From Christiangramia fulva (GTDB lineage Bacteria; Bacteroidota; Bacteroidia; Flavobacteriales; Flavobacteriaceae), in NCBI RefSeq assembly GCF_003024155.1, contig NZ_CP028136.1, positions 2,914,001 through 2,978,000 on the forward strand: a stretch of DNA of 64,000 bases. The letters are read 5' to 3'. A program made the position numbers and the translations under genes. The notes beneath the pieces are model-generated. The model ran no database searches, had not been told where the DNA came from, and saw only the letters and a program-made list of their open reading frames with translations. Of this stretch, positions 1-64,000 are shown piece after piece (position 1 is the stretch's first letter; each line of letters begins with the position of its first letter).

Positions 1-232
1 CGGGCTCTTTTTTGGACCGGTAAATTTTTTGATGCGCTGCAGAAACAAGTCCGTTAAGATATTTTGTGGTATTACTCGAGCCGTAATAGGTTCTGGAGTA
101 GCTCAGGTGATCGCTTAGTTCCACATAAATATCAGAAATTTGTTGCGGGGAGACGGCATTAGAATTTTCCAGGAGGCTTTCATACTTAACCCATTTATCT
201 TTATTTTGCCGTAGAAAAGCAGCCTCGCGCAT
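1..232 (-). CDS. SpoIIM-like (stage II sporulation protein M family) membrane protein, N-terminal part
   Basis: The reverse strand is open from an ATG at 232 to the window edge, so only about 77 N-terminal residues are visible and the gene continues to the left. The protein begins MREAAFLRQNKDKW and contains LSDHLSYSRTYYG, the pattern I know from the start of Bacteroidota SpoIIM-family proteins, which are multi-pass membrane proteins of unclear role in these non-sporulating bacteria. It lies 34 bp head-to-head with an RDD-domain gene, a common pairing for this family. An in-frame TTG seven codons upstream (251-253) is an alternative start. Confidence 0.75.
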   Translation of the reverse strand, partial: MREAAFLRQNKDKWVKYESLLENSNAVSPQQISDIYVELSDHLSYSRTYYGSSNTTKYLNGLVSAAHQKIYRSKKEP

Positions 233-266
233 TCTTGTTTGATTAATACTCAAAGAAACATATTTA

Positions 267-980
267 ATGAATAACTTTCAAATTGAAACCGCTCAAAATA
301 TAAATATTGAACAGAATGCGGCGGGAATAGGGGAGCGAATACTAGCCTTCCTTGTTGACCTTGCCATCAATGTGGTTTATATGATTTTCGCAGGGATGAT
401 CCTTGCCGGAATTACGGGAAGCCGTGGTGCGGAATGGATGAACTATCTGGTGTTGGGGCTGCCCACATTTTTGTACTTTTTACTATGGGAAACTTTCTGG
501 GACGGACGTACGCCGGGAAAAGCACTTTTACAATTAAGAGTAGTAAAACTAGATGGCAGCAGGCCTTCCTTTTCGAGTTACCTGGTAAGATGGATTTTAA
601 GAATTATCGATATTAGCTTAAGTAGCGGGGGAGTGGCTGTTGTCACTATTCTTTTTAACGGAAAAGGGCAACGTCTCGGGGATATCGCAGCAGGCACCAC
701 GGTTATTTCTGAAAAACGCAAAACCGGCATTCAACATACGCTGATGGTGGATCTTCCGGAAAATTACCAACCCAAATATCCGCAGGTCACCATTTTAAAT
801 GATAATGATATGCAGGAGGTGAAGAATCTTTTTCAAAAAGCCCGAATTTCAGGCCATCATCATATCATCATTTCTTTAGGAAAAAAACTTGAAGAACTGA
901 TGGATGTTTCAGCTGAAGAAAAACCCTTTGATTTTGTGCAGCGCGTGATCACCGATTACAATTACTATACACAGCAGTAG
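267..980 (+). CDS. RDD family integral membrane protein
   Basis: A 237-residue protein. Residues about 18-150 form an RDD domain: GIGERILAFLVDLAINVVY carries the conserved R and D of the first transmembrane helix, followed by a second helix, a DGRTPGKALLQLRVV segment and a third helix near 115-130. The C-terminal 85 residues are soluble and end in an acidic, aromatic tail. RDD proteins are inner-membrane proteins proposed to act in transport or membrane organisation; no substrate can be read from the sequence. The divergent SpoIIM-like gene suggests the two work together. Its stop codon abuts the stop of the convergent cyclophilin gene with no spacer. Confidence 0.85.
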   Translation: MNNFQIETAQNINIEQNAAGIGERILAFLVDLAINVVYMIFAGMILAGITGSRGAEWMNYLVLGLPTFLYFLLWETFWDGRTPGKALLQLRVVKLDGSRPSFSSYLVRWILRIIDISLSSGGVAVVTILFNGKGQRLGDIAAGTTVISEKRKTGIQHTLMVDLPENYQPKYPQVTILNDNDMQEVKNLFQKARISGHHHIIISLGKKLEELMDVSAEEKPFDFVQRVITDYNYYTQQ

Positions 981-1754
981 TTAGTCAATCACATCAACGT
1001 CCATTTCAATATTTTTGAGCGGCCATTCAGATTGTACAGTTTTCACTTTCGAGATCTTTTCCGCGACATCCATTCCTTCAATAACATGCCCAAAAACGGT
1101 GTGTTCATTGTCCAGATGATGAGCGCCATTTTTGTCCATCACGATAAAAAATTCGAACGGTGAGGAGGCCTTGCTTACATTCTGTTCTGAATATTTGGCC
1201 ATTGAAAATGCACCGTAATCATGTTTATGGCCCGCACTAAATTCACTGGGGATCAAATAATGGCCCACGTCGGCACGCATGCTGGCGGTGGACTGGTTGT
1301 CAGAATTTCCACCCTGGATCACAAATCCTTCAGCTACACGATGAAAATAGGTGTCATCAAAATAGTCATTTTTAGTTAGCATGATGAAATTGGCCCGGTG
1401 CAGGGGCGTATCTTTATAAAGCTGGACAATAATATCACCAAATCTCGTCCTGATGCGAATCTTGGTTTCCGGATTTTTCTTTCCATATTCTTTTAAAGTG
1501 GGAATAAGCTCTTCCTGCTTTATTGGAAACATGGGATTTTCCTCAAATTTGTTCTTTTTTTCTTCTTTTTGCAGTTCCTTTTTTCTCAACTCAAAAATAC
1601 TGTCCCGGGCTCTTTTGATGGAATCCTGTTTACGTTGTGCGGCCAGTTCTTCGGGAGTAGGTTTTGCAGCGTTTTTTGAAGAAGAATCCTTATCTTCACA
1701 GCTTGCGCAAAGCAAAAAAATCAATATTGCAATTACAGAAAGACGTTTGAACAT
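981..1754 (-). CDS. Cyclophilin-type peptidyl-prolyl cis-trans isomerase, lipoprotein
   Basis: A 257-residue protein with a lipoprotein signal peptide (hydrophobic stretch then LCASC, lipidated Cys near residue 19). A charged Lys/Glu-rich linker (about 28-90) leads to a cyclophilin domain (about 95-255) with FHRVAEGFVIQGG, the central motif of the fold, and the C-terminal VFGHVIEGMDV. Cyclophilins catalyse prolyl isomerisation during protein folding; the lipobox places this one in the periplasm, probably on a membrane. The start is fixed by the signal peptide. Its ATG overlaps the ATG of the divergent Nudix gene by two bases. Confidence 0.92.
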   Translation of the reverse strand: MFKRLSVIAILIFLLCASCEDKDSSSKNAAKPTPEELAAQRKQDSIKRARDSIFELRKKELQKEEKKNKFEENPMFPIKQEELIPTLKEYGKKNPETKIRIRTRFGDIIVQLYKDTPLHRANFIMLTKNDYFDDTYFHRVAEGFVIQGGNSDNQSTASMRADVGHYLIPSEFSAGHKHDYGAFSMAKYSEQNVSKASSPFEFFIVMDKNGAHHLDNEHTVFGHVIEGMDVAEKISKVKTVQSEWPLKNIEMDVDVID

Positions 1755-2391
1755 GGAATTTGAAATTTTTAAGACCAGGATTCCAAAAATAAAAAAAATG
1801 CAGCTACCGGGAGAAGCCGCTCATCAAAAAATGGCACCGATGCAGCGTATAAAAGAACTGGAAGCTATTAATATAAATGAGAGAAATCCGCAGAAAGCCG
1901 GTGTCATGGCGACTTTTTATCCGGGGCTTCAGGGAGAAACGCGGCTTGTTTTAATTTTGAGGAAGACCTACCGCGGCGTACATTCCAACCAGGTGGGATT
2001 TCCCGGCGGAAGGGTAGAGCCGGAAGACATTGATCTTGCGGAAACCGCACTGAGAGAAACTGAAGAAGAAGTGGGAATTCCAAGAGAGCAAATTGAAATT
2101 ATAAAGGAACTCAGCAGGTTGTATATTCCGCCTTCCAACTTTTGGGTTCAGCCTTTTCTCGGGATCATGGAAGAAACTCCCAAACTTATTCCGCAGGAAG
2201 CCGAAGTGGAAGAGATCCTGGAAGTGAAATTGAGCGATTTTCTTGATGAATCTAACCTTGTAAGCCAAAATTTAACCACTTCATATGCCGTGGATATTGA
2301 GGTTCCGGCTTATAAGCTCAACGGTCATATCGTTTGGGGAGCTACCGGAATGATGTTAAGCGAAATTAGGGAATTATTGAAGAAAATTTAA
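1753..2391 (+). CDS. Nudix hydrolase, coenzyme A pyrophosphatase type
   Basis: A 212-residue protein beginning MEFEIFKTRIPKIKK. It carries the extended CoA-type Nudix signature: RKTYRGVHSNQVGFPGG runs directly into a Nudix box whose core is ALRETEEEVGI (about residues 95-117). Members hydrolyse CoA and related dinucleotides to 3',5'-ADP and 4'-phosphopantetheine. The frame is open far upstream to 1453, but that stretch is antisense to the cyclophilin gene. The start at 1753 keeps the N-terminal IPKI segment seen in relatives; ATG at 1798 is the alternative. No promoter can lie between the two divergent genes, so it must sit inside the cyclophilin gene. Confidence 0.88.
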   Translation: MEFEIFKTRIPKIKKMQLPGEAAHQKMAPMQRIKELEAININERNPQKAGVMATFYPGLQGETRLVLILRKTYRGVHSNQVGFPGGRVEPEDIDLAETALRETEEEVGIPREQIEIIKELSRLYIPPSNFWVQPFLGIMEETPKLIPQEAEVEEILEVKLSDFLDESNLVSQNLTTSYAVDIEVPAYKLNGHIVWGATGMMLSEIRELLKKI

Positions 2392-2403
2392 TCGCTATAT
2401 TTG
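2377..2403 (+). promoter_or_regulatory. Putative promoter of the acyltransferase gene
   Basis: TATATTTG at 2396-2403 matches the Bacteroidetes -7 element TAnnTTTG, and a TTG at 2377-2379 lies 16 bp upstream as a weak -33 element. Transcription would start near 2409, giving a leader of about 45 nt. It overlaps the end of the Nudix gene. Confidence 0.5.
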
Positions 2404-2454
2404 CTGCCGGTTTTCAAATTGCCTTAGCTAAAGCAAAAAAACTGTAGATAATAT

Positions 2455-3261
2455 ATGGGCTTGTTCAGAAAAAATCCGTTTGGCCATTATCTCATTTTAA
2501 AAAAATGGCTTATCCGCATTTTTGGGTTGTTAACCCATAGGCGCTACCGCGGTTTTAATGAACTGCAAATCGAAGGTTCAGAGATCATCAAAAATCTTCC
2601 CGATACCAATGTGCTGTTCGTTTCTAACCACCAGACCTATTTTGCCGATGTAACAGCAATGTTCCATGTGTTCAACGCCAGCCTTAGCGGCAGGGTAGAC
2701 AGTATTAAAAATATAGGTTACATCTGGCACCCAAAACTCAATATCTATTATGTAGCCGCGAAAGAAACGATGAGGGCTGGACTCCTGGCGCGCATCATGG
2801 CCTATGCCGGTGCGGTTACTGTAGAAAGAACCTGGCGGGAAAAAGGTAAAGAAATAAAAAGAAAGGTCAACCCAAATGATACTGAAAATATAGGTATGGC
2901 CCTTGAAGATGGCTGGGTCATTACTTTTCCGCAGGGAACTACCAGGCCCTTTAAACCTATACGCAAAGGAACTGCCCATATTATCAAAAATCATAAACCT
3001 ATTGTGATCCCCATTGTTATTGATGGCTTCAGGAGATCTTTTGACAGAAAAGGCCTGCGCATAAAAAAAAGAGGAATTCTGCAGACATTTCAGATCAAAG
3101 AGCCGCTAAATATTGACTACGAGAACGAAAGTATCGAAGAGATCGTAGAAAAATTAGAATACGCCATTGAACAGCATCCATCTTTCCTAAAAGTCATTCC
3201 AGCCGAAGAACTTGACGCAATGGAGGAACTCAACGAGCAACGCCGCTGGGGAGGATACTAG
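2455..3261 (+). CDS. 1-acyl-sn-glycerol-3-phosphate acyltransferase family protein (PlsC-like)
   Basis: A 268-residue protein with the acyltransferase block I motif NHQTYFAD (HX4D, about residues 58-65) and a block III-type FPQGTTRPFKP segment (about 160-170) in which the usual EGTRS appears as QGTTR. The N-terminal 30 residues contain a short hydrophobic segment, so it is probably a peripheral inner-membrane enzyme. The family transfers acyl chains to lysophospholipids or lipid A-like acceptors; the exact acceptor cannot be told. It is monocistronic, convergent with the sigma-factor operon. Confidence 0.85.
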   Translation: MGLFRKNPFGHYLILKKWLIRIFGLLTHRRYRGFNELQIEGSEIIKNLPDTNVLFVSNHQTYFADVTAMFHVFNASLSGRVDSIKNIGYIWHPKLNIYYVAAKETMRAGLLARIMAYAGAVTVERTWREKGKEIKRKVNPNDTENIGMALEDGWVITFPQGTTRPFKPIRKGTAHIIKNHKPIVIPIVIDGFRRSFDRKGLRIKKRGILQTFQIKEPLNIDYENESIEEIVEKLEYAIEQHPSFLKVIPAEELDAMEELNEQRRWGGY

Positions 3262-3304
3262 AATAGTAAAATTTCTGATACTGTAATTTCTTTAAAAACT
3301 TCCT

Positions 3305-3943
3305 TTACATTTCCAGGTTTTTGAGTTCCCGGTAATTTCTTAAAAGCTTTTTCAATAAAATTCCGTATATCACGCGGTATATGAGCCAAATTATTCCTAA
3401 AACCAAGCCTAGAATCAGGATAACAACACCGATAAAAAGGAACCATTGAAGGGTATCAAAATGCATATTTGATACTGTTTCAGTATTTGCCGTAAGTGCA
3501 TGGTGATGTAAGATTATATAAAGTCCCACCAGGAAAGTGAGACCGCTGGAGATCAATACGAACCCTATATAATATTTTACAGTTTTACGGGTGTGCAGGA
3601 TATTTTTCATCAAACCTTTTACGGTATCGTTGGCAGAAATCCGGCGATAATTGCGGTAAAAGATATAGAGAAAATAAAAAGTAATGATATAATTGATCAC
3701 ATAACCCCAGATGGTAAATTCCTTGAGGTCAAATTCTTCAATGCGCTTCCAGTAGTCATCATCGGCCAGTACAATATTCAAAACAGTACCCAGCAAAAAT
3801 TCAATAATACTTATAATGAAGATCCATTTAACGATAGAAGAAGACCGCTTCCATATCATCCGGTAGATTTCATCATAGGAAAGATGAGGCAGGTTTTTTT
3901 CCTGCTTTTTCCAATCCCTCTTTAAAAGATCTAACTCATCCAT
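3305..3943 (-). CDS. Four-helix membrane protein, putative partner (anti-sigma-like) of the upstream ECF sigma factor
   Basis: A 212-residue protein with a soluble N-terminus (MDELDLLKRDWKKQEKNLP and on to about residue 35) followed by four predicted membrane segments near 38-60, 80-97, 120-145 and 165-195. I do not recognise a named domain. It starts five bases after the sigma-factor gene, and short membrane proteins in this position in Flavobacteriaceae commonly restrain or serve the sigma factor. The anti-sigma role is inferred from position and architecture only. Confidence 0.7.
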   Translation of the reverse strand: MDELDLLKRDWKKQEKNLPHLSYDEIYRMIWKRSSSIVKWIFIISIIEFLLGTVLNIVLADDDYWKRIEEFDLKEFTIWGYVINYIITFYFLYIFYRNYRRISANDTVKGLMKNILHTRKTVKYYIGFVLISSGLTFLVGLYIILHHHALTANTETVSNMHFDTLQWFLFIGVVILILGLVLGIIWLIYRVIYGILLKKLLRNYRELKNLEM

Positions 3944-3948
3944 AGCAC

Positions 3949-4443
3949 TCAGGGATTAATAATATTTTTCAATTTTGTTTTTATCCTATTCATTTTTACT
4001 CTGGCATTCACCTCGGTTATACCTAATGTTTCTGAAATTTCGGCATAATTTTTATCTTCCAGGTACAGGAAAACAAGTGCCTTTTCAATGTCATTGAGCT
4101 CGCGAATGGCGTCATACATTAGCTTTAAATGCTGTTCGGCCTCGTCGTTATAATCTTCAGCCTTTATTTTAAAATGAACCGACTCATAATCCTGTGTTTT
4201 AATTCCGCGCTTTTTCTTTCTATACAGAGTAATGGCAGTATTAAGAGCAACCCGGTACATCCAGGTGCTGAATTTTGAATCACCCCTAAATTTGGGATAG
4301 GCCTTCCACAGCTGAATAGTGATCTCCTGAAAAAGATCATTATGCGAGTCCTGGTCATTGGTATAGATACGGCAGATCTTGTGAGCAATATTCTGGTGTT
4401 TCTCCAGATTTGTAACAAACTGATGTTCTAATTCCTTATCCAC
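3949..4443 (-). CDS. ECF-type RNA polymerase sigma factor (sigma-70 family)
   Basis: A 164-residue protein with region 2 (about residues 12-80, including SHNDLFQEITIQLWKAYPKF and FSTWMYRVALNTA) and a region 4 helix-turn-helix (about 110-160, with YLEDKNYAEISETLGITEVN). It lacks the other sigma regions, as expected for an extracytoplasmic-function sigma factor directing RNA polymerase to a dedicated regulon. The following membrane-protein gene is five bases away and is the likely regulator. This is one of two ECF sigma genes in the window. Confidence 0.92.
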   Translation of the reverse strand: MDKELEHQFVTNLEKHQNIAHKICRIYTNDQDSHNDLFQEITIQLWKAYPKFRGDSKFSTWMYRVALNTAITLYRKKKRGIKTQDYESVHFKIKAEDYNDEAEQHLKLMYDAIRELNDIEKALVFLYLEDKNYAEISETLGITEVNARVKMNRIKTKLKNIINP

Positions 4444-4541
4444 AAAAAATAGTTAGGCTATTATAGGTAGCTGAAAACTTCGCTATGTTACAAAAATCTT
4501 TAATATAAAGTTAAGGAGAAACGCTTTCCTTTATTTAATCT

Positions 4542-4549
4542 TAAATTTG
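4542..4549 (+). promoter_or_regulatory. -7 promoter element of ndh
   Basis: TAAATTTG fits the Bacteroidetes -7 consensus TAnnTTTG and lies 18 bp before the ATG of the NADH dehydrogenase gene. No convincing -33 TTTG is present at the usual distance. Confidence 0.45.
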
Positions 4550-4566
4550 AAACAAACCCGACGATA

Positions 4567-5874
4567 ATGAATATACCAAAAACCGAATTGCCGAGAGTTG
4601 TGATAATTGGAGGAGGGTTTGCAGGTATGGCCCTTGCCCGTAAAATTATGAAGGAAGATATGCAAATGGTTTTGCTTGACAGGCATAACTATCATACTTT
4701 CCAACCGCTGCTGTACCAGGTTTCCACTTCAGGCCTGGAACCGGATTCAATTGCATATCCGCTGCGAAAGATCACCCGCGACAGCAAAAAATGCTTTTTC
4801 AGGCTTACGGAAGTAAAATCTATATCACCAAAAATCAATACCATTCATACAAGTATTGGAGACCTTGTATATGATTACCTGGTTATTGCCACCGGATCCA
4901 AAACGAATTTCTTCGGAAATAAAAGTATTGAAGAACATGGAATGTGGATGAAGACCGTCCCACAGGCACTCAACATTAGAAGTCTTATTCTGGAGAACCT
5001 TGAGCAGGCCACAATTACTGAAGATTCTGAAAAACGGAAGGCTTTGCTGAATTTTGTACTTGTTGGTGCAGGTCCTACAGGTGTAGAACTCAGCGGTGCT
5101 ATTGCGGAGCTGCGTAACAATATTGTTCCTCGTGATTATCCTGACCTAGATCCCAATGAAATGAATATTCATTTATTGGAGGGTTTAGGTCGTGTTTTGC
5201 CGCCCATGAGCGAACATGCCTCAAAAAAAGCTCATAAATTCCTGGAAGAGCTGGGCGTTAAAATCCACCTGAATACTATGGTGGAACATTATGATGGCCA
5301 TTTGGTGACCACCAATACCGATCTCTCCTTAAAAACTGAAACTTTTATATGGTCTGCGGGGGTAACGGGATCTCCTGTTGTAGGGCTGGAGGATTCAGCT
5401 ATTGTGGCAAAGGCAAATCGCTATGACGTCAATGCTTTCAATCAAATACATGGGTATGAAAATATTTTTGCCATCGGGGATATTGCGCTGATGAAAACAG
5501 AAGCTTATCCCAAAGGCCATCCCATGGTCGCCCAACCTGCCATTCAGCAGGGAAAACACCTGGCAAAAAACTTAAAACACCTTATCAGGGGCGAAAAATT
5601 AGAACCGTTTGAATACAGAGATAAAGGTACTATGGCCACCGTAGGACGTAACAAAGCAGTGGTAGACCTTCATAAGTGGCGATTTTCCGGGTTTTTTGCC
5701 TGGTTTGTTTGGATGTTCGTGCACCTCTGGTTCTTAATAGGGTTTAGAAACAGGATCGTAACTTTCTTCAACTGGACCTATAATTATATCAATTTTGAAA
5801 AAGCCGCAAGGTTAATTATCCGTCCGTTTAAAGGCCACGAAAAAGTCATGGAAATAGAGAAAGATAAGGTGTAA
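4567..5874 (+). CDS. ndh: Type II NADH:quinone oxidoreductase (NDH-2)
   Basis: A 435-residue flavoprotein. The FAD-binding glycine motif VVIIGGGFAGMALA lies at about residues 11-24 and a second, NADH-binding Rossmann motif VLVGAGPTGVELSG at about 164-178. FAIGDIA (about 300) is the second FAD contact. The C-terminal hydrophobic stretch with WFVWMFVHLWFLIGF (about 375-390) is the membrane-anchoring region typical of NDH-2 and resembles the amphipathic tail of bacterial alternative dehydrogenases. The enzyme passes electrons from NADH to menaquinone without pumping ions. It is monocistronic and convergent with the hemerythrin-like gene. Confidence 0.92.
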   Translation: MNIPKTELPRVVIIGGGFAGMALARKIMKEDMQMVLLDRHNYHTFQPLLYQVSTSGLEPDSIAYPLRKITRDSKKCFFRLTEVKSISPKINTIHTSIGDLVYDYLVIATGSKTNFFGNKSIEEHGMWMKTVPQALNIRSLILENLEQATITEDSEKRKALLNFVLVGAGPTGVELSGAIAELRNNIVPRDYPDLDPNEMNIHLLEGLGRVLPPMSEHASKKAHKFLEELGVKIHLNTMVEHYDGHLVTTNTDLSLKTETFIWSAGVTGSPVVGLEDSAIVAKANRYDVNAFNQIHGYENIFAIGDIALMKTEAYPKGHPMVAQPAIQQGKHLAKNLKHLIRGEKLEPFEYRDKGTMATVGRNKAVVDLHKWRFSGFFAWFVWMFVHLWFLIGFRNRIVTFFNWTYNYINFEKAARLIIRPFKGHEKVMEIEKDKV

Positions 5875-5886
5875 ACTAAGGTTTGA

Positions 5887-6321
5887 TTACCTGTTCTCCT
5901 TTATATATTTATTATACTGACTTGCAAGTTCGGTTTTCTGATTTTCGGTAAGGGCTTTTCCCGCCATTTGAAACACTTCATGTTCTTCTTCATCAAGATG
6001 ATGTATTAACTGGTGTTCCAGGTCTTTTGCTATTTTAAGCCAGTTTGATGCATCCATTTGGGTATCTTCGAGGTCTTCTACCAATTCGTCCATATCATGA
6101 TGCTCAGCGATGCTATGACGTGCTTTTTCCTGTGTGCGGTCTTTTTTCATAAGTGGAATATAAAAAAAGCGTTCTTCCCCTTCAGCATGTATCTTTAATT
6201 CGTGTTTTAAATGTTTAAAAATTTTATCCCGCTCTTCAGTTTTACCTTCTGTTTTTAATAATTTATCAATCAGATCTCGCTGGATCTCATGTTCCTGTCT
6301 CAGGGCTTCAAAAATGGTCAT
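5887..6321 (-). CDS. Hemerythrin (HHE cation-binding) domain protein
   Basis: A 144-residue soluble protein built of the HHE fold, with histidines and acidic residues in the expected spacing: an N-terminal RQEHEIQRDLID, a central IHAEGEERFF, SIAEHHDMDELV, and a C-terminal HHLDEEEHEVF. Such proteins bind a diiron centre and are linked to oxygen or nitric-oxide sensing and repair, but this member's function is unknown. It is followed by the convergent ndh gene with only 12 bp between stops. Confidence 0.87.
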   Translation of the reverse strand: MTIFEALRQEHEIQRDLIDKLLKTEGKTEERDKIFKHLKHELKIHAEGEERFFYIPLMKKDRTQEKARHSIAEHHDMDELVEDLEDTQMDASNWLKIAKDLEHQLIHHLDEEEHEVFQMAGKALTENQKTELASQYNKYIKENR

Positions 6322-6411
6322 TAATTTTAATTTAAGGTTTAGCCTTTAAGATATTCATTTTTATGTTAAAGATTATTTAAATTTCAGAAGGATTTCTGAA
6401 GAAAGGAAAAT

Positions 6412-6441
6412 ACAGTTCAGAAAATGATTTTGACAGTTCAG
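6412..6441 (+). promoter_or_regulatory. LytTR-type double binding site upstream of the LytS/LytTR operon
   Basis: Two copies of ACAGTTCAG lie at 6412-6420 and 6433-6441, separated by 12 bp; the identity extends two bases further (ACAGTTCAGAA). Each copy fits the published LytTR half-site pattern [TA][AC][CA]GTTN[AG][TG], and the spacing is the one known for that domain. The site ends 10 bp before a -33 element, an activator position. The LytTR regulator three genes downstream is the natural candidate to bind it. Confidence 0.72.
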
Positions 6442-6451
6442 AATCTAATTT

Positions 6452-6482
6452 TTTGTAAGATTTCTTTAATGGTGCAAATTTG
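6452..6482 (+). promoter_or_regulatory. Promoter of the LytS/2TM/LytTR operon
   Basis: TTTG at 6452-6455, a 19-bp spacer and CAAATTTG at 6475-6482 fit the Bacteroidetes promoter (TTTG-N19-TAnnTTTG) with one mismatch in the -7 box. A start near 6488 would leave a leader of about 14 nt before the ATG at 6502. Confidence 0.6.
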
Positions 6483-6501
6483 AAATAGAAATTAAAAATG
6501 T

Positions 6502-7833
6502 ATGAAAACGCTTCTGAAAATATTAAAGATAAGTATCATAATTTGTCTGGTGGTCATTTTTATTGACACGCTTTTTAAGGGTATTAAATTCAGACAGTTT
6601 TTAGATCCCATTTACTGGGGAGTTTATTTTTTCTATTGCTTTGTGCTCACTCTCATCAACTCTACCTTCTTTTCAATTTTCGGCAGGAAAATAGGCTGGG
6701 AAAATGCCAATTTAAAAAAAGTATTTTTTGCTTCCGGAGGCTCGATCGTGCTCACGATGATAGGTTTTTTCTTTTGCCGAATGGTCGATGAGACCATTTT
6801 CCAGGGCAAGAGCTTGGAAAGTTTTTTGGAAAATGAGCATATAAGTTATTATCTGTTTCCACTTCTTTTTACAACCATAGTTTCTCTTTTCTTCCATTTG
6901 GTTTATTTCTATAAGGCATTACAGGAAAAAGAGGTAAAGGAACAGAAAATCATTGCAGGTACGGCTTCGGCAAAATTTGAGGCTTTAAAGAATCAACTCG
7001 ATCCTCATTTTCTCTTCAATAGTTTGAATGTTCTTAGTTCCCTTATTGAAGAGAATCCTATGATGGCCCAGAAATTTACCGGGTCACTTTCAAAAATCTA
7101 TCGTTATGTGCTTGAAAAGAAAGATAAAGAATTGGTTTCTCTGGAAGAGGAATTGAAATTTGCCAGGATCTATGCTGAACTTTTGCAGGTGCGCTTTGAA
7201 GAAGGCCTGGTCTTTAATATTCCTGAAAATGTGAAAAATTCTGAAGCCAAAATTGTACCGCTCTCCTTACAACTGCTCCTGGAAAATACTATCAAGCACA
7301 ACCGCGTGTCTAAAGAGAATCCGTTGATTGTTAGCATTTACGAGGAAGGAAATTTCCTGATCGTCGAAAATAATCTTCAAGCACGGGAAATTTTGAATGG
7401 CGGCAGCGGTGTTGGCTTAAAAAACATTACCCAGCGCTATGCACTTGTCACTGAAAGAAAACTGGAAATACTGAAAACAAAAAGTGCTTTTAAAGTTCGA
7501 TTGCCCCTATTAACAAAAAAGGTCAGGGAGGTCAAAACAAAGCATGAAGACGAAATTACCAACAACGCCTATCTCCGGGCCCGGGAACAGGTAAAAAAGG
7601 AAAAAGGTTTTTACGGGAATCTCATCGCCTATCTCATTGTCATTCCGGCGCTGGCGGTTTTCAATTATCTTACCGTTGATTTTGTATGGGTAATCTTTCC
7701 TGCAATCGGCTGGGGATTAGGCCTTGCCCTTCATGCAGTACAAGTTTTTGATTGGAACCCGTTCCTTAGCAAAGAATGGGAAGAACGAAAAATAAAGGAA
7801 ATCATAGAAAAAGAACATTCAAAAAATTTTTAA
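6502..7833 (+). CDS. LytS-type sensor histidine kinase with C-terminal 2TM domain
   Basis: A 443-residue membrane kinase. About four transmembrane segments occupy residues 5-135. The His_kinase domain follows, with LDPHFLFNSLNVLSSLIEEN (phosphoacceptor His169), and a HATPase region with LLLENTIKHN and GGSGVGLKNITQRY (about 262-315). Unusually, after the ATPase domain residues 350-440 form a 2TM domain (NAYLRAREQ, two hydrophobic stretches near 375-395 and 402-422, then WEERKIKEIIEKE). It is the first gene of an operon with a free 2TM protein and a LytTR regulator, its presumed phosphotransfer partner. The signal sensed is unknown. Confidence 0.88.
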   Translation: MKTLLKILKISIIICLVVIFIDTLFKGIKFRQFLDPIYWGVYFFYCFVLTLINSTFFSIFGRKIGWENANLKKVFFASGGSIVLTMIGFFFCRMVDETIFQGKSLESFLENEHISYYLFPLLFTTIVSLFFHLVYFYKALQEKEVKEQKIIAGTASAKFEALKNQLDPHFLFNSLNVLSSLIEENPMMAQKFTGSLSKIYRYVLEKKDKELVSLEEELKFARIYAELLQVRFEEGLVFNIPENVKNSEAKIVPLSLQLLLENTIKHNRVSKENPLIVSIYEEGNFLIVENNLQAREILNGGSGVGLKNITQRYALVTERKLEILKTKSAFKVRLPLLTKKVREVKTKHEDEITNNAYLRAREQVKKEKGFYGNLIAYLIVIPALAVFNYLTVDFVWVIFPAIGWGLGLALHAVQVFDWNPFLSKEWEERKIKEIIEKEHSKNF

Positions 7834-7834
7834 A

Positions 7835-8128
7835 ATGGAAAATTCACAAGATTCTTATTCAAATGCTAAAAAAAGGGTAGAGGAACTACGCGAATTCTAT
7901 ACGCATTTATTCTCATTCGTGATCATTAATCTATTTTTGGCAGGTCTCAATTACTACACAAATAAATGGGCCTATCCCTGGTTTCTGTGGGTTACTTTTG
8001 GCTGGGGAATAGGTATGTTATTCTCGGCTTTAAAGGTCTTCAGGATAAATCCTTTTTATAATAAGGAATGGGAAGAAAGAAAGATCAGGGAATATATGGA
8101 AAAAGAGAATCGCGAACGCTGGGAATAA
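7835..8128 (+). CDS. 2TM domain protein
   Basis: A 97-residue protein consisting of one 2TM domain: an N-terminal charged helix (KKRVEELREFYTHLFSF), two membrane segments near 28-45 and 52-72, and the ending WEERKIREYMEKE that closely repeats the C-terminus of the preceding kinase (WEERKIKEIIEKE). It starts two bases after the kinase stop and its own stop overlaps the next ATG (TAATG). It probably interacts with the kinase in the membrane; no biochemical role is known to me. Confidence 0.82.
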   Translation: MENSQDSYSNAKKRVEELREFYTHLFSFVIINLFLAGLNYYTNKWAYPWFLWVTFGWGIGMLFSALKVFRINPFYNKEWEERKIREYMEKENRERWE

Positions 8129-8880
8129 TGGAAGTAGTTATCATTGAAGATGAAAAGCCGGCAGCTAGACGATTGCAAAGAATGCTGGAGCGAATAGATA
8201 TTTCGGCGGGAACCATGTTGCATTCGGTAGCAGAAGCTGTGGAATGGTTCCATAAAAATCCTGATCCTGATCTTATCTTTCTCGATATTCAGCTAGGCGA
8301 CGGACTTTCTTTTGAAATCTTTGATTTTGTACAGGTTAGAAGTCCGATAATTTTCACTACTGCTTATGATGAATATGCCTTAAAGGCATTTAAGCTGAAT
8401 AGCATTGATTATTTACTTAAACCTATTGATGAGGAAGAGCTTGAAAGCGCTGTAAACAAATTCAGGGAACAGCAGAAGGACCAGAATGGCATTCCCGTAG
8501 CCGAACTTCGTTCACTTCTTAAACTTCAGAATGGCTCAACCTATAAAACCCGTTTTATGGCCCAGGTAGGGCAGCATATTCGGCTTGTGGAAGTCAGGGA
8601 AATTGCGTGTTTTTATTCTGAAAATAAATCTTCGTTTATCCATAGTTTTTCAGGGAGGAATTTTCCGGTGGAAATATCACTTGAAAATGTAGAAAAAGAA
8701 CTGGATCCTTCTAAATTCTTTCGCATAAATAGAAAGTGTATCATTAATATTGAAGCGATAAAAGACATTGTTCATTTTACCAATTCACGTCTGGAAATAA
8801 AACTTGCCGATTTTAATGATTTTCAGCTTATCGTTAGCCGGGAAAGGGTAAAGGATTTTAAGAAATGGCTGGATTCCTGA
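8128..8880 (+). CDS. LytTR-family response regulator
   Basis: A 250-residue regulator. The receiver domain (1-120) has the acidic pocket IIEDEKPA, phosphoacceptor Asp53 in FLDIQLGDG and the conserved Lys in YLLKPIDEEE. The LytTR DNA-binding domain occupies about 145-250. The start at 8128 overlaps the stop of the 2TM gene as TAATG and gives the usual receiver N-terminus MEVVIIEDEKPA; the longer open frame upstream overlaps the 2TM gene. A matching LytTR double site lies upstream of the operon (6412-6441), which suggests autoregulation. Confidence 0.93.
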   Translation: MEVVIIEDEKPAARRLQRMLERIDISAGTMLHSVAEAVEWFHKNPDPDLIFLDIQLGDGLSFEIFDFVQVRSPIIFTTAYDEYALKAFKLNSIDYLLKPIDEEELESAVNKFREQQKDQNGIPVAELRSLLKLQNGSTYKTRFMAQVGQHIRLVEVREIACFYSENKSSFIHSFSGRNFPVEISLENVEKELDPSKFFRINRKCIINIEAIKDIVHFTNSRLEIKLADFNDFQLIVSRERVKDFKKWLDS

Positions 8881-8934
8881 AATCTGAATAGATTTCTCCG
8901 GCCTGGTCAAAATCCCCCATTTTCGATTTGTTGA

Positions 8935-9735
8935 TCAGGGATTCGAAGCTACCGTACCTAGTACATATAACTGGTCCATGCTGGGAGATTTACTTCCACC
9001 TTCCGGTTCCAGAGTAATTCCGAATGCTTCCGATTCATTTGGATTTTCAAGGCTGAAAATTTTGTTTTCATCACTCTGAAAATTCTCCAGCAGGCCAATG
9101 CTTGTTGGAGTAAGCGGATTCAGCTTTAAAGACCAGACCTGGTAAACTTTTCCTCGAGGAGGAGGAGGTAGTTCTTTCGCATCTATAAAAGCTTTGTTTT
9201 CTTCTTTATTCCAGTAAACCGTTGCAAAAGCCTTCGGCGCAGCTTTTTGTCCCTGCAAAGAGATCCTGCTAATTTCCCGGCTGCGAATGGCTGCAAGCAG
9301 ATTTTTCGCATTTTCTGCATCTTCGCGGGCATCCACAATTTGTTGCTCTATTCTTGTGTTTTTGATCTGCTCTGAATTCAGCTGTTCTCTTAATTCATTG
9401 TTCTCTTTAATCATAAAAAACAGGCCTACAAACAATAAAATACTGGCTGCCCACCCAATATATGAAGGCCATGGGGTTTTTCTTTCTGGCGGAATTGTTT
9501 TTACGTCATTTTTTGAAAGCTTACGCCTGATCTCTTTTAGTAGGGATGCCGGATTGTGAGGGGCCACTCCTGCGGAAAGTTGCTGTAAAGAACGTTCTAT
9601 TTCTTCTACTTCCTTCTTAAGTTGGGGATTTTGCTCCAGCGCTTCAGAGACCTCGCGGCTTTCCTTTTCGTCCAGGGCGCCGTACACATACAATTCGAGT
9701 ATGCCAGATGATATGTATTCTTCTATATTATCCAT
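8935..9735 (-). CDS. Anti-sigma factor of the RskA family
   Basis: A 266-residue single-pass membrane protein. The N-terminal cytoplasmic part (1-85) begins IEEYISSGILELYVYGALDE, typical of anti-sigma-K N-termini; one membrane segment lies near 90-112, then a coiled-coil stretch (about 115-150), then the periplasmic RskA domain (about 165-265) with YWNKEENKAFIDAKELPPPP and YQVWSLK. It binds and restrains the ECF sigma factor encoded just upstream; the two genes overlap by eight bases, which favours coupled translation. Confidence 0.92.
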   Translation of the reverse strand: MDNIEEYISSGILELYVYGALDEKESREVSEALEQNPQLKKEVEEIERSLQQLSAGVAPHNPASLLKEIRRKLSKNDVKTIPPERKTPWPSYIGWAASILLFVGLFFMIKENNELREQLNSEQIKNTRIEQQIVDAREDAENAKNLLAAIRSREISRISLQGQKAAPKAFATVYWNKEENKAFIDAKELPPPPRGKVYQVWSLKLNPLTPTSIGLLENFQSDENKIFSLENPNESEAFGITLEPEGGSKSPSMDQLYVLGTVASNP

Positions 9736-10267
9736 TTGAAGTATTCAGCATTTCCCGAAGTTTATTAATACACGCCCGATTTTTTGTCTTTATGGTTCCC
9801 AGGGGGATATCAAGCTCTTCTGCGGTTTCTTTTTGAGTAAAACCTTTAAAGAAAAGCAGGTCAATTAATTTTTTACAAATCGGTTTTAAAATATTTATAT
9901 ATTTTTCGAGGCCTATAGCATCGGCTTTTCCCATAAAATGACTTCTGCTTTCTAAAATATCTACGAAAGTTTCAGCTTTGAGGTTTTTCAATGAATTTTT
10001 ATGTCCTCTTGATCTTAACTGGTCTATGGAAGCATTCCGTGCAATATTCAGGATCCAGGTAAAGAAGCGTCCTTTTTTAGAATTATAAGAAGAAGCATTT
10101 TCCCAAATTTTTAGAAAAACATCCTGAAGAATTTCTTCGGCTATTTTTTCATCATTTACGATACTGTAAATAATTCCAAAAATACTTTCAGAATATAATT
10201 CATAAATGCGCTCAAAAGCTTTTTCATTTTTATTTTGTAGTGCCAAAATAAGGCCGTCCTGCTGCAT
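9728..10267 (-). CDS. ECF sigma factor (SigK-like)
   Basis: A 179-residue sigma factor with region 2 (about 22-90, with VNDEKIAEEILQDVFLKIWE and FFTWILNIARNASIDQLRS) and region 4 (about 120-175, with FFKGFTQKETAEELDIPLGT). Its gene overlaps the RskA-type anti-sigma gene, so the pair forms a standard membrane-gated regulatory switch. The Cu/Zn superoxide dismutase gene directly upstream on the same strand may or may not belong to the regulon; a terminator separates them. Confidence 0.92.
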   Translation of the reverse strand: MQQDGLILALQNKNEKAFERIYELYSESIFGIIYSIVNDEKIAEEILQDVFLKIWENASSYNSKKGRFFTWILNIARNASIDQLRSRGHKNSLKNLKAETFVDILESRSHFMGKADAIGLEKYINILKPICKKLIDLLFFKGFTQKETAEELDIPLGTIKTKNRACINKLREMLNTSNG

Positions 10268-10306
10268 AGAGGTTATTTAAAATAAAGATATGCGATAAAA
10301 GCAAAT

Positions 10307-10330
10307 AAAAAAAGCGGCAAAAAGCCGCCT
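10307..10330 (-). terminator. Intrinsic terminator after sodC
   Basis: GCGGC (10314-10318) pairs with GCCGC (10324-10328) around a five-base loop. Read on the minus strand the stem is followed by a run of seven T, 25 bp past the sodC stop. Confidence 0.8.
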
Positions 10331-10352
10331 TTCTCATTTTAAATAATTCTTG

Positions 10353-10970
10353 TTATTCTGTTTTTTTGATCACTCCGCAACCTACGCGTTTTCCAGCTGC
10401 CCCAGAAGGCTGGGATGTGAAATCATCAACACCCTGGTGAACGATGATAGCTTTACCTACAATGTTCTTATTAGGATCATCACAACCAATACACCACTCA
10501 TCTGTAGTTCTGGTTATAGTTCCTGTTCCATCGGCACCAACTTCAATATTTCCTATATCTCCTTTGTGGTAACCCTCAGAGCTTCCCCATTTTCCATGCT
10601 GTTCGTTGGTTGGATTCCAATGTCCTCCTGCTGAAGTTCCATCATCGGCTGAACAATCTCCTGCTTCATGAATATGAATGGCATGTTTGCCTTCTTTTAA
10701 TCCTTTAACGGTAGCTTTCATTGTTACTTCTCCGTTTTGCTGGGTAAAAGTTACTGTTCCGCTTAAGTTGGAACCGCTTTTAGCCTGAAGGTCTGCGGTA
10801 GCCTTTTTTACTTCGGCTTCAGCTTCAGCGCCTGCGCCTTCAGTCATATCAGTAGCCGACATTTCGACATCTGATTGATCTTCCATTCCGTTGTTCTCTT
10901 TGTTCTCATTTTTGCAACCCATAAAAAGTAGGCCCGCACAAAAAATAAGAGATAAACTGATTTTTTTCAT
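10353..10970 (-). CDS. sodC: Cu/Zn superoxide dismutase, lipoprotein
   Basis: A 205-residue protein with a lipoprotein signal peptide (GLLFMGC, Cys19), an acidic low-complexity linker to about residue 55, then a Cu/Zn-SOD domain. Copper-ligand motif HAIHIHEAGDCS, the zinc-loop segment SAGGHWNPTNEQHG and the final KRVGCGVI are visible. It dismutates superoxide in the periplasm or at the cell surface. A promoter is recognisable at 11007-11038 and a terminator follows at 10307-10330, so it is a single-gene unit. Confidence 0.93.
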   Translation of the reverse strand: MKKISLSLIFCAGLLFMGCKNENKENNGMEDQSDVEMSATDMTEGAGAEAEAEVKKATADLQAKSGSNLSGTVTFTQQNGEVTMKATVKGLKEGKHAIHIHEAGDCSADDGTSAGGHWNPTNEQHGKWGSSEGYHKGDIGNIEVGADGTGTITRTTDEWCIGCDDPNKNIVGKAIIVHQGVDDFTSQPSGAAGKRVGCGVIKKTE

Positions 10971-11006
10971 AGTGTTTCGATTAGTTTTAATTCAATAATT
11001 AAAGGA

Positions 11007-11038
11007 CTAAATTAAGTCTAAAACTCCCCAACACCAAA
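11007..11038 (-). promoter_or_regulatory. Putative sodC promoter
   Basis: On the minus strand TTTG (11038-11035), a 20-bp spacer and TAATTTAG (11014-11007) fit the Bacteroidetes promoter with one mismatch in the -7 box. The predicted start leaves a leader of about 30 nt. Confidence 0.5.
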
Positions 11039-11078
11039 GTTTTAAGTATAGCTTAACATTGCGAAAATGCCGTTAATA

Positions 11079-12299
11079 TTAGGTTTCCGCTTCTGAGCTT
11101 GTAGTTATAATCTGTGAACTTGAACTCAATGTTTTATGTACCGGGCACCTGTTTGCTATTTCCAGTAATTTTTCCATTTGTGTTTTTTCAAGCTTTCCTT
11201 CCAATTTTATTTTCCTTCGAAAAGTATCTAATTTGGTGTTTTTATCTTCGCAATGCTGGCAATCTTCAGCATGCTCTTTCGCATAACTCACCTTTGTTTC
11301 AATATTTTCCAGAAGCCATCCCTTATGTCTTGCGTACATTTGCACGGTCATGGAAGTGCAGGCTGCAAGTCCGGCAGAAACGAATTCGTAGGGATTGGGT
11401 CCAAGGTCTTCACCTCCAAAACTTTCCGGTTCATCGGCAATAAAATGATGCTTTCCTGTGGAAATTTGAGTAGTATATCCATCTTTTCCAAGGTTTGCCG
11501 TGATCTGGTGTTCATGCGCCTCAACTTTTTCTAAGCCAAATTCGATATATTTTTCAGCCCATGCTGAAATGACATTCCCAACATATAAAGCATCATTTTT
11601 TAAAGAAATCATATGGTCACTTCCGTCGAGCGAAATAAAGGATTTTGGATGTTTTGCCGCCATATATAGACTTTCAGCATGCTTTATTGAAACAATTTTA
11701 TCCTGTGGAGAATGCATGATCAATAAGGCTTTATGAAGGTTGTTGATTTTACTCAGGTTATTGTTGTTTTCCAGGTCCTCTACGAAATTTGAAGTGATTT
11801 TAAAGTCTCTTCCCCCAATCTTCACCTTTGCAAATCCGTTCTTTTTAATTTCCTCAATATTACCCTGAAAATGATTCTTCACATGTTCCAGATTTGACGG
11901 AGCGTTAATGCTCACCACAGCTTTGACTGAAGGTAATTGCAGGGCAGCCAGAAGTGCGGCGGCTCCTCCTAAAGAATGGCCAATAAGAAGGGAAGGTGCA
12001 GAATATTCTTCGGTGAGATAATTTACGGCTGCAATTATATCATTGATATTTGCCGAAAAATCGCTGTTTGAAAATTCACCCTCACTTTCTCCTAATCCGG
12101 TAAAATCAAAGCGCAACACGCCGTAGCCTCTTGAGGCAAGGCTTTTACTGATGTTAACCGGCGCATGAAAATTTTTATTACAGGTAAAGCAATGAGCGAA
12201 AACTGCAAAATTTTCAGGTTTTTGATGTAAAGGTAATTCCAGGATACCTTTTAAAACCTGATCCCGGTTATTTTTGAAGCTGATGTTAATTCTATTCAT
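11079..12299 (-). CDS. Bifunctional alpha/beta hydrolase - OsmC family protein
   Basis: A 406-residue two-domain protein. Residues 1-250 form a serine alpha/beta hydrolase: nucleophile motif GHSLGG (about 110), Asp in MHSPQDKIVS and His in DGSDHMI. Residues about 265-400 form an OsmC domain with LAACTSMTVQMYARHKGW, whose Cys is the peroxide-reactive residue, and a second Cys in IANRCPVHKTL. OsmC proteins reduce organic hydroperoxides, while the hydrolase may supply or process ester substrates. The fusion is a known architecture. It is monocistronic. Confidence 0.9.
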   Translation of the reverse strand: MNRINISFKNNRDQVLKGILELPLHQKPENFAVFAHCFTCNKNFHAPVNISKSLASRGYGVLRFDFTGLGESEGEFSNSDFSANINDIIAAVNYLTEEYSAPSLLIGHSLGGAAALLAALQLPSVKAVVSINAPSNLEHVKNHFQGNIEEIKKNGFAKVKIGGRDFKITSNFVEDLENNNNLSKINNLHKALLIMHSPQDKIVSIKHAESLYMAAKHPKSFISLDGSDHMISLKNDALYVGNVISAWAEKYIEFGLEKVEAHEHQITANLGKDGYTTQISTGKHHFIADEPESFGGEDLGPNPYEFVSAGLAACTSMTVQMYARHKGWLLENIETKVSYAKEHAEDCQHCEDKNTKLDTFRRKIKLEGKLEKTQMEKLLEIANRCPVHKTLSSSSQIITTSSEAET

Positions 12300-12410
12300 G
12301 GAAATATTCTTTGCCTGAAAATACTGCTTTTTTTGTAGAAATCGCTCATTTCAGGAACTCTTGAACTTCGAACTCTTTAAATTTAATCTGGTTTTTCTAC
12401 TAATAAAAAT

Positions 12411-12441
12411 GCCTCCAAAAAGTATCAAACTCGTTGGAGGC
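12411..12441 (-). terminator. Intrinsic terminator of the sugar-oxidation operon
   Basis: GCCTCCAA (12411-12418) pairs with TTGGAGGC (12434-12441) around a 15-base loop. On the minus strand the stem is followed by ATTTTTATT. It lies 24 bp past the stop of the DUF1080 gene, the last gene of the operon. Confidence 0.8.
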
Positions 12442-12464
12442 AAAGCGATTAAAACCTTATTTAA

Positions 12465-13226
12465 TTAATCTAAAGGTTTGATCTTAATGTCTTTAAACCA
12501 CACTTTGTGGCCATGATCCTGTAAGGCAATATGTCCTGTTCGGTTTTTTCCAAAACCTTCCCAATCTTTGAATTTTGAATTTTCTACCTGCTTATCCCAA
12601 TCTGGACCATGCGCCGGAAATTCAACTATTTTGGTGCCGTTAAGCGTCACAGATCCCTGGTTATTTTCATGATCTATTCTAATGACCTCGTGGTTCCATT
12701 CTCCTGCCGGTTTAGTAACATCTTTACTTGGCGGGTAAAGGTCATATAAGGCTCCCGCAGTACGATTTGGTCCGTTTTTGGCATCTGGATGACGTTGATT
12801 ATCGAGGATCTGGATTTCAGGGCCGGTCATATAGGGTTCACTATATTTTTCAGGATTATCCTGAACGGCGTACATAACACCGCTGTTTCCTCCTTCGGAA
12901 ATCTTCCAGTCAAGAGAAAGTTCAAAACTGGTAAATTGTTCTTTTGTAATAAGATTTTCTGCAGATTTTTCTTTTTCGGAAGGTACAAAAACAATAGCAC
13001 CATCTTTAACCTGCCATTGATCTGAAATACTGTCTTTCCCATAAACCTTCCAGCCTTCAAGGTTCTTACCATTGAAGAGGCTTATCCATTCATTATTTTC
13101 ATTGTTTTCCTGAGCCATTTCCTTGTTTTCATTAGGTGATTTCTCCTCTTCTTTTTCTTTATTCTCGTTTTTACAGGCGGTAAGGGCCAAAACTGAGCAC
13201 GCTAATATTAAGAACTGTTTTTTCAT
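12465..13226 (-). CDS. DUF1080 (3-keto-disaccharide hydrolase) family lipoprotein
   Basis: A 253-residue protein with a lipoprotein signal (VLALTAC, Cys18), a short acidic linker, and a concanavalin-like DUF1080 domain from about residue 45. Typical motifs are ISLFNGKNLEGWKVYG, SGGNSGVMYAV, GPEIQILDNQRHPDA and the final GHIALQDHGHKVWFKDIKI. Characterised family members cleave 3-keto-glycosides. Lipidation places it in the periplasm or on the outer membrane, where it could act on sugars oxidised by the GMC enzyme encoded divergently. It is the last gene of a five-gene operon, two bases after the isomerase gene. Confidence 0.9.
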   Translation of the reverse strand: MKKQFLILACSVLALTACKNENKEKEEEKSPNENKEMAQENNENNEWISLFNGKNLEGWKVYGKDSISDQWQVKDGAIVFVPSEKEKSAENLITKEQFTSFELSLDWKISEGGNSGVMYAVQDNPEKYSEPYMTGPEIQILDNQRHPDAKNGPNRTAGALYDLYPPSKDVTKPAGEWNHEVIRIDHENNQGSVTLNGTKIVEFPAHGPDWDKQVENSKFKDWEGFGKNRTGHIALQDHGHKVWFKDIKIKPLD

Positions 13227-13228
13227 AA

Positions 13229-14290
13229 TTAGTCTTTTTTTAATCCTAAGATTCGTTTTAATTTATTTTCGTCAATTTCTGAGCCTGCGAAATCATCAAA
13301 GCGTTTTTGAGTTGCTTCTATGATGTGTTTCTGAATAAATGGAGCTCCTTCACGAGCACCCTGCTCTGGAGATTTTATGCAGCATTCCCACTCCAGAACC
13401 GCCCAAACATCACAGCCGTATTCCGTAAGTTTTGAAAAAATTGTCTGAAAATCTACCTGCCCGTCTCCAGGATGTCGGTATCTTCCGGCGCGGTCACGCC
13501 AATCGGCATATCCGCCGAACATTCCTTTTTTTCCTGTTGGGTTGAATTCGGCATCCTTAACATGGAACATTTTAATATAATCGTGGTAAAAGTCGATATA
13601 TTGAATATAATCCAGTTGCTGAAGGATAAAATGACTGGGATCATAAAGAATATTTACCCTTTTATGATGGTTGGTAGCGTCAAGGAATCTCTCAAAGGTC
13701 ACCCCGTCATGAAGGTCTTCCCCCGGGTGGATTTCATAACATACATCTACTCCCCACTCATCGAATTCATTTAAAATAGGTATCCAGCGATCGGCCAGTT
13801 CTTTAAATCCTAATTCCAGGAGGCCGTCAGGTCGTTGGGGCCATGGATGGGCTGTATGCCAGAGCAGAGCTCCACTAAAAGTTCCATGCACGTCCAATCC
13901 AAGGTTTCTACTGGCTTTGGCTGCATATTTTAGTTGCTGTACCGCCCATTTGGTGCGCTCCTTCGGATTATTTTTATACTCGTCTGGCGCAAAATTATCG
14001 AACATAATATCATAAGCAGGATGCACCGCGACCAGTTGTCCCTGTAAATGGGAACTAAGCTCGGTGATCTCAAGTCCGTATGATTCAACTTTTCCTTTTA
14101 ATTCTTCAGAATAGGTTTTACTCTCAGCAGCTTTTTTAAGGTCGATCAACCTGGTTTCCCAGGTGGGGATCTGTATTCCTTTATAGCCCAATTCTGAAGC
14201 CCATTTGCATAAGCCTTCCAGTGAATTAAAAGGTTCTTTGTCATCCATGAACTGCGCTAAAAAAACTGCAGGTCCTTTTATCGTTTTCAT
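13229..14290 (-). CDS. Sugar phosphate isomerase/epimerase (xylose isomerase-like TIM barrel)
   Basis: A 353-residue cytoplasmic TIM-barrel protein with the AP-endonuclease-2-like fold. ELGYKGIQIPTWE (first strand), CYEIHPGEDLHDG (metal-ligand Glu and His), ILYDPSHF and KMFHVKDAEF are recognisable metal-site segments. I chose the ATG at 14290 (MKTIKGPAVFLAQF); an upstream frame start at 14329 would add 13 residues and overlap the next gene. It probably converts a keto-sugar intermediate in the pathway encoded by this operon; its substrate is not evident. Confidence 0.87.
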   Translation of the reverse strand: MKTIKGPAVFLAQFMDDKEPFNSLEGLCKWASELGYKGIQIPTWETRLIDLKKAAESKTYSEELKGKVESYGLEITELSSHLQGQLVAVHPAYDIMFDNFAPDEYKNNPKERTKWAVQQLKYAAKASRNLGLDVHGTFSGALLWHTAHPWPQRPDGLLELGFKELADRWIPILNEFDEWGVDVCYEIHPGEDLHDGVTFERFLDATNHHKRVNILYDPSHFILQQLDYIQYIDFYHDYIKMFHVKDAEFNPTGKKGMFGGYADWRDRAGRYRHPGDGQVDFQTIFSKLTEYGCDVWAVLEWECCIKSPEQGAREGAPFIQKHIIEATQKRFDDFAGSEIDENKLKRILGLKKD

Positions 14291-14304
14291 TTGTACTTTT
14301 TTAT

Positions 14305-15444
14305 TTATTTGTCGTTCATTTTTATCCAAACATTTCCTTTTTTATGAGAGGCAACGGTTTTTTCAATAAAGCTCATTCCGCGTAATCCTTCGGCCAGAGG
14401 AGGGAAGGCTCCCTCAAATTTCGTATTCTTCTCTATGGCATTGGCAATTCCAAGGTAAATATTTCCCATGGAATCGAAGATGCCTTCAGGATGTCCCGGA
14501 GGAAGCTTTGTGCCTTCAAGCGAAAAATCACTATTATAGCTATGACCCGGTTTTAAGACCTGTAAAGGCTGATCTTCCTTTAAAAGATACAGGTAATTGG
14601 GATTTTCCTGTTCCCATTTTAACGCGCCCTTATTTCCGTAGATCTTAACCGTAAAATTATTTTCTTCTCCGGTGGCGATCTGGCTGGCGCGGATCACACC
14701 TTTTACTTTTTCTGAAAAACGCAGAAGTACCGTGCCGTCAATATCCATAGGATTGTCTTCGTAGAGGTAATTAAGATCGGCAAGAATTGAACTAATTCGC
14801 ATGCCGGTAACATATTCGGCCATATTGAAAGCGTGTGTACCAATATCTCCAATACAGCAGCTAATACCCGATTTTTCAGGATCTAATCGCCACGTATTGG
14901 ATCTTTTTTCTTTATCATGTATCAGCGGATTGATCCATCCCTGGTAATACTGCACATCTACTTTTTGTATTTCCCCTATTTCTCCATTAGAGATCATGGT
15001 CTTCATTTGGCGTACCATGGGATATCCTGTATAAGTATAGGTAACGCCGAAAATACTTCCTGATTTCTCCTGCGTCTTCTGAAGAATTTTTGCTTCTTCA
15101 TAAGTCGTGGTGAGAGGTTTTTCGCAAATTACATTGTAGCCATTCTCCAGAAGCTGTTTGGCCATGGGAAAATGAAGAAAATTAGGTGTAAGAACTGAAA
15201 TTACCTGCATTCTCTCATTTTCAGGGAGTTGGGCTTCTTCTTTGATCAAATGGTCAAGATCACGATATATTCTTTTGGAATCCAGCTGGAGTTTTTCTCC
15301 AAAAGACAAGCTCCTGGCATGTTCAATATCAAATACTCCGCCAACAATTTCATACCTGTCAAACATGGAAGCAGCCACTCTGTGAAGAATACCTATAAGG
15401 GAATCTTCCCCGCCACCAAGAATTCCAAGTTTTATTTTACTCAT
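14305..15444 (-). CDS. Gfo/Idh/MocA family NAD(P)-dependent oxidoreductase
   Basis: A 379-residue protein with an N-terminal Rossmann fold (KLGILGGGEDSLIGILHR; the glycine motif is slightly modified), the family motif CEKPLTTTYEEA (Lys near 110), and a C-terminal Gfo/Idh alpha/beta domain with CCIGDIGTHAFNMAEYVTG, which carries the catalytic His. Such enzymes oxidise or reduce sugar hydroxyls, often at C3. It sits between the permease and the isomerase genes, with spacings of about 12-14 bp, in one operon. Confidence 0.9.
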   Translation of the reverse strand: MSKIKLGILGGGEDSLIGILHRVAASMFDRYEIVGGVFDIEHARSLSFGEKLQLDSKRIYRDLDHLIKEEAQLPENERMQVISVLTPNFLHFPMAKQLLENGYNVICEKPLTTTYEEAKILQKTQEKSGSIFGVTYTYTGYPMVRQMKTMISNGEIGEIQKVDVQYYQGWINPLIHDKEKRSNTWRLDPEKSGISCCIGDIGTHAFNMAEYVTGMRISSILADLNYLYEDNPMDIDGTVLLRFSEKVKGVIRASQIATGEENNFTVKIYGNKGALKWEQENPNYLYLLKEDQPLQVLKPGHSYNSDFSLEGTKLPPGHPEGIFDSMGNIYLGIANAIEKNTKFEGAFPPLAEGLRGMSFIEKTVASHKKGNVWIKMNDK

Positions 15445-15456
15445 AAATAAAGGATT

Positions 15457-16695
15457 TTAAATTTCAATATTCTTTTTGTCAATTTTCTCATCTCTAAAAA
15501 ACAGGGCAAAAAGTATCATTACTCCAAAAGCGAAAGCTGAAGGGAAAATCCAGATCGATTTCCAATTATGGAGTTTCTCTCCCAGAAGGTTAATATCACT
15601 AATAAGCCCGGCTACATAAAAACCAATCAGCATTCCAACACCGTAGGTGGCTAAAGTGATAAGTCCCTGGGCTGAACTTTTAAATTTTTCCCCGGCTTTG
15701 AAGTCGGTATAAATTTGTCCGGCAACAAAGAAAAAGTCATAGCAAAGCCCGTGCAGGGCTATACCGATAATAAGCATAAAAATAAGTTCTCCGGTATCTC
15801 CAAAAGCGAATAAAAGATATCGAACCGTCCATGCCAGCATACCTGCGATAATTGTTAATTTAAAGCCGAAGCGTTTAAAGAAAAAGGGAAGGAGCAACAT
15901 AAATAATACTTCAGAAGCCTGGCCAATGGTCATAAGTCCTGTTGGATTTTCCACACCTATTTCTGAAAGGAAAAGGTTCGCATTCTGGTAATAAAAGGCA
16001 AGTGGAATACAAATTAAAATAGAGGCCAGGAAGAAAACGAGAAAATTCTTTTCTTTTAATAGACTTAAAGCATCAAGGCCCAGCGTTTCTGAGATACTAA
16101 CTTTTTTAGAACGATCGACTTTCGGAGGTGTTTTGGGCAGTGTAAAGCTAAAAAGGCCAAGAAAAGCCGAAGCAATACCTACCATAAGGAATGTATATTT
16201 CAGCATTCCATCTTCCCGTGCTCCGGGAGAATCCCAAAAGAAAATGTAGCTGATCACGAGTCCGGCGACAATCCATCCTATGGTACCAAATACGCGGATA
16301 AAAGAGAATTCTTTCGCGGGATCATCCATTTGGTTGAAGCTCACCGAATTTACCAGGGCGAGCGTAGGCATATAAGCGATCATATATCCGAGTACCAATG
16401 GGTAAAATGCCCCAAAATCGGTACTTGTATACATTAAATACATAAGAACTGCTCCTATTAAATGAAGCACCCCGAGGATTCTTTCGGCATTAAAAAAACG
16501 ATCGGCAATAAGGCCTATAATAAAAGGAGCGATAATGGCACCCCATGATTGGGTTGAAAAAGCGGTGGCGATTTGTGCTCCTGATGCCTCTAAATTGTAA
16601 TCAAGAAAGGTCCCGAGGGTTACGAACCAGCCCCCCCAGATAAAGAATTCTAGAAACATCATTAGGGAAAGCTGAAATCTAACTAATTTTTTCAT
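15457..16695 (-). CDS. MFS transporter, NupG/nucleoside:H+ symporter-like
   Basis: A 412-residue protein with 12 predicted membrane helices and the start LVRFQLSLMMFLEFFIWGGW, characteristic of the NupG-like nucleoside permease branch of the major facilitator superfamily. In Bacteroidota such permeases are frequent in sugar-oxidation gene clusters next to Gfo/Idh/MocA genes, where they probably import a sugar or keto-sugar rather than a nucleoside. Here it lies in that context, 12 bp after the lipoprotein isomerase gene. Confidence 0.88.
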   Translation of the reverse strand: MKKLVRFQLSLMMFLEFFIWGGWFVTLGTFLDYNLEASGAQIATAFSTQSWGAIIAPFIIGLIADRFFNAERILGVLHLIGAVLMYLMYTSTDFGAFYPLVLGYMIAYMPTLALVNSVSFNQMDDPAKEFSFIRVFGTIGWIVAGLVISYIFFWDSPGAREDGMLKYTFLMVGIASAFLGLFSFTLPKTPPKVDRSKKVSISETLGLDALSLLKEKNFLVFFLASILICIPLAFYYQNANLFLSEIGVENPTGLMTIGQASEVLFMLLLPFFFKRFGFKLTIIAGMLAWTVRYLLFAFGDTGELIFMLIIGIALHGLCYDFFFVAGQIYTDFKAGEKFKSSAQGLITLATYGVGMLIGFYVAGLISDINLLGEKLHNWKSIWIFPSAFAFGVMILFALFFRDEKIDKKNIEI

Positions 16696-16707
16696 TGGTA
16701 GTAAAGG

Positions 16708-17715
16708 TTAATTTAATTGATTGGCGGCTTTAATTAATACATTTTTGGTTTTCATGATCCCTTCTTCGGGAGTGAGACCGGTTCCTTCGTATTCGATCCC
16801 TATATAATCATCATAACCCGCATTTTTAATTATTTGAAGCATTTTTTTATAATCTATGAGTTCTTCCCAGCCTTCATCATTGAAACTATAAGATTTGGCA
16901 CTCACTGCTTTGGCATAGGGCATCATTTTTCGAACACCTTCATAGCGCGGATATTCTTCAATACATTCGGCATCCCAACGGGCATTATCTTTTCTTTTTA
17001 AACAGAAATTTCCAAAATCGGGTAGCGTTCCACAATTCTCCATATTTACCTTTTCCATAACTTCAGCAAGTAAATCGGCGTTGGAAGATAAATAACCATG
17101 GTTTTCAACCAAAATATTGATGTTTTTATCTTTGGCATAGGTAGAGAGTTTTTTAAGGGCATCTGCAGAAGCATTTTTCCAAACCTGCGGCTCGTCGCCT
17201 CCAAAAAGATTTACGCGAATGGCACTGCATCCCAGGAAATTCGCCGCATCTACCCATTTTTTATGATTTTCAACCGCTTTGTTTCTCACCACAGAATCCT
17301 GTACGGCAAGATCACCTTCATCATCAACCATCATCAACCAGTTTCTTACATTATATTTTTTGCTATTTGCAAGGAGGGTATCCAGAACCTGTTGCATTTC
17401 GGCTTTAGGGTCTTCAGCTTCTTTAATTCTGCCGGCATAAAAACTGGTGACATATTCAATGGCAGGAAAACCCATCTCATTGGCTTTTTTGGCAAAGTCC
17501 ATGGGATCCATTTCTCCAGATTGAATGGGTTCATGAAGAGACCATTCGGCCAGGGAAATTTTAAAAAAAAGCGAATCTTCTGAATTTGAGCTTATTTTTT
17601 CAATTTTTTTTGAATTTTTTTCTTCCCTGTTGTCTTTACAGGAGATCAAAGAAAAATTCAAAAATAAAACACTGACTATCAGTGTTAAAGTTGTTTTTCC
17701 AGAAATAAATTTCAT
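16708..17715 (-). CDS. Sugar phosphate isomerase/epimerase family lipoprotein (exported TIM barrel)
   Basis: A 335-residue protein with a lipoprotein signal peptide (hydrophobic core then LISC, Cys near residue 26) followed by a xylose-isomerase-like TIM barrel. VENHGYLSSNADLL, GTLPDFGNFC and AKSYSFNDEG carry likely metal ligands. Export is unusual for a sugar isomerase and suggests it acts on a periplasmic intermediate, in step with the exported DUF1080 and GMC enzymes. It is the first gene of the operon and is divergent from the GMC gene with 146 bp between them. Confidence 0.88.
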   Translation of the reverse strand: MKFISGKTTLTLIVSVLFLNFSLISCKDNREEKNSKKIEKISSNSEDSLFFKISLAEWSLHEPIQSGEMDPMDFAKKANEMGFPAIEYVTSFYAGRIKEAEDPKAEMQQVLDTLLANSKKYNVRNWLMMVDDEGDLAVQDSVVRNKAVENHKKWVDAANFLGCSAIRVNLFGGDEPQVWKNASADALKKLSTYAKDKNINILVENHGYLSSNADLLAEVMEKVNMENCGTLPDFGNFCLKRKDNARWDAECIEEYPRYEGVRKMMPYAKAVSAKSYSFNDEGWEELIDYKKMLQIIKNAGYDDYIGIEYEGTGLTPEEGIMKTKNVLIKAANQLN

Positions 17716-17812
17716 TTTTAAGATTAGGTGATTGGTTACTATTACTGCGAAAATTAATGAATTTTAAATGTAGCCTTTTTTTCAAGAATGTAAAATTATA
17801 ACCATAAATTTA

Positions 17813-17820
17813 TATATTTG
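17813..17820 (+). promoter_or_regulatory. -7 promoter element of the GMC oxidoreductase operon
   Basis: TATATTTG matches TAnnTTTG and lies 41 bp before the GTG start at 17862. No clear -33 element is present at the usual distance. Confidence 0.4.
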
Positions 17821-17861
17821 ACATACTTCGAACTGTATTTTCATCTATAAAATAAATTATT

Positions 17862-19565
17862 GTGAGCAATTATTATGAAAAAGACAATTATGACGCCATA
17901 GTTGTTGGAACCGGTATCAGCGGAGGCTGGGCTGCTAAGGAATTATGCGAGAAAGGGTTTAAAACTCTTGTTCTTGAAAGAGGGCGAATGGTAGAGCATG
18001 TCAAAGACTACCCTACTATGAATGATGATCCGTGGGATTATAAATATAAAGGACAACTTCCTAGGGAAGAAGTTAAAAGAAAATATAAGCAGGCCAGAAC
18101 AGGTTATACCATCACTGCACCCAGTAGTCACTGGTTTGTAGATGATATCAAACATCCATATAATGAAGAAAAACGCTTTGACTGGATGCGTGGATATCAT
18201 GTAGGAGGACGTTCTATCATGTGGGGAAGGCATAGTTATCGCTGGAGCGATCTCGATTTTACCGCGAATAAAAGGGATGGAATCGCTGTAGACTGGCCAA
18301 TACGCTATAAGGATATTGAGCCATGGTATAGCAAAGTAGAATCTTTTATTGGTGTTTGTGGTGAGAAATTAGGACTAAGCCAATTGCCTGATGGAAATTT
18401 TCTGCCTCCCATGGAGCTGAATTGTGTAGAAGACTATTTGCGTGGAAGCATTGCCGATAATTTTAATGGTCGTGTAATGACTTCAGGAAGAGTGGCTCAT
18501 ATAACCGGAGATAAGAAATTTGAAGGTAGAACCAAATGCCAGTTTAGAAACAGGTGTATTAGAGGTTGTCCTTATGGAGGCTATTTTAGCAGTAATGCTT
18601 CCACCTTACCTGCGGCAAGTGAGACTGGAAATATGGATCTTCGTCCTTACTCTATTGTATCAGAGGTTATTTATGATCCTGATACCAAAAGGGCTAAAGG
18701 TGTAAAAGTTATTGATACTGAAACTAAAGAAGAATTTGAATATTATGCCAATGTGATTTTCCTTTGTGCCTCTTCAATGGCTTCTACAAGCATTTTGATG
18801 CAGTCTAAATCTGATCGTTTTCCCGACGGATTGGGGAATGATAGCGGGGAACTTGGCCATAATATTATGGATCATCATTTCCGCGTAGGTGCATCTGGTA
18901 AATATGATGGTTTCCAGGATTCCTATTATAAAGGAAGAAAACCTAATGGCATCTATCTTCCTCGTTTCCGAAATCTTCCCGGCAATAATGATAATCTTGA
19001 TTTTATCAGAGGATATGGTTACCAGGGTGGAGCAAGTCGTGGAAACTGGTCTGATACCATTGCTGAATTAGGTTATGGAAAAGAACTTAAGGAAAAACTT
19101 ACCGAACCGGGTGGCTGGACTATGGGTCTTATTGCATTTGGAGAAACACTTCCACATCATGAAAATAAAATGACCCTGGACTATGATAAACTGGATGATT
19201 GGGGATTACCAACCATCACCTTCGATGCTGAGTTCAAGGAAAATGAGCTGAAGATGAGAAAGGATATGCGCGAACAGGCCGTAGCCATGCTCGAAAAAGG
19301 AGGATTTAAAGATATCACTTCTTATGATCAGTTAGGAGCGCCCGGACTTGGGATCCATGAGATGGGAACCGCGAGAATGGGAAGAGATCCAAAAACTTCT
19401 GTTCTCAATGGTAATAACCAGCTACATGCTGTTCCAAACGTTTATGTGACCGACGGTGCCTGTATGACTTCTTCGTCATGTGTTAATCCGTCGCTGACCT
19501 ATATGGCTCTTACCGCACGCGCGGCAGACCATGCATCAAAGAACTTTAAAAAATCTAACGCTTAA
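17862..19565 (+). CDS. GMC family oxidoreductase (FAD-dependent sugar dehydrogenase)
   Basis: A 567-residue flavoenzyme. The FAD-binding motif VVGTGISGGWAAKELCEKG lies at about residues 13-31; GGRSIMWGRHSYRW (about 113-126) is the second FAD contact; the C-terminal GMC domain has HEMGTARMG and SSCVNPSLTYMALTARAADH. The cysteine-rich CQFRNRCIRGCPYGG insert is typical of dehydrogenases that pass electrons to a cytochrome. It lacks its own signal peptide, whereas the next gene encodes a small subunit with a Tat-like signal, so the complex may be exported together. Translation starts at GTG; no in-frame ATG fits as well. Likely role: oxidising a sugar hydroxyl to a keto group. Confidence 0.9.
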   Translation: MSNYYEKDNYDAIVVGTGISGGWAAKELCEKGFKTLVLERGRMVEHVKDYPTMNDDPWDYKYKGQLPREEVKRKYKQARTGYTITAPSSHWFVDDIKHPYNEEKRFDWMRGYHVGGRSIMWGRHSYRWSDLDFTANKRDGIAVDWPIRYKDIEPWYSKVESFIGVCGEKLGLSQLPDGNFLPPMELNCVEDYLRGSIADNFNGRVMTSGRVAHITGDKKFEGRTKCQFRNRCIRGCPYGGYFSSNASTLPAASETGNMDLRPYSIVSEVIYDPDTKRAKGVKVIDTETKEEFEYYANVIFLCASSMASTSILMQSKSDRFPDGLGNDSGELGHNIMDHHFRVGASGKYDGFQDSYYKGRKPNGIYLPRFRNLPGNNDNLDFIRGYGYQGGASRGNWSDTIAELGYGKELKEKLTEPGGWTMGLIAFGETLPHHENKMTLDYDKLDDWGLPTITFDAEFKENELKMRKDMREQAVAMLEKGGFKDITSYDQLGAPGLGIHEMGTARMGRDPKTSVLNGNNQLHAVPNVYVTDGACMTSSSCVNPSLTYMALTARAADHASKNFKKSNA

Positions 19566-19575
19566 TTAAAGAATT

Positions 19576-20220
19576 ATGAACAGGAGAGAAGCATTAAAAA
19601 ACTTAGGATTGGGTGCAGGAATGCTTGTAGTAGGCCCTACCACTCTAAGTTTACTTCAAAGTTGCAAAAATGAACCTGAATATGACTGGCAACCGGTATT
19701 TTTAACTGCCGGGCAGGGTTTTGCTCTAAAGAGAATACTCGATGTGATTATTCCAAAAACCGAAACACCGGGAGCCTCTGATCTTAATATCGCACAGTTT
19801 ATAGATTCTTATATGGATGAGGTTGCTGATTTAGACCGACGGGATAAATTCAAACAATCTGCAGATGCTTTTGCTGAAGCTTTCCAGAACAAGTTCAATA
19901 AAAGTAACAACGAAGGATCTGATGAAGAATTTGACCAGATAATTGAAAAATATTTGAAAGCTACACCTGCAGAGCAGGATCAGTATATCAAAAAGAATAC
20001 TGAAACCCAGGATGCGCAAAAGCAGCAATCTAAAATGCATATAGATCCCGATGCCGGCGCTTTTGCCTATCTCACCACGGTAAGGGAGCTGGGGATCTGG
20101 GCCTGGAAAAACAGTGAAGAGATTGGAGAAAACGTGATGTGGTATGATCCCATTCCAGGAGAATATATTCCTTGTGGACCTGTTTCAGAATTAGGGAACG
20201 GAAAAGCAATGTCTCTTTAA
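19576..20220 (+). CDS. Gluconate 2-dehydrogenase subunit 3 family protein
   Basis: A 214-residue protein with an N-terminal twin-arginine-like signal (MNRREALKNLGLGAGMLVVG, then LLQSC, a possible lipobox) and the subunit-3 domain at about 45-200, with LKRILDVIIPKTETPGA, and WAWKNSEEIGENVMWYDPIPG at the end. In related dehydrogenases this small subunit is needed for maturation and export of the GMC flavoprotein subunit. It follows the GMC gene by 10 bp and is closed by a strong terminator. Confidence 0.9.
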   Translation: MNRREALKNLGLGAGMLVVGPTTLSLLQSCKNEPEYDWQPVFLTAGQGFALKRILDVIIPKTETPGASDLNIAQFIDSYMDEVADLDRRDKFKQSADAFAEAFQNKFNKSNNEGSDEEFDQIIEKYLKATPAEQDQYIKKNTETQDAQKQQSKMHIDPDAGAFAYLTTVRELGIWAWKNSEEIGENVMWYDPIPGEYIPCGPVSELGNGKAMSL

Positions 20221-20223
20221 AAT

Positions 20224-20261
20224 AAAAGGCTGTTTAAAAAAATTTTCAAACAGCCTTTTTT
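20224..20261 (+). terminator. Intrinsic terminator after the GMC operon
   Basis: AAAAGGCTGTTT (20224-20235) pairs perfectly with AAACAGCCTTTT (20248-20259) around a 12-base AT loop, and the 3' arm runs into six T. Confidence 0.9.
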
Positions 20262-20278
20262 AATTAAGTATATTTTGG

Positions 20279-20341
20279 CTATACCTGAAAATGGAATTTC
20301 TGGCAATAAGCCAAAATGGCCTTTTTCAAATCTTCTTTATT
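20279..20341 (-). pseudogene. 3'-end remnant of an alpha/beta hydrolase gene (copy A of a 62-bp direct repeat)
   Basis: On the minus strand this stretch reads NKEDLKKAILAYCQKFHFQV followed by a TAG stop. The intact hydrolase at 24302-25216 ends NKEDLKKAILAYVQKFHFQV and a stop. At DNA level 20280-20341 aligns without gaps to 24303-24364 with about six mismatches in 62 bp. Upstream of these residues the similarity ends abruptly, and an in-frame TAA lies two codons before, so nothing more of the gene is left. The two copies bracket the kinase and receiver genes. Confidence 0.85.
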
Positions 20342-20356
20342 CTTTTATAGGAAGTT

Positions 20357-20755
20357 TTAATTATCTGTTTTGAGGATTCTTTCTTTTAAGCTTTTTATAC
20401 TAATTGGTTTTACCATATAATTACTTACCTGAGTATAAGTTTTAGCTTTGGCAATATCAATTGGATCTGTTGATCCGGTAGTAATAAAAATTGTTATTTG
20501 ATTATGAATGGGAATTTTTATGAACTCATCTAAAAACTCCCAGCCATCCATTTTTGACATATTGAGATCAAGAAGAATGAAATCGGGAAGTACTTCTTTT
20601 GAAGAAATAATAGCTTTAAGACCATTTAAAGCTTCCTCACCATCAGAGAAAATCATAAAGTTTTTGCAAATATTCCCGAGTTCCATTATTTTCTGAGCTC
20701 CGAACACAAAAACAGGATCGTCATCAATAATACAGGCAAGGTCAATTTTTTTCAT
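20357..20755 (-). CDS. Receiver-only response regulator
   Basis: A 132-residue protein consisting of a single receiver domain: acidic pocket IIDDDPVF, phosphoacceptor Asp in LLDLNMSKMDGWEFL (about residue 62) and the conserved Lys in YMVKPISIKSLKE. There is no output domain, so it is a phosphate shuttle or acts by protein contact. Its start overlaps the end of the histidine kinase gene by 14 bp, which marks the kinase as its donor. It resembles the other receiver-only protein at 23519-23941. Confidence 0.92.
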   Translation of the reverse strand: MKKIDLACIIDDDPVFVFGAQKIMELGNICKNFMIFSDGEEALNGLKAIISSKEVLPDFILLDLNMSKMDGWEFLDEFIKIPIHNQITIFITTGSTDPIDIAKAKTYTQVSNYMVKPISIKSLKERILKTDN

Positions 20756-23420
20756 TTCTAAAATAAATTTTAAAGGTGGTACCCTTGTTTAATTTACTTT
20801 CCACATCTATTTTTCCTCCCATGGCTTCGATTTGATTTTTTGTGATAAAAAGTCCAATGCCTCGTGCATCTTTTTTACTGTGAAAGGTTTTATACATTCC
20901 GAAGAGTTTTCTTCTGTATTTTTTAAGGTCAATTCCCAGTCCGTTATCTTCAATTTCAAGGAGAACAAAATCTGGTAGCCGGGTAGCTCGAATTTGTATA
21001 AAACCGGCCCTTTTTGGTGAACTGTATTTAATAGAGTTGGAAATAAGATTCAGCAGGATGCTGTCCAGATAAGCCGGTATTCCAAGGATTTTTAAATTTT
21101 TTGGTACTTTATTTTCAATTTTAATAGAATTTTTTTCAGCTAAAATTTTATTATTCTCAATTGCATGATTCACGTATTGTGAAAGTTTCAATTCAGTGAG
21201 ACTTTCTTTGATACTGGTATTCATTACTACCACTTCATTTAAATGAGCAATCGTTTCATTTAAATTGTCACTTGCTTTATTTAGGTGAATCATCATGCTA
21301 TCCTTCGCAGCATCTGGGTTTTCTTCAAGATATAATTGAAGAAGCATCTCAATATTTCCAGAATGGGACCTTAGGTTATGAGAAACAATATGTGCAAAAT
21401 TCTTTAAGCGTTCATTTTGATTTTTAGTGATCTTCACAATAGACTTTAGTTCTTTTTCAGCTTTTTTAAATTCGCTTATATCTATCCCAACACCTAAATA
21501 ACCTACAATTCCACCCTTTTCTTTTATAGAAGTTATAACTAAATGTACCGGAAACCGGGTATCATCTTTCTTAATCATGTTCCATTCCCGAACCGACTGT
21601 TCTCTTTGAACCAGTTCCTTAAATATTTCAAAGCCTTTAAGAGGCTTGGAATTTGGTGATAAATTCCTGCCTAATTCCAGTAATTCTTCTTTATGATGAA
21701 AAACCTCTGGTTTCATTATATTCACAACCTCTTCTTTTTTATAGCCCAGTAGTTTTTCCGCTCCTTTGTTAAAGAATGTAATAATACCATTTACGTCCGT
21801 ACCAATAAGCATTGTGCTTGTGGTTGCATTGAGAACGGCTTCCATTTTCGCTATGGTTTCTATTAACTTTTCTTCTACTTTTTTACGTTCGGTTATATCA
21901 TGTATCGCAACTACAGCACCTTTTATATTTCCTGAATCATCTTTTAACTGGGAACCTGTTACCGAAACAATTTTATCTGAACTGTTCCTGGGTTTAATGA
22001 CCACCACCTCATTCTTTACAGTTTTATTTTGAAGAGCTTTAATCAGGGGAATTTCTTCTGTCTTTAACGGGGTGATTCCATCTTCTTTATAAAGTCCGTA
22101 GTATTTTGAATATTCCGACTGAGGAATATCTCTTTCAGGAATTCCATACCAATCGCGAAGCGTATTATTGAAAATCGTAAGTTTTGCTTCTGCATCACAG
22201 GAAATTATACCAACATCGATGCTCTCTAAAATCGTTTCTAAAAAAATCTGTTTTTCTTCTGCTACCTGTTCGAGTTTTTTAATGTGGCTAATATTCGCAG
22301 TACGTACAATAATACCTGCTATTTCTTCCTCTCTGGTATACCAGGGCCTTACTTCCCAGTTAATCCATATTTTGCTGCCGTCTTTTAAAGTTAAAAGATC
22401 TGCTTCCTTTTTAAGTATTTCTCCATTCAGACTTTTTTGAAATATATCTTTCCATTTTTGATCGAGATCTGGAAAGATTTCATAATGGTTTTTTCCAATC
22501 ACGTCCAGTTTTTCTAAGCCATAATTTTTAACCCATTGAAGAGAGGTTGCGATATAGTTCATATTTTTATTAAACATGGCAATAGAACTAGGAGCATTGT
22601 CTATAAAGGTTTTTTTAAGATGAAGTCTTTGCTTTGTTTCGGTAATCTCCTCGTGAAATCCTGTCATCCATTCCGGTTGTCCATCATCGGTCCAGGAAAC
22701 TACTTTTCCTTTATCTTCAACCCAAATCCACTGGCCATTTTTATGCTTCATTCGTAATTCGCATTCATAAAACGGCTTTGCTCCGGCAAAATGCTCTTGT
22801 AAAAGTTTCTTTCTTTTGAGGTTATCTTCCGGATGGGTGAGTACCTTCCATGTTTCAGTGGTAGTAGGCATTAAATCTGCCAGACAGTAACCCAAAACTT
22901 TAGCCCACTGTTCATGGAAAATCATTTCTCCGGTTTGAATATTCCATTCCCATAAACCAATATTTGTCCCTTCAATGATATGGCGGTATCTCACCAGTTC
23001 AGGATTTGAATCGACCTCGTTATTATTAACTTTCTTTAGAGCAGCAATTAGTTTAAGATTGCCAACTTCTCCACTGATAGTTTTAAAACGACATATCATT
23101 GAAATAGCAGTGCCATCGGTACGTTTGAACCTTAGCGGAAATTCCATCTTATTAATTTCCTGATTTTTTGAGTCAATCAGAGAATTTAACTTATCTAAAC
23201 CCTCCTTTGTCAGAAGATTTTGCCAGTTCCGGATCCTGGTTAATTCATTAAAATCAAGGCCTAATGTTTTGCTTAATTTAGGGTCTATTTGCAGATTATC
23301 AGGAGCGTCAGGGTCATAGATAAACATGCCGTCTTTTGCATTTTCCTGAAGAAAATAAAAAGCTGAAATGTCTTCACTTATCAGTTGATAAAATGCATTT
23401 TGGGGGGTATTTTTCAACAA
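20742..23420 (-). CDS. Multi-PAS sensor histidine kinase
   Basis: An 892-residue soluble kinase with no membrane segment. It has about five PAS/PAC modules (roughly residues 10-125, 145-265, 265-385, 395-515 and 525-655; GLWEWNIQTGEMIFHEQWAK marks the second). A histidine-box follows with AHIVSHNLRSHSGNIEML, then the ATPase domain with LISNSIKYSS, IEDNGLGIDL and GIGLFITKNQIEAMGG. It autophosphorylates and donates to receivers, probably the two encoded on either side. The signal is presumably cytoplasmic. The start at 23420 is a TTG (two TTG codons in tandem); the first ATG lies about 30 codons inside the first PAS module, so I keep the TTG. Confidence 0.9.
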   Translation of the reverse strand: MLKNTPQNAFYQLISEDISAFYFLQENAKDGMFIYDPDAPDNLQIDPKLSKTLGLDFNELTRIRNWQNLLTKEGLDKLNSLIDSKNQEINKMEFPLRFKRTDGTAISMICRFKTISGEVGNLKLIAALKKVNNNEVDSNPELVRYRHIIEGTNIGLWEWNIQTGEMIFHEQWAKVLGYCLADLMPTTTETWKVLTHPEDNLKRKKLLQEHFAGAKPFYECELRMKHKNGQWIWVEDKGKVVSWTDDGQPEWMTGFHEEITETKQRLHLKKTFIDNAPSSIAMFNKNMNYIATSLQWVKNYGLEKLDVIGKNHYEIFPDLDQKWKDIFQKSLNGEILKKEADLLTLKDGSKIWINWEVRPWYTREEEIAGIIVRTANISHIKKLEQVAEEKQIFLETILESIDVGIISCDAEAKLTIFNNTLRDWYGIPERDIPQSEYSKYYGLYKEDGITPLKTEEIPLIKALQNKTVKNEVVVIKPRNSSDKIVSVTGSQLKDDSGNIKGAVVAIHDITERKKVEEKLIETIAKMEAVLNATTSTMLIGTDVNGIITFFNKGAEKLLGYKKEEVVNIMKPEVFHHKEELLELGRNLSPNSKPLKGFEIFKELVQREQSVREWNMIKKDDTRFPVHLVITSIKEKGGIVGYLGVGIDISEFKKAEKELKSIVKITKNQNERLKNFAHIVSHNLRSHSGNIEMLLQLYLEENPDAAKDSMMIHLNKASDNLNETIAHLNEVVVMNTSIKESLTELKLSQYVNHAIENNKILAEKNSIKIENKVPKNLKILGIPAYLDSILLNLISNSIKYSSPKRAGFIQIRATRLPDFVLLEIEDNGLGIDLKKYRRKLFGMYKTFHSKKDARGIGLFITKNQIEAMGGKIDVESKLNKGTTFKIYFRNEKN

Positions 23421-23518
23421 TGTTCTTAAATTTTTTCAGCCTTAAGGTTTTTTAATCCTTAAAGTAGTTTTAGATTATTTAGGTATAGTCTTAATTGAAT
23501 TTGCTTCTGTGAATTTCG

Positions 23519-23941
23519 TTATGCGGTAGAAACCATCCAATAGTCTTTTGGAGTTTTTTTAAGGATTGTGGTTAATTCTTCCTTATTAATTGGTTTGGTG
23601 ATATATCCTGCAAGGTGCATGATTTCCTGGGCTTTGTGAATATCCTCGGGATCTTTGGAAGAAGATATTAAATAAATGAAGATGTCATTCTTAATCTTAG
23701 AACTGAAGCGTTCATAAATCTTTAAAAACTCCCACCCATCCATAATGGGCATATTTATATCCAGCAGGATGATATCTGGGGTATTTTCATTGAGACAATC
23801 TTTTTCAAGGGCCTTTAGTGCTTTTTTGCCGTTGTTATATGTTTCAAGCTGTAAATCCTGGTTTAATGATGAAAGAGTTTTTTTTATCATGAAATGAAAG
23901 ATTTCATCATCATCGATAACATATAATTTAAGTATAGCCAT
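23519..23941 (-). CDS. Receiver-only response regulator
   Basis: A 140-residue single receiver domain with YVIDDDEIFHFMIKKTL, the phosphoacceptor Asp in LLDINMPIMDGWEFLKIY (about residue 63) and Lys in YITKPINKEEL. It has no output domain and is similar to the regulator at 20357-20755. It is encoded about 100 bp before the histidine kinase on the same strand, so one kinase may feed two receivers. Confidence 0.92.
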   Translation of the reverse strand: MAILKLYVIDDDEIFHFMIKKTLSSLNQDLQLETYNNGKKALKALEKDCLNENTPDIILLDINMPIMDGWEFLKIYERFSSKIKNDIFIYLISSSKDPEDIHKAQEIMHLAGYITKPINKEELTTILKKTPKDYWMVSTA

Positions 23942-24301
23942 AACAAATAGGTTAAGCTTTAATCATAATTTGTAATAATCATTTTTGACTATTATCAGAT
24001 TGGGGATTCAAAAAAAGGTAATTTTAAAAATAAATTTCCTTTATAAACCATTATTTTAATCAAAAAAAACTGGTTGGGTCAGCTTTTATTTAAATAAATA
24101 TATATAAAAATATGTGTTTGAGGGTTTTTATTAAAAATAATTTAATAAAATGTATTTTTTATTTAAGAATTGTTTAATTAAATATAATTAAGGATTATGG
24201 TATGATACCCAAATTATAAAGAAGAAATATTTTCCTGATATTTTATAAAATAAAAACCTCCACGTTTGGGAGGCTTTTTGTCTTAATAAGGGGATTAACT
24301 C
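23942..24301. other. AT-rich intergenic region of 360 bp
   Basis: The left 240 bp are very rich in A and T with short poly-A/T runs and no open frame or RNA signature that I can recognise; they should include the promoter of the receiver gene on the minus strand. The right end holds the terminator at 24252-24279. Confidence 0.6.
24252..24279 (-). terminator. Intrinsic terminator after the alpha/beta hydrolase gene
   Basis: CCTCC (24257-24261) pairs with GGAGG (24269-24273) around a seven-base loop. T-runs flank both sides, so it can work in both directions; on the minus strand it lies 23 bp past the hydrolase stop. Confidence 0.75.
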
Positions 24302-25216
24302 TTATACCTGAAAATGGAATTTCTGAACATAAGCCAAAATGGCTTTTTTTAGATCTTCTTTATTTTCCTGGAAAGGGATATGACCTCCATTAAATTCGAC
24401 AGATAGCATATGGGGAAATTGCACTTTTTTATAATGATCGGGGCCTACCATAAAATCCTGAGCTCCATGGAAGAATAGAACCGGGATTTCGATATTTTTA
24501 GTATCAGGTAAATAATTCTTCCAGTAATCATCCAGAGAAAGAGCAGCATTTCCGAAATCATAGTTCCATTTCTCGAATTTCAGGTAAGTGGAATCCATAA
24601 TTGCCTGGCTTTCTTTTTTAGTGTAGGCCATTTTCCAGAAAAGATCTTTTTCCCGAAGGCGATTTCCCAGGTCTCCCATTCTTTCCAATAGTGGAAGTGT
24701 ATCATTTTCGCAGCCCACGTATTTTTCTCCCAGGAATTCAGAGGCTTTTGGCGCCCAGCTTTGGCAGAAGCTATCGTTTAGGTATAAAGTACAGTCGATC
24801 ATCATCATTCCCTTCTGAGCTTGAGGATATAATTCTGCGTAGCCCATTTGAAGGATTCCGCCAAAAGAGTGGCCAAGGGTAAGCCACTGGTCATAACCAA
24901 GGGCCTTTCTAACTTCTTCAAAATCTTTGGCCATTCGCTCCATGCTGTAATCACCGTTTTCCGGACTGCCTGATCTGCCCACCCCGCGCTGATCTAAATA
25001 GATCACGGTAAAATGATCTTCCATAAAATCACCGAAGAATTTTTCGAACCAATAGCTGCCGGAGCCGGGGCCGCCATGAATATAAAGGCAGGGAATGCCT
25101 TTTCCTTCAACTTTCACATAAAGATCTACCCCGTCTGAGGTGGTGATTTGTTTTTCTTCAGCTTTCGCTATATATCCAAGACTAAGAAAAAATATAGCTA
25201 AAAACAGTTTTTTCAT
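24302..25216 (-). CDS. Secreted alpha/beta hydrolase, proline iminopeptidase-like
   Basis: A 304-residue protein with a signal peptide (MKKLFLAIFFLSLGYIAKA). The hydrolase fold shows the oxyanion HGGPGSGSYWFEKFF motif (about 45-60), LDQRGVGRSG, nucleophile GHSFGG (about 120), Asp in FHGAQDFMVG and His in NGGHIPFQE. The HGGPG motif is typical of proline iminopeptidases and related esterases. I chose the ATG at 25216 because the signal peptide begins there; the frame is open 29 codons further. The last 20 codons are duplicated at 20279-20341. Probably periplasmic. Confidence 0.88.
   Translation of the reverse strand: MKKLFLAIFFLSLGYIAKAEEKQITTSDGVDLYVKVEGKGIPCLYIHGGPGSGSYWFEKFFGDFMEDHFTVIYLDQRGVGRSGSPENGDYSMERMAKDFEEVRKALGYDQWLTLGHSFGGILQMGYAELYPQAQKGMMMIDCTLYLNDSFCQSWAPKASEFLGEKYVGCENDTLPLLERMGDLGNRLREKDLFWKMAYTKKESQAIMDSTYLKFEKWNYDFGNAALSLDDYWKNYLPDTKNIEIPVLFFHGAQDFMVGPDHYKKVQFPHMLSVEFNGGHIPFQENKEDLKKAILAYVQKFHFQV
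24303..24364 (+). repeat. Copy B of a 62-bp direct repeat
   Basis: This is the intact copy, the 3' coding end of the hydrolase gene. It matches 20280-20341 with about six mismatches, in the same orientation and 4,023 bp away. Confidence 0.85.
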
Positions 25217-25315
25217 TTGTAAAACTTTGATAGTTGTTGAGTGTTTAATAGAAAGACGCTTAACCGAAATTTTTGTTACGGTTTCTCCTGTTTTTTTAAG
25301 CAATTTTGGGAAGTA

Positions 25316-27691
25316 TTAAAGCTTTTCTTTGATTTCTATTTCTTTCCCGCTCATTTGAAAAGTCATATTCTTATTTTTTTCTTCGGAAATCAGATTTCCT
25401 TTCACCTCATAATATCCTTTTGGAAGAATGATCTTCAATTTCCAATCAGGCTGAGTTTGAACAATTTTTAAAGAAAGCTGTCCATTTTCTTTTGAATAAA
25501 TTACCGAAACAGAATTACCGGCTACCTTGACATTTTCCAGGGAAGCATTTTCCCATTCTAAAGGCATCTGTGGCCGGATGCTGATCGTTTTTTCAGAAGC
25601 CATCGGCTGAATGCCAAAAAACTGCTGAATAATGGGAATAGCGAAACTGTAGATCGTCCAGGCCTGGGTGATCATTCCATAATCGGGTGAAACTTCATAC
25701 ATACTGCCGGGAAAGGCATAACTGAAGGAGCGGCTCATTTTTTTAAGATATTCCAGTGCTTTGTCGGGATGGCCATAATTATTCTCGGCGACCGCCTGTA
25801 CGCCGGTAGGCAGCGTCATCACCGCACCGGTGTAGGAGAAACTTTTGCTGCCTTTAAAACTTCCATCTCCATTTTCTGAAGATTCATCCCGGTCTATACC
25901 GGTCACAAAAACACCAAACGGATTGGTATAAATTTCGGCAGTTTTGAGTGCTTTTATTGCCTTGGCGGAATCGGCAATTTTCATTTCCATCGGGGTATTC
26001 ACTACCCAATTATGATGTAATACAAAAGGCCGAGGTTCACTGGAAGGATTTTCCTGAATATATTTTTTGATTTGTCGCAGTTCTTTAACCGACCATGGTT
26101 TGTTCAGCGTGTCGGCGCGAACAATAGCATCATCAATTAGCTTCAATGCCTGTTCATCGGTTCCTATAAAATCGGCATAGGAATTGAATTCCTCACTCCA
26201 GAATTGAGAATTGATCTTTTTCCTGAGAGTTTCCGCCAGTTGAGAATATTCAGTTTTCAAAGAATCCTGCTCAAGTTCTGCAGCAATTTTCGCGGCATCG
26301 GCAAAAGCGCGCTGCGTATAGGCTGCCACATCGATCATCTCGCTGTCAAGGCCGTGAATTTCCATCATTCCGAAGCCATCGGGAAAGAGATTGCCATTTT
26401 TATCATTTTCTTGCAGGAGCCATTCCAGGCCTTTTTTGATGGTGGGGAAATATTTCTGAAGGAAGTGTTTGTCACCATTCCATTTATAAATTTCCCAGAT
26501 CAGCGAGGCGAATTGCGGGGTTTCATTGATATTCCCTTTATTGAATACTGCTCCGTTAGTGGACATTTCGTGAATGATTCGGCCATTGCCATTTACGGCC
26601 ATAGAAACGCTGTCCAGCAGCCTGATTGTTTTATTTACGGCTTCTTCCTGACCCACGGCCATGTAGCCTTTCAGCGCATATTCGCTATCTACCCCAAACC
26701 ACCATGGATAATCGGGTATTCCCGCGGTAATTCCCGTACCGATTTCCGGAACTTCCTGGACCAGCCATTCTGAATTGTATTTGAGCCACTCAAATAACTG
26801 CTGGATTTTTTTATCGGGTATTGTCAGTTTTGAACGTGCGGCTAATCCCTGATATTTCTCCTTTTTAGATAGAATTTCCTGTATTAAATTTTTCCGGATA
26901 TCACGGTAATTTTCACTTGCTTCTGCCACCGATTTGTAGGATCCTGAGCCAAAAAAATTAATTTTTTCAGACTGATTCGCAGGAATTTCGATCTCAAAAT
27001 CAAGCAAAAATCCGGTTCCTTTTCCCCCGTAAGCCGAAGAAATTTCTTTGTAAGCTCGAGGTTTCTGATCACTGCCCATCGTGGCAAACCAGGGATTTAG
27101 GCTATCTCGAAAAACTACATAGTTCGTTTTGGTATTAAAATTTGCCTTGTCCGGGCCGTCGTTCATATTCGTTCGTTCGCCGAGCCAGGTAGGACGCAGG
27201 TCTGAAAATCCTTTTAAATTGAAATGAAGTTTTTTTGCCTTTTTCGAGTAATTGTGAATGATATACTGAAATACAAAGCCCTGGTTTTCATCGGGTATGA
27301 ACTGCCATCTTTCTACCTCAATTTCTTTTTCGGGAAATTTATAGTTCTGCTTACTGGCTATTGGATAATTTGTAAAAGAGTCGGCTTTATCCAGCCTGAT
27401 TGTATCTTTTTCCGAAATTATTTCAGCTGCAAAACCATCAAATAATTTAATAGGATGATTCCAAACGCCTCCCATTTCACCTTTTATATGCCAGCCGATC
27501 TCGGGAAACGATCCATCCTGGAAACCTACCATATAAGTTCTTCTGCCGGCGGTTACGAACGGGGATTTCAGATACTCCTGCTTTCCTTCAATAGAAGATA
27601 CATCTTTCAGGAGCTCTTCAAATGAAGGGGAATTCTGGGCGTTACAAATTGTAATGCAGAATAATAAAAAGTAGCTGAGGATATTTTTCAT
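25316..27691 (-). CDS. Secreted six-hairpin glycosidase (glycogen-debranching/GH63-like)
   Basis: A 791-residue protein with a signal peptide (LLFCITICNAQ). An N-terminal beta-sandwich (about 25-270) precedes an (alpha/alpha)6 barrel (about 300-700) with GIPDYPWWFGVDSEYALKGY, EIYKWNGDKHFLQKYFP, LFPDGFGMMEIHG and EVSPDYGMITQAW, features of amylo-alpha-1,6-glucosidase and related inverting glycosidases. A small beta domain closes the protein. Substrate is probably an alpha-glycan or oligosaccharide, but I cannot assign the family number. It is encoded about 100 bp upstream of the hydrolase gene on the same strand. Confidence 0.82.
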   Translation of the reverse strand: MKNILSYFLLFCITICNAQNSPSFEELLKDVSSIEGKQEYLKSPFVTAGRRTYMVGFQDGSFPEIGWHIKGEMGGVWNHPIKLFDGFAAEIISEKDTIRLDKADSFTNYPIASKQNYKFPEKEIEVERWQFIPDENQGFVFQYIIHNYSKKAKKLHFNLKGFSDLRPTWLGERTNMNDGPDKANFNTKTNYVVFRDSLNPWFATMGSDQKPRAYKEISSAYGGKGTGFLLDFEIEIPANQSEKINFFGSGSYKSVAEASENYRDIRKNLIQEILSKKEKYQGLAARSKLTIPDKKIQQLFEWLKYNSEWLVQEVPEIGTGITAGIPDYPWWFGVDSEYALKGYMAVGQEEAVNKTIRLLDSVSMAVNGNGRIIHEMSTNGAVFNKGNINETPQFASLIWEIYKWNGDKHFLQKYFPTIKKGLEWLLQENDKNGNLFPDGFGMMEIHGLDSEMIDVAAYTQRAFADAAKIAAELEQDSLKTEYSQLAETLRKKINSQFWSEEFNSYADFIGTDEQALKLIDDAIVRADTLNKPWSVKELRQIKKYIQENPSSEPRPFVLHHNWVVNTPMEMKIADSAKAIKALKTAEIYTNPFGVFVTGIDRDESSENGDGSFKGSKSFSYTGAVMTLPTGVQAVAENNYGHPDKALEYLKKMSRSFSYAFPGSMYEVSPDYGMITQAWTIYSFAIPIIQQFFGIQPMASEKTISIRPQMPLEWENASLENVKVAGNSVSVIYSKENGQLSLKIVQTQPDWKLKIILPKGYYEVKGNLISEEKNKNMTFQMSGKEIEIKEKL

Positions 27692-27965
27692 AGGAAAAGC
27701 TTCAGAAAAAAATAAAATATATAAATATTACACCTCAAAAATTTTCAAATCCATTTTGTAGGTGATTAAAAAAAAGTAAAGAACGTCAGGCTAAAGAATT
27801 GATCGCCTTAAAATTACTAAATATTTAAGTGACTATTTTTATTGTTTAAAAGCCTTGTAAATTTTTAAAATCTTTCCGGAAATGTCTTGAATCACTTGAA
27901 TTTGTTAAGGAATTAGCTTCTTAAACATCAATATTATTATATTTATAAAAAATCTGAATACACTT

Positions 27966-30674
27966 ATGAAAAAAACTTTACTCTGCCTTTTAGGGCTGCT
28001 TTTGATTTCTTCAATAAATGCCCAGGAGGATCAAAAATGGGAACCTAAAGAAATTATTAATACCCAATATGTAGGGAATCCGCTATTTTCTCACGACTCG
28101 AAAATGGTGATCTGGTCTAAAAAGGAATCTCTTGAAAAAGAAGACAAATTTGTAAATCACCTTTATCTTACGTATCTCGATAAAGATAAAAAAGATAAAT
28201 TCAGAACCGTTCAGCTAACCCGCGGAAAGGAAAGCGAAGGAAATGCTCTTTTCGGAAAAAACAATGAAAATATTTATTTCACATCTTCAAGAGATGAAGG
28301 CAAAAAGCTTTGGAAGCTGAGCCTTTACGGAGGTGAACCTGAAGAGGTCCATGAATTTGAGAATGACATCAGTGACTTTAAATGGAAAGATGAGCATACC
28401 CTTTTCTTTGTTTCTTCGGAAGGAAAAAGTCTTTATGATATTAAAAATGAAAAGGACAATACGCAGATAATCGAAGATACACTGCACTGGAACCCTAAAA
28501 GGATCTACTCTTATGACCTTGATTCTGAGGAAATAAAAAGGATCACCAATAATGATTACAGGGTTTCGGATTATGAAGTTTCGCGTGATGGCAAATATCT
28601 TATTTATCGTCTCACCCTGAGTCCTGATTTTGGCGTGGACGGCAATCCTAAGCCTACCTATTTTCTGAAAAATCTTTCTACAGGCGAAGAAACTCAAATT
28701 CTGAAAGGGCTTCAGTCGCCGGGGAATTTCAAATTCACAGCCAATTCTAACGGATTTTTCTTCCTGGCTACTAAATCTTCTAATCCGGAATGGGAGGGAG
28801 CCGGAATTTCAGAATTGTACTATTATGATCTTTCCTCTAATAATTACAAAAAAGTTGATCTTCACTGGGAGAATGGCCTGGAATATAATTATATGATCTC
28901 GGGGGACGATGTGATCGCACAATTGGCTAATGGCGCTTTAAAAAAGGTCGCGGCTTATATAAAAGATGGTGATAGCTGGAAAATGCGTGAATTCGACCTT
29001 GGCGAAAAGGCAAAACATGTTGAATTGCTCGAAATGGGTGAAAACGGACAAAAACTTCTTTATACCTATTCCACCGCTTCCAAATTACCTGAATATTATG
29101 TGACCGATCTAAAAAAAGGCCGTAGGAATGTAGGTCTTGAGAATACTAAAGAATTTGTTTCCCTGAATGATAAATTGAAGAAAAAGCCAATAGCAAAATC
29201 TGAAGTTATTTACTGGAAAGGCGCAAACAATGATTCTATCAGCGGAATATTATTTTATCCGAAGAACTATAAAAAAGATCAGAAATATCCGCTGATTGTT
29301 TCAATTCATGGAGGGCCAACAGGAGTAGACCAGGATTCATGGTCAGAAAGTTGGGCATATTTCCCGCAGATCTATACCGATAAAGGCGCTTTTGTGCTAA
29401 AGCCAAATTATCACGGTTCGGGATCTCATAGCCTCGAATTTATCGAATCTATTAAAAACGGAAATTATTATATCCTCGACCAGGAAGACATTAAAAAAGG
29501 AATTGATTTTCTCAACGAAAAGGGGATGATAGACATGGATAAACTGGGGATTAAAGGCTGGTCAAACGGCGCTATTCTTACCACCTGGATGACGCTGCAG
29601 TATCCTGATATGTTCAAGGTAGCGGCACCGGGGGCAGGAGACGTTAACTGGACCTCCGATTACGGGACCTGCCAGTTCGGGGTTACTTTTGACCAGAGTT
29701 ACATGGGCGGCGCTCCCTGGGATGATACCAATGGAAAAACCTATAACCAATGGTATGTTGAAAATTCTCCGATTTTTGAGATCGAAAAAATTAAAACTCC
29801 AACAATCATTTTCCACGGAAGTGAAGATCGTGCGGTACCACGTGACCAGGGATGGGAATACTATCGAGGTTTACAACAGGTAGGACAGGCTCCGGTGAAA
29901 TTTTTATGGTTTCCGGGACAGCCACACGGATTGCAGAAAGTGACGCATCAGCTTCGGAAAATGAAAGAGGAGATCGCATGGATTGATAAATACCTGTTTG
30001 AGAAAGAGGAAAATAAAAATGAGGCTTTTAAAGAAGAAAGTCCGCTGGCAGCGCAACTTATCATTCAAAAGAATATGAATGAAAATGGCTATTACGGCAG
30101 CCTGAAAAACGGGAAATTAACTCCTGAAATGGTTTCACTGGGAAAAGATACTATCTCGATCGGGCGTTTTGAAGTTACCAATGCGCAATATCAACAATTT
30201 AAGGGAGGAGAACTGGATGTGCTTCATGCAAACGAGCCGGTAACAGGCTTGAGCAAGGAGGAAATCGGGAATTATTTGAACTGGTTAAATGAAACCACAG
30301 GTTCGAATTACCGACTTCCGAATAAAAAAGAAGCAGAAAAGCTTTCCAAACTGGCCAAAAAGAATTTTAAAGGTCAGAACAATTTAAATTACTGGGCCGG
30401 ATACGAGCTCAACCAGCTGGATGTAGACGATCTAAAGAAGAAAACAGCTGAATTAAAATCAAGTCTTATACAGCCTGTAGGAAGCCATCTGCCAGTAAAA
30501 ATCTCTGAAAAACAAATTTTCGATATTGGAGGAAATGTTGCAGAATATTACAAAGATGGGGATGAATTGAAGGTTTATGATTTCAGCGCCTATGATTTTG
30601 TAGATCCCTATAGCAATGAAAATAAAACTCCTGCTAAATACACCGGTTTTAGGCTGGTAAAAGAAAAGGAATAG
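27966..30674 (+). CDS. S9-family (prolyl oligopeptidase) peptidase fused to a C-terminal SUMF1-like domain
   Basis: A 902-residue exported protein with signal peptide MKKTLLCLLGLLLISSINAQ. Residues about 30-430 form a beta-propeller, and 440-680 the peptidase, with triad Ser533 (GWSNGA), Asp621 (GSEDRAVP) and His654 (GQPHGLQK). Residues about 720-902 form a formylglycine-generating-enzyme-type (SUMF1) fold: IGRFEVTNAQYQQF, NYLNWLNETTGSNYRLPNKK, IFDIGGNVAEYY and the final YTGFRLVKE. That domain has no cysteine, so it cannot be a classical formylglycine enzyme and is more likely a binding module. The gene is monocistronic. Confidence 0.88.
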   Translation: MKKTLLCLLGLLLISSINAQEDQKWEPKEIINTQYVGNPLFSHDSKMVIWSKKESLEKEDKFVNHLYLTYLDKDKKDKFRTVQLTRGKESEGNALFGKNNENIYFTSSRDEGKKLWKLSLYGGEPEEVHEFENDISDFKWKDEHTLFFVSSEGKSLYDIKNEKDNTQIIEDTLHWNPKRIYSYDLDSEEIKRITNNDYRVSDYEVSRDGKYLIYRLTLSPDFGVDGNPKPTYFLKNLSTGEETQILKGLQSPGNFKFTANSNGFFFLATKSSNPEWEGAGISELYYYDLSSNNYKKVDLHWENGLEYNYMISGDDVIAQLANGALKKVAAYIKDGDSWKMREFDLGEKAKHVELLEMGENGQKLLYTYSTASKLPEYYVTDLKKGRRNVGLENTKEFVSLNDKLKKKPIAKSEVIYWKGANNDSISGILFYPKNYKKDQKYPLIVSIHGGPTGVDQDSWSESWAYFPQIYTDKGAFVLKPNYHGSGSHSLEFIESIKNGNYYILDQEDIKKGIDFLNEKGMIDMDKLGIKGWSNGAILTTWMTLQYPDMFKVAAPGAGDVNWTSDYGTCQFGVTFDQSYMGGAPWDDTNGKTYNQWYVENSPIFEIEKIKTPTIIFHGSEDRAVPRDQGWEYYRGLQQVGQAPVKFLWFPGQPHGLQKVTHQLRKMKEEIAWIDKYLFEKEENKNEAFKEESPLAAQLIIQKNMNENGYYGSLKNGKLTPEMVSLGKDTISIGRFEVTNAQYQQFKGGELDVLHANEPVTGLSKEEIGNYLNWLNETTGSNYRLPNKKEAEKLSKLAKKNFKGQNNLNYWAGYELNQLDVDDLKKKTAELKSSLIQPVGSHLPVKISEKQIFDIGGNVAEYYKDGDELKVYDFSAYDFVDPYSNENKTPAKYTGFRLVKEKE

Positions 30675-31514
30675 CTAAAGGTCCATTTTCATCTCGTACT
30701 GAGTTAAAAATGGATCAAGCTGTATATTTTGTAAAAAGTCAATACTTGCGGTATGCTCGCTATCAACATTAATGATGGTAACCGGGCCCTGCAGGTGTTG
30801 ACTTATTTTTTTGAATAGGAATTTGCCAAGACCTTTACGGCGGTGGTCCTGGTGAATGCCAAATTGGGAAATCCGACCATTAATAGGATTAAAAACTGCA
30901 AATCCTAATATCTCATCGTTTTTTTTCAGGCTTAAAAAGGAAAGGTTTTCTTTGGATCGCTCGATAGCAGCCCCGGAATTTTGCCAGGAAGCTTCAAAAT
31001 CTTTCAATTTTTCTAAACCTTTTAAATCAAAAACAGACTCCTGTACTTTAATACCTTCCGGGCCAGGTAACTTTATTTGAGGAATTCCTTTAAAACTTAT
31101 CAATTCCCGTACTTTTTTAAATCCGATCTTCTCATAGGTTTTTATAGCGGGAATATTAGAATCGATTACTTCCAAAATACAGCTTTTCACAGCTTCTTTT
31201 TTCAATTTCGGAAGAAGAAATTCATACATTTTAGAAGTTAATCCCTGACCGCGAAATTCAGGAAGCACACCGGTGCCGCTGTTATAACACATTTTGCCGC
31301 CATTTTGAATATCGATGGCTTTGAAAACAAATCCTTTTAATTCTTCATTTTCGAACACCCCGGAAGAAAACCGCAGATCAACATTATCATTTTTGAATTT
31401 CTGCTGTAACTGTTCGCCAGTTAACTTTAAAGGAACTGCATAATTGGCAAAAGAAGCGTTAAAACAATTCTTCAGCTGAATGATTGAAGTATTATGAAGG
31501 CTTTGAATATTCAT
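30675..31514 (-). CDS. Tandem GNAT N-acetyltransferase
   Basis: A 279-residue protein with two GNAT domains. The first (about 1-135) has the acetyl-CoA-binding pattern GVLPEFRGQGLTSKMYEFL; the second (about 140-279) has FGIHQDHRRKGLGKFLF. The family acetylates amines of small molecules or proteins; no acceptor is evident. Its stop codon directly abuts the stop of the convergent S9 peptidase gene. Confidence 0.88.
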   Translation of the reverse strand: MNIQSLHNTSIIQLKNCFNASFANYAVPLKLTGEQLQQKFKNDNVDLRFSSGVFENEELKGFVFKAIDIQNGGKMCYNSGTGVLPEFRGQGLTSKMYEFLLPKLKKEAVKSCILEVIDSNIPAIKTYEKIGFKKVRELISFKGIPQIKLPGPEGIKVQESVFDLKGLEKLKDFEASWQNSGAAIERSKENLSFLSLKKNDEILGFAVFNPINGRISQFGIHQDHRRKGLGKFLFKKISQHLQGPVTIINVDSEHTASIDFLQNIQLDPFLTQYEMKMDL

Positions 31515-31594
31515 AAGTCAGTTTTCACAAAAATAAATATTCCCAGCTTTTAAAAACCTGTTCATAAACTCTTCTTTTTTGAGCATATTTTGGT

Positions 31595-31636
31595 AAGCTT
31601 CAGAAGAAGCTGAAATTAAAAAAAACCTTACTTTTG
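31595..31636 (+). promoter_or_regulatory. Putative pyrR promoter with inverted repeat
   Basis: TACTTTTG at 31629-31636 matches the -7 consensus and lies 21 bp before the pyrR ATG. An inverted repeat AGCTTC-AGAA-GAAGCT at 31596-31611 covers the place where a -33 element would lie and could be an operator. The evidence is sequence pattern only. Confidence 0.4.
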
Positions 31637-31657
31637 TTTCAACTCACAAAAAGACAT

Positions 31658-32197
31658 ATGAGCCGTAAAGTCCTGCTAGACTCCAACGAAATCAATATCA
31701 TACTTCATCGTTTGGCTTGTCAGCTGGTTGAAAGACATACCAGTTTTGAAAATACGGTAATTATTGGGATCCAACCACGAGGAGTTTTTCTTGCCGAAAG
31801 AATTCTGAAGATATTACAGGAAGAATACGGGCTGCACGATATTAAATCGGGCCAGCTGGATATTACTTTTTACAGGGATGACTTCAGGCGGGGCGAGAAA
31901 CCCCTGGAGGCTAACAAAACCCGTATTGATTTTATAGTTGAGGAAAAAAGCGTGGTTTTTATAGATGATGTTTTGTATACCGGCAGAAGTATAAGGGCCG
32001 CTTTAACGGCAATTCAATCATTTGGGCGGCCAAAAGAAATAGAATTGCTAAGTCTTATAGACAGAAGGTTCAGCAGGCATTTACCCATTCAGCCAGATTA
32101 CAATGGCCGGCAGGTTGATGCTATCAATGAAGAAAAAGTAAAGGTAAGCTGGAAAGAAAATGATGGTGAAGATGCAGTTTATCTTATTCCAAAATAG
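31658..32197 (+). CDS. pyrR: Bifunctional pyrimidine operon regulator PyrR / uracil phosphoribosyltransferase
   Basis: A 179-residue phosphoribosyltransferase-fold protein. The PRPP-binding motif VVFIDDVLYTGRSIRAAL lies at about residues 97-114, and VIIGIQPRGVFLAERI near 36-51. PyrR enzymes make UMP from uracil and PRPP and, in many bacteria, bind pyr mRNA to adjust attenuation. The ATG at 31658 gives the usual MSRKVLLDS start; a TTG eight codons upstream would overlap the promoter. pyrB follows six bases after the stop. Confidence 0.93.
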   Translation: MSRKVLLDSNEINIILHRLACQLVERHTSFENTVIIGIQPRGVFLAERILKILQEEYGLHDIKSGQLDITFYRDDFRRGEKPLEANKTRIDFIVEEKSVVFIDDVLYTGRSIRAALTAIQSFGRPKEIELLSLIDRRFSRHLPIQPDYNGRQVDAINEEKVKVSWKENDGEDAVYLIPK

Positions 32198-32203
32198 AAA
32201 AAA

Positions 32204-33136
32204 ATGAGTAGCGAATTAAGTGTTAATCACTTATTGGGGATCAAATATCTTAAGAAGGAGGATATTGATCTTATTTTTAAAACAGCCGATCATTTTAAGG
32301 AAGTCATTAACCGGCCCATTAAAAAAGTACCTTCGCTGCGGGATATTACCATTGCCAATCTTTTTTTTGAAAACAGTACTCGTACGCGGCTTTCTTTTGA
32401 ACTCGCAGAAAAAAGGCTTAGTGCAGATGTGATCAATTTTTCGGCAGCGTCTTCATCGGTGAAAAAAGGGGAGACGCTTATAGATACCGTCAATAACATA
32501 CTTTCTATGAAAGTAGATATGGTGGTGATGAGACATCCAAATCCCGGTGCCGGAATTTTTCTTTCTAAACATGTAAATGCCAGTATTGTCAATGCCGGAG
32601 ACGGTGCCCATGAACATCCTACTCAGGCGCTTCTGGATTCTTTTTCGATAAGGGAAAGACTGGGGGAGGTAAAAGGTAAAAAAGTGGTCATAGTGGGTGA
32701 TATTCTGCATAGCAGGGTGGCCCTTTCAAATATTTTTGCCCTGCAAATGCAGGGAGCTGAAGTTAGGGTTTGCGGCCCCGCGACACTTATGCCAAAACAT
32801 ATTGAATCTCTGGGAGTAAAGGTTATTGCCAATTTCAGGGAAGCGTTGGAATGGTGTGATGTTGCCAATATGCTAAGGGTTCAGAATGAACGAATGGATA
32901 TTAGCTATTTTCCCAGCACAAGGGAGTATGTTAAGCAATTCGGCCTGAATAAAAAACTTCTGGAATCTCTTAATAAAGAGATCATTATCATGCACCCCGG
33001 ACCAATTAACAGGGGAGTGGAGCTTACCAGCGATGTCGCTGATGCAGAAAATGCCATTATTCTTGATCAGGTTCAAAATGGAGTGGCGGTAAGAATGGCA
33101 GTAATTTACCTTCTTGCTTCTAAGATCAAACAATAG
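32204..33136 (+). CDS. pyrB: Aspartate carbamoyltransferase catalytic chain
   Basis: A 310-residue enzyme of usual length for the catalytic chain. It has the carbamoyl-phosphate loop FENSTRTRLSFE (about 50-61), the mobile SSVKKGETLIDT segment, HPTQALLD (about 137-144) and MHPGPINRGVE near the end. It condenses carbamoyl phosphate and aspartate, the committed step of pyrimidine synthesis. No regulatory chain (pyrI) is present. It is co-transcribed with pyrR. Confidence 0.95.
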   Translation: MSSELSVNHLLGIKYLKKEDIDLIFKTADHFKEVINRPIKKVPSLRDITIANLFFENSTRTRLSFELAEKRLSADVINFSAASSSVKKGETLIDTVNNILSMKVDMVVMRHPNPGAGIFLSKHVNASIVNAGDGAHEHPTQALLDSFSIRERLGEVKGKKVVIVGDILHSRVALSNIFALQMQGAEVRVCGPATLMPKHIESLGVKVIANFREALEWCDVANMLRVQNERMDISYFPSTREYVKQFGLNKKLLESLNKEIIIMHPGPINRGVELTSDVADAENAIILDQVQNGVAVRMAVIYLLASKIKQ

Positions 33137-33188
33137 TAGTTTCGTTTAGCCAATACTTTTTGTTAACTTTAGCAGTAATATTTTTGCT

Positions 33189-33524
33189 ATGAAAAGTTCA
33201 GAAAAAGATAATTTTCTCCTTATTAAAAAGGAGGAGGCTGAAGATCTTACCGGTTTTATATCTGAAGTGACACAAAAAGAGAAGGATTATTCGGGTGAGA
33301 ATGTGGTTATAGATCTTTCCGCGAATAAAAATCTGCATACCCGGGATTTACTTGGATTTTTAGAAGCTTCCGACACCCATCGAAACAGGAATAAAAGTTT
33401 TGTAATTGTAAATGATTCACTGGGGATCGATGATTTACCTGAAGAGCTGGTTGTGGTCCCTACTTTACAGGAAGCCGAAGACCTTATACAAATGGACGAA
33501 ATACAGAGAGATTTGGGTTTCTGA
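33189..33524 (+). CDS. STAS-like small protein upstream of ribonuclease Z
   Basis: A 111-residue acidic protein with an alternating pattern resembling a STAS/anti-anti-sigma fold: VVIDLSANKNLHTRDLLGFL in the middle and ELVVVPTLQEAEDLI at the end. No catalytic motif is visible. It lies 25 bp before rnz and 52 bp after pyrB, and this order is one I associate with Flavobacteriaceae, so it is probably co-transcribed with rnz. Its function is unknown. Confidence 0.8.
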   Translation: MKSSEKDNFLLIKKEEAEDLTGFISEVTQKEKDYSGENVVIDLSANKNLHTRDLLGFLEASDTHRNRNKSFVIVNDSLGIDDLPEELVVVPTLQEAEDLIQMDEIQRDLGF

Positions 33525-33549
33525 TCAAGCCTTTGAAAAAAACCTTTGA

Positions 33550-34467
33550 ATGAAAATTACAGTTCTTGGATGTTATGCAGCTACTCCCCGAAGTTTTACC
33601 AATCCTACTTCTCAGGTTCTTGAAATAAAGAATCATCTTTTTCTAATAGATTGCGGGGAAGGAACCCAGGTACAACTCAGGAAGAATAAAGTAAAATTTT
33701 CCAAGATCAGGCACATTTTTATTTCTCACTTACACGGGGATCATTTTTTCGGGCTTGTAGGCCTAATTTCCACTTTTCGGCTGCTAAACCGGGAAAAAGA
33801 ACTTCATATTTATGGACCGAAGGGCATAAAGGAAGTAATTACCCTTCAGATGAAATTAGCCAATTCCTGGACTAATTATCCGCTTATCTTTCACGAATTA
33901 TCTTCTAAGGAACCTGAATTGCTTTTTGAAAATGAAAAGGTACAGGTTAAAACCATTCCGTTAAAGCACAGGATCTACACCAATGGTTTCCTTTTCTCTG
34001 AGAAACCCGGCGACAGAAAATTGCTTATCAATGAAGCCGTGAAATATAATATTGATGTCTCCCTCTATAAAAGCATAAAAAAAGGAAAAGATGTAATTTC
34101 AGAAGATGGGGAAAAAATTCCAAATCGTGTACTAACCGCCGATCCACCGCCTCCAAAATCCTACGCCTTCTGCAGCGATACCGTTTATGACCCTTCCATT
34201 GTACCTTTAATTAAAAATTGCACTGCTCTTTATCATGAATCTACTTTTTTGGAGGAACAACAGGATCTGGCTTTTCCCACTAAACATTCTACCGCCCGCC
34301 AGGCAGCAGCAATAGCTAAAGAAGCGGAAGTTAAATTGCTGATCCTGGGCCATTATTCCACCCGCTATTCAAATATTGAACTCTTTCTAAACGAAGCCCA
34401 AACTATTTTCCAGAATGTAGTTTTAGCCGATGACGGTAAAGAAATTACCGTTGAAATACCACAATGA
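33550..34467 (+). CDS. rnz: Ribonuclease Z (tRNA 3' processing endonuclease)
   Basis: A 305-residue metallo-beta-lactamase-fold enzyme of the short ElaC type. The zinc-binding motif SHLHGDHFFG lies at about residues 60-69, further ligands are in AFCSDTVYD (about 210), and HYSTRY near 263 carries the late His. YHESTFLEEQ is also typical. It cleaves tRNA precursors at the 3' end of the acceptor stem. Confidence 0.95.
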   Translation: MKITVLGCYAATPRSFTNPTSQVLEIKNHLFLIDCGEGTQVQLRKNKVKFSKIRHIFISHLHGDHFFGLVGLISTFRLLNREKELHIYGPKGIKEVITLQMKLANSWTNYPLIFHELSSKEPELLFENEKVQVKTIPLKHRIYTNGFLFSEKPGDRKLLINEAVKYNIDVSLYKSIKKGKDVISEDGEKIPNRVLTADPPPPKSYAFCSDTVYDPSIVPLIKNCTALYHESTFLEEQQDLAFPTKHSTARQAAAIAKEAEVKLLILGHYSTRYSNIELFLNEAQTIFQNVVLADDGKEITVEIPQ

Positions 34468-34624
34468 TTTTTATGCTTCTAAACACCTGATTTCCAGTAT
34501 TCGGCCGTAAATTCCTACAAGAAATGTTAAAAAATAGGTGATAATTAGAATTTCTTTAGCCTAGCTATGTATTTAATCGAATATATGTGTACTTTTATCT
34601 TCCCTGAATCTAACATGTGTACCT

Positions 34625-35131
34625 ATGAGAAAAATTACTTTAACAGGTTTTATGTTAATGATGTGTACGATATTACTTACATCATGTTCTAAAGAGAGTC
34701 TTCAAGACGAGGTTACACCTTATGACCAGGTGGCCACCAGAAAAATCAATTATGATTATTCTGAGATTGAAGTGGATATTCTGGAACAAATAAATGTTTA
34801 CAGAAAGGCCAAAGGTCTTAATGAGCTCCAGTCTATAAACGATATTTCTATTGAAGCTGAAATGCACGATGAATATATGATCGATCAGGGAACTCCGAGC
34901 CATGATAATTTTGCACAGCGTGCTTCTTATCTTATGAATGAACTAGGAGCAAAAACAGTTAGTGAAAATGTTGCTTATGGCTATCGTACTGCTGATGCTG
35001 TTGTAAATGCATGGTTAAAGAGTGCCGAGCACAGGCATAATATTGAAGGAAACCTTACCCATTTCGGAATTTCGGTAAGGCAGGATGCTGAAGGAAAGAA
35101 TTATTTCACCAATATATTTATAAAAAAGTAA
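34625..35131 (+). CDS. CAP (SCP/PR1-like) domain lipoprotein
   Basis: A 168-residue protein with a lipoprotein signal (ILLTSC, Cys21) and a CAP domain from about residue 50: ILEQINVYRKAKGLNELQ, the central His in GTPSHDNFAQRA, SENVAYGY, and the second His in WLKSAEHRHNI. Bacterial CAP proteins are secreted and of largely unknown role. The length is normal for a single-domain member. A strong terminator follows at 35164-35198. Confidence 0.9.
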   Translation: MRKITLTGFMLMMCTILLTSCSKESLQDEVTPYDQVATRKINYDYSEIEVDILEQINVYRKAKGLNELQSINDISIEAEMHDEYMIDQGTPSHDNFAQRASYLMNELGAKTVSENVAYGYRTADAVVNAWLKSAEHRHNIEGNLTHFGISVRQDAEGKNYFTNIFIKK

Positions 35132-35163
35132 ACCGCAAGTTTTGTTTTCCCCCCAAATCGAAG

Positions 35164-35198
35164 AAAAGGGTCCAGGCTAGAGGCTGGCCCTTTTTTTT
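35164..35198 (+). terminator. Intrinsic terminator after the CAP gene
   Basis: A hairpin pairs AAAGGG.CCAG with CTGGCCCTTT (one-base bulge) around loop GCTAGAGG, followed by eight T. An 18-nt core including the loop (35169-35186) recurs exactly in the hairpin at 37034-37065. Confidence 0.9.
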
Positions 35199-35381
35199 AT
35201 GGGGTTAATTTTAAGCTAAAGTTTTGATTTACCCCTGCCGGGAAATTTCTGGTAATCAGATTTAGAACTTCTTCACATTCCTTAAAGATAATTTTAAACT
35301 AAATGTTTTACCTATTCTTAAACTCCTGCTCCTGCTGGTGCTGGTAGAAAATATTTTGGGCTGTAAACTAATATAAAGCAG

Positions 35382-35420
35382 AAAGCCCACAATCCTGATA
35401 CTACGGAATTGTGGGCCTTT
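35382..35420 (-). terminator. Terminator-like hairpin after the S41 peptidase gene
   Basis: AAAGCCCACAATCC pairs with GGAATTGTGGGCCTTT with two single-base bulges around a nine-base loop. It lies 22 bp past the S41 stop on the minus strand. The T-run is stronger on the plus side, so direction is uncertain. The rest of the 310-bp gap (35132-35441) holds nothing I can recognise. Confidence 0.55.
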
Positions 35421-35441
35421 TAGCTTTTTATCTTTGTAGCC

Positions 35442-36929
35442 TTATTGAATGCTGGGTACTTTTTTGATATACATTCTCTGGTAATTTAATTCATTCATAT
35501 TACCCTGGCCAATGATCTCGATCTTCTCTTTATTGGAATTTCTAATTACAGAAGCCCTGCTTTTTGCGGTACCTCCCGTAATGGCATTTATCGCCAGTTG
35601 AAGCATAGGTTCTGAAGTGTTTCCTAAAGTTCCCATATTCTCCAGATCTTCAATATATTCAATATCCGGCTGTAATCCTTCAGCATAATCTGTTTTTCCG
35701 TCAGCATTAAGGCTTTTAAACACAAGCGGTTGTAAGGCATAAGTATGCTCCGAATTAAGATTGGAATTTTCCTTTAAAAAATCAGGACTATCATAAAGCG
35801 TAACCGAAGCCTGAAATTTTCCGCGGGTGGCATCACCTATCTGTATTACATCAATATACGGCTCAAGACCATTTATTACAAGCTCACTTGCCGAAGCTGT
35901 TCCTTTTGAAGTCAATACATAAACTTTATCAAGATTAAGGCTATTTATTTTCTCCCCGGTTCGGATTTCAGTGTCAAAACGGTTTATAATCGATGCGGGC
36001 TTGTAAGTCTCAAAATATTCCTGAAAATCTTTATTCCATTGTTCCTTCATGAAAACCTGATCTTCAAACTGGCCGGTGATCATACTCGCAAGATCGATCG
36101 CAGTTTCTACAGATCCACCTCCATTATACCGCAGGTCCAAAACCAGGTCTGTAACACCCTGAGCTTTAAAATCTCCGAAGGTAGTATTTAGTTCCTCATC
36201 AAAATTATCAATAAAGCTGTTGTACATTAGATAACCTATGGTATGATTTCCTTCTTTAAAGGTTTTTGCCATATAAATTGGATCCTCAGTATATCGGGTA
36301 TCGGTAAGCGTCACTTCCCGATTGGTCATTTGAATTGTTCCGTCAACAATCTTTCCCACGTTTATGGTAATTGACGATGAACTCAGGAGGTCCTGCAAAT
36401 TGGTTTTGGTTAATTTTTGTCCATTAACTTCTGTAAAAACACTACCTCTTTCCAGCCCGGCTTTTTCAGCTGAAGTTCCGGGAAGGATATATTCAATAAA
36501 GCCGAAATAATTGTTGGTACCGCTTATTTTCCCAAATCCGTATTTAATTCCAGTAGAACCGCTAATTCCGTCGAACATTTCTTCCAGCTTGTTGTAATCA
36601 TCAATAATAAAACTGAATTGATCACTATTAGACAGCAGGCCATTAAACATATTTTCGGGTGAGTTGTAGGATTCGTAGAAGTCCTTTCTTTCAGAATTAT
36701 CAGAAAAGAAATTATCGGTTAATTCTGAAACATCCTCTTTATACAAATAAAACTTATTGAGGCCGGTCCAGACAAAATCCTTTACCTGGTAATCCACGCT
36801 TTCTTCTAAATTATTTCCTGTTGATGTATTACTGCTATTACTGCCGTTAAGATTAGTTTTTTCAATCTCTTCTTTTTGGCAGGCAGTAAAAAGCGCAAAA
36901 AGAGAAAGTAATGCAAATATCTTCTTCAT
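35442..36929 (-). CDS. S41-family (C-terminal processing) peptidase, lipoprotein
   Basis: A 495-residue protein with a lipoprotein signal (LFALFTAC, Cys16) when started at the ATG at 36929; the frame extends seven codons further. An N-terminal helical part (about 40-130) precedes a PDZ-like domain (about 130-200, with GTSAEKAGLERGSVFTEVNG), then the S41 core (about 215-430) with DLRYNGGGSVETA and the nucleophile region TSKGTASASELVINGLEPY. It is probably a periplasmic protease. Small hairpins lie upstream (36958-36973) and downstream. Confidence 0.9.
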   Translation of the reverse strand: MKKIFALLSLFALFTACQKEEIEKTNLNGSNSSNTSTGNNLEESVDYQVKDFVWTGLNKFYLYKEDVSELTDNFFSDNSERKDFYESYNSPENMFNGLLSNSDQFSFIIDDYNKLEEMFDGISGSTGIKYGFGKISGTNNYFGFIEYILPGTSAEKAGLERGSVFTEVNGQKLTKTNLQDLLSSSSITINVGKIVDGTIQMTNREVTLTDTRYTEDPIYMAKTFKEGNHTIGYLMYNSFIDNFDEELNTTFGDFKAQGVTDLVLDLRYNGGGSVETAIDLASMITGQFEDQVFMKEQWNKDFQEYFETYKPASIINRFDTEIRTGEKINSLNLDKVYVLTSKGTASASELVINGLEPYIDVIQIGDATRGKFQASVTLYDSPDFLKENSNLNSEHTYALQPLVFKSLNADGKTDYAEGLQPDIEYIEDLENMGTLGNTSEPMLQLAINAITGGTAKSRASVIRNSNKEKIEIIGQGNMNELNYQRMYIKKVPSIQ

Positions 36930-36957
36930 TTTCAGGTTTTTTTGGAGCAAATTTTAA

Positions 36958-36973
36958 GCTACAATAATGTAGC
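36958..36973 (-). promoter_or_regulatory. Perfect 6-bp-arm hairpin upstream of the S41 gene
   Basis: GCTACA-ATAA-TGTAGC forms a perfect inverted repeat 29 bp before the S41 ATG, close to a TAAAATTTG sequence that resembles a -7 element. It could be an operator or leader hairpin. Confidence 0.35.
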
Positions 36974-37033
36974 CGCTTAAATATTAGCAGTAACTATGCC
37001 AAAAAAGGGAAAAAATGAAGTAGCGGAATATCG

Positions 37034-37065
37034 AAAAAGGTCCAGGCTAGAGGCTGAACCTTTTT
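37034..37065. terminator. Bidirectional terminator-like hairpin
   Basis: AAAAAGGT.CAG pairs with CTGAACCTTTTT around loop GCTAGAGG, with T-runs on both sides. It lies 174 bp past the OmpA-like gene stop on the minus strand and upstream of the S41 gene. Its 18-nt core matches the terminator at 35164-35198 exactly. Confidence 0.65.
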
Positions 37066-37143
37066 CTTTCCATCGATCTGTTGGGGTCGATTTTTACTTT
37101 TACTTTGAAAACCCCGAATATCGAGAGTAGGATTTTTATAACA

Positions 37144-37221
37144 GAAAGAGGCGGATCGATTTATTGTTTTCGGAAAATTCCGCGATAATAGGGGGAATTC
37201 AATAAATCAATCGCCTCTTTC
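37144..37221 (-). terminator. Long imperfect inverted repeat downstream of the adhesin/SprF/OmpA operon
   Basis: Arms 37144-37166 and 37200-37221 pair over 22 bases with one bulge and one mismatch; the loop contains a smaller perfect palindrome CGGAAAATTCCG (37171-37182). It begins 17 bp past the stop of the OmpA-like gene, where it could terminate the operon or protect the mRNA 3' end. Confidence 0.6.
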
Positions 37222-37238
37222 ATTCGGTTAGTTAGATA

Positions 37239-39113
37239 TTATTCCATTTTAACCACATGGAACATAGATCTTCTGTTTAACTGGTATTCTTTTTCTGTGC
37301 AGCGATCACACTCAATTGCAGGTTTGCTCTCGCCGTAACCTTTATAATCTTTTATTCTTGAAGGATCAATGCCGTGAGCAACAAGATAATCGTAAGTAGA
37401 TTTAGCCCGTCTTTCAGATAACTTCTGGTTATATTCATCGGTACCTCTTCTATCGGCATGTGAGCCAATGGCAATTACTAGATCAGGATATTCATTTTTC
37501 ATTAGCTCAACCAATTTGTCCAGTTCTTTTGCCGCATCGGGACGAATATTAGATTTATCAAAATCGAAGTAAATATTATCGATTTCAGCTAAATATTCTA
37601 CATCTTTTACTGGGTTCAACTGAATATTATAAACTATTTCATCTTTATCATTTGCATTTTTAGCATCTACTTTTCCTGTAAAAGTTTCATATTCTATTTG
37701 TTTTGCCTCGATAGGATAAACGATTCCACGGGTGATCTCAGTTTGATATTTTCCGGAAGGATCGGTTTGAAGAAAAGCGATTTGTTCGTTGTCATCATTC
37801 ATTACTCTTACCGTGGCATCAGCGACAGGTTTGTCATTAACTGCATCGGTAACAGTTCCTTTTAAAACTAACGGATTGAGTTTATTGAAGACGAAAATAT
37901 TATCACTCCCTCCTTCGCGGTTACTGGAAACATAACCTTCTTTTGAATCGGGTACCTGAAAATAGGCGAAATCATCCATATTGCTGTTGATGCTCTCTCC
38001 AAGGTTTTCCACTTCATTTCCATTTTCCATATCAATTTTAAAAATATCGAATAAACCCAATCCCGCATGTCCATTTGAAGAAAAGTACAGGGTACCATCT
38101 GCATCCATATAAGGAAAGGTTTCATCATGAGAAGTGTTTACAGGCTCTCCAAGATTTTGAGGAGTTCCAAAACTGTTGTTTTCTTCAATGCTCACTTTGT
38201 AGATGTCGGTTCCACCCATTCCTCCAGGCATATCTGAAGTGAAATAAAGTGTTTTTCCGTCGGGAGAGAGGGTTGGATGACCCACCGAATAATCATTGGA
38301 ATCAAATGGAAGTTCTTTTACATTTGTCCATTCATTGCCGTTCAGGGTGGCCGAATAGATCTTCAGATTATTGGTTTTTTGCTTATTATTTTTGTTGGGT
38401 TTCCCTTCTTTATTATTAATGTAGTTATTCCTGGTGAAATACATGGTTTTTCCGTCGGGAGAGATAGTAACAGGACCATCGTGCAATTTGGTATTAATAT
38501 CTCCGGGAACAGGTTTGATCTCACCTGTATTTTTATCCATGACATATACATCAAGGAAGGGTTCACCATTCCAACTATAGGTTTTTTCTTTAACATTGGC
38601 ATCGGCACGTGCAGAGACAAAGTAGACTTTATCACCTTTTACAAACACGCCAAAATCGCTCACACCTGAATTGAAATTTGCAGGTTGCAGTGTATAAGTC
38701 ACCTTAGCCTTATAATCTTTTTTATCGATCATTTTCTCAACTTCTTCAGAATCTTTCCCGCTATTGAGATATTTCTGAAGCCACTGGCGTGATTCGTCGT
38801 ATCTTTTTACACCTCTGAGTGCCTGGGCATATCGGTAATAATATTCAGGGTCGAGGTTTTCTTCATTGATTACATCTCCATAATAATGCACGGCATTTTC
38901 CGGACTTCTGAGCATCATATAAGTATCTCCCAGTTTTTTACTGTTTTCAGATACATGATAATCGTCGGCGATTAATTCTTTATATAGGTCTGCTGCTTTT
39001 AGATAGGCAAACTCGTTGTAAAGTTTATCAGCTCTTTTCTGTTTGCCACTCTGGGCCTCCACCATACTGGTGGAAAGAAGCAGAAATATGATTAGATAGT
39101 AGAATTTTTTCAT
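37239..39113 (-). CDS. OmpA-family protein with PD40 propeller (T9SS-associated)
   Basis: A 624-residue outer-membrane-associated protein. A signal peptide (ending TSMVEAQ) precedes TPR-like helices (about 25-115), WD40-like PD40 repeats (about 150-405; TISPDGKTMYFTRN and TLSPDGKTLYFTSD), a carboxypeptidase-regulatory-like domain (about 410-500) and a C-terminal OmpA peptidoglycan-binding domain (about 510-624; YFDFDKSNIRPDA, GSHADRRGTDEYN). In Flavobacteriaceae such proteins are encoded after PorP/SprF genes and support the surface adhesin. It is the last gene of the operon. Confidence 0.92.
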   Translation of the reverse strand: MKKFYYLIIFLLLSTSMVEAQSGKQKRADKLYNEFAYLKAADLYKELIADDYHVSENSKKLGDTYMMLRSPENAVHYYGDVINEENLDPEYYYRYAQALRGVKRYDESRQWLQKYLNSGKDSEEVEKMIDKKDYKAKVTYTLQPANFNSGVSDFGVFVKGDKVYFVSARADANVKEKTYSWNGEPFLDVYVMDKNTGEIKPVPGDINTKLHDGPVTISPDGKTMYFTRNNYINNKEGKPNKNNKQKTNNLKIYSATLNGNEWTNVKELPFDSNDYSVGHPTLSPDGKTLYFTSDMPGGMGGTDIYKVSIEENNSFGTPQNLGEPVNTSHDETFPYMDADGTLYFSSNGHAGLGLFDIFKIDMENGNEVENLGESINSNMDDFAYFQVPDSKEGYVSSNREGGSDNIFVFNKLNPLVLKGTVTDAVNDKPVADATVRVMNDDNEQIAFLQTDPSGKYQTEITRGIVYPIEAKQIEYETFTGKVDAKNANDKDEIVYNIQLNPVKDVEYLAEIDNIYFDFDKSNIRPDAAKELDKLVELMKNEYPDLVIAIGSHADRRGTDEYNQKLSERRAKSTYDYLVAHGIDPSRIKDYKGYGESKPAIECDRCTEKEYQLNRRSMFHVVKME

Positions 39114-39130
39114 AATAAACAGGCTTTATA

Positions 39131-40042
39131 TTAGAAGAATCGAGGTGATTTGTACCTGGTGTTTTTAAACCTTATTTCGTAGATCAGTAATACTTCATGA
39201 GATCCGGAGGTGTATGGTCGAATATCAGAAATTGGATATTCGTAGGCATAACCGGCTCTGAAGCCATCAAAAAGTTCCACATCCAGGAAGGCTCCAATGG
39301 CATCATTTATTCTGTAGGATGCGCCCAGGTAGAATTTTTCATTGAAAATTGCTGTGGCGGTAAGATCTAAAGAAAGTGGTGCACCTTTAGTGGCTTTCAA
39401 AATAGTGGTAGGCCTGAGCTTTACGTTGTCGCTCAAATCAAAGACGTAGCCACCGGTTAGATAATAATGAACCTGTTCAAGAGCGAGATATTCGCTGAAC
39501 TTGTTGTTATCATTATTGATCAGTTTAGGTGCTGAAGCTCCTATATACCAGTTCTGGGAAGATAGATAAAAACCTACTCCGAAATTTGGCGACCAGCGGT
39601 TCAGTCGATCCCGGAAAAAGGGATCATCGGCAACACTTGGTTCATTGAACAATGATTCTTCAAGATTGTAATAACTTGCTCCGGCCTTTAGTCCCAAACG
39701 AAGAGTAACATCTTCACTTAGATCCAATCGGTAGGAGAAATCCCCGTAGGCATAAGTATAATTTTCGTACCCGGCATTGTCATTAATGACCGACAGTCCC
39801 AAACCAACCTTGTCATTGCTCAAAGGAGAATTGATAGATAAGGTTTGAGTTACTGGCGCACCTTCAAAATCGGCCCACTGACTTCTGTGCAAAGCGATGA
39901 TAGAGAAGGCATCCCGACTTCCCGCATACGCAGGATTTATCGAAATAGTATTATACATATACTGCGTAAACTGAGGGAGCTGTTGCGAAAATCCTGGGGC
40001 TGCAACAAAAAGAATTAATATTATTAAATATACTTTTTTCAT
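39131..40042 (-). CDS. PorP/SprF family type IX secretion system membrane protein
   Basis: A 303-residue outer-membrane beta-barrel protein. The signal peptide (VAAPGFSQQ) is followed by the family start LPQFTQYMYNTISINPAYAG, and the last residue is an aromatic Phe as usual in outer-membrane barrels. SprF-type proteins are needed to secrete or anchor the specific adhesin encoded beside them. It lies between the giant adhesin gene (12 bp upstream) and the OmpA-like gene (17 bp downstream). Confidence 0.93.
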   Translation of the reverse strand: MKKVYLIILILFVAAPGFSQQLPQFTQYMYNTISINPAYAGSRDAFSIIALHRSQWADFEGAPVTQTLSINSPLSNDKVGLGLSVINDNAGYENYTYAYGDFSYRLDLSEDVTLRLGLKAGASYYNLEESLFNEPSVADDPFFRDRLNRWSPNFGVGFYLSSQNWYIGASAPKLINNDNNKFSEYLALEQVHYYLTGGYVFDLSDNVKLRPTTILKATKGAPLSLDLTATAIFNEKFYLGASYRINDAIGAFLDVELFDGFRAGYAYEYPISDIRPYTSGSHEVLLIYEIRFKNTRYKSPRFF

Positions 40043-40054
40043 GGTTTCCCTTTT

Positions 40055-43000
40055 TTATTTTGTTCCTAGATAGATATAACCTGTGATTGGTTTGAATTCG
40101 CTGTTTCTAACTTCAACCACATAATAGTAGGTTCCTGCAGGCAACTGGTTTGAGCTGGTGAAAGATTTTTCTGAATAGCCATTCCAGTTATCCTGATAAT
40201 TTTTAGCGTCAAAGACTTTAGCACCCCAACGGTTGAATATTTTCACATCGAAGATAAATCCGCAATCTACATTACCCTGGATTACAAAAGTATCGTTGTG
40301 CATATCTCCATTAGGAGTAACTACTTTAGAGATACCGTCACGAATGTCATTGATAGTACAAGGTAACACCACGCAATCGTCATTTATAGAAACGGTTACC
40401 TGAGTCGTTGAAGGACAGTTGCCTTCCAGTTGATATTCGAAAGTATAGGTTCCAACTTCCAGCATTGACGGATCGATAAAGCTTGTTGTAAGAGCTCCTG
40501 TGTTTTCTGTGTCGATCCAGGTTCCGGTAGTATCATATTCACCAAGAAGCAGGTCGAACAAATTGAAAGATGCATCTTCCACACAAAGATCGGTTGTGGT
40601 AGTTTCTATTACCGCGGCAGTTGGTTCTTCAATAGTTACAGTAGTAGCTTCGGAAACCTGGCCAAATTCATCTTTTGCTGTTACCTGGTATGGTCCAGGA
40701 GCAAGATTGGTAAAGATACCTTCAGCCTGGTAATTTTCTCCATCGATGCTATAAGTGATTCCTTCTTCAATATTAGTTACTGTTATCATTCCGAAAGGAT
40801 CGGCACAAATAGCCTGAGTGATAGTCACCTCGGGAGCATCAGGCACTGGAGGTAGCGCTTCTTCTGTTACATTTACATTGAAAGAACAGGTAGCGGTATT
40901 TCCGGCAGCATCGGTTACGGTATAAGTAACTTTTGTTGTTCCGAGTGGGAAATCACCGCCGGAAGCAATTCCTGAAGTCATTTCCACAGTGGTACCGTCA
41001 CAATTATCGGTAGTGGTTACCGCAGTGTATTCAACAACCACGGTAGTTGTACCTCTTGCAACTTCCATATCAATATCACCAGGACATTGAATGGTAGGAG
41101 CGATATTATCGATTACAGTTACATTGAAACTTGAACTTGCAGTATTACCGGCATTGTCGGTGGTTACATAAGTTACTTTAGTTGTTCCTACAGGGAATTC
41201 TGAACCAGATTCCATACCTTCAGTAAGTACCACGCTGTCTACAGCACAGTTATCGGTAGCCTGCGGAATGGTATATTCCACCACGGCGCCACAGGTATCA
41301 GGATCTACATTCACTGTAATATCATCTTTATCTTCAATTACCGGAGCTTCGTCATCTTTCACGGTCACAGTAAAGCTACACTCAGCGGTGTTACCGGCTT
41401 CATCGGTAGCGGTGAATGTTACGGTAGTGGTTCCTACAGGGAATACTTCACCTGAAGCAGGTCCCGCAGTTTGTTCCACAGTAACGTTTCCGGAATTATC
41501 CATTCCTTGTGGTGCGGTAAACTCTACGGCTGCCCCGCAAATTCCACCATCCACATTGGTGTCGATATTGTCTGGACAATCAATCGTTGGATTCTCATTA
41601 TCTTCCACAGTTACTTTGAAGCTGCATTCTGAGGTGTTTCCAGAAGCATCGGTAGCAGTAAATGTCACTACGGTAGTTCCTATTGGGAACTGAGAACCAG
41701 ATACAGGTCCACCGGTTTGTTCAACACTAACCTCACAGTTATCGGTTGCAGTAGCATCGGCAAACTCAACTACAGCATAATTCTGACCATCTTCAGTACT
41801 TACAGTCATATCACCGGGACAGCTAATCTCTGGAGACTCGTTGTCTTCAACGGTTACAGTAAAACTTGAAGTAGCAATATTACCTGAAGCATCGGTCACA
41901 GTCCAGGTTACAGTGGTTGTTCCTATTGGGAATACTGAACCTGAAGTATAACCGGCGGTTACTTCAACCGATTCCAGTTCACAGTTATCAGTAGCGCCTA
42001 CCATCCCGAATTCAACAACGGCTCCACAAATTCCAGCGTCGCTATTTACGGTAATGTTCTGCATAGTTTCTACTACAGGATTCTGATCATCGATCACAGT
42101 TACCACCTGAGTACAGGTAGAAGAGTTTCCGGCATTGTCAGAAACAGTCCAGGTAACAGTAGTCTCACCAATAGGGAATACCTCTGGAGCATTATTGGTA
42201 ATACTTACTTGAGAATTACAATTATCGGTAGCTGTTGGCATTCCAAGTTGTACACCTGAGGCAGAACATACTCCCATATCGGCAGAAACGTTTACTGGCT
42301 CAGGACATGAAGTAATTACCGGAGCGGTAGTATCTTCAACTGTCACAGTTTGAACGAAAGTAGTTTCATTACCGGCACAATCAGCAGCAATCCAGGTTCT
42401 TGTTATGATATAATTATTATCAGCATCAGAATCTTTTTCTGTGATTTCATCACTAAAGCTTACTGCAGCTGTTTCAGCACAGTTATCACTTGCTGTAAGA
42501 GTCATTGCAGCAGGAACGTTATCACATTCGGCAGTAAGAGTTTCTGAAGGAAGCTCGCCATCAAAAGTAGGAGCGGTGGTATCGATCACTTCGATCACCT
42601 GAGTGAATGAAGTCTCATTACCGGCGCAATCAGCAGCTGTCCAGGTGCGGGTGATAGTGTAAGTGTTAGCACAATCATCATCCTGACCTGTGATATCTTC
42701 AGAATAATCAACATCTACGCTTCCAGAACAGTTATCAGTAGCCGTAAGCGTATCCGCGTCAGGCACTGAACTACATTCAGCAGTTATATTAGTTTCTGGT
42801 AACTCCTGATCGAATTGAGGAGCAGTAGTGTCTATTACATTAATTACTTGTGTATGTGAAGTCTCATTTCCGGCTTCATCAGTAGCGGTCCAGGTTCTGG
42901 TGATAGTGTACACATTGGCACAGTCATCATCCTGACCTGTAATTTTTTCACTGAACACAACTTCAACTTCATCCACACAGTTATCAGAGGCAGTGATCAC

Positions 43001-46000
43001 CGGAGCCTCAGGCACGTCATCACATTCCACGGTGATATCACCGGGAAGATTTTCATTGAAAGAAGGTGCGCCTGTATTGGCAATTGTGATTTCCTGACTT
43101 GCTGTAGTTTCATTTCCTGCACAATCGGTAGCAGTCCAGGTTCTGGTCACTACGTATTCCTTATCAGTTTCGTTTTCTTTAGTAGAAGTTTCAGAATAAG
43201 TTACTTCTGCATTAGAATCGCAATTATCGGTAGCAGTGATGGTTGGAGGCTCAGGAAGGTTCTCACATTCCATGGTCATATTTGCAGGAATTGCTTCGTT
43301 GAAAGCAGGAGCCTGAGTATCCACAACATTGATCACCTGAGTATGAGAAATCTCATTTCCGGCACAATCAGCAGCAGTCCATGTTCTGGTGATGGTGTAC
43401 ACATTGGGACATTCATCATCCTGACCGGTTATCGCTTCACTGAAATTAACACTTACTTCAGCAGAACAATTATCGGTAGCGTTAAGAGGTCCAACCGCTG
43501 GAATGTTATCACATTCAACAGTAAATTCGGCAGCGGGAAGTTCTCCAACAAATTCAGGTTTAGTAGTATCACTTACATGAACAGTTTGAGTAAATGAAGC
43601 TTCATTTCCGGCACAGTCGGTTGCTGTCCAGGTTCTAACCAATGTATAGTTAGTAGCACATTCATCATCATCCTGTTTTGATTCATTGTAAACCACATTT
43701 ACAAAACCTTCACAGGCATCGGTAGCAGTAAGCTCCATAGCTGCAGGCACGTCATCACAGGAAGCGGTTATATCAGCTTTTGGAAGTTTCTGGTCGAAAA
43801 CAGGAGCAGTGGTGTCAATTACATTTATAATTTGAGTAAAGGAAACCATGTTTCCTGAACAATCTTCAGCAGCCCAGTTTCTGGTGATAGTGAAGGTATT
43901 ACCACAACCGTCCCCATTGTCCTCCTTATTTTCTGTGAAAGCAACTTCAAGTGTCCCTGCACATTCATCGGCAGCAGTTAATTCTGCTGGATCTGGTATG
44001 GCAGTACATTCCACGGTGATTTCTTTAGTTGGAAGAGGCTCGTTAAAGAATGGTTTGGTTTTATCAATTAAGTTGATAGTCATAACAGCAGTAGACTCAG
44101 CCCCACAATTATCTTTTGCAGAGAAAGTTCTGGTAACAACCGGCATACAACCGCTTTCATCAACCACGTCTATATAAGTAATGCTTTCTACAGTTTGATC
44201 GTCACTGGCTGAATAACCGGTGGCAGTGAAACTGTCAAGAATATTATCAGACCCGTCAAGATCAAGAGGGAATCTGGCATTGGCGGCAGTGATTCCTGAA
44301 GCCTCGCAAATTTCAACGTCTATAGATTCAGGAACTGAAATTACTGGAGAATCGTTGTCACGAACTTTGATTTCAACTTCTAATTCTTTAGAACAAGAAG
44401 CATCAGTATTTCCTTCGGTTTCGGTGGCAACTACTGTGTAAATACCTGCAGGAAGCGATCCGTTATCAGAAGTTACATCAGCATTGGAGCTGTTATAAAT
44501 GGTAACAGTTCCGTTACTATCAAATGTTATTTTTCCGTCCTTCGCTCCATTACATGTTACTGTATTAGCTTCTGCAGTTAAAGTTATTTCAGGAAGGATT
44601 TCAAGAGTTACAGCAGTTCTTGTCAAGCTTATACATTCCGTAGCATCGTTGGAAGCTGCTGCATAATAAGTTTTAGAACCTACAGATGAAAGAGTAGGTG
44701 TTACGGGTGAACCACCAGTTGATGAATCAAACCAGAATACAGTATATCCGTCAGGAACTGAAGCAGTAGCGGTTAAGCTTTGTCCTTCTATATAACATAC
44801 AGATTGATCGCCACCGCTTATTGGAGCATCAGGAAGTACATTATTAGTAAGTTTTACGGTATCAGAAGAAGAACAATCACCATTAGTAATGGTCCATTGT
44901 AGTTCCACGGTATCTCCAGCTGCAACAGTCACTGAAGAAGTAGCAGAAGAAGGATCAGTAATGGTAGCGTTTCCGCTCACAATGCTCCATGCTCCAGTAC
45001 CCACAGTAGGACTGTTTCCAGCTAAAGTAAATGAAGAATCATCACAGTTAGACTGGTCATCACCTGCAGCGGCAGTAGTCGCTTGTTGGTAGTTAGTAAG
45101 CTTTACAGTATCTTCAGAAGAACAGTCACCGTTGGTGATGGTCCATTGTAGTTCCACGGTATCTCCAGCTGCAACAGTCACTGAAGAAGTAGCAGAAGAA
45201 GGATCAGTAATGGTAGCGTTTCCGCTCACAATGCTCCATGCTCCAGTACCCACAGTAGGATTGTTTCCAGCTAAAGTAAATGAAGAGTCATTACAATTTG
45301 ACTGGTCATCACCTGCAGCGGCAGTAGTAACTTGTTGGTAGTTGGTAAGGGATACAGTATCTTCAGAAGAACAGTCACCGTTAGTGATGGTCCATTTCAA
45401 TACAGCAGTTACACCGGCAGGAACAGTTACTGAAGAATTGTAAGCGTTAGCATTGTTAATGGTAGCGTTTCCGCTTACCACAGTCCACATACCAGTACCT
45501 ACAGCAGGGTCATTACCGGCCAGGGTGAAGGCAGAATCATTACATTTAGACTGAGTATCACCAGCATCGGCAGTAGTTGCTTGCTGATAGTTAGTAATGG
45601 AAACAGTATCTTCAGAAGAGCAATCACCGTTAGTGATGGTCCATTTCAATACGGCAGTTACACCGGCAGGAACAGTTACTGAAGAATTGTAAGCGTTAGC
45701 ATTGTTAATGGTAGCGTTTCCGCTTACCACAGTCCACATACCAGTACCTACAGCAGGGTCATTACCGGCCAGGGTGAAGGCAGAATCATTACATTTAGAC
45801 TGAGTATCACCAGCATCGGCAGTAGTTGCTTGCTGATAGTTAGTAATGGAAACAGTATCTTCAGAAGAGCAATCACCGTTAGTGATGGTCCATTTCAATA
45901 CGGCAGTTACACCGGCAGGAACAGTTACTGAAGAATTGTAAGCGTTAGCATTGTTAATGGTAGCGCTTCCGCTTACCACAGTCCACATACCAGTACCTAC

Positions 46001-47680
46001 AGCAGGATCATTACCGGCCAGGGTAAAGGCAGAATTATTACATTGAGACTGAGTATCACCAGCATCGGCAGTAGTTACTTGCTGATAGTTAGTAAGGGAA
46101 ACAGTATCTTCAGAAGAGCAATCACCGTTAGTGATGGTCCATTTCAATACAGCAGTTACACCGGCAGGAACAGTCACTGAAGAAGTAGAAGAAGAAGGAT
46201 CAGTAATGGTAGCGCTTCCGCTTACCACAGTCCACATACCAGTACCTACAGCAGGATCATTACCGGCCAGGGTAAAGGCAGAATCATTACATTGAGACTG
46301 AGTATCACCAGCATCGGCAGTAGTTGCTTGCTGATAGTTAGTAAGGGAAACAGTATCTTCAGAAGAGCAATCACCGTTAGTGATGGTCCATTTCAATACG
46401 GCAGTTACACCGGCAGGAACAGTTACTGAGGAATTGTAAGCGTTAGCATTGTTAATGGTAGCGCTTCCGCTTACCACAGTCCACATACCAGTACCTACAG
46501 CAGGATCATTACCGGCCAGGGTAAAGGCAGAATTATTACATTGAGACTGATCTGGACCTGCATTTGCAATTATTTCTTCATAATTTGTGATTACCACCTC
46601 GTCTGAAGAAGTACAATTATCTCCATATGTGATAGTCCATTTAAGTGTAGCAGTATTTCCTTCCTCAACAATTACTGAAGAGGTAGCTGAACCCGGAGTG
46701 GAAATAGTGGCAGAACCACTTACTAATGACCACATTCCAGTACCTTCTGTAGGAGTGTTTCCGGCTAAGGTAAAGGATGAGTTATCACAAGATTTTTGAT
46801 CAATACCAGCGCTTGCGGTTTGAGGTTCAAAAACTGAAACATTTTCTGTATAGATTTTGGTTATAAACTTGCCTATTTCGGTATTGAAATATCTAGAAGT
46901 AAGGGATACCTGGTAATCTCCCGCTGATTGGAAGTCGAATGATGGGTTTTCTTCAGTAGAAGTTCCTAATCCTCCAAAATCCCATGAAAATTCATAAGCC
47001 GTTGGATCACCTCCTGTTGTTTTATTATCAAAAGTAACAACGTAGCTATTACAATCTTGAGTATAATCAAAATTGGCTACTAAAGGGGTTCTAACGATAT
47101 AACCTTCAGGGTTACCATAACATTGAGAGTTTCTGGATTCCTTTTGACAAACACTATTGGTATTTGTTTGCCAGTTCATAAAAAAGTTTTTGATGGAAAT
47201 CTCATCTCCATAAGTCCAGGAGAAACTAGCAAGTTTTATTCTATAGCCCTTAGGAATTTGATTAAATTTCAAACTAGGATCAACATCATTAATACCATCA
47301 CCATCATCATCGAAATTCAAGCAATAACTTTTATCGCCATTAACAATAGGATTTCCATTGATAAATATGCTGAATTCTAAATATGGAGAATAACCATTGG
47401 TTGAATTACCACCAAAGGTGCCGTAAATATATCCATTTACGGTATCTCCAATTTGATAATTGCCATAAGGATCAAGCGGATCTCCATACGCATCTCCAAA
47501 AAAGAAATTCGATAGAGTAATATTCTGACTATTACACTGAGCATGGGTATTAGTTGAAAAACCCATACCTATGAACAAAATTAAAAATAGAAGCTTATAG
47601 GTTTTTATCCTGCCAATTGTGCTTCTAATAAATGAGAAAGTAGTTTTCCAAATCATATTAGTAATGTTTAGAATGTTCAA
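40055..47680 (-). CDS. Giant repeat adhesin with T9SS type B (gliding motility-associated) C-terminal domain
   Basis: A 2,541-residue secreted protein. A signal peptide ending THAQ near residue 48 is preceded by a long N-region; ATG at the ninth codon is an alternative start. A PKD-like domain lies near 200-290. Eight tandem repeats of about 83 residues follow (about 285-950; TLAGNDPAVGTGMWTVVSG is typical), then an Ig-like CHU domain, about nine repeats with the TWTATDCAGNETSFTQ type pattern, several HYR-type repeats (FPIGTTTVTWTVTDASGN), a SprB-like repeat near 2280-2360, and the C-terminal sorting domain (VVTPNGDMHNDTF, FNRWGAKVF, LPAGTYYYVVE). It is exported by T9SS and probably displayed on the surface for adhesion or gliding, like SprB. 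Confidence 0.93.
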   Translation of the reverse strand: MNILNITNMIWKTTFSFIRSTIGRIKTYKLLFLILFIGMGFSTNTHAQCNSQNITLSNFFFGDAYGDPLDPYGNYQIGDTVNGYIYGTFGGNSTNGYSPYLEFSIFINGNPIVNGDKSYCLNFDDDGDGINDVDPSLKFNQIPKGYRIKLASFSWTYGDEISIKNFFMNWQTNTNSVCQKESRNSQCYGNPEGYIVRTPLVANFDYTQDCNSYVVTFDNKTTGGDPTAYEFSWDFGGLGTSTEENPSFDFQSAGDYQVSLTSRYFNTEIGKFITKIYTENVSVFEPQTASAGIDQKSCDNSSFTLAGNTPTEGTGMWSLVSGSATISTPGSATSSVIVEEGNTATLKWTITYGDNCTSSDEVVITNYEEIIANAGPDQSQCNNSAFTLAGNDPAVGTGMWTVVSGSATINNANAYNSSVTVPAGVTAVLKWTITNGDCSSEDTVSLTNYQQATTADAGDTQSQCNDSAFTLAGNDPAVGTGMWTVVSGSATITDPSSSTSSVTVPAGVTAVLKWTITNGDCSSEDTVSLTNYQQVTTADAGDTQSQCNNSAFTLAGNDPAVGTGMWTVVSGSATINNANAYNSSVTVPAGVTAVLKWTITNGDCSSEDTVSITNYQQATTADAGDTQSKCNDSAFTLAGNDPAVGTGMWTVVSGNATINNANAYNSSVTVPAGVTAVLKWTITNGDCSSEDTVSITNYQQATTADAGDTQSKCNDSAFTLAGNDPAVGTGMWTVVSGNATINNANAYNSSVTVPAGVTAVLKWTITNGDCSSEDTVSLTNYQQVTTAAAGDDQSNCNDSSFTLAGNNPTVGTGAWSIVSGNATITDPSSATSSVTVAAGDTVELQWTITNGDCSSEDTVKLTNYQQATTAAAGDDQSNCDDSSFTLAGNSPTVGTGAWSIVSGNATITDPSSATSSVTVAAGDTVELQWTITNGDCSSSDTVKLTNNVLPDAPISGGDQSVCYIEGQSLTATASVPDGYTVFWFDSSTGGSPVTPTLSSVGSKTYYAAASNDATECISLTRTAVTLEILPEITLTAEANTVTCNGAKDGKITFDSNGTVTIYNSSNADVTSDNGSLPAGIYTVVATETEGNTDASCSKELEVEIKVRDNDSPVISVPESIDVEICEASGITAANARFPLDLDGSDNILDSFTATGYSASDDQTVESITYIDVVDESGCMPVVTRTFSAKDNCGAESTAVMTINLIDKTKPFFNEPLPTKEITVECTAIPDPAELTAADECAGTLEVAFTENKEDNGDGCGNTFTITRNWAAEDCSGNMVSFTQIINVIDTTAPVFDQKLPKADITASCDDVPAAMELTATDACEGFVNVVYNESKQDDDECATNYTLVRTWTATDCAGNEASFTQTVHVSDTTKPEFVGELPAAEFTVECDNIPAVGPLNATDNCSAEVSVNFSEAITGQDDECPNVYTITRTWTAADCAGNEISHTQVINVVDTQAPAFNEAIPANMTMECENLPEPPTITATDNCDSNAEVTYSETSTKENETDKEYVVTRTWTATDCAGNETTASQEITIANTGAPSFNENLPGDITVECDDVPEAPVITASDNCVDEVEVVFSEKITGQDDDCANVYTITRTWTATDEAGNETSHTQVINVIDTTAPQFDQELPETNITAECSSVPDADTLTATDNCSGSVDVDYSEDITGQDDDCANTYTITRTWTAADCAGNETSFTQVIEVIDTTAPTFDGELPSETLTAECDNVPAAMTLTASDNCAETAAVSFSDEITEKDSDADNNYIITRTWIAADCAGNETTFVQTVTVEDTTAPVITSCPEPVNVSADMGVCSASGVQLGMPTATDNCNSQVSITNNAPEVFPIGETTVTWTVSDNAGNSSTCTQVVTVIDDQNPVVETMQNITVNSDAGICGAVVEFGMVGATDNCELESVEVTAGYTSGSVFPIGTTTVTWTVTDASGNIATSSFTVTVEDNESPEISCPGDMTVSTEDGQNYAVVEFADATATDNCEVSVEQTGGPVSGSQFPIGTTVVTFTATDASGNTSECSFKVTVEDNENPTIDCPDNIDTNVDGGICGAAVEFTAPQGMDNSGNVTVEQTAGPASGEVFPVGTTTVTFTATDEAGNTAECSFTVTVKDDEAPVIEDKDDITVNVDPDTCGAVVEYTIPQATDNCAVDSVVLTEGMESGSEFPVGTTKVTYVTTDNAGNTASSSFNVTVIDNIAPTIQCPGDIDMEVARGTTTVVVEYTAVTTTDNCDGTTVEMTSGIASGGDFPLGTTKVTYTVTDAAGNTATCSFNVNVTEEALPPVPDAPEVTITQAICADPFGMITVTNIEEGITYSIDGENYQAEGIFTNLAPGPYQVTAKDEFGQVSEATTVTIEEPTAAVIETTTTDLCVEDASFNLFDLLLGEYDTTGTWIDTENTGALTTSFIDPSMLEVGTYTFEYQLEGNCPSTTQVTVSINDDCVVLPCTINDIRDGISKVVTPNGDMHNDTFVIQGNVDCGFIFDVKIFNRWGAKVFDAKNYQDNWNGYSEKSFTSSNQLPAGTYYYVVEVRNSEFKPITGYIYLGTK
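44850..46840 (-). repeat. Eight tandem 249-bp repeats in the adhesin gene
   Basis: A landmark sequence CCACATACC recurs at 45485, 45734, 45983, 46232 and 46481, exactly 249 bp apart, and those five units are nearly identical. Two more units (from about 44850) and the first one (to about 46840) are diverged. Each encodes about 83 residues. Variants differ mainly by block swaps between NNANAYNSS and TDPSSSTSS segments. Confidence 0.9.
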
Positions 47681-47689
47681 TTTTTTTAT

Positions 47690-47702
47690 ATCGTTCTACG
47701 AT
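47690..47702 (-). promoter_or_regulatory. Short palindrome just upstream of the adhesin operon
   Basis: ATCGT-TCT-ACGAT forms a perfect 5-bp-arm inverted repeat 10 bp before the start codon of the adhesin gene. It could be a leader hairpin affecting translation. Confidence 0.3.
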
Positions 47703-47759
47703 AATTTTTTTCTACAATTTGATCTTCCAGTTAAAGAAAAATCAATTTCCATCTGATTT

Positions 47760-47864
47760 GGGGTCTCAGTATTTTATTTTAAGGGTATAAACACCAGGTA
47801 AAAAATTGAGGGGTATTACCTTAAGAAGTTTTTGGGGGTGACTCTTATCGGTGTTCTGAGGGTA
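47760..47864 (-). promoter_or_regulatory. Five phased GGGT boxes upstream of the adhesin operon
   Basis: GGGGT/GGGT(A) boxes (ACCCC on the operon strand) have their T at 47764, 47786, 47814, 47839 and 47863, 22-28 bp apart, each next to an AT tract. They lie 80-185 bp before the adhesin start. They resemble repeated activator sites, but the binding protein is unknown. No clear Bacteroidetes promoter was found between them and the gene. Confidence 0.4.
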
Positions 47865-48264
47865 AAATTATTATAAAATCTCACTAAAAAAGAGGATCTT
47901 TAAATTATTAGATATAATGTAGATTATACTCGTTCAAATACACAATTTTCGGTATTTCAAAGTTTAAAAATGACCTAAAATTCCCTCGAAATTGTAAGAA
48001 TCTTGTAAGAATCGGGAAGAATTTCTAATGGAAAACCCTCCATTCTTGTCAATTTAAAAGTTTGAATAACAGCTCTTTCGGTTTTTAAGCATTCCTTCAA
48101 TTTGTATTAAAAACTAACCCCGGATGACAGGTAATTCTTCTTTTCCTTTATGTTTTTTTTAAGAGTTTCCGTTGAAAAATGACGGAAAAATTGGTAGTGA
48201 ATTAAATCCTAAATCTTTCTGCTTTTTTCGTGAAACTTGTAAATTGCGGTAAACTTCATTTTAA
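47865..48264. other. Remaining intergenic region between adhesin operon and pdxH
   Basis: No open frame or RNA gene is recognisable. An exact 11-bp tandem duplication TTGTAAGAATC lies at 47992-48002 and 48003-48013. The pdxH promoter should lie in the last 100 bp, but no good TTTG/TAnnTTTG pair is evident. Confidence 0.5.
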
Positions 48265-48909
48265 ATGGAAAACGATCTCAAGGCGTATCGCCGTTCTTAT
48301 GAAAAAGGAGAATTGCAGGAAGATGATTTACCTGATTCTCCCTATTTTCTTTTCCATTCCTGGTTCAATCTGGCCGATCTATCTGAAGATATTCAGGAAG
48401 CCAATGCCATGACACTTTCCACGGTTAGTGAACACGGGCATCCTAAATCGCGGGTGGTACTCCTGAAATCCTTTTCGGAAAAAGGTTTCAAATTTTTTAC
48501 AAATTACCATTCTGATAAAGGCCGGCACCTGGAAAACAATCCAAACTGCTGTATTTCCTTTTTTTGGCCGGAGCTCGAGAAACAGGTGATCATAGAAGGA
48601 GAGGCTGAAAAACTTCCGCAGGAAGAATCTGATGAATATTTTCAGATCCGTCCTAGAGGCAGTCAGCTTGGTGCTTTGGCTTCTTCACAAAGTTCTGTTA
48701 TCGAATCTAGACATGTGCTGGTCAAAAAATTAAACGAACTGGAAAAGAAATATAAAGACAAACCTATTCCCAGACCGGCGTATTGGGGAGGTTATATAAT
48801 TAAACCATTATGTTTTGAATTCTGGCAGGGAAGAAAGAACCGATTGCATGACCGCATAAGGTACAGATCTAATGAGGAAAAATGGATTGTTGAACGATTA
48901 TCACCTTAA
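48265..48909 (+). CDS. pdxH: Pyridoxamine 5'-phosphate oxidase
   Basis: A 214-residue FMN enzyme of standard length. Motifs: NAMTLSTVSEHGHPKSRVVLLK (first FMN segment), FTNYHSDKGRHLENNPNC, QIRPRGSQLGALASSQSSVI, and the C-terminal FEFWQGRKNRLHDRIRY, the family signature. It oxidises pyridoxamine or pyridoxine 5'-phosphate to PLP. It is the first gene of a run with sixA, ppk and ppx, with three bases to the next gene. Confidence 0.95.
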   Translation: MENDLKAYRRSYEKGELQEDDLPDSPYFLFHSWFNLADLSEDIQEANAMTLSTVSEHGHPKSRVVLLKSFSEKGFKFFTNYHSDKGRHLENNPNCCISFFWPELEKQVIIEGEAEKLPQEESDEYFQIRPRGSQLGALASSQSSVIESRHVLVKKLNELEKKYKDKPIPRPAYWGGYIIKPLCFEFWQGRKNRLHDRIRYRSNEEKWIVERLSP

Positions 48910-48912
48910 TTT

Positions 48913-49398
48913 ATGAAACGATTAGTTTTAGTAAGACATGGGAAATCTTCCTGGGAGGAAGAAGTTAATGATAAGCAAAGACCGTTGAAATCAAGGGCCT
49001 ATGATGATGCCGAAAAGGTGCTAAAAACCTTCCAGCATTTTTATAAATTTTCTGCTACCTGCTGGAGTAGTCCGGCGAAACGGGCTTTGGAAACAGCAAA
49101 AACCTTTAAAAAAGCTCTTGAAATTCCCGATGAAGATTTTAAGATAGTGGAGGAGCTATACACTTTTGACCGGGATGAACTGCTTAATGTGATCCAGTCC
49201 TGCCCGGATGATATTCATAAATTAATGGTCTTCGGCCATAATCCGGCAATAACCATGCTTGTTAATGAGTTAGGAGATAAAGAAATAGACAACCTTAGTA
49301 CTACAGGGCTGGTGGTGATAGATTTTGATACCGATTCCTGGAATTCTATAGAACAGGGCACCACCATACTAACTTTATTGCCTAAAAACCTTCGATAG
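48913..49398 (+). CDS. sixA: SixA-like histidine phosphatase
   Basis: A 161-residue member of the histidine phosphatase superfamily with the catalytic LVRHGKSSWEE at the N-terminus (RHG, His9), the second Arg in WSSPAKRALETA, and the late catalytic His in VFGHNPAITMLVNEL. SixA enzymes remove phosphate from phosphohistidine proteins; in this location, directly before polyphosphate kinase, the target could differ. It is translated from an ATG four bases after pdxH. Confidence 0.88.
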   Translation: MKRLVLVRHGKSSWEEEVNDKQRPLKSRAYDDAEKVLKTFQHFYKFSATCWSSPAKRALETAKTFKKALEIPDEDFKIVEELYTFDRDELLNVIQSCPDDIHKLMVFGHNPAITMLVNELGDKEIDNLSTTGLVVIDFDTDSWNSIEQGTTILTLLPKNLR

Positions 49399-49403
49399 AT
49401 TTA

Positions 49404-51506
49404 ATGCTGGAAAAACGATATACAAACAGAGAACTAAGCTGGCTGTCATTTAATGCGCGGGTTTTACAGGAAGCGGCAGATGAAAGCGTTCCACTTATAG
49501 AAAGGTTGAGATTCCTTGGAATATTTTCTAATAATTTAGATGAATTTTTTAAAGTGCGCTACGCGACGGTTAAGCGTATCGACCTGGCGGGAAAGACCGG
49601 AAAAAGCGCCTTAGGCGGAATTAAGGCCAGTAAACTTCTCGAAGAAATTACCAAAATAGTTATCGCCCAGCAGGCTGAAAGTCTAAAGATCCTGGATGAT
49701 ATTCAAACCCGGCTCATTGACCACGGGATCAATATTATAAAAGAAGATCAGGTAACCCCCAATCAGCAGGATTTTATAAAGAATTTTTTCCTTAGCAAGG
49801 TTAGCCCGGCTTTGGTAACCATTGTTCTTAATGATCTTTCTGAAATCCCTTCTTTAAAAGACAGTGCTGCCTACCTTGCTGTAAAGATGGTAATGAAAGA
49901 CCAAACCAAGCCACAGCAGGGAATTTCAAAAGTCCTTAAAAAACCGGTTAAGGAAAAGAAATATGTTTTGATCGAAATTCCCCGAAGCATCGAACGCTTT
50001 GTGGTGCTGCCTGAAGAAAACGGTCAGCAGTATATAATTCTTTTAGATGACCTTATTAGGTATAACCTGAAATCTATTTTCAATATTTTTCAATATGAAA
50101 GCCTTACGGCTCATATGATCAAGATCACACGGGATGCCGAACTTGACCTTGACAGCGACCTTAGTAAAAGCTTTATCGAAAAAATTTCTGATAGCGTTAA
50201 AGATCGTATTAAAGGTGATCCGGTACGTTTTGTCTATGATAAGAATATTGAGGAAGACACGCTTACCTATTTAATGAACAGAATGGGGATCGATTCAACT
50301 GATAGTATCATTCCCGGTGGCCGCTACCATAACCGGCGCGATTATATGGAATTCCCCAGCCTCGGTAGAGATGATCTTCAATATGAGGTAAGGGAACCGC
50401 TTCCTATTCCGGGACTCATTCTGCAATCAAGCGTCCTGGCAGGAATTGCCGAAAAAGATTATTTGCTATACACTCCATATCAGAGTTTCGCGTATGTGGT
50501 GAAATTTTTAAGGGAAGCGGCACTTGATCCAAAGGTGAAAACAATAAAAATTACCATTTACAGGCTGGCCAAAATCTCCCATATCGCCAGTTCACTTATT
50601 AATGCGGTAAAAAATGGTAAAAAGGTTACTGTACAAATAGAACTCCGTGCGCGATTTGATGAAGTGGCCAATATTAGATATGCTGAGCAGATGCAGGAAG
50701 AAGGGGTGAAGTTGATTTTTGGCGTTCCGGGTCTCAAGGTACATTGTAAGACCTGTGTGATCGAACGGGAAGAAGAAGGAAAGCTGAAGCGCTACGGATT
50801 TATTAGTACCGGGAATTTTAACGAAAGTACTTCCCGGGTTTATACAGATTATACGCTCTTTACGGCCGATGCGGCTATTCTCAAGGAACTGAATAAATTA
50901 TTCGATTTTTTCGAAACCAATTATAAGGTAAATAAATATAAACATCTTATAGTTTCTCCTCATTACACCAGGCATGCCATCTATAATTTAATTCAAAAGG
51001 AAATTGATAATTCCAGGAACGGTAAAGCCTGTGGTATCCGCTTAAAGTTGAATAGCCTAAGTGATTACGGTATCATTGACAAATTATATATGGCAAGCAA
51101 GGCAGGGGTTCCCATAAAATTGCTGGTTCGCGGAATATGCTGTCTTATTCCGGGAATAGAAGGCCTCAGCGAAAATATTGAAGCTATAAGTATAGTCGAT
51201 AAATTTCTGGAACATCCGCGGGTATTTATTTTTGAAAATGCAGGAGATCAGAAAGTCTATATTTCTTCTGCAGATTTTATGACCCGCAACCTCGATCAAA
51301 GGGTAGAAGTTTCCTGTCCCATTTATGATGAAGATATTAAGAAGGAGCTTATAGAAACTTTTGAAATAAGCTGGAATGATAATGTTAAGGCCAGGTATCA
51401 CCGCCCCGGAATGGAAAATCCGTACAGAAATACCGAAGGCACCAAAATTCGGTCACAAGTGGCTTTATATGATTATTATTTGAATAAAATTGATGTAAAC
51501 TCATGA
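49404..51506 (+). CDS. ppk: Polyphosphate kinase 1
   Basis: A 700-residue enzyme of normal PPK1 length. The N-terminal domain starts YTNRELSWLSFNARVLQEA; the catalytic core contains LKVHCKTCVIEREE with the phosphorylated histidine, and FISTGNFNESTSRVYTDYTL; SADFMTRNLDQRVEVSCPI is near the end. It polymerises the gamma-phosphate of ATP into polyphosphate reversibly at the membrane. Its stop overlaps the start of ppx by four bases (ATGA), so synthesis and degradation enzymes are translationally coupled. Confidence 0.95.
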   Translation: MLEKRYTNRELSWLSFNARVLQEAADESVPLIERLRFLGIFSNNLDEFFKVRYATVKRIDLAGKTGKSALGGIKASKLLEEITKIVIAQQAESLKILDDIQTRLIDHGINIIKEDQVTPNQQDFIKNFFLSKVSPALVTIVLNDLSEIPSLKDSAAYLAVKMVMKDQTKPQQGISKVLKKPVKEKKYVLIEIPRSIERFVVLPEENGQQYIILLDDLIRYNLKSIFNIFQYESLTAHMIKITRDAELDLDSDLSKSFIEKISDSVKDRIKGDPVRFVYDKNIEEDTLTYLMNRMGIDSTDSIIPGGRYHNRRDYMEFPSLGRDDLQYEVREPLPIPGLILQSSVLAGIAEKDYLLYTPYQSFAYVVKFLREAALDPKVKTIKITIYRLAKISHIASSLINAVKNGKKVTVQIELRARFDEVANIRYAEQMQEEGVKLIFGVPGLKVHCKTCVIEREEEGKLKRYGFISTGNFNESTSRVYTDYTLFTADAAILKELNKLFDFFETNYKVNKYKHLIVSPHYTRHAIYNLIQKEIDNSRNGKACGIRLKLNSLSDYGIIDKLYMASKAGVPIKLLVRGICCLIPGIEGLSENIEAISIVDKFLEHPRVFIFENAGDQKVYISSADFMTRNLDQRVEVSCPIYDEDIKKELIETFEISWNDNVKARYHRPGMENPYRNTEGTKIRSQVALYDYYLNKIDVNS

Positions 51507-52411
51507 TAAATCAAAAGATTTTTGCTGCAATCGATATAGGTTCCAATGCTGTGCGTTTATTGATCTCTACGATCACTGAAAAAAAAGGTGCGGAAACCAA
51601 TTTTCGCAAAACCTCTCTCGTTCGCGTTCCCATTCGCCTTGGAGCAGATGTTTTTCTGAAAAAGAAGGTTTCTGAAAAAAATACACAGCGTATGATCGAT
51701 ACCATGCAGGCTTTTGGTCTGTTAATGAAGTCACACGGAGTAGAAAAATATAAAGCTTGCGCTACCTCGGCAATGAGAGAGGCCGAAAACGGAGAGCAGA
51801 TCGCAAAACTCATCAAGGAAAAAACCGATATTCAAATTGAGATCATTGATGGCACGCATGAAGCCGCGATTATTGCAGCTACAGATCTGCATGCACTCAT
51901 TCAAAATGACAGTAATTACCTGTATGTTGATGTGGGTGGTGGAAGTACCGAGTACACTTTGTACAGTAACGGTGAAACTGTTGCCTCGCGTTCTTTTAAA
52001 GTAGGTACGGTTCGAATGATGGAAGACCTAGTGGAACATAAGACCTGGGAAGAAATGCAGAACTGGGTAAAAGAAACAACCAAAGATTACGAGAATATAG
52101 ATTTGATAGGTTCGGGTGGTAATATTAACAACATTTTTAAGACGAGCGGTAAAAATGAAGGAAAACCCTTAAGTCTAAAATACCTGAAAGATTATGATGA
52201 AAAGCTCAATTCTTATACCTACGAGGAAAGGATCACCGAGCTGGACCTGAAAAATGACCGGGCCGATGTGATCATTCCCGCATCTAAAATCTATCTCAAT
52301 TCCATGAAATGGGCAAAGGCCAATAGAATTTTCGTGCCCAAGATTGGACTTGCAGATGGAATTATAAAATCACTTTACAATACTTCCAAACGACGCAAAG
52401 ACAAGGTTTAG
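51503..52411 (+). CDS. ppx: Exopolyphosphatase, short Ppx/GppA family
   Basis: A 302-residue ASKHA-fold protein with the phosphate-1 loop AAIDIGSNAVRLLI, the phosphate-2 region YVDVGGGSTEYTLY (about 143-156) and IGSGGNINNIF. It hydrolyses terminal phosphates from polyphosphate or pppGpp. It has only the two-domain catalytic core and lacks the C-terminal HD-like domains of about 500-residue Ppx proteins. The gene overlaps ppk by four bases and its stop codon overlaps the convergent miaE stop. Confidence 0.9.
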   Translation: MINQKIFAAIDIGSNAVRLLISTITEKKGAETNFRKTSLVRVPIRLGADVFLKKKVSEKNTQRMIDTMQAFGLLMKSHGVEKYKACATSAMREAENGEQIAKLIKEKTDIQIEIIDGTHEAAIIAATDLHALIQNDSNYLYVDVGGGSTEYTLYSNGETVASRSFKVGTVRMMEDLVEHKTWEEMQNWVKETTKDYENIDLIGSGGNINNIFKTSGKNEGKPLSLKYLKDYDEKLNSYTYEERITELDLKNDRADVIIPASKIYLNSMKWAKANRIFVPKIGLADGIIKSLYNTSKRRKDKV

Positions 52412-52989
52412 CCGTGGATGCTCTCTTTTTTTCCGAGATCTTTCATCACTTCGGCTTCAAAATCCAGTAATTCCTCCCACTTTTTGTCAACTTCTTCGCG
52501 ATCACCATATTTTCTGGCAAATTTGAGGAACATGGTGTAATGATTGGCTTCACTAACCATGAGATCCCGGTAAAATTTAGCAAGTTCTTTATCTTCCAGT
52601 TTTTCTGAAAGCAACCTGAATCGCTCACAGCTGCGAGCTTCAATAAGTCCCGCAATTAGCAGCCGGTGAATGAGTTGAGTGTTTCTGCTGCCTCCTTTTG
52701 GAAAAAAATCTTTCAATTTTAAGACATATTCATCTTTTCGATCCCAGCCCATTTTTAATCCGCGCTCCAGAATTTTGTCATGAACCATCTTAAAATGGCC
52801 CATTTCTTCCCGTGCAAGGGCAGTCATAGCGGTAACCAGCTCAGGGTATTCGGGATAGGTAACAATAAGGGAAATAGCTGTGGAAGCCGCTTTTTGCTCA
52901 CAATAGGCATGATCCACGAGAATTTCTTCAAGGTTCTTTTCCGCAATATTAGCCCATCGCGGATCGGTGGGTAATTTTAGTCCTAACAT
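52408..52989 (-). CDS. miaE: tRNA-(ms2io6A)-hydroxylase (MiaE family)
   Basis: A 193-residue ferritin-like diiron protein. Metal-ligand motifs AREEMGHFKMVHDKIL and VSEANHYTMFLKFAR have the Glu-X-X-His patterns of the two iron sites. MiaE hydroxylates ms2i6A at position 37 of tRNA. The ATG at 52989 gives MLGLKLPTDPRW; a TTG two codons upstream is possible. It follows dnaX by two bases, so it is probably in the same transcript. Confidence 0.9.
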   Translation of the reverse strand: MLGLKLPTDPRWANIAEKNLEEILVDHAYCEQKAASTAISLIVTYPEYPELVTAMTALAREEMGHFKMVHDKILERGLKMGWDRKDEYVLKLKDFFPKGGSRNTQLIHRLLIAGLIEARSCERFRLLSEKLEDKELAKFYRDLMVSEANHYTMFLKFARKYGDREEVDKKWEELLDFEAEVMKDLGKKESIHG

Positions 52990-52991
52990 AA

Positions 52992-54788
52992 TCAAACATC
53001 TAAATCAAAAGTTGCCCTTAATTTATCGATTAAAGGATTGCTTTCTTTTAGTTTTTCATATTTTTCCTGAGGTGTAAAGGCATATTTTCTTGAAGTAGCC
53101 TCATCTACCTTTATTTGAAGGGAAATATGGGTATTCTTTAATTTTTTCTTTAAATATCCCATCATCCGTGGTTCTTCCTTCTGAAGGTCCAGCTTCATGG
53201 TTTCATTTGGAAAAACGAGCTGAATTTCTTTTCCATTTAGCACCGGTGTTTGGGATTCTAAAATTGAAGCAAGTATTTTTTCGCCTTTTTTCTTCAGCTT
53301 TTCCGTGTATTGCTTCCAGTGATGTATCATATCTTCCTCGGTGAAAGCTTCATCCATCACTTTTTCTGCTGGCATGGCTGCTTTTTGCCGCTCGGCTATC
53401 TCCTTTTTTTTATGAATGCTTTTCAGGGAAAGTCCGGAAACTCTTTCCCTTTTTATCTCCGGAAGAGGTGTTTTTTCAGTTGGATCAGGAGTTTTTTGTG
53501 TTTCTGAAGGCTCTTCGTGAGCAGGGCTTTCTTTTGAATAATACTGTTCTTCCTCATCTTTCGCGCAGCTTTCCTGCGCTTTTTTATCTTCCGGAAGCCT
53601 GGTATTCGTATGCGATGAGCTGTCATGCTCATGTTCCCGTACCATTTCTTTTTCTTCGGAAGAAAGGCTAACGGCTTCGGTTTCGAAATGAGAAGCGGGG
53701 ATTATTCCCGGTTTAGACTTTTTTTTTTCGCCATCGAAGCTTATCGAGGCGAGTTGCATTAGGCAAAGCTCCACAAGCAGCCGTTGATTGTGGCTGTTTT
53801 TGTATTTTAGATCGCATTCGTTGGCAAGATCTATCCCCTGCAGCAAAAACTGATAGGAAGTCTTTCGGGATTGTTCGAAATATTTGGCTTTAGTCTGATC
53901 GCCAACCTCAAGAAGATCTATTGTTTTTTCGTCTTTACAAACCAGTAAATCACGGAAATGGGAGGCAAGGCCGGCAATAAAATGATGACCATCAAAACCA
54001 TTTGAAAGTACTTCATTGAATTTCAACAGTAGCTGAGGGATCTTATTTTCAAGAATAAGGTCGGTCACCTGCATATAAGTATCGTAGTCGAGTACGTTCA
54101 GGTTTTCGGTTACGGCCTTACGGCTTAGGTCATTTCCGCTAAAGCTTACCACGCGGTCATAGATTGACAGCGCATCGCGCATGGCGCCATCTGCTTTTTG
54201 AGCGATGATGTGAAGCGCGTCATCTTCGGCATTAACACCTTCGCGTTCAGCAATTTCGGCCAGGTAATTCTTGGCGTCGGTAACGCTTATCCTTTTAAAA
54301 TCAAAGATCTGGCAACGTGAAAGTATTGTTGGGATGATCTTATGCTTTTCGGTAGTCGCAAGTATGAAAATTGCATGTTTTGGCGGTTCTTCCAGTGTTT
54401 TCAGAAAAGCATTGAAAGCCGATGCAGAAAGCATGTGCACCTCATCTATAATATAGACCTTGTATTTTCCCACCTGCGGAGGGATACGCACCTGGTCTAT
54501 CAATTCCCTGATTTGATCAACACCATTATTCGAAGCGGCATCTAACTCAAAAATATTAAAAGCGAAATCTTCATCGGGATTCTGTGTTTCCCTTTGATTG
54601 ATCAGTTTGGCCAGGATCCTCGCACAGGTAGTTTTTCCCACGCCACGCGGGCCGGTGAACAATAAAGCCTGGGCCAGGTGATTATTTTTGATGGCATTCT
54701 CCAAAGTGTTGGTAATGGCCTGCTGGCCTACCACGTCTTTAAAGGTTTGCGGTCGGTATTTCCGCGCTGATACTACAAAATGCTCCAT
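52992..54788 (-). CDS. dnaX: DNA polymerase III subunits gamma and tau
   Basis: A 598-residue clamp-loader ATPase. Walker A GPRGVGKTT is at residues 46-54, Walker B/DEAD-like IIDEVHML at about 113-120, the arginine-finger region TILSRCQIFDFKRI follows, and domain III (collar) ends near residue 350. The tau-specific part (about 355-598) is charged and low-complexity, then a folded C-terminus. The usual four-cysteine zinc module is absent (ILAKLINQRETQNPDEDFAF lies in its place). Codons 354-357 form an A10 run holding A AAA AAG, with a -1 frame stop two codons later, a likely recoding site for a gamma form of about 358 residues. Confidence 0.95.
   Translation of the reverse strand: MEHFVVSARKYRPQTFKDVVGQQAITNTLENAIKNNHLAQALLFTGPRGVGKTTCARILAKLINQRETQNPDEDFAFNIFELDAASNNGVDQIRELIDQVRIPPQVGKYKVYIIDEVHMLSASAFNAFLKTLEEPPKHAIFILATTEKHKIIPTILSRCQIFDFKRISVTDAKNYLAEIAEREGVNAEDDALHIIAQKADGAMRDALSIYDRVVSFSGNDLSRKAVTENLNVLDYDTYMQVTDLILENKIPQLLLKFNEVLSNGFDGHHFIAGLASHFRDLLVCKDEKTIDLLEVGDQTKAKYFEQSRKTSYQFLLQGIDLANECDLKYKNSHNQRLLVELCLMQLASISFDGEKKKSKPGIIPASHFETEAVSLSSEEKEMVREHEHDSSSHTNTRLPEDKKAQESCAKDEEEQYYSKESPAHEEPSETQKTPDPTEKTPLPEIKRERVSGLSLKSIHKKKEIAERQKAAMPAEKVMDEAFTEEDMIHHWKQYTEKLKKKGEKILASILESQTPVLNGKEIQLVFPNETMKLDLQKEEPRMMGYLKKKLKNTHISLQIKVDEATSRKYAFTPQEKYEKLKESNPLIDKLRATFDLDV
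53696..53728 (-). promoter_or_regulatory. Candidate recoding (slippage/-1 frameshift) element in dnaX
   Basis: The coding strand has ten A (53728-53719) then G; zero-frame reading is GAA AAA AAA AAG, so the heptamer A AAA AAG, the E. coli dnaX slippery site, is in the right phase. A -1 shift reads GTC TAA and stops. A 7-nt spacer is followed by a small stem-loop, GGGA-ATAA-TCCC with an extra C-G pair (53710-53696). Confidence 0.65.
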
Positions 54789-54805
54789 CGAAAACTATTA
54801 AAATA

Positions 54806-54813
54806 CAAATATA
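54806..54813 (-). promoter_or_regulatory. -7 promoter element of dnaX
   Basis: On the minus strand TATATTTG matches TAnnTTTG and lies 17 bp before the dnaX ATG. The -33 element is weak (CTGG about 19 bp upstream). Confidence 0.45.
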
Positions 54814-54890
54814 AAAATCACCTGTTTAAAGTCCAGTTGTAAGTCTCTTATTTATGAACAAAAGCTTAAAGAAATCAACATTATTTGCCT

Positions 54891-54898
54891 TACATTTG
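54891..54898 (+). promoter_or_regulatory. -7 promoter element of rnpB
   Basis: TACATTTG matches TAnnTTTG. Transcription about six bases downstream would begin at 54903-54905, exactly where helix P1 of RNase P RNA begins. Confidence 0.55.
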
Positions 54899-54902
54899 CC
54901 GG

Positions 54903-55224
54903 CAGCAGGCCGCTTTGTCGCTCTGATCACCTCAGGGTTATCGGGGAGGAAAGTCCGGACACCACAGGGCAGCATAGTGGGTAACACCCATCGTCCCGCC
55001 CCGGCGGGACAGGACCAGTGCAACAGAAAGGATGTACAGGTAATGCTGTAGTGAAATCAGGTAAACTCTATGCGGTGCAATGCCATGTATACCGGTTTTG
55101 TCGGGCGGCCCGTCCGCACGCCGGAGGGTAGGCAGCTAAAGATTTGTGGCAACACAAATCTCAGATAAATGACAAAGATTCTGGTCACTTACCAGAATAC
55201 AGAATCCGGCTTACAGGCCTGCTT
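54903..55224 (+). ncRNA. rnpB: RNase P RNA (bacterial class A)
   Basis: The about 320-nt RNA has the universal core: GAGGAAAGTCCGGAC near the 5' end, CACAGGGCAG, GGTAACACCCA, CAGTGCAACAGAAAG, the AGGGTAGGCAGCTAAAG stretch and the ending CCGGCTTACAGGCC. Helix P1 is GCAGGCC (54905-54911) pairing with GGCCTGC (55216-55222), and a T-run follows. It is the catalytic RNA that matures the 5' ends of tRNAs. It is divergent from dnaX, and its 3' end lies two bases from the stop of the convergent GH16 gene. Confidence 0.95.
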
Positions 55225-55226
55225 TT

Positions 55227-56045
55227 TTATTTTTTGGTAAAAACTCTTACGTAATCGATCACAAATTGCTGCGGGAATATTTCCGGATCTACTTCTCCTG
55301 CCCAATTGCCACCAAGAGCAAGGTTAATTATTAAATAAAATGGTTTCCTAAACGGATTGTTTTCTTCTCCGGCATCTGCAATTCGAAAACTGTGATAAAT
55401 TTCATTATCAATTAAAAAATCAATTTTATTTTCATCCCAGTCGATAGAATACACATGGAAATCTTCGGCCGGGTTGTTGATCTTTTTCATCGTGCCCTTG
55501 GAATCATAACCCATTGAATTGTTATATGGAAAATGAACAGTTGCATGAATTTCATCAGGAGCTTTTCCCACATGTTCCATGATGTCTATTTCTCCCGTGT
55601 TAGGCCAGCCTTTTTCATCAAAATCGGCTCCCAACATCCATATTGCAGGCCAGACACCTTTTCCTGCGGGTAGTTTAGCACGCACCTCAATACGACCATA
55701 CTTAATTTCGAATTTGTTTTTGGTATTGATACTTGCCGAAGTATAATTGGCAAAATGAGTATAATATTTCCAGTTAGAAGCACCGGCTTCAAAATTCCGG
55801 TTTCGGTACTTTTCTTTCAGGGCGGTTAAAAACAATCTTCCATCTTTTACCCGCGCATTTTTTCTCCGGGAAGTATAGTATTGTTCTTCCAGGTTCCTGA
55901 TAAAACCTTTTTCAAAATTCCATTTCTCCTTATCCGGTTTTCCATGATAATTAAATTCATCATGCCAGAAAAGTTGATAGTCCTGTGAATACATTCCGAT
56001 AAAAAATAGTGAAAATAGGAGAAAAAGAGAAAGCCTTTTGATCAT
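55227..56045 (-). CDS. Glycoside hydrolase family 16 (endo-beta-glucanase/laminarinase type)
   Basis: A 272-residue secreted protein with a signal peptide (LSLFLLFSLFFIGMYSQ) and a GH16 jelly-roll domain. The catalytic signature GEIDIMEHVG lies at about residue 135-144, with WPAIWMLGADFDEKGWPNTG just before and FHVYSIDWDENKIDFLID after. It probably cleaves beta-1,3- or mixed-linkage glucans such as algal laminarin. The start ATG at 56045 overlaps the stop of the upstream gene (ATGA), so it is coupled to the rsmD group; no sugar-utilisation genes adjoin it. Confidence 0.92.
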   Translation of the reverse strand: MIKRLSLFLLFSLFFIGMYSQDYQLFWHDEFNYHGKPDKEKWNFEKGFIRNLEEQYYTSRRKNARVKDGRLFLTALKEKYRNRNFEAGASNWKYYTHFANYTSASINTKNKFEIKYGRIEVRAKLPAGKGVWPAIWMLGADFDEKGWPNTGEIDIMEHVGKAPDEIHATVHFPYNNSMGYDSKGTMKKINNPAEDFHVYSIDWDENKIDFLIDNEIYHSFRIADAGEENNPFRKPFYLIINLALGGNWAGEVDPEIFPQQFVIDYVRVFTKK

Positions 56046-56419
56046 TCCTGATGGATGAGACTTTGCGCCCATACTTTTGCTTCCTCTAAATTCTGAAAAA
56101 GCTCAAAAGCGACCGGTGAAAACTGTTTTTCAAAATTTGCGGTTTTGAGTTTTGAAATTACCCGGCTAACCACGGCAATACCCATAAGAGTATTTCTTTC
56201 CAGAAGCGTGAGATAAATAATGGGGTTTACATTATAATCATTTTCCCTGTCGGCTATATAGACGAACTTTTTAAAACCATAGAAATCATGACACATTTTT
56301 CGCAAGATCTCCACATTATTTTTTTCCAGAAGAACGTCATTTTTAATCCGCGAAATAACATACTCATCGAAAAACTGGAGGTTGGCGAAGTCCAGTTCTA
56401 TCTTTTTTAAACTAGTCAT
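56042..56419 (-). CDS. Conserved hypothetical protein (STAS/SpoIIAA-like)
   Basis: A 125-residue protein with no signal peptide or membrane segment. The alternating strand-helix pattern, including FVYIADRENDYNVNP and GIAVVSRVISKLKTANFEK near the middle, and the ending LFQNLEEAKVWAQSLI, resembles the SpoIIAA/STAS-like fold. It lies 12 bp after rsmD and overlaps the GH16 start. Its function is unknown; I see no catalytic motif. Confidence 0.78.
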   Translation of the reverse strand: MTSLKKIELDFANLQFFDEYVISRIKNDVLLEKNNVEILRKMCHDFYGFKKFVYIADRENDYNVNPIIYLTLLERNTLMGIAVVSRVISKLKTANFEKQFSPVAFELFQNLEEAKVWAQSLIHQE

Positions 56420-56431
56420 GCCTTAAGATAA

Positions 56432-56968
56432 TCAATTTTCAAAGAAACTGAAAACACTGCTTCCGTACCGCCTGGATTCTCGAAAATAGGGCAGATCATC
56501 AAGTTCCATGTGTTTTGAATGTTCAAGAATTAGAACACCCTGTTCGCAAAGCATCTGTTTTTCGAAAACAAGTGAGGCAATTTCAGCAAATTTTTCTTTT
56601 GCCAAATTATACGGAGGATCAGCAAAAATAATATCAGATTTTACCGGAGCTTTTTGAAGATATTTAAAAACATCACTTTTAATGGTGGTAATGGGAAATT
56701 CAAGTTCTTCAGCGGTTTTCTTTATAAATTTCACGCAGTCAAAATTGGCATCTACCGCAGTAATATTTTCAGAACCCCGAGCGGCAAATTCAAAAGAAAT
56801 ATTTCCGGTTCCTGAAAAAAGATCCAGAACCGAAAGGTTTTCGAAGTGATAGGAATTGTTCAGAATATTGAACAGGGCTTCTTTGGCCTGATCGGTGGTG
56901 GGTCGTACAGGAAGTTTGGAAGGAGCGATGATACGCCTGCCGCGATGTTTTCCGGAAATGATGCGCAT
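56432..56968 (-). CDS. rsmD: 16S rRNA (guanine(966)-N(2))-methyltransferase
   Basis: A 178-residue SAM-dependent methyltransferase. It has the family start MRIISGKHRGRRI, the SAM-binding VLDLFSGTGNISFEFAARG (about 44-62) and the catalytic DPPYNLA motif (about 116-122). It methylates G966 of 16S rRNA. Its start overlaps the stop of the DUF3822 gene by one base. Confidence 0.94.
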   Translation of the reverse strand: MRIISGKHRGRRIIAPSKLPVRPTTDQAKEALFNILNNSYHFENLSVLDLFSGTGNISFEFAARGSENITAVDANFDCVKFIKKTAEELEFPITTIKSDVFKYLQKAPVKSDIIFADPPYNLAKEKFAEIASLVFEKQMLCEQGVLILEHSKHMELDDLPYFRESRRYGSSVFSFFEN

Positions 56969-57780
56969 TAGAACGAATTTAGTAAAAGATATTCTTCAGT
57001 ATCTATTTCAGGTTTTTCAGAAGATTGGAAACTGAAGGAATGAAAAGGCCCGAGGAAACTGATGTTTCGGATATAATCCCATGCCATTTTATATTCTTCA
57101 GAATCTTTTGAAATATCCCCGATCAGGACCAGTTGAAAGGTGTTGGGATCAAGATCGAGCTGTTCTGCCGTAAAAAGTATATAGTAAAGAAAATCTTCTT
57201 TGGTATCGTATTCAAAACTGTTGGCCAGAAGTAATTTACCGTTTTCAACCACTACCAGGTCATAATTGTTATGATAGGTATGGATGTACATGGTGAGGCC
57301 CTGGTTTTGCAGTTTAAGCAGGCTGTCAATGAGCACGCTTAAACTGTGTCTATATTCAAACTCCCCGTATTTATCAAAGAAATAATTGATAATGTTGGTG
57401 TAGGGGATGTAGACATTAATTATTTCATCATGGATGGTATCAAAAGCAATGAAATCTGTCTGTAAAATTTTTGTATTGAATTTTAAATAATTGGAAGCGT
57501 TATTTTCATCAAAAATATTTGCAGGTACAAGACTGAAAAGCGGATTGGTAAAAATAAGATTTACCTCGTCTACAGGTTGATCGAGTTCTTTTTGTTTTTC
57601 ATATTCCAGTTCGATCCTGGCAAGTATTTTAATAGGATCAAGCTGTTTTCCAAAATTTATTTTGTGATAAAAAACAATAGAATTTTCATTTCGATCCAGG
57701 ATACAAAAAGAAAGTCCATTCAAGCTAACCTGAATGGACAGTTTTTTATGTTTTGGTTGATGATTATTCGTTGTCACCAT
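56968..57780 (-). CDS. DUF3822 family protein
   Basis: A 270-residue protein of the DUF3822 family, found in Bacteroidota next to rsmD. The start LSIQVSLNGLSFCILDRNE and the central YIHTYHNNYDLVVVENGKLL suggest an ASKHA-type (actin/hexokinase-like) fold like that of pilus-assembly PilM, but no ATP-binding motif is obvious. There is no signal peptide, so it is cytoplasmic. It overlaps the preceding membrane protein gene by 17 bp. Its function is unknown. Confidence 0.82.
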   Translation of the reverse strand: MVTTNNHQPKHKKLSIQVSLNGLSFCILDRNENSIVFYHKINFGKQLDPIKILARIELEYEKQKELDQPVDEVNLIFTNPLFSLVPANIFDENNASNYLKFNTKILQTDFIAFDTIHDEIINVYIPYTNIINYFFDKYGEFEYRHSLSVLIDSLLKLQNQGLTMYIHTYHNNYDLVVVENGKLLLANSFEYDTKEDFLYYILFTAEQLDLDPNTFQLVLIGDISKDSEEYKMAWDYIRNISFLGPFHSFSFQSSEKPEIDTEEYLLLNSF

Positions 57781-58414
57781 AAACTTTTGGCCAGTTACCG
57801 CTGGTGTTAACCTCGGTCATTGAGCCTACGCTGATATATCTTCCGTTAACATCATCAACAGATTGTACATCGTTCTCCTGAAGAACCAGAGTTCTGTCCT
57901 GATCGTAAAGTATCTTGCTTTTGGCAATTTTTGCTTCAAAAACCGGGATTTTATTACCTTTTTTGTCTAATGTTCCCGCTTTAAGATCAAATTTAGCATC
58001 TACTCCTTTAATTGGCACGTTCATCATGTTCTTGTAAGATTCGTTTCCTTTAAAAAGAGAATCTTTAACAGAAGAAAATCCAAGAGTGTCTACCACTACT
58101 TTTTCAATATACTGGTCTACACCATAGGTCTTTTTATATTCTTTATCCAGAAAAGTGGTATCCCGACGTTGGGTAATGGCAAATTCAGCGGTATCGAGAA
58201 ACTGAATAAGGCTATCCCAACTTCCGGTAAAACGGCCAGTTACTTCTTTATAGGCTAGTTCTGAAGCCCGAATGTCCTTAAGGTTTTCGATAACCTTGGC
58301 GTATCTTTTCTCTTTGATTTTGTTGAACTGGATTGGTTCATATACCGCATTGAAGGTAAGATATGCGAGGAAGATAATTACTAACCAAAGAAGTATCTGT
58401 ATTACAAATCTCAT
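57764..58414 (-). CDS. Conserved hypothetical membrane-anchored protein
   Basis: A 216-residue protein with one N-terminal membrane segment (about 5-24, ILLWLVIIFLAYLTFNAVYE) and a soluble remainder, apparently facing the periplasm, with YAKVIENLKDIRASELAYKE near residue 38, a pattern reminiscent of pseudopilin-like subunits. I cannot name a family. It is the first gene of the five-gene rsmD cluster and overlaps the DUF3822 gene; a PilM-like partner downstream would fit a pilin-like role, but that is speculative. Confidence 0.72.
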   Translation of the reverse strand: MRFVIQILLWLVIIFLAYLTFNAVYEPIQFNKIKEKRYAKVIENLKDIRASELAYKEVTGRFTGSWDSLIQFLDTAEFAITQRRDTTFLDKEYKKTYGVDQYIEKVVVDTLGFSSVKDSLFKGNESYKNMMNVPIKGVDAKFDLKAGTLDKKGNKIPVFEAKIAKSKILYDQDRTLVLQENDVQSVDDVNGRYISVGSMTEVNTSGNWPKVYGDNE

Positions 58415-58490
58415 TTTTTTAAGTTTATGTTTTAATTTGAAGGTTAAAGGTTACACGACAAATCTACAACTTTTTTTTATTCGTAAAAGT

Positions 58491-58520
58491 TTTGGTCGTA
58501 AAAATCCATTCTTATCTTTG
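58491..58520 (+). promoter_or_regulatory. Promoter of the RecD-like helicase gene
   Basis: TTTG (58491-58494), an 18-bp spacer and TATCTTTG (58513-58520) fit both elements of the Bacteroidetes promoter. The predicted start, near 58526, leaves a leader of about 13 nt before the ATG at 58539. It is the best-matching promoter I found in the window. Confidence 0.7.
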
Positions 58521-58538
58521 AGATTTTAGGCATTCTAT

Positions 58539-59975
58539 ATGGCTCAACCCACCCCAACCAGTTTCTTCAAAATACTCAAAGAGGACCTTGGATTTGATGC
58601 AACCGAAAAGCAAAATATTGCTCTGCAAATGCTTGCAGATTTCGTTGTTAATAGTGGAGAAAACCGATTATTCGTTTTAAAAGGCTTTGCCGGAACCGGA
58701 AAGACCACTATTATCAGTACTCTGGTCAAGAACATCTGGAAGGTTAAAAAATCTGGTGTTTTACTTGCACCAACGGGAAGAGCAGCGAAGGTAATTTCTA
58801 ATTATTCGGGGAAAGAAGCCTTTACCATTCATAAAAAGATCTATTATCCTAAAAAATCTGGTGGAGGAGGAGTGCAGTTCACCCTTCAGCAGAACAAGCA
58901 TATAAATAACATTTTCATCGTAGATGAAGCCTCTATGATTTCAGATGACGGCGGGAATTCGAAACTTTTTGAAAATGGTTCTCTTTTAGATGACCTCATT
59001 GAATACGTCTATTCGGGAAGGAACTGCCAGTTGATCCTAATTGGGGATACGGCCCAGCTGCCACCGGTGAAAATGGAGGTTAGCCCGGCACTTCAGGAAG
59101 AAAAGCTGGGGATAAATTATAATAAAGAGATCTCTTTTATCGAACTCGATGAAGTGGTGAGGCAAAGTGAGGGAAGTGATATTCTGCATAATGCCACCCT
59201 GATTAGGGAAAGTTTGCAGGATGGTTTCTATGAAAGTTTTAAGTTCGAGCTTTCCTCAAATGCCGATGTTATAAGGCTCATAGACAGTTACGAGATCATG
59301 GATGCGATCCAGGATTCGTATCACAGTAACGGCCACGAAGATACCAGCATTATCGTGCGATCTAATAAACGGGCGAACATGTATAATGAACAAATTCGTT
59401 CGCGGATTTTATTTCAGGAAGAGGAAATGTCGGCCGGAGATTATCTTATGGTGGTCAAAAACAACTATTTCTGGATCAAACCCTCTTCCGAAGCAGGCTT
59501 TATCGCTAATGGGGATATAGTTAAGGTTCTGGAAATTTTTGCATTTAAAGAACTGTATGGGTTTCGCTTTGCGGAAGTAAAAGTTCAAATGGTAGATTAT
59601 CCAAAAATGAGGCCTTTTGAAACCGTGGTGATCCTGGATACTTTAACCAGCAATTCGCCATCGCTGACTTATGAAGAAAGTAATAAACTTTATGAAGAAG
59701 TGAAAAAAGATTACGCTTCTGAACGTTCTAAATACAAGCAATTCCTTAAGGTTAAGAACAACAAATATTTCAATGCCTTGCAGATAAAATTCTCGTATGC
59801 AATTACCTGCCACAAATCTCAGGGTGGACAGTGGAATACCGTATTTATAGAGCAACCCTATTTGCCTAATGGTGTGGGAAAGGAATACCTTAGATGGCTT
59901 TATACCGCCGTGACACGAGCGAAAGATAAATTATACCTGATTGGTTTTAACGATGATTTTTTTGCCGCGCCATAA
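58539..59975 (+). CDS. RecD-like superfamily 1B ATP-dependent DNA helicase
   Basis: A 478-residue helicase. Walker [15 protein letters not shown] lies near residues 45-58, Walker B IFVDEASM near 127-134, [13 protein letters not shown] is motif III, and the C-terminal UvrD_C_2 region has [20 protein letters not shown] and [16 protein letters not shown]. It resembles Dda/RecD2-type 5'-3' helicases without the long N-terminal region of RecD2. The likely role is in DNA repair or replication-fork processing. Confidence 0.9.
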
Positions 59976-60013
59976 TCCTTATTTTTACTGAATATTATAT
60001 GGAAAAACATCCT

Positions 60014-60742
60014 ATGAAAATAATTGCCATGATTCCCGCCCGCTATGAAGCGAGCCGTTTTCCCGGAAAACTTCTGAAAGATCTGAACGGCAAAACTGTG
60101 ATCAGGCGCACCTATGAATCGGCTAAAAACACAGGCCTTTTTGATCAAGTTTACGTGGTGACCGATAGCGATAAGATCTACGATGAAGTGGTGAATTTTG
60201 GGGGAACGGCTATCAGAAGCCAAAAGGAACATGAATGCGGTAGTGATCGCATTGCAGAAGCCGTGGAAAATATGGACGTTGATATCGTGGTAAATGTCCA
60301 GGGGGACGAACCTTTTATTGATACCAATAGCCTGACGAGACTGCTTGAAGTTTTCCTAAATGATGAAAATGAAGAGATCGATCTTGCTTCCCTGAAAACT
60401 CCTTTAAGCGATAGTGAAGAAATCACCAACCCCAACAATGTGAAGGTCATTACAGGCAAAGAGGGTTTTGCCCTTTATTTTTCCAGGTTTCCGATACCTT
60501 ATCCGCGGGATACGGCAGCCGTGGTTACTTATTATAAGCACATAGGAATTTATGCTTTCCGGAAATCGGCTTTAATGGATTTTTATCGACTCCCAATGCT
60601 TCCTCTTGAAGCTGCTGAAAAGATCGAATGCATTCGCTATCTTGAATATGGCAAGAAGATCAAAATGGTAGAAACAAATGTGCGAAATATAGGTATTGAT
60701 ACTCCTGAAGATCTCGAGAAAGCCAGAAAATTACTCAGTTAA
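60014..60742 (+). CDS. kdsB: 3-deoxy-manno-octulosonate cytidylyltransferase
   Basis: A 242-residue nucleotidyltransferase. The CTP-binding start [48 protein letters not shown] and [12 protein letters not shown] are family motifs. It activates Kdo as CMP-Kdo for lipopolysaccharide core synthesis in the cytoplasm. I prefer the ATG at 60014, which gives the family's usual N-terminus; ATG at 59999 adds five residues. Its TAA stop overlaps the stop of the convergent photolyase gene. Confidence 0.93.
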
Positions 60743-62046
60743 CTGCTCACGGCTTTTTTGTAAGTTTTCAAGGCTCTTTCCCGGGCTTCCTTATGATCGA
60801 CCATTGGTTCGGGATATTTATCAGTGCCATATTCTTTAACCCATTTTTTGATATACTCTTTGTCTTTATCGAATTTTTCTATTTGAGTGGTGGGGTTGAA
60901 AATTCGGAAATATGGAGCGGCATCCACACCGCTACCGGCAACCCACTGCCAATTCCCAATATTTGAAGACATTTCGTAATCCAGCAATTTTTCGGCAAAA
61001 TAAGCTTCACCCCAACGCCAGTCGATTAGCAGATGTTTACAAAGAAAGCTCCCCACCAGCATCCTGATGCGATTGTGCATGAAACCGGTTTTATTCAATT
61101 GCCGCATTCCGGCATCGACCAGAGGATAGCCGGTTTTTCCCTCTTTCCACCTCTCAAACTCCTCTTCGTTATTTCTCCAGTTAATACGGTCATATTTTTT
61201 CTTAAAGGCATCAGTCACGGTTTCGGGAAAATGATAAAGGATCTGCATAAAAAATTCCCGCCAGATCAATTCTTCAAGGAAAGTTTTGTTATGGAATTTA
61301 TCGGCTTCCCTTACTACCTCTCTAATGCTAACCGTACCGAAACGCAAATGCGGACCTAAATGCGAAGTTCCTTCTTGGGCGGGATAATCCCGGGTTTTTT
61401 CATAATCTTTAATAAGACCTTTAGTAAGCTGAAAATCGGGAACTTTTACTTGGGATTTTTTAAAACCCATGTCGCTTAGGCTAAGATTTGGTAACCTTGA
61501 ATTTTGCAGAAGCTTGTGCAAATATCTTTTGGTATGGCTGAAGGAAAGCTCGGTATTTTTAAATTTTTGCTTCCAGGTATTTTTATATGGAGTATATACA
61601 ACATAAGGATCTCCATCCTGTTTTACCACTTCATTTTTTTCAAAGATCACCTGATCTTTAAAATCGTAAAATTCGATGTTATTTTTCCCCAGGAATTCCT
61701 TAATTCCCGTATCGCGATCTTTCGCATAAGGCTCATAATCACGATTGGTAAAAACTTTGTTGACCTTGAATTCCTGAATTAAATTTTTGAAAATCTTAAA
61801 AGGAGTGCCATAATATATCGCGATCGAACTTCCATGTTCATCCTGAAGTTGGGACCGCATTTTTTGAAGATTATCAAAAATAAAACTTACGCGGGCATCA
61901 TCTTCAGGCAGTTTATCTAAAATTTCCGTATCGAAAATGAAAACTGGCAAAACAGGCAGATCATCTTTTAAGGCAGCCAGAAAACCTGTATTATCATCTA
62001 ATCTCAGGTCTCTTCTAAACCAGAATATGTTCACCTGCTGACTCAT
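60739..62046 (-). CDS. Cryptochrome/deoxyribodipyrimidine photolyase
   Basis: A 435-residue flavoprotein. The N-terminal alpha/beta antenna domain begins [20 protein letters not shown]; the FAD-binding helical domain carries [31 protein letters not shown], and the tryptophan-rich [20 protein letters not shown] near residues 370-390. It repairs UV-induced cyclobutane dimers using light, or acts as a blue-light receptor. The start ATG at 62046 overlaps the stop of the SDR gene (ATGA). Confidence 0.94.
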
Positions 62047-62741
62047 CAATTCACATTCAGTGTGGAAAGACCTCCATCAATTCCTAAAACCTGTCCGGTG
62101 ATCCAGCTGCTGTCTTCACTTAAAAGAAAGGCTGCCAGACTGGCGATATCTTTAGGTTTTCCTATGCGTTTTAATGGATGTCTCTGATCCATTTTTTTAA
62201 TTTTTTCTTCATTTGAAAGTATTTTTTCAGCTAATGGGGTATGGGTTAGAGAAGGAGCTATCACATTCACCCTAAAAGAAGGCGCATATTCAGCCGCCAA
62301 TGATTTGGCGAAACCTTCAATAGCGCCCTTGGCAGCAGCTACACTGGTATGAAAGGGCATTCCGGTTTGAACTGCGACGGTGCTGAAAAAGATCAGACTT
62401 GCCTGCTCAGATTTCTTCAATTTTGGCAGAATTCCCTGGAGACATCTCACCATTCCAAAGAAATTTAAGTTCATTTCCTGTTCAAAATGCGAAGGTTTGA
62501 TCATTTTAAATGGTTTGAGATCAATACTACCGGGACAGTAAACAAACCCATCAATTGTATCGGGGAGGTCCAGTTCTGCAATATCATCTTCCAGAACGTC
62601 AAATTTCAGGTGCCGGATCTTGTCTGAAAGATTTTCTTTGTTCCGCGAGGCCACGATTACCGAATTTTCAGCAGCCAGAATTTCGGCGAGTTCCCTTCCT
62701 ATTCCGGTGGAACCTCCAATAAGTAATATATTCTTTTTCAT
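62046..62741 (-). CDS. Short-chain dehydrogenase/reductase family protein with altered active site
   Basis: A 231-residue Rossmann-fold protein. The coenzyme motif NILLIGGSTGIGRELAE lies at residues 4-20, an active-site Ser is in IFFSTVAVQTGM and the C-terminus WITGQVLGIDGG is typical. In the catalytic YxxxK position the sequence is TSVAAAKGAIEG, with Val in place of Tyr, so ordinary SDR catalysis is doubtful. It is coupled to the photolyase gene by an ATGA overlap. Confidence 0.88.
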   Translation of the reverse strand: MKKNILLIGGSTGIGRELAEILAAENSVIVASRNKENLSDKIRHLKFDVLEDDIAELDLPDTIDGFVYCPGSIDLKPFKMIKPSHFEQEMNLNFFGMVRCLQGILPKLKKSEQASLIFFSTVAVQTGMPFHTSVAAAKGAIEGFAKSLAAEYAPSFRVNVIAPSLTHTPLAEKILSNEEKIKKMDQRHPLKRIGKPKDIASLAAFLLSEDSSWITGQVLGIDGGLSTLNVN

Positions 62742-62808
62742 TTTTTAATGTTTTCCCTCGGAAAAGTTTCGGATTACTGGTAAAAAATTTTGGTTCGTTT
62801 CCTGATAA

Positions 62809-63315
62809 TTAATTCAAAATATCCTGTTTAAGGGTAGGTTCATTTTCCGTTTCTTTGAATTCACCGAAGATTTCAATCAATTTTTTCCTTCGATATTCAA
62901 AGATTTCGGCCAGTTTGGGTTTCACCAGAAAAGGATGCGTGAATTGCCCGATTTTTCCGAAGGGAAGTTTGTAGTCTATGATATCTTCCATCTCCACGCC
63001 ACCGGGAATTGATTTGAGAAAATGTTTATGATGCCACATTTTGTAAGGGCCAAAGCGCTGCTCATCTACAAAATATTCACCTTCTTTTACATGGGTAATT
63101 TCGGTGATCCATTTTGTTTTAATGCCTCCAACAGGAGAAACAAGATACTGGATGATCTGCCCCGGGAACATTTCGCGATCACCTCCTGAAAGGATTTCAA
63201 AACCCATGTAATCTGGCGTGATTACCTTAAGGTTCTTTGGATCTGATAAAAAATTCCAGGCTTCCTCCCGGGAAATAGGCAATTTTTGAATGCTGTGTAA
63301 AGTGTAAATTTTCAT
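62809..63315 (-). CDS. SRPBCC (START/polyketide cyclase-like) family protein
   Basis: A 168-residue protein with the ligand-binding helix-grip pattern: MKIYTLHSIQKLPISREEAW at the start, FLSDPKNLKVITPDYMGFEI, then KHFLKSIPGGVEMEDIIDY. Members bind hydrophobic small molecules. The ATG at 63315 gives the usual N-terminus; the frame is open seven codons further. It is the first gene of the group with the SDR and photolyase genes (67 bp to the next). Confidence 0.88.
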   Translation of the reverse strand: MKIYTLHSIQKLPISREEAWNFLSDPKNLKVITPDYMGFEILSGGDREMFPGQIIQYLVSPVGGIKTKWITEITHVKEGEYFVDEQRFGPYKMWHHKHFLKSIPGGVEMEDIIDYKLPFGKIGQFTHPFLVKPKLAEIFEYRRKKLIEIFGEFKETENEPTLKQDILN

Positions 63316-63457
63316 CAGATGTAAAGGTAGTAGCAAAAATGTTTAAAATAAAGTAATAAAAGTTAAACAAAAATTAAATAATAGTTGATTTTTAATTTTA
63401 TTGAGGCTAAATCTTCTTCTTTTATTAGTTATATTTATAAGACTAAACTCATTAAAA

Positions 63458-64000
63458 ATGAAAGAATTACAATTGCTTTTTTTAGTCTTGACCACAGCAG
63501 TTATGTCTGCTCAGGTTGAGGCTCCACAACCAAGTCCGCAGGGAAAGATCCAACAGAAAGTAGGTCTTACCGATGTGGCAATAGAATATTCCCGCCCCGG
63601 AATGAAGGGCAGGACCATTTTTGGTGATCTTGTTCCCTATGGGGAACTCTGGCGTACCGGAGCTAATGCCAATACCACAATTAGTTTTAGCGATGACGTT
63701 ACTATTGAGGGGAATACCCTAAAGGCAGGGAAGTACGCTATTTATACTGTTCCCAGGGAAAAAAACTGGCAGGTGATCTTTTATAAGAACACCGATAACT
63801 GGGGAGTTCCACAGGAATGGGACGAATCTAAAGTTGCCTTAAAGGCTACAGCTGAGGTTGACGAACTTCCTTTTGATGTGGAAACATTCACTATCTTTTT
63901 AAATAATCTTACCAATGATTCGGGAGTTCTTGAATTTGTTTGGGCCAATAAAATAGCCTCACTGCCTTTTCAGGTACCTACTGAAAAAAAGGCCATGGCC
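63458..64000 (+). CDS. DUF2911 family secreted protein, N-terminal part
   Basis: A frame with ATG at 63458 runs open to the window edge (181 codons), so the gene is incomplete on the right. The signal peptide MKELQLLFLVLTTAVMSAQ is followed by QPSPQGKIQQKVGLTDVAIE, YSRPGMKGRTIFGDLVPYGE and LWRTGANANTTISFSDDV, the pattern of DUF2911 proteins common in Bacteroidota. Function unknown. The 142-bp gap before it is AT-rich and must hold its promoter and that of the divergent SRPBCC gene. Confidence 0.88.
   Translation, partial: MKELQLLFLVLTTAVMSAQVEAPQPSPQGKIQQKVGLTDVAIEYSRPGMKGRTIFGDLVPYGELWRTGANANTTISFSDDVTIEGNTLKAGKYAIYTVPREKNWQVIFYKNTDNWGVPQEWDESKVALKATAEVDELPFDVETFTIFLNNLTNDSGVLEFVWANKIASLPFQVPTEKKAMA

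Follow-up and report, generated by a model that had tools for sequence, protein, structure and literature searches.

A run of ten adenines in dnaX of Christiangramia fulva as a probable transcriptional slippage site, and its spread among relatives

The dnaX gene of Christiangramia fulva contains a run of ten adenines (A10) that has very probably been selected as a recoding site. We consider it likely that the run is a programmed slippage site, at which slippage of RNA polymerase would yield both tau and gamma. The polymerase would stutter on A10 to give dnaX mRNAs with 9, 10, 11, 12 or more A's; those carrying 10 (or 10+3n) would be translated into the 598-residue tau, while the others would run into an early stop and give a gamma of about 358-361 residues, which would comprise the ATPase, lid and collar and lack the tau-specific C-terminal part. 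A single dnaX gene would in this way supply two clamp loader subunits.

Results

The A10 run and its context in dnaX

On the ORF list and Pfam domains, dnaX lies on the minus strand at 52992..54788 of the window (the whole 64,000-nucleotide stretch of DNA that was analysed), with the 598-residue tau as its zero-frame product. Pfam recognises an AAA+ domain, a lid and domain III (the collar) in this product, domain III (PF12169, residues 222-349, positions 53742..54125, minus strand) scoring 21.8 bits, below the family cut-off of 24.4. The candidate slippage run, recognised from sequence and conservation, occupies codons 354-357 (GAA AAA AAA AAG; 53719..53728, minus strand), exactly as the initial annotation had described it, and starts five codons past residue 349, so that its placement at the end of the conserved ATPase/collar part also holds. 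After a ribosomal -1 shift, or with an A gained, the next codons are GTC TAA (stop at 53713..53715, minus strand), which gives a 358-residue gamma ending in KKKV, the Val followed by TAA that had been proposed. Likewise, the loss of one A (or the gain of two) reads AGT CTA AAC CGG GAA TAA (stop at 53702..53704, minus strand), which matches the stop placed six codons on and gives a gamma of 361 residues.

Runs of this kind are scarce in the surrounding DNA. On both strands of the 64 kb window the dnaX run is the only one of at least nine A's, against 16.5 matches on average in dinucleotide shuffles. The whole genome (4.38 Mb) holds 103 A9 matches, roughly a tenth of the approximately 1,100 expected by extrapolating the window shuffle rate genome-wide, and such runs therefore appear to be avoided in this genome, the dnaX run being an exception.

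Nine runs of at least ten A's are among the matches listed for the genome, the dnaX run being one. Two of the other eight, both A10, fall in plausible ORFs, at codon 33 of a 358-residue ORF (L371, G000:C1:2455335-2455344) and at codon 314 of a 378-residue ORF that resembles an integrase (L373, G000:C1:3718604-3718613); one falls in a doubtful ORF (L366) and five lie outside any ORF of at least 100 residues. Downstream of dnaX is a 195-residue gene (52408-52995, minus strand), possibly a MiaE-like tRNA hydroxylase, which as listed overlaps the dnaX stop; the overlap suggests one transcript for both.

Conservation of the run within the genus

The genus set comprised 24 genomes, that of C. fulva included. 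The initial annotation had tied its reading to the presence of the run in close relatives, to its persistence against synonymous AAG choices and to conservation of the early -1 stop, and in the genus all three are seen: an exact A10 in the same codons is found in 24 of 24 dnaX genes, codons 355, 356 and 357 being AAA, AAA and AAG throughout. Lysine is conserved in all 24 genes at 24 alignment columns, of which just the three in the run use one codon throughout; none of the other 21 is invariant in codon (AAA to AAG, 326 to 178). Across the genus alignment, 10 of the 345 degenerate columns with an invariant residue use one codon throughout.

The early stops are maintained as well. In 23 of the 24 genes the -1 stop depends on codon 358, after AAG, ending in T; in the exception (L008) a -1 stop lies two codons later. 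In 21 of 24 the +1 stop depends on Ile encoded by ATA, a codon used for 217 of 1025 Ile residues in total; in the remaining three it arises from TTA-GTC (L008) or GTA-AAG (L019, L023). Both stops thus outlast residue changes in the genus.

Spread among relatives

A total of 328 site sequences (326 distinct) was assembled from five sets. The genome-contig set, limited to the best 80 of 594 stretches, is biased to close relatives. The phylum draw matched in 196 of 198 genomes, and all 48 of the same class (own genome excepted) were read together with 51 of the 147 outside it, chosen to spread over families (41) with 10 more from family f16. From the class draw 144 of 146 matches were read, counting the own genome and those shared with the phylum draw; the open frames of the two left out (G328, G233) break off early. 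The search for the longest run covered 45 nt upstream and 420 nt downstream of the core end.

A run of nine to thirteen A's is present at the site in 277 of the 328 genes (43 A9, 214 A10, 17 A11, 2 A12 and 1 A13), starting a median of 7 codons past the last matched core codon. It is found in all 24 genus genes, 71 of 80 genome-contig loci, 46 of 48 genes of the same class in the phylum draw, 103 of 125 further class-draw genes and 33 of 51 genes outside the class. Shorter runs are few, with A8 as the longest in a single gene and A7 in nine, and 50 genes having A7, A6 or none. Elsewhere in the 159 genes with a run and a full core, which cover 270 kb, only four runs of at least nine A's occur, and the run is kept in 21 of 35 genes with a local GC of at least 55%. 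An origin of the dnaX run by chance is ruled out by the shuffles, the genome count, the codon invariance and the rarity of such runs elsewhere in the same genes.

The base after the run and the codon phase vary among relatives. The initial annotation had pointed to the in-phase A_AAA_AAG; this heptamer is indeed present in 24 of 24 genus genes, but outside the genus it occurs in only 34 of 168 distinct genes with tau in frame, compared with A9-A13 in 277 of the 328.

Closure of the non-tau frames

Closure was counted from the codon holding the last base of the run, with a limit of 8 codons. Both non-tau frames are closed within this limit in 174 of 194 genes with tau in frame (24/24 in the genus, 150/170 in the others), leaving 20 of 170 outside the genus where double closure is missing. 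The null means, from 2000 draws at positions in the same genes whose codons are of a different kind from linker codons, were 0.21 for the genus and 0.24 for the others, with maxima of 0.50 and 0.34. The median distance to the stop is 2 codons in the -1 frame and 5 (genus) or 4 (outside the genus) in the +1 frame. Furthermore, in genes outside the genus with an IIP motif, Ile is encoded by the ATA that gives the +1 stop in 29 of 29, genes which are related and not independent, whereas ATA accounts for 117 of 416 Ile codons. Judged from these alignments, the conserved trait is the run length together with the closed frames, and not A_AAA_AAG. The +1-frame stop looks selected too, although it would be superfluous for a -1 ribosomal shift.

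Two architectures and repeated frame swaps

Tau is in frame, as in the window, in 194 of the 328 genes. In 79 others the zero frame meets a stop no more than 8 codons past the run and the long frame lies elsewhere, so that the zero frame encodes gamma; four genes are unclassed and 51 have no run. The window gene was checked for this two-ORF type and does not belong to it, its zero frame being tau. Within the 79 zero-frame-gamma genes, the tau frame is -1 (reached by an added A or a -1 shift) in 72 and +1 in 7, the latter including L048, an A9 in Flavobacterium that could be an assembly error as other Flavobacterium loci have A10, and two genes from metagenome bins (L074, L105).

Both architectures occur within Aquimarina (L034, L044) and within genus g3 (L120, L117). 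A FastTree phylogeny of 168 core sequences, 157 of them with an architecture label, requires the architecture to have changed at least 20 times and the phase at least 18 times, a count made on a tree without support values or a shuffled-label comparison. In genus g2 the swapped architecture looks fixed, with an open frame of 363-376 residues in 9 of 9 genomes.

Stem-loop and Shine-Dalgarno sequences

The small stem-loop that had been noted 7 nt after the heptamer is present (53696..53710, minus strand) and can form in two registers, CGGG/CCCG, which starts 7 nt after AAG, and GGGA/UCCC. It is not conserved, and is probably irrelevant. Folds here are no better than those of shuffles (z -1.09, -0.64 and -0.05). 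Leaving aside L014, which carries a 3-base insertion, the first register is complete with its four pairs in two of 23 genus sequences, and the second in one, the window itself; the consensus fold of the same 23 has only two pairs, upstream of the run, and no downstream stem-loop. The shuffle z-scores and the poor conservation in the genus rule out the stem-loop as a stimulator.

A search of the 24 nt preceding the run for six Shine-Dalgarno (SD)-like strings gave none in 23 of 24 genus genes, the remaining one (L006) having AAGG, in agreement with the initial annotation, which had seen no such stimulator. This absence is expected because, according to PMC9976891, Bacteroidia ribosomes fail to recognise SD sequences.

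Discussion

Slippage and its alternatives

Transcriptional slippage is favoured because A_AAA_AAG is not conserved, the +1 stop looks selected and seven relatives have tau in the opposite frame; it also fits a run that is longer than a heptamer needs and that has neither a conserved SD sequence nor a conserved stem-loop. Polymerase slippage over ribosomal shifting as the main route is what we infer from sequence, as are the amounts made and the role of gamma here. The initial proposal that the organism makes tau and gamma thus stands as to a selected recoding site at the collar end, while the conserved element and the mechanism are revised, the latter toward transcriptional slippage.

A translational -1 frameshift of the E. 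coli type on A_AAA_AAG, acting without slippage or beside it and with the stop one codon on as the end of gamma, appears rather unlikely. For a ribosomal -1 shift, a 7-base site and the -1 stop would suffice, usually with the help of stimulators. The heptamer is in phase in the window and in every one of the 24 genus genes, the -1 frame closes sooner (after a median of 2 codons, the +1 frame taking 5 in the genus and 4 elsewhere), and A_AAA_AAG is commoner where tau needs -1, occurring in phase in 37 of 72 such genes versus the 34 of 168 with tau in frame outside the genus; a G directly after the run shows the same excess (55/72 versus 57/168). These excesses in the -1-tau genes may reflect a ribosomal share, or only shared descent. 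However, just one of 24 genus genes has an SD-like string, the hairpin is not conserved, the heptamer is scarce outside the genus, the +1-frame stops look selected and seven relatives need the opposite direction. Moreover, A8 is nearly absent as the longest run (1/328, with A7 in 9), although 7-8 A's could hold the ribosomal heptamer. The varying codon phase of the run alone is not decisive against ribosomal shifting, since every run of at least nine A's holds an in-phase A_AAA_AAA or A_AAA_AAG.

That the site is simply a lysine-rich linker, with the A-run a by-product of AT-rich codon usage, agrees with its position at the start of the linker and with the preference for AAA at Lys codons (888 of 1372 in the genus genes), but is very improbable in view of the codon invariance at exactly the columns of the run, the four other runs of at least nine A's in 270 kb of 159 genes, the retention of the run in 21 of 35 GC-rich genes and the 79 genes in which the zero frame cannot yield tau without a shift. 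Replication slippage that switches between tau cells and gamma cells, that is, phase variation, would suit the differing run lengths among relatives (A9-A13), and homopolymers of about this length can mutate; it is barely credible given that all 24 genus genes have exactly A10 and that the swapped architecture looks fixed in the nine genomes of genus g2, and a contingency locus would be unexpected in a replication gene. We give equally little credit to a splitting of the gene in the zero-frame-gamma relatives, with a C-terminal ORF that has its own start. Both ORFs are open, and some ATG, GTG or TTG follows the run in the tau frame in 78 of 79 genes, the nearest at 4 codons; the first possible start, however, lies a median of 46 codons past the run. 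In 17 of the 79, an IIP motif also present in tau-in-frame relatives is encoded in the tau frame no more than 12 codons from the run; in 17 of 17 no ATG, GTG or TTG comes between run and motif. Because of these two observations the two-ORF product is most likely a fusion and not separately started, and gene fission is unlikely.

Relation to known systems

Transcriptional slippage in Thermus thermophilus dnaX was reportedly described by Larsen in 2000. Slippage of the Thermus type is marked by mRNAs with variable numbers of A's, and by gamma and tau both being made, at about 1:1. The Thermus gene, as described in PMC1088944 and PMC5009743, has nine A's with stops in both other frames and makes gamma by transcriptional slippage. 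The window gene resembles it in having an A-run of about nine or more, tau in the zero frame and early stops in both non-zero frames, such that any indel other than 3n would lead to gamma. It differs in that A10 is the commonest length here, against nine A's there, and in the position of the run, at codon 354 of 598 in the window and seven-eighths through the gene in Thermus (PMC1088944). The likeness of the window gene to Thermus is one of sequence.

In E. coli, gamma arises by -1 ribosomal frameshifting on A_AAA_AAG (PMC5009743, PMC3711429). The window gene shares with it the heptamer in phase and a gamma that ends one codon after the shift. The upstream SD sequence and downstream stem-loop of E. 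coli have no conserved counterparts here, and the run exceeds what the heptamer requires; A_AAA_AAG itself, conserved in the genus, falls to 34 of 168 outside.

Two-ORF dnaX genes have also been described before. Antonov 2013 (PMC3711429) gives 17 such genes from 12 genera, all dependent on recoding to make tau and nine of them with 10 A's, suggests realignment, and assigns all 17 to -1; it also treats a mixed shift direction between orthologs as a mark of transcriptional realignment. These genes have the zero-frame-gamma architecture of our 79 relatives. The present set differs in that tau is in frame in the window, that the shift must go the other way in 7 of the 79, and that the two architectures use a common site. 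If they are not assembly errors, the seven +1 genes extend the realignment argument of PMC3711429. The slippage mechanism (Thermus) and two-ORF A10 dnaX genes (2013, PMC3711429) are already known; what is new here, as far as the literature search described next reaches, is the wide spread, the evidence for selection and the repeated swaps of architecture. A search of titles and abstracts in an open-access literature library found no report of a wide A-run pattern in dnaX.

If the slippage reading is true, gamma made by slippage of RNA polymerase would be a common solution across a large phylum and not an oddity of Thermus. It would also bear on the long debate whether gamma matters outside E. 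coli, because many GC-rich genes retain the site, which has also persisted through frame swaps. In addition, plain ORF annotation in many genomes (for example Flavobacterium) would cut dnaX at about 360 residues, where full tau is probably made.

Relatives without the run

The lineages that have lost the run would, under transcriptional slippage, be natural test cases. The run is missing in 51 of the 328 genes, 18 of these being among the 51 genes outside the class, and 24 of the 51 run-less genes have a local GC of at least 50%.

The most surprising side result is a hairpin in place of the A-run in family f68, the family of genome G249, in which 40 of 41 genomes matched and the best 30 of the 40 were read (L389-L418). 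In 24 of these 30 dnaX genes the run is replaced by GGGC-(3 or 4 nt)-GCCC (e.g. L391:2606-2632), the loops and residues varying (GRSP, GLRP, GHSP, GLCP, GQCP, GRRP, GRKP and others) while the stem is constant. Three more genes have altered but complementary stems, and the resulting 27 of 30 is the informative count, as the hairpin rows were found by pattern and stem conservation is partly by construction. The other three genes have, respectively, an A11 of the zero-frame-gamma type, a run of ten G's, and neither. A similar hairpin is found in L061 (Bacteroides sp.), in L089 and L094 (Bacteroidaceae) and in L109, and by its resemblance to L061, L089 and L094 we call f68 Bacteroidaceae-like. A count of the sequence GGGCGTAGCCC in 12 genomes, 10 belonging to f68, gave 0-2 occurrences each, with dnaX among the hits in three of these; such numbers rule out a dispersed repeat. 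Stops in the other frames within 12 codons, counted in 33 genes in some of which the picker took other hairpins, are present in 21 and 22 of 33, only slightly commoner than the null (46% and 53%).

A broader account, to which we give a little less than even credence, is that dnaX of the phylum is ancestrally slippage-coded and frame-neutral: A10 slippage would supply all frames, the templated frame would hardly matter, and single-base indels after the run would have swapped the in-frame subunit some 20 times, after which the Bacteroidaceae-like family would have replaced the run with a short hairpin of constant stem, as a new way of making or replacing gamma.

Three single genes may be added. 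The ten-G run mentioned above (L415) lies 62 nt past the dnaX core end in a gene with neither A-run nor hairpin, and is possibly another slip-prone replacement. In L338, from a genome of about 0.5 Mb (G242), dnaX ends one codon past the core, and the three forward frames downstream show by eye no tau-like extension; this is apparently a gamma-only gene. In L112, which has no A-run, a single in-frame TAG directly follows the dnaX core and the zero frame is then open through the tau region, the TAG being either an assembly error or a real in-frame stop.
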